Below are positions 1 to 5,441 of a DNA stretch of 5,441 nt, one piece after another. The notes beneath the pieces are model-generated. The model made no database searches. It was not told the origin of the DNA and was given only the letters and a program-made list of their open reading frames with translations. Origin of the DNA: Deltaproteobacteria bacterium. GTDB lineage: Bacteria; JAUYMQ01. How positions within the stretch are numbered: position 1 is the stretch's first letter; each line of letters begins with the position of its first letter. The stretch spans positions 1-5,441 of the forward strand of contig JAUYMQ010000423.1 in assembly GCA_030698575.1 (NCBI GenBank), given 5' to 3'. Position numbers and translations under genes: made by a program.

Positions 1-2226
1 TACTGGCTCTGGTTCTCTTGCAATATCTTTTTCGGCTGGAGTCACAACTTCCTTCGGCTCTCGTGCTTTGAGGGCCGCCAGCGCTGCAGCCACGTTGGCA
101 AACCGTTGCTCCGGTTCCGGATGTGTCGCCTTGTCGAGGAAATCCGCCAGGATTGGGTACTGCGAGCGGTCCACTCCATCCCAGTTCAGCCCTCGCTCCT
201 TGGCTTGCGCACCGCCGTACCAGAAGGGCTCTTTCTCGAAAATGACATGGAAGAAACTGGCAGCCAAAGCGTAGATGTCGTCCATAGGAGAAGCGGGTCG
301 CTGTTTTTGAAATGAGGGAGAGCAATACAGAATGGTGCCGGGAGCCAAAATCGGAACGTGGATCTTGCTGACGAAATCGTAGTCAGTCAGCACCAGATCG
401 CCTCCCGAAGCGATCATATTGCGCGGGCTCACGTCGCCGTGGACAAGGCCATTGCGATGAAGCACGTCAAGCGCTTCGCTGATGACGCGCAGCCAGCGCA
501 AGCCCAACGCTTCGCTAGATCTCTCCTGCTGCTCGTCCGCCAGAAGAGGAAACACGCCGGCAAACTCGCCAAGCGGCGCTCCTTCGATCCATGTCATCAG
601 CGCGATGAAGTCGTTCTCTTGCCATTCCCTGGCCACTTCGAAGATCGTGGACAGCGCCGCGTGGCGACCGAGATGAGATCGCGCGAGGCTATAGGCTTTC
701 AAAACACGCTGCCCAGTTTCGCCCTCACGGGCGACTTTAGCGACGTAAGTCCCGAGATCCTCTCCTGTAGACCGGTCGATCTCCACCACCTTGAAAGCCG
801 TCCCAACGCCGCCCGAACCGAGACGTGCAACGATCCGATAGTCGCGATCGTGAAAGCGAACGACTTGATCCTCGGTCCAGAATCTTGCAGGCGGCGCAGC
901 CGGCAGCGGCACTGATTCGCCAAGTAATTCGGAGATCGCTTCCTCTAGGTCCTTCAGCGTGCCACGTTGCTCCGGCTCATTAGTTAGGCCTTGCGCGAAC
1001 ACTGACACCGCCCGCTGGCATAGATCATCCTCTTTTGTATGAAACAGATGGGTGAGGCATGCGCAGAGCGAATACAGGTCAGAACGATGATCTGCCGCGG
1101 CCCGGCCCTGTGCCTGAACTTCCGGCGCAACCGTGGTCTGGTCCTTCTCCGTCGGCAGGTTGCTGGAAGCCACGCTGACTTCCGAAGGAATTCTGGTGTG
1201 CTCAAAACCTGTGAGGATAACTTTGTCGTCGTGCTTAACAAGAATCGTGCGTAAAGTGAGATTCCGATGAATCATCGGCTCGTCCGGCGTCCCCGCCGCA
1301 TGTAATTCGCTCAGCGTTCTAACGGCGTCTTGCGCAAACGCCAGCCGGTTGCTCGTATTCCACGTCGCGTCCGTAGCTCTATCTTCGATGCAAGGCGCCG
1401 CCGGATCAACGACCGTAAAGAAAAACATTTCCCCTGCGTATCCGGGCGTCTCTTGATAGGAATCTAGAATCCTTGGCGCCCAAGGGTGGAGTTGCAAACG
1501 GTGAAGCGCTTCGAATCCCCGTCTAGCCTTGGCTTCGGCGTTCTTGTCGTCACTCGCCGACAAGTCATAGAGATGCAGGACAATCCGATCCTGCCGTGCA
1601 GGGTGGCTGCCCTTGTAAACGCGATGAAAACTTTCCTCTTTTTGCGACTTCAATTCCAGATTGACGTATCCGGCCAGCCTCCGCATTGAGCCATCGATGG
1701 CAACAGAGCTCTGTGGCTCCAACTTCCGGCTAAGATCTTTAACCTGCTGAGGCAACAGAACCTCGGGTGAGTTGAAGCCAATCGCACTCTTCCAATCGTT
1801 CAGCGTATGAAACCGGACGCCCCGTACTTCCTTTTGGGCAAGCCGCTTCACTTTCGAGGTTGCCTGCGTAACAAGGAATGCACTATCTACATACGGAAGG
1901 TCGCGGACAATCCGTTGGAGGGTTGTTCCGATCTTGCGAGCCTTGCTGGTCACCCGATCCGCCTCCTTACGGACACGGTCAACGTGCGAGTCCACCCACT
2001 GCGCCTCCCAGTGTTTTACCTCGATGACCCGAACACCCGGGGGGCCGATCGCGACGATATCGATCTCATCCGACTGCAACTGGTGCGTGACGGAAAACAG
2101 AAGGTTCGTCAGAAGAACCCACTCTCCGTCCCCCGGTTCGGACTGCAGACGGGTCCTTAAATGCTCGAAGGCCATCCGTTCACTCTCATTTGCAACCGGT
2201 CCGCAGGGGAAGATGGTCACTTTCAT
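1..2226 (-). CDS. NERD domain plus tandem protein kinase (pseudokinase, then kinase), PglW-like; 3' end off window
   Basis: The first 742 codons are open without a stop and continue past the left edge. Residues about 10-110 form a NERD domain: the DEIDIVAIGPPGVRVIEVKHW region (residues 53-73) has the acidic, then E-V-K, core of this nuclease-like fold. Residues about 183-438 have kinase topology, with APE at 367-369 and SDLYSL at 382-387, but HRD is HRN (320-322), DFG is GFE (340-342), there is no glycine loop, and VLHLY (216-220) stands where the lysine motif should be. Residues about 463-720 form a second kinase with loop LGSGGVG (469-475), K497, HGDVSPRN (596-603, Asp598), DYD (615-617) and DDIYAL (649-654). 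No membrane segment is seen. The ATG at 2226 follows an in-frame stop at 2245-2247 and has GGAG at 2238-2235, 8 bases away. NERD plus two kinase domains is known from PglW of Pgl/BREX type 2 phage defence. Here the PglW likeness is in architecture, not demonstrated orthology. A protein-phosphorylating defence role is inferred. Confidence 0.88.
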   Translation of the reverse strand, partial: MKVTIFPCGPVANESERMAFEHLRTRLQSEPGDGEWVLLTNLLFSVTHQLQSDEIDIVAIGPPGVRVIEVKHWEAQWVDSHVDRVRKEADRVTSKARKIGTTLQRIVRDLPYVDSAFLVTQATSKVKRLAQKEVRGVRFHTLNDWKSAIGFNSPEVLLPQQVKDLSRKLEPQSSVAIDGSMRRLAGYVNLELKSQKEESFHRVYKGSHPARQDRIVLHLYDLSASDDKNAEAKARRGFEALHRLQLHPWAPRILDSYQETPGYAGEMFFFTVVDPAAPCIEDRATDATWNTSNRLAFAQDAVRTLSELHAAGTPDEPMIHRNLTLRTILVKHDDKVILTGFEHTRIPSEVSVASSNLPTEKDQTTVAPEVQAQGRAAADHRSDLYSLCACLTHLFHTKEDDLCQRAVSVFAQGLTNEPEQRGTLKDLEEAISELLGESVPLPAAPPARFWTEDQVVRFHDRDYRIVARLGSGGVGTAFKVVEIDRSTGEDLGTYVAKVAREGETGQRVLKAYSLARSHLGRHAALSTIFEVAREWQENDFIALMTWIEGAPLGEFAGVFPLLADEQQERSSEALGLRWLRVISEALDVLHRNGLVHGDVSPRNMIASGGDLVLTDYDFVSKIHVPILAPGTILYCSPSFQKQRPASPMDDIYALAASFFHVIFEKEPFWYGGAQAKERGLNWDGVDRSQYPILADFLDKATHPEPEQRFANVAAALAALKAREPKEVVTPAEKDIAREPEPV

Positions 2227-2585
2227 ATTGTTAGCTCCGTTGCTTCAATTCCCGTTTGTCGCATGACATCTTTGGCTTCTCCGCAGGTGGTAATGTTCTT
2301 GCTCCAGTTGGCGAAAACGAAGCCGGCCACGCCCTCGACCTGGTCAACCGCTACAAGATATTGCATCCGAACGTCTCTGAATGTGAAACCCCTCCACCCA
2401 CCTTCTCTCCTCCCACCGAACTCCAAGCGTTCAGCCCAGGCCACCCCCTCGTCGGTCATTTGCACGGCCGCCCACGCCCCGCTCAGACCCTCTGCGTCCC
2501 CTACGAACGCCCCACACTGGTCCTGCACCTCTAGGTCCTTCCACACGTCTGCCGTGCCGATAGCCAACGCGTCCGACTCAGGCAC
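2223..2585 (-). CDS. Small unrecognised protein, translationally coupled to the NERD-kinase gene
   Basis: This is a 120-residue frame read from a GTG at 2585. Its TGA (2225-2223) overlaps the kinase ATG (2226-2224) in an ATGA arrangement, so the two genes are probably co-translated. I do not recognise the family. The protein is soluble-looking, with no signal peptide or membrane span. It has alternating hydrophobic stretches typical of beta strands (AVQMTDEGVAWAERLEF, WRGFTFRDVRMQYLVAVDQV), ending in a short, possibly helical tail (EAKDVMRQTGIEA). Third codon positions are mostly G or C (17 of the first 21 codons), as expected for a coding frame here. The GTG lacks a convincing ribosome-binding site, so the real start may be further upstream in another frame (see the 2600-2737 entry). 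If so, the intact protein would be about 171 residues. A role as partner or regulator of the kinase is inferred only from the overlap. Confidence 0.65.
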   Translation of the reverse strand: MPESDALAIGTADVWKDLEVQDQCGAFVGDAEGLSGAWAAVQMTDEGVAWAERLEFGGRREGGWRGFTFRDVRMQYLVAVDQVEGVAGFVFANWSKNITTCGEAKDVMRQTGIEATELTI

Positions 2586-2599
2586 GGTCTCAGCACCGG

Positions 2600-2737
2600 A
2601 TAGCGGCCCGATTGGTCGACCCGGGCACGCACGGAGGCCTTCTCTATCGACACGGCTCCGGCGAAGAACCGGAGATGGGGCGCGGGGTTGCCGGCCGACT
2701 TGGGAGACGTGAGATGGGTGCCAGGGCTTCGTGTCAT
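2600..2737 (-). pseudogene. Probable 5' part of the small coupled gene, in a shifted frame
   Basis: From an ATG at 2737-2735, preceded by AGGGGAG about 10 bases upstream, a frame reads MTRSPGTHLTSP, then LRFFAGAVSIEKASVRAR and VDQSGRYPVL. In the 30 codons before base 2600, 25 third positions are G or C. After that point this frame becomes less biased and reaches TAG at 2533-2531, while the frame of the downstream coupled gene becomes the biased one. This switch suggests one gene split by a single-base indel around 2590-2605. It could be natural decay, a sequencing error, or coincidence with a true GTG start at 2585. The fragment itself is not recognisable as a known family. Confidence 0.45.
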
Positions 2738-2752
2738 GGGGGGTCCCGCACT

Positions 2753-2774
2753 CCCCTGCGCGGGCCCGCGGGGG
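2753..2774 (-). promoter_or_regulatory. GC hairpin overlapping a likely ribosome-binding site
   Basis: CCCCTGCG (2753-2760) pairs with CGCGGGGG (2767-2774) around a six-base loop. On the minus strand the 3' arm is CGCAGGGG, which overlaps the AGGGGAG proposed as the ribosome-binding site for the ATG at 2737. There is no T run after it on either strand, so it is not a standard intrinsic terminator. Control of translation by sequestering the site is a possibility only; GC-rich DNA often forms such stems by chance. Confidence 0.25.
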
Positions 2775-2802
2775 TACGTCGACGTTGGAAAAATGCCTTT
2801 CC

Positions 2803-2832
2803 TGTGTACGCCTTTTGGGCGCTGGAGGTCAA
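2803..2832 (-). promoter_or_regulatory. Weak sigma70-like promoter candidate for the small gene/kinase unit
   Basis: On the minus strand TTGACC (2832-2827) is followed after 18 bases by TACACA (2808-2803). The -35 matches 5 of 6 consensus bases, the -10 only 3 of 6. The -35 overlaps the stop codon of the upstream cysteine-cluster gene. It lies about 66 bases before the ATG at 2737. It is judged by eye only; read-through from the upstream gene is equally possible, since no clear terminator separates them. Confidence 0.25.
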
Positions 2833-3536
2833 GCAGAGCGCGGAACCCCGGGGACAGTCCCACTTTTCGGGGATGCCCTCGGGCTGGTCAACGCCTGGGT
2901 GAAAAGTGGGACTGAAAAGTGGGACAGTCCCCCGGGAGCGGTGGGCCGGTAGCCCGCCGCCAGGGTTTGAACCGTGCATGCCGGCGTGAGCACCGTGACG
3001 GGCATGGCTCCCGGTCGATCCACCGAAGCGACGTAGCCAGCGAACGACCACTGGTAGAGACGGTCGCCCCAGACGAGCCACGCGTGCGTCTGATCCTCAG
3101 ACCGAAGAATCATCGCACCGTCCGGCAGGCCGGCCAGATCGGCGGCATGGCGGCGCTGGGTCTTGCCCTCCAGGCGATCCTTGTGGAGCTGAACATTCAA
3201 TTGTGTTGCTGACGGCCTGGCGCCACGCGCCTTCTGCCAGGCTTCCAGAAACCGGTTGTAATCCGCCCGCCGGCACTCCGCGCACGGCCGGTGCCCTGCA
3301 GCGAGTGCCGTGGGCTCGTCCAGGAAGAAAAGCTCGGTGTACGATTTCGGGGTCATGACTTGACGCTTGCGGCCCTTGAATTCGAGCAGGCAGCAAACCC
3401 AGCAATTCGTATTCCAGCGCCTCTTTAGAAGCCGGCGGTGTTCGTCATGCAGCCCGCCCCGATTCCCCAGGAAGGCGCCCCTCTCGGGGGTGGCCACAAT
3501 CTCGCCGAACGGTGAAACGCGATTCTGGAGAGGCAT
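2829..3536 (-). CDS. Conserved hypothetical protein with two cysteine clusters; C-terminus repeat-derived
   Basis: This is a 235-residue cytoplasmic-looking protein. The ATG at 3536 has AAGGGG (3550-3545) 8 bases upstream. It begins MPLQNRVSPFGEIV and has a cysteine cluster CWVCC (residues 45-49), a conserved-looking segment YTELFFLDE (66-74), then GHRPCAECRRAD (81-92). From memory this matches a family of unknown function found in several phyla. The C-x-x-C of HRPCAEC and the earlier cysteines resemble the zinc-binding Cys4 site of the Ada N-terminal domain, so metal binding is plausible but inferred. Family members, as I recall them, end soon after the AAGYRP segment. Here that motif falls at about 193-198 and is followed by a 36-residue tail (200-235) of low-complexity Pro/Ser/Gly sequence, most of it read from a palindromic repeat element. 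No catalytic function can be assigned. It precedes the small gene by 91 bases on the same strand and is divergent from the phosphodiesterase. Confidence 0.85.
   Translation of the reverse strand: MPLQNRVSPFGEIVATPERGAFLGNRGGLHDEHRRLLKRRWNTNCWVCCLLEFKGRKRQVMTPKSYTELFFLDEPTALAAGHRPCAECRRADYNRFLEAWQKARGARPSATQLNVQLHKDRLEGKTQRRHAADLAGLPDGAMILRSEDQTHAWLVWGDRLYQWSFAGYVASVDRPGAMPVTVLTPACTVQTLAAGYRPTAPGGLSHFSVPLFTQALTSPRASPKSGTVPGVPRSA
2846..2936. repeat. Palindromic interspersed element, copy A
   Basis: The left arm at 2846-2868 and the right arm at 2914-2936 are inverted repeats matching at 21 of 23 positions. Each contains the odd palindrome GGGACAGTCCC (2851-2861 and 2921-2931) joined to CTTTTC or GAAAAG. 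A 13-base direct duplication (2901-2913 and 2914-2926, one mismatch) doubles the right arm. Without it the core is 68 bases, exactly the length of copy B. The layout resembles REP/BIME or MITE-type elements mobilised in trans. It lies in the last codons of the cysteine-cluster gene. Confidence 0.8.
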
Positions 3537-3578
3537 GTCCGTTACCCCTTCTCCCCGGGTGGAGGACTTCCTTTCACG

Positions 3579-3606
3579 CTTATCGCTTCACGTGCGTGGG
3601 GGTCAA
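3579..3606 (-). promoter_or_regulatory. Candidate promoter of the cysteine-cluster gene
   Basis: In the divergent spacer, minus-strand TTGACC (3606-3601) is followed after 16 bases by GATAAG (3584-3579), with 5 and 4 matches to the sigma70 consensus hexamers. The -10 lies about 42 bases before the ATG at 3536. The host sigma factor preferences are unknown. I found no comparably good plus-strand promoter for the phosphodiesterase in the same spacer (3537-3670). Confidence 0.35.
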
Positions 3607-3670
3607 GTGGAGCGGATCACGGGTATCGGTTAAGCTCGGACCTCTTGGATGTGAAGCGGGGGAGAGAAAT

Positions 3671-5441
3671 TTGCGAAGACTCCGAACGATAGTAGCGTTG
3701 CTCGTGACAGCGCTCGTCTTCGGTTGCCCTTCGGCCGCGGAGAAGCCGGACGGCGAGCCATCACCTGCCGTTAAGGAGAGCACCGACGCGGCACCGTCGA
3801 AGGAGACCGCGGAAGCCCCGGCACCTGAAACATCGCCCGACGACACCCTCCGCACCATCGTCCTCGTCATCGACGGACTCCAGCCCGGCGACGTACGCCC
3901 CGGCCTGGCCCCGGAACTGTGCCGCGCGGCCCACTGCCCCGGCACGACCACGCCCGACCCCGCGAGCCACGCCACCCTCTACACCCAGGCGCGCGCCGCG
4001 ATGCCGACGCAGACCAACCCGAACCACGTCGCCATGATGACCGGCGAGTACGGCGCGCGGTCGGGCCTCGTCGGCAACGCGTTCTACAACCGCACCCTCC
4101 AGCAGGCCCAGCGGATGGAGGACCCGGCGCTGATCGGGGTGCCGACGATCTTTGACCTCTTTGCTGCGGAACCTCGGGGACAGTCCCCGCCCCATCCGAC
4201 GAAGAAGGGACAGTCCCCCTTTTCGGAAACGCCGTCTGGTGACGGAACGCCGCGGAGAAAAGTGGGACAGTCCCTTACGGCAGCGGTGTTCGGCAAGGAG
4301 AAGCTCCGCAAGCTGTTCGACTGCACGCGGCGGGGCGATGGGTGCGGGACGAGCAACGCGAATCCCGAAGAGATCTTCGTCACGCACGTGGCGCCCGACA
4401 TCCTGAAGGGCTCGGCCGAGTCGCCCGCGCCCGAGGGCGACGACTGCCCGGCCGATCCGGCGGCGAGCTACGGCGTGGCGCAGGATGCGTGCATCATGGA
4501 TCGCGTGATCGAGATCATCGATCGCGACGACCCGGCCTTCGTCTTTGTGAACCTGGGCCGTGTCGATTTCGAGCAGCACGCCCACGGGCCGGGGAGCCCG
4601 GAGGCCGACGACGCCATCAAGGAGGCCGATCGGCAGGTGGGGCGCCTCGTTGCGCATCTGAAGGAGAAGGGCCTCTGGGTGCGCACGGTGCTCTTCGTGC
4701 TGAGCGACCACTCGTTCTCGCGGCAGTCTGCCGAGGCGCCGCACGTGATCGATCTCGACGCGCTCTTCGAGGCAGACCGCAAGAAGCGGCCGCGCGCCTG
4801 GGGCACGCATGGCGGGCTCGAGCAGCCTTACAGCGTGATCACCGGCGGTGGCGCGGCGACGGTGGTGCTGACCGACCTCCGGGCCGACGCGCGGTATCTG
4901 AGCCCCGCGAACGCCGAGGCGCTGAAACGCATGCGCGAGGTGGCACTGTTTGCGAGGCAGGGAAGGCCGCGGGCGGGCGTGTCGGAAGCGCTCTACCGCA
5001 TCGAGAACCCGCGCGACAAGGGGCACACGCTCAGCGAGGTGCGCCCGGCGTGGCGCATCGACTCGCCGCGGCTGGGCGAGCTGCTGGTGACGGCGGAGGC
5101 GGGGAAAGGCGACGGCAAGCCCGGCTACGTCTTCGCGCAGCGCGACTCGTTTGCGGCGAGGGCGCCGGGGAACCACGGGCATCCCGGCACGCGGCACATT
5201 CCGTTCGTCGTCGTGAGCGGGGGCGATTTCGTGGTCGATCAGATCGTCGAGGCGTCAAACCCCGCGGCCATCAACGAGGCGGACGACACGGCGGCGCTTC
5301 CGGAGCAGGCCGAAGTGGTCGACGTGGCGCCGACGGTGCTCTGGTTGCACGGGCTGCTGCCGCCGGAAGCGAACGATGCGACCGCGCTCTTGCCGATGGC
5401 GGAGGGGCGCGTGCTCAGGGAGGCGTTCAAGGAGGGGTGGG
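3671..5441 (+). CDS. Type I phosphodiesterase/nucleotide pyrophosphatase family lipoprotein (alkaline phosphatase superfamily); 3' end off window
   Basis: 590 codons are open from a TTG start that has GGGGGAG ending 6 bases upstream. Residues 1-19 look like a lipoprotein signal (RRLRTIVALLVTALVFGC, Cys19), followed by a Pro/Glu/Ala/Thr-rich linker to about residue 58; this implies export and membrane anchoring. The catalytic core has the expected superfamily residues: metal Asp in VLVIDG (Asp68), nucleophile Thr115 in MPTQTNPNH, metal ligands Asp299 and His303 in RVDFEQHAHGP, Asp346-His347 in LSDHS, and His502 in PGNHGHP. The family hydrolyses phosphodiester or pyrophosphate bonds in nucleotides or similar esters using two zinc ions; the substrate here is unknown. 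The end reads GRVLREAF, close to the usual C-terminus, so little is missing. Residues about 168-201 are repeat-derived and interrupt the family sequence between TIFDLFAAE and LTAAVFGKEKL, without breaking the frame. GC is higher (about 62-70% in lines I counted) than in the kinase gene. Confidence 0.9.
   Translation, partial: MRRLRTIVALLVTALVFGCPSAAEKPDGEPSPAVKESTDAAPSKETAEAPAPETSPDDTLRTIVLVIDGLQPGDVRPGLAPELCRAAHCPGTTTPDPASHATLYTQARAAMPTQTNPNHVAMMTGEYGARSGLVGNAFYNRTLQQAQRMEDPALIGVPTIFDLFAAEPRGQSPPHPTKKGQSPFSETPSGDGTPRRKVGQSLTAAVFGKEKLRKLFDCTRRGDGCGTSNANPEEIFVTHVAPDILKGSAESPAPEGDDCPADPAASYGVAQDACIMDRVIEIIDRDDPAFVFVNLGRVDFEQHAHGPGSPEADDAIKEADRQVGRLVAHLKEKGLWVRTVLFVLSDHSFSRQSAEAPHVIDLDALFEADRKKRPRAWGTHGGLEQPYSVITGGGAATVVLTDLRADARYLSPANAEALKRMREVALFARQGRPRAGVSEALYRIENPRDKGHTLSEVRPAWRIDSPRLGELLVTAEAGKGDGKPGYVFAQRDSFAARAPGNHGHPGTRHIPFVVVSGGDFVVDQIVEASNPAAINEADDTAALPEQAEVVDVAPTVLWLHGLLPPEANDATALLPMAEGRVLREAFKEGW
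4177..4274. repeat. Palindromic interspersed element, copy B, inside the phosphodiesterase gene
   Basis: Three copies of GGGACAGTCCC occur at 4177-4187, 4207-4217 and 4264-4274. The arms 4207-4224 and 4257-4274 are inverted repeats with 16 of 18 matches. The unit 4207-4274 is 68 bases and has the same arm-to-arm spacing as copy A. Upstream flanks are also shared: GCGGAACC precedes both copies (4166-4173 and 2840-2847). A further left-end copy 30 bases upstream (4177) extends it. The reading frame of the host gene is kept through the whole element. Confidence 0.8.

Follow-up and report, generated by a model that had tools for sequence, protein, structure and literature searches.

Rakesh, Aravind and Krishnan (2024, PMC10853773) have argued that DndFGH works against invaders as a complex of its own, in which subunits G and H bind DNA, H translocates by its HerA motor and cuts by its restriction endonuclease (REase) domain, and F senses nucleotide, while NERD, kinase and other domains fused to the complex are regarded as back-up effectors. 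The same work characterizes the DndF core by a canonical Walker A motif, an ND after strand 2, an Asn in Walker B, a large helical lid bearing a Zn insert, and an alpha+beta domain at the C-terminus, and describes DndF variants that carry an N-terminal NERD domain followed by an inactive and an active S/T/Y kinase (PMC10853773). DndG is described as a triple wHTH protein, and DndH as including an inactive methylase. A 2026 survey of BREX by the same group reported an identical NERD, inactive kinase and active kinase front for PglW and for a subset of DndF proteins (PMC12839542), and the restriction mechanism of MADS is listed as unknown in a 2026 review (PMC12904381).

The window analyzed here is a whole contig of 5441 bp (labelled G000:C600), on the minus strand of which an ORF of 742 codons runs from 2226 to 1 and lies open, with no stop, at the contig end. 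The gene, hereafter gene A, is truncated by this end, and about 600 C-terminal residues are absent in comparison with full-length relatives. Based on sequence comparisons, we propose with high confidence that the product of this ORF is the front half of a DndF-type subunit, and that the subunit belongs to a DndFGH-type DNA restriction module, A-B-C, which consists of three genes, stands alone and would have MAD6-7-8 of MADS as its sister. The features assigned to the ORF are as follows.

1..2226, minus strand: N-terminal 742 residues of a predicted DndF-type NERD-pseudokinase-kinase protein (ORF, Pfam, and relatives of ~1340 aa)
1852..2226, minus strand: NERD domain of the PD-(D/E)XK type, approximately residues 1-125 (Pfam; invariant E16, D53/D56 and E69xK71; strand-helix order in the AlphaFold2 model)
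925..1629, minus strand: pseudokinase, approximately residues 200-434 (Pfam, and motif loss in all relatives)
61..864, minus strand: active-looking Ser/Thr-type kinase, approximately residues 455-722 (Pfam, Foldseek and motifs)
1..60, minus strand: variable linker within which the contig ends, directly followed in relatives by the DndF-type P-loop core (alignment)

All three N-terminal domains were matched above the Pfam gathering cut-offs, the NERD domain at residues 14-81 (E 1.5e-8), the first kinase fold at residues 289-414 (E 2.7e-9) and the second, Pkinase, at residues 463-673 (E 2.6e-19). Motif columns were compared over 16 sequences for the NERD domain and both kinases. The NERD motif is intact, with E16, D53/D56 and E69-V-K71 invariant. 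In the first kinase, HRD is replaced by HRN, HRS or HRA and DFG by TGF, IGL, TAF or AGW, and His occupies the position of the VAIK lysine or the one next to it; as neither the catalytic lysine nor either of the catalytic aspartates is left, this kinase should be dead in every member. The second kinase retains the G-loop LGSGGVGT, K497, HGD598, N603 and D615 (DYD), and since all its catalytic residues are kept, it looks active. An AlphaFold2 model of the part in the window is of only fair quality (pLDDT 71), the N-lobe of the pseudokinase being poorly modelled, and the best Foldseek matches to it are protein kinases including PknG and PknA (E ~1e-10). Thus, the combination of a NERD domain, a pseudokinase and an active-looking kinase in one polypeptide, which the preliminary description had read from this sequence, stands. 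Additionally, the GC content of gene A is 56.8% (GC3 0.63) vs 68.5% (GC3 0.85) in the flanking phosphodiesterase gene, which is consistent with horizontal acquisition.

A homologue scan of one genome per species identified 14 relatives of gene A with 59-71% identity and one divergent relative; divergent ones are present in Novosphingobium and Rhizobium. Homologues are 58-71% identical over the whole length, and identity at this level indicates that the NERD-kinase architecture is not due to chance. The relatives are spread patchily over ~10 phyla, occurring in candidate Binatota, Deltaproteobacteria/Myxococcota, Acidobacteriota, Chloroflexota, Planctomycetota, Omnitrophota, Spirochaetota, Bacteroidota, Latescibacterota and Pseudomonadota. 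Full-length A proteins comprise 1316-1380 aa, typically ~1340 aa, and in every sufficiently long locus the order A-B-C is identical, with the genes overlapping or nearly so: gene B (~605 aa) directly follows A, and gene C encodes 1648-1710 aa (~1680 aa) in the loci that hold it whole. The same three genes are found at 34-42% identity on plasmids of Rhizobium phaseoli and R. anhuiense. Only A, B and C are common to the relative loci, all other shared pairs being at chance level, and no conserved modification gene adjoins A-B-C in the flanks examined. The flanks themselves vary, holding a type I RM system (L003), SIR2 (L012), HIRAN/ARPP-1 (L008) or metabolic genes (L002, L006). In L003, the gene directly upstream of A-B-C (L003:6159-9521) encodes a type I HsdR that bears a GIY-YIG domain close to the N-terminus, and a short fragment resembling HsdR (9494-9988) comes after it; and in a single case, the conjugative plasmid of R. 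anhuiense, two DNA methyltransferase genes lie directly downstream of A-B-C (L030:23144-26106).

The C-terminal half of A, seen in the relatives, carries a P-loop core in which CGNAGDGKT (Walker A), (A/V)xNDGR, LNxRSLVG and CxxC...C are invariant or nearly so among the aligned sequences, a core of this kind reading SLLQSYPGSRWGN...CGNAGDGKT. In a predicted-structure model of this core, a strand and the P-loop are accompanied by a long lid made of helices, and the C-terminal end folds as an alpha+beta domain, so that alignment and model together reproduce the published DndF signature (PMC10853773). Profile comparisons point the same way: the C-terminal part of A is matched by the SspF profile with E 2e-15 and by the TIGR03238 (DptF) profile with E 4e-4, the latter below its curated cut-off, while in the reverse direction a profile of the A core (hmmsearch) matches MAD6 (E 2e-49) and a genuine DptF of Aliivibrio wodanis (E 2e-6), and matches none of the shuffled and control proteins. 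This reference DptF is encoded beside dndBCDE on the A. wodanis dnd plasmid, and a TIGR03238 survey for further references yielded one weak match. A Foldseek search of the DndF-like core against the PDB returned no significant match. Given a core with the DndF signature and B and C always following it in the relatives, A appears to be a DndF-like subunit and not PglW.

The products of B and C were compared in the same way. The NCBIfam MAD7 model matches B over most of its length (E 1e-44), at 154 bits against a cut-off of 410, and SspG matches it weakly; a direct sequence comparison of B with DptG and a search of the PDB sequences with the B profile both found nothing. Protein C has the make-up of DndH, namely ~1700 aa with an REase and a C-terminal HerA/FtsK domain. 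Its middle part matches MAD8 and its C-terminal HerA domain matches DptH, the crystal structure of which (7es4) is matched over nearly its full length with E 2.8e-12. C keeps the Walker A and B motifs and the sensor Q of HerA, as well as an REase-like RPDLIYV..FIEVK motif, in which A replaces K in one of nine sequences. MAD7 and MAD8 are nearer counterparts of B and of the middle part of C than DptG and DptH are, so DndFGH is used here as the name of a class and not as a statement of close kinship.

In the own assembly (91.6% complete), neither the rest of A nor C was found, and a MAD7 family search for B was empty; close relatives of the host genome, sought for synteny, gave matches at the level of the same domain only. 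The DndF core, B and C are thus assigned to this organism from relatives sharing 58-71% identity over the shared part, and we infer that this genome encodes, or once encoded, subunits G and H. The preliminary description had expected the gene to belong to a NERD-kinase defence system whose remaining genes lie to the left of the window, and both expectations are borne out by the relatives, in which REase and HerA proteins share an operon with A and follow it on that side. The leftward extension that it had proposed is impossible, the window being the entire contig. It had also held this system to be divergent or undescribed; the gene is indeed no close PglW, but the architecture of NERD, inactive kinase, active kinase and DndF core is already published (PMC10853773, PMC12839542), so that it represents a good new example and not a new system. 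Judged from its sequence, the gene fits within the subset of DndF proteins with a NERD-kinase front.

Among the known systems, the DndF variants resemble A-B-C in domain order, P-loop core signature and three-gene operon, and DndFGH resembles it in the REase and HerA domains of the third subunit and in standing alone without modification genes (PMC10853773). The differences are that B lacks a direct match to DptG and that C matches DptH only in the C-terminal HerA domain. In SspFGH, the partner of SspABCD, the SspF profile matches the A core as given above and SspG weakly matches B, but no phosphorothioation genes were seen adjoining the A-B-C operon, and the NERD and kinase part would not fit into SspF at the length of its PADLOC models (525-600 aa). 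DndC was not matched in six relatives' genomes or in the own genome, in a search in which the control genomes too stayed below the cut-off. Absence of DndC from these genomes makes self recognition based on phosphorothioates unlikely, and a phosphorothioation-dependent Dnd system was rejected on this ground, within the limit set by the controls.

MADS is the other close system, and three MADS loci were read, in genome G088, on a Piscinibacter plasmid, and in the spirochaete genome that also holds the A-B-C locus L011. In G088, MAD2, MAD5, MAD6 and MAD7 score above the NCBIfam cut-offs and MAD8 just below. MAD6 in all three loci has 1375-1391 aa, much longer than its NCBIfam (612) and PADLOC (659) models, and over its second half it can be aligned to the DndF-type core of A.

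L035:12295-16464, L042:4194-8369 and L048:6876-11003: MAD6 with a DndF-like core after the kinases

This alignment indicates that MAD6-7-8 and A-B-C are homologous modules, all three proteins having their counterparts; A-B-C, a module of DndFGH type, stands even nearer to MAD6-7-8. They differ in that no MAD1-5 modification part adjoins A-B-C and in that the HerA part of C is nearer to DptH than to MAD8. In the phylogenetic tree, the A group is split from MAD6 with support of 99/99; only this split is used, since DptF and G059 form long branches, that of DptF being too long for placement. In the spirochaete genome (G293), both modules are present at different places, A-B-C at L011 and MADS at L048.

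Of the alternatives considered, the one that survives best, although improbable, is that the ORF is the MAD6 of a complete MADS whose MAD2 methyltransferase and MAD5 specificity subunit lie nearby but off the contig. The NCBIfam MAD6 model matches A (E 3e-47) and MAD7 matches B as above, and MAD6 of real MADS loci also has the DndF-like core; both matches, however, fall well short of the equivalog cut-offs (161 of 460 bits for MAD6), the A group forms its own branch, and no MAD2 or MAD5 adjoins A-B-C in the relatives with both flanks read. Furthermore, the spirochaete keeps a separate MADS elsewhere, MAD2 exceeds its cut-off in only one of seven genomes and there on another contig, and in the own genome only weak MAD2-like matches are found, on other contigs.

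Still less probable is a solitary NERD-kinase regulator unrelated to defence. It would suit the window taken alone, which shows only a signalling-like part flanked by an ordinary enzyme gene, the phosphodiesterase; yet the strict operon with REase and HerA proteins in the relatives, patchily spread over the phyla named above, argues against it.

That the ORF encodes PglW of the BREX type 2 (Pgl) system now has very little probability, and comparison with the relatives has already refuted it. The two share the N-terminal order of NERD, pseudokinase and kinase, and PglW profiles give weak matches that are best in the kinase (E 8.5e-12; E 2.6e-8). Their C-terminal halves differ, as the relatives carry the DndF-type P-loop core in place of the triple-wHTH and iSTAND of PglW (PMC12839542), and so do their operon partners, no PglX, PglZ, BrxC or BrxHI being present among the flanking genes examined. 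The earlier remark that the plan is PglW-like but the sequence not close to PglW agrees with the NCBIfam BREX_PglW score of 43.6 bits against a cut-off of 990; of the profile checks it had proposed, the NERD search succeeded at the Pfam cut-off, while PglW and MAD6 fell short of theirs. The PglZ, methyltransferase or helicase neighbours it had looked for as support proved not to be conserved in the relatives.

The Mokosh system includes a helicase part and a PLD nuclease partner, and its MkoA, although the best PADLOC match (E 1e-29, over NERD and kinase), is the least probable identity of all, as the match is limited to these shared domains and the relatives have neither a helicase domain after the kinase nor a PLD nuclease partner.

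With the DndF-type assignment, the identity of a puzzling NERD-kinase fragment would be settled, and N-termini that appear PglW-like need to be judged by what follows the kinases. By analogy with DndFGH, kinase-gated restriction by the whole complex seems the most likely mode of action, the following detailed mechanism having about an even chance of being correct. The MAD7-like subunit G and the large subunit H would bind DNA, and H could travel along invading DNA by its HerA-type motor and cut it with its putative REase domain. The P-loop core of F would bind nucleotide and gate the complex, presumably as a nucleotide sensor. The active kinase, steered by the pseudokinase, might phosphorylate cell proteins or the complex itself, and NERD could serve as a second nuclease, so that NERD and kinase together may act as a regulator or as a back-up, possibly suicidal, effector.

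More tentatively, and with rather less likelihood than the mechanism above, A-B-C could represent a distinct modification-free FGH subtype linking DndFGH and MADS, which would be kinase-gated and tell self from non-self without a partner methylase or sulfur modification. If so, the MAD6-7-8 effector part of MADS would be a DndFGH-type complex. The homology of MAD6-7-8 in real MADS to the DndFGH-type module, including the DndF-like core in MAD6, forms a bridge between the two systems, through which the MADS effector becomes directly testable by analogy with DndFGH.

Further ORFs in the window are as follows.

2223-2585, minus strand: small ORF, coding-like by codon-position GC, its stop codon sharing bases with the start codon of gene A (ATGA)
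2829-3536, minus strand: ORF matching the PADLOC candidate family PDC-S40 (E 3e-83)
3512-5440, plus strand: member of the type I phosphodiesterase/nucleotide pyrophosphatase family, N-terminus lipobox-like, gene also truncated at the contig end

The small ORF, taken in the preliminary description as the upstream partner of gene A, lacks any detectable relative both in the rest of the own genome and in the relatives' loci, and a role as conserved partner was rejected despite the ATGA overlap. The PDC-S40 ORF lies ~600 bases upstream of gene A on the same strand. A palindromic repeat (GGGACAGTCCC.CTTTTC ... GAAAAGTGGGACAGTCCC), which looks like a REP-type dispersed repeat, occurs in two copies at 2846-2936 and 4166-4274, the second lying in frame inside the phosphodiesterase gene, to which it adds roughly 35 residues.
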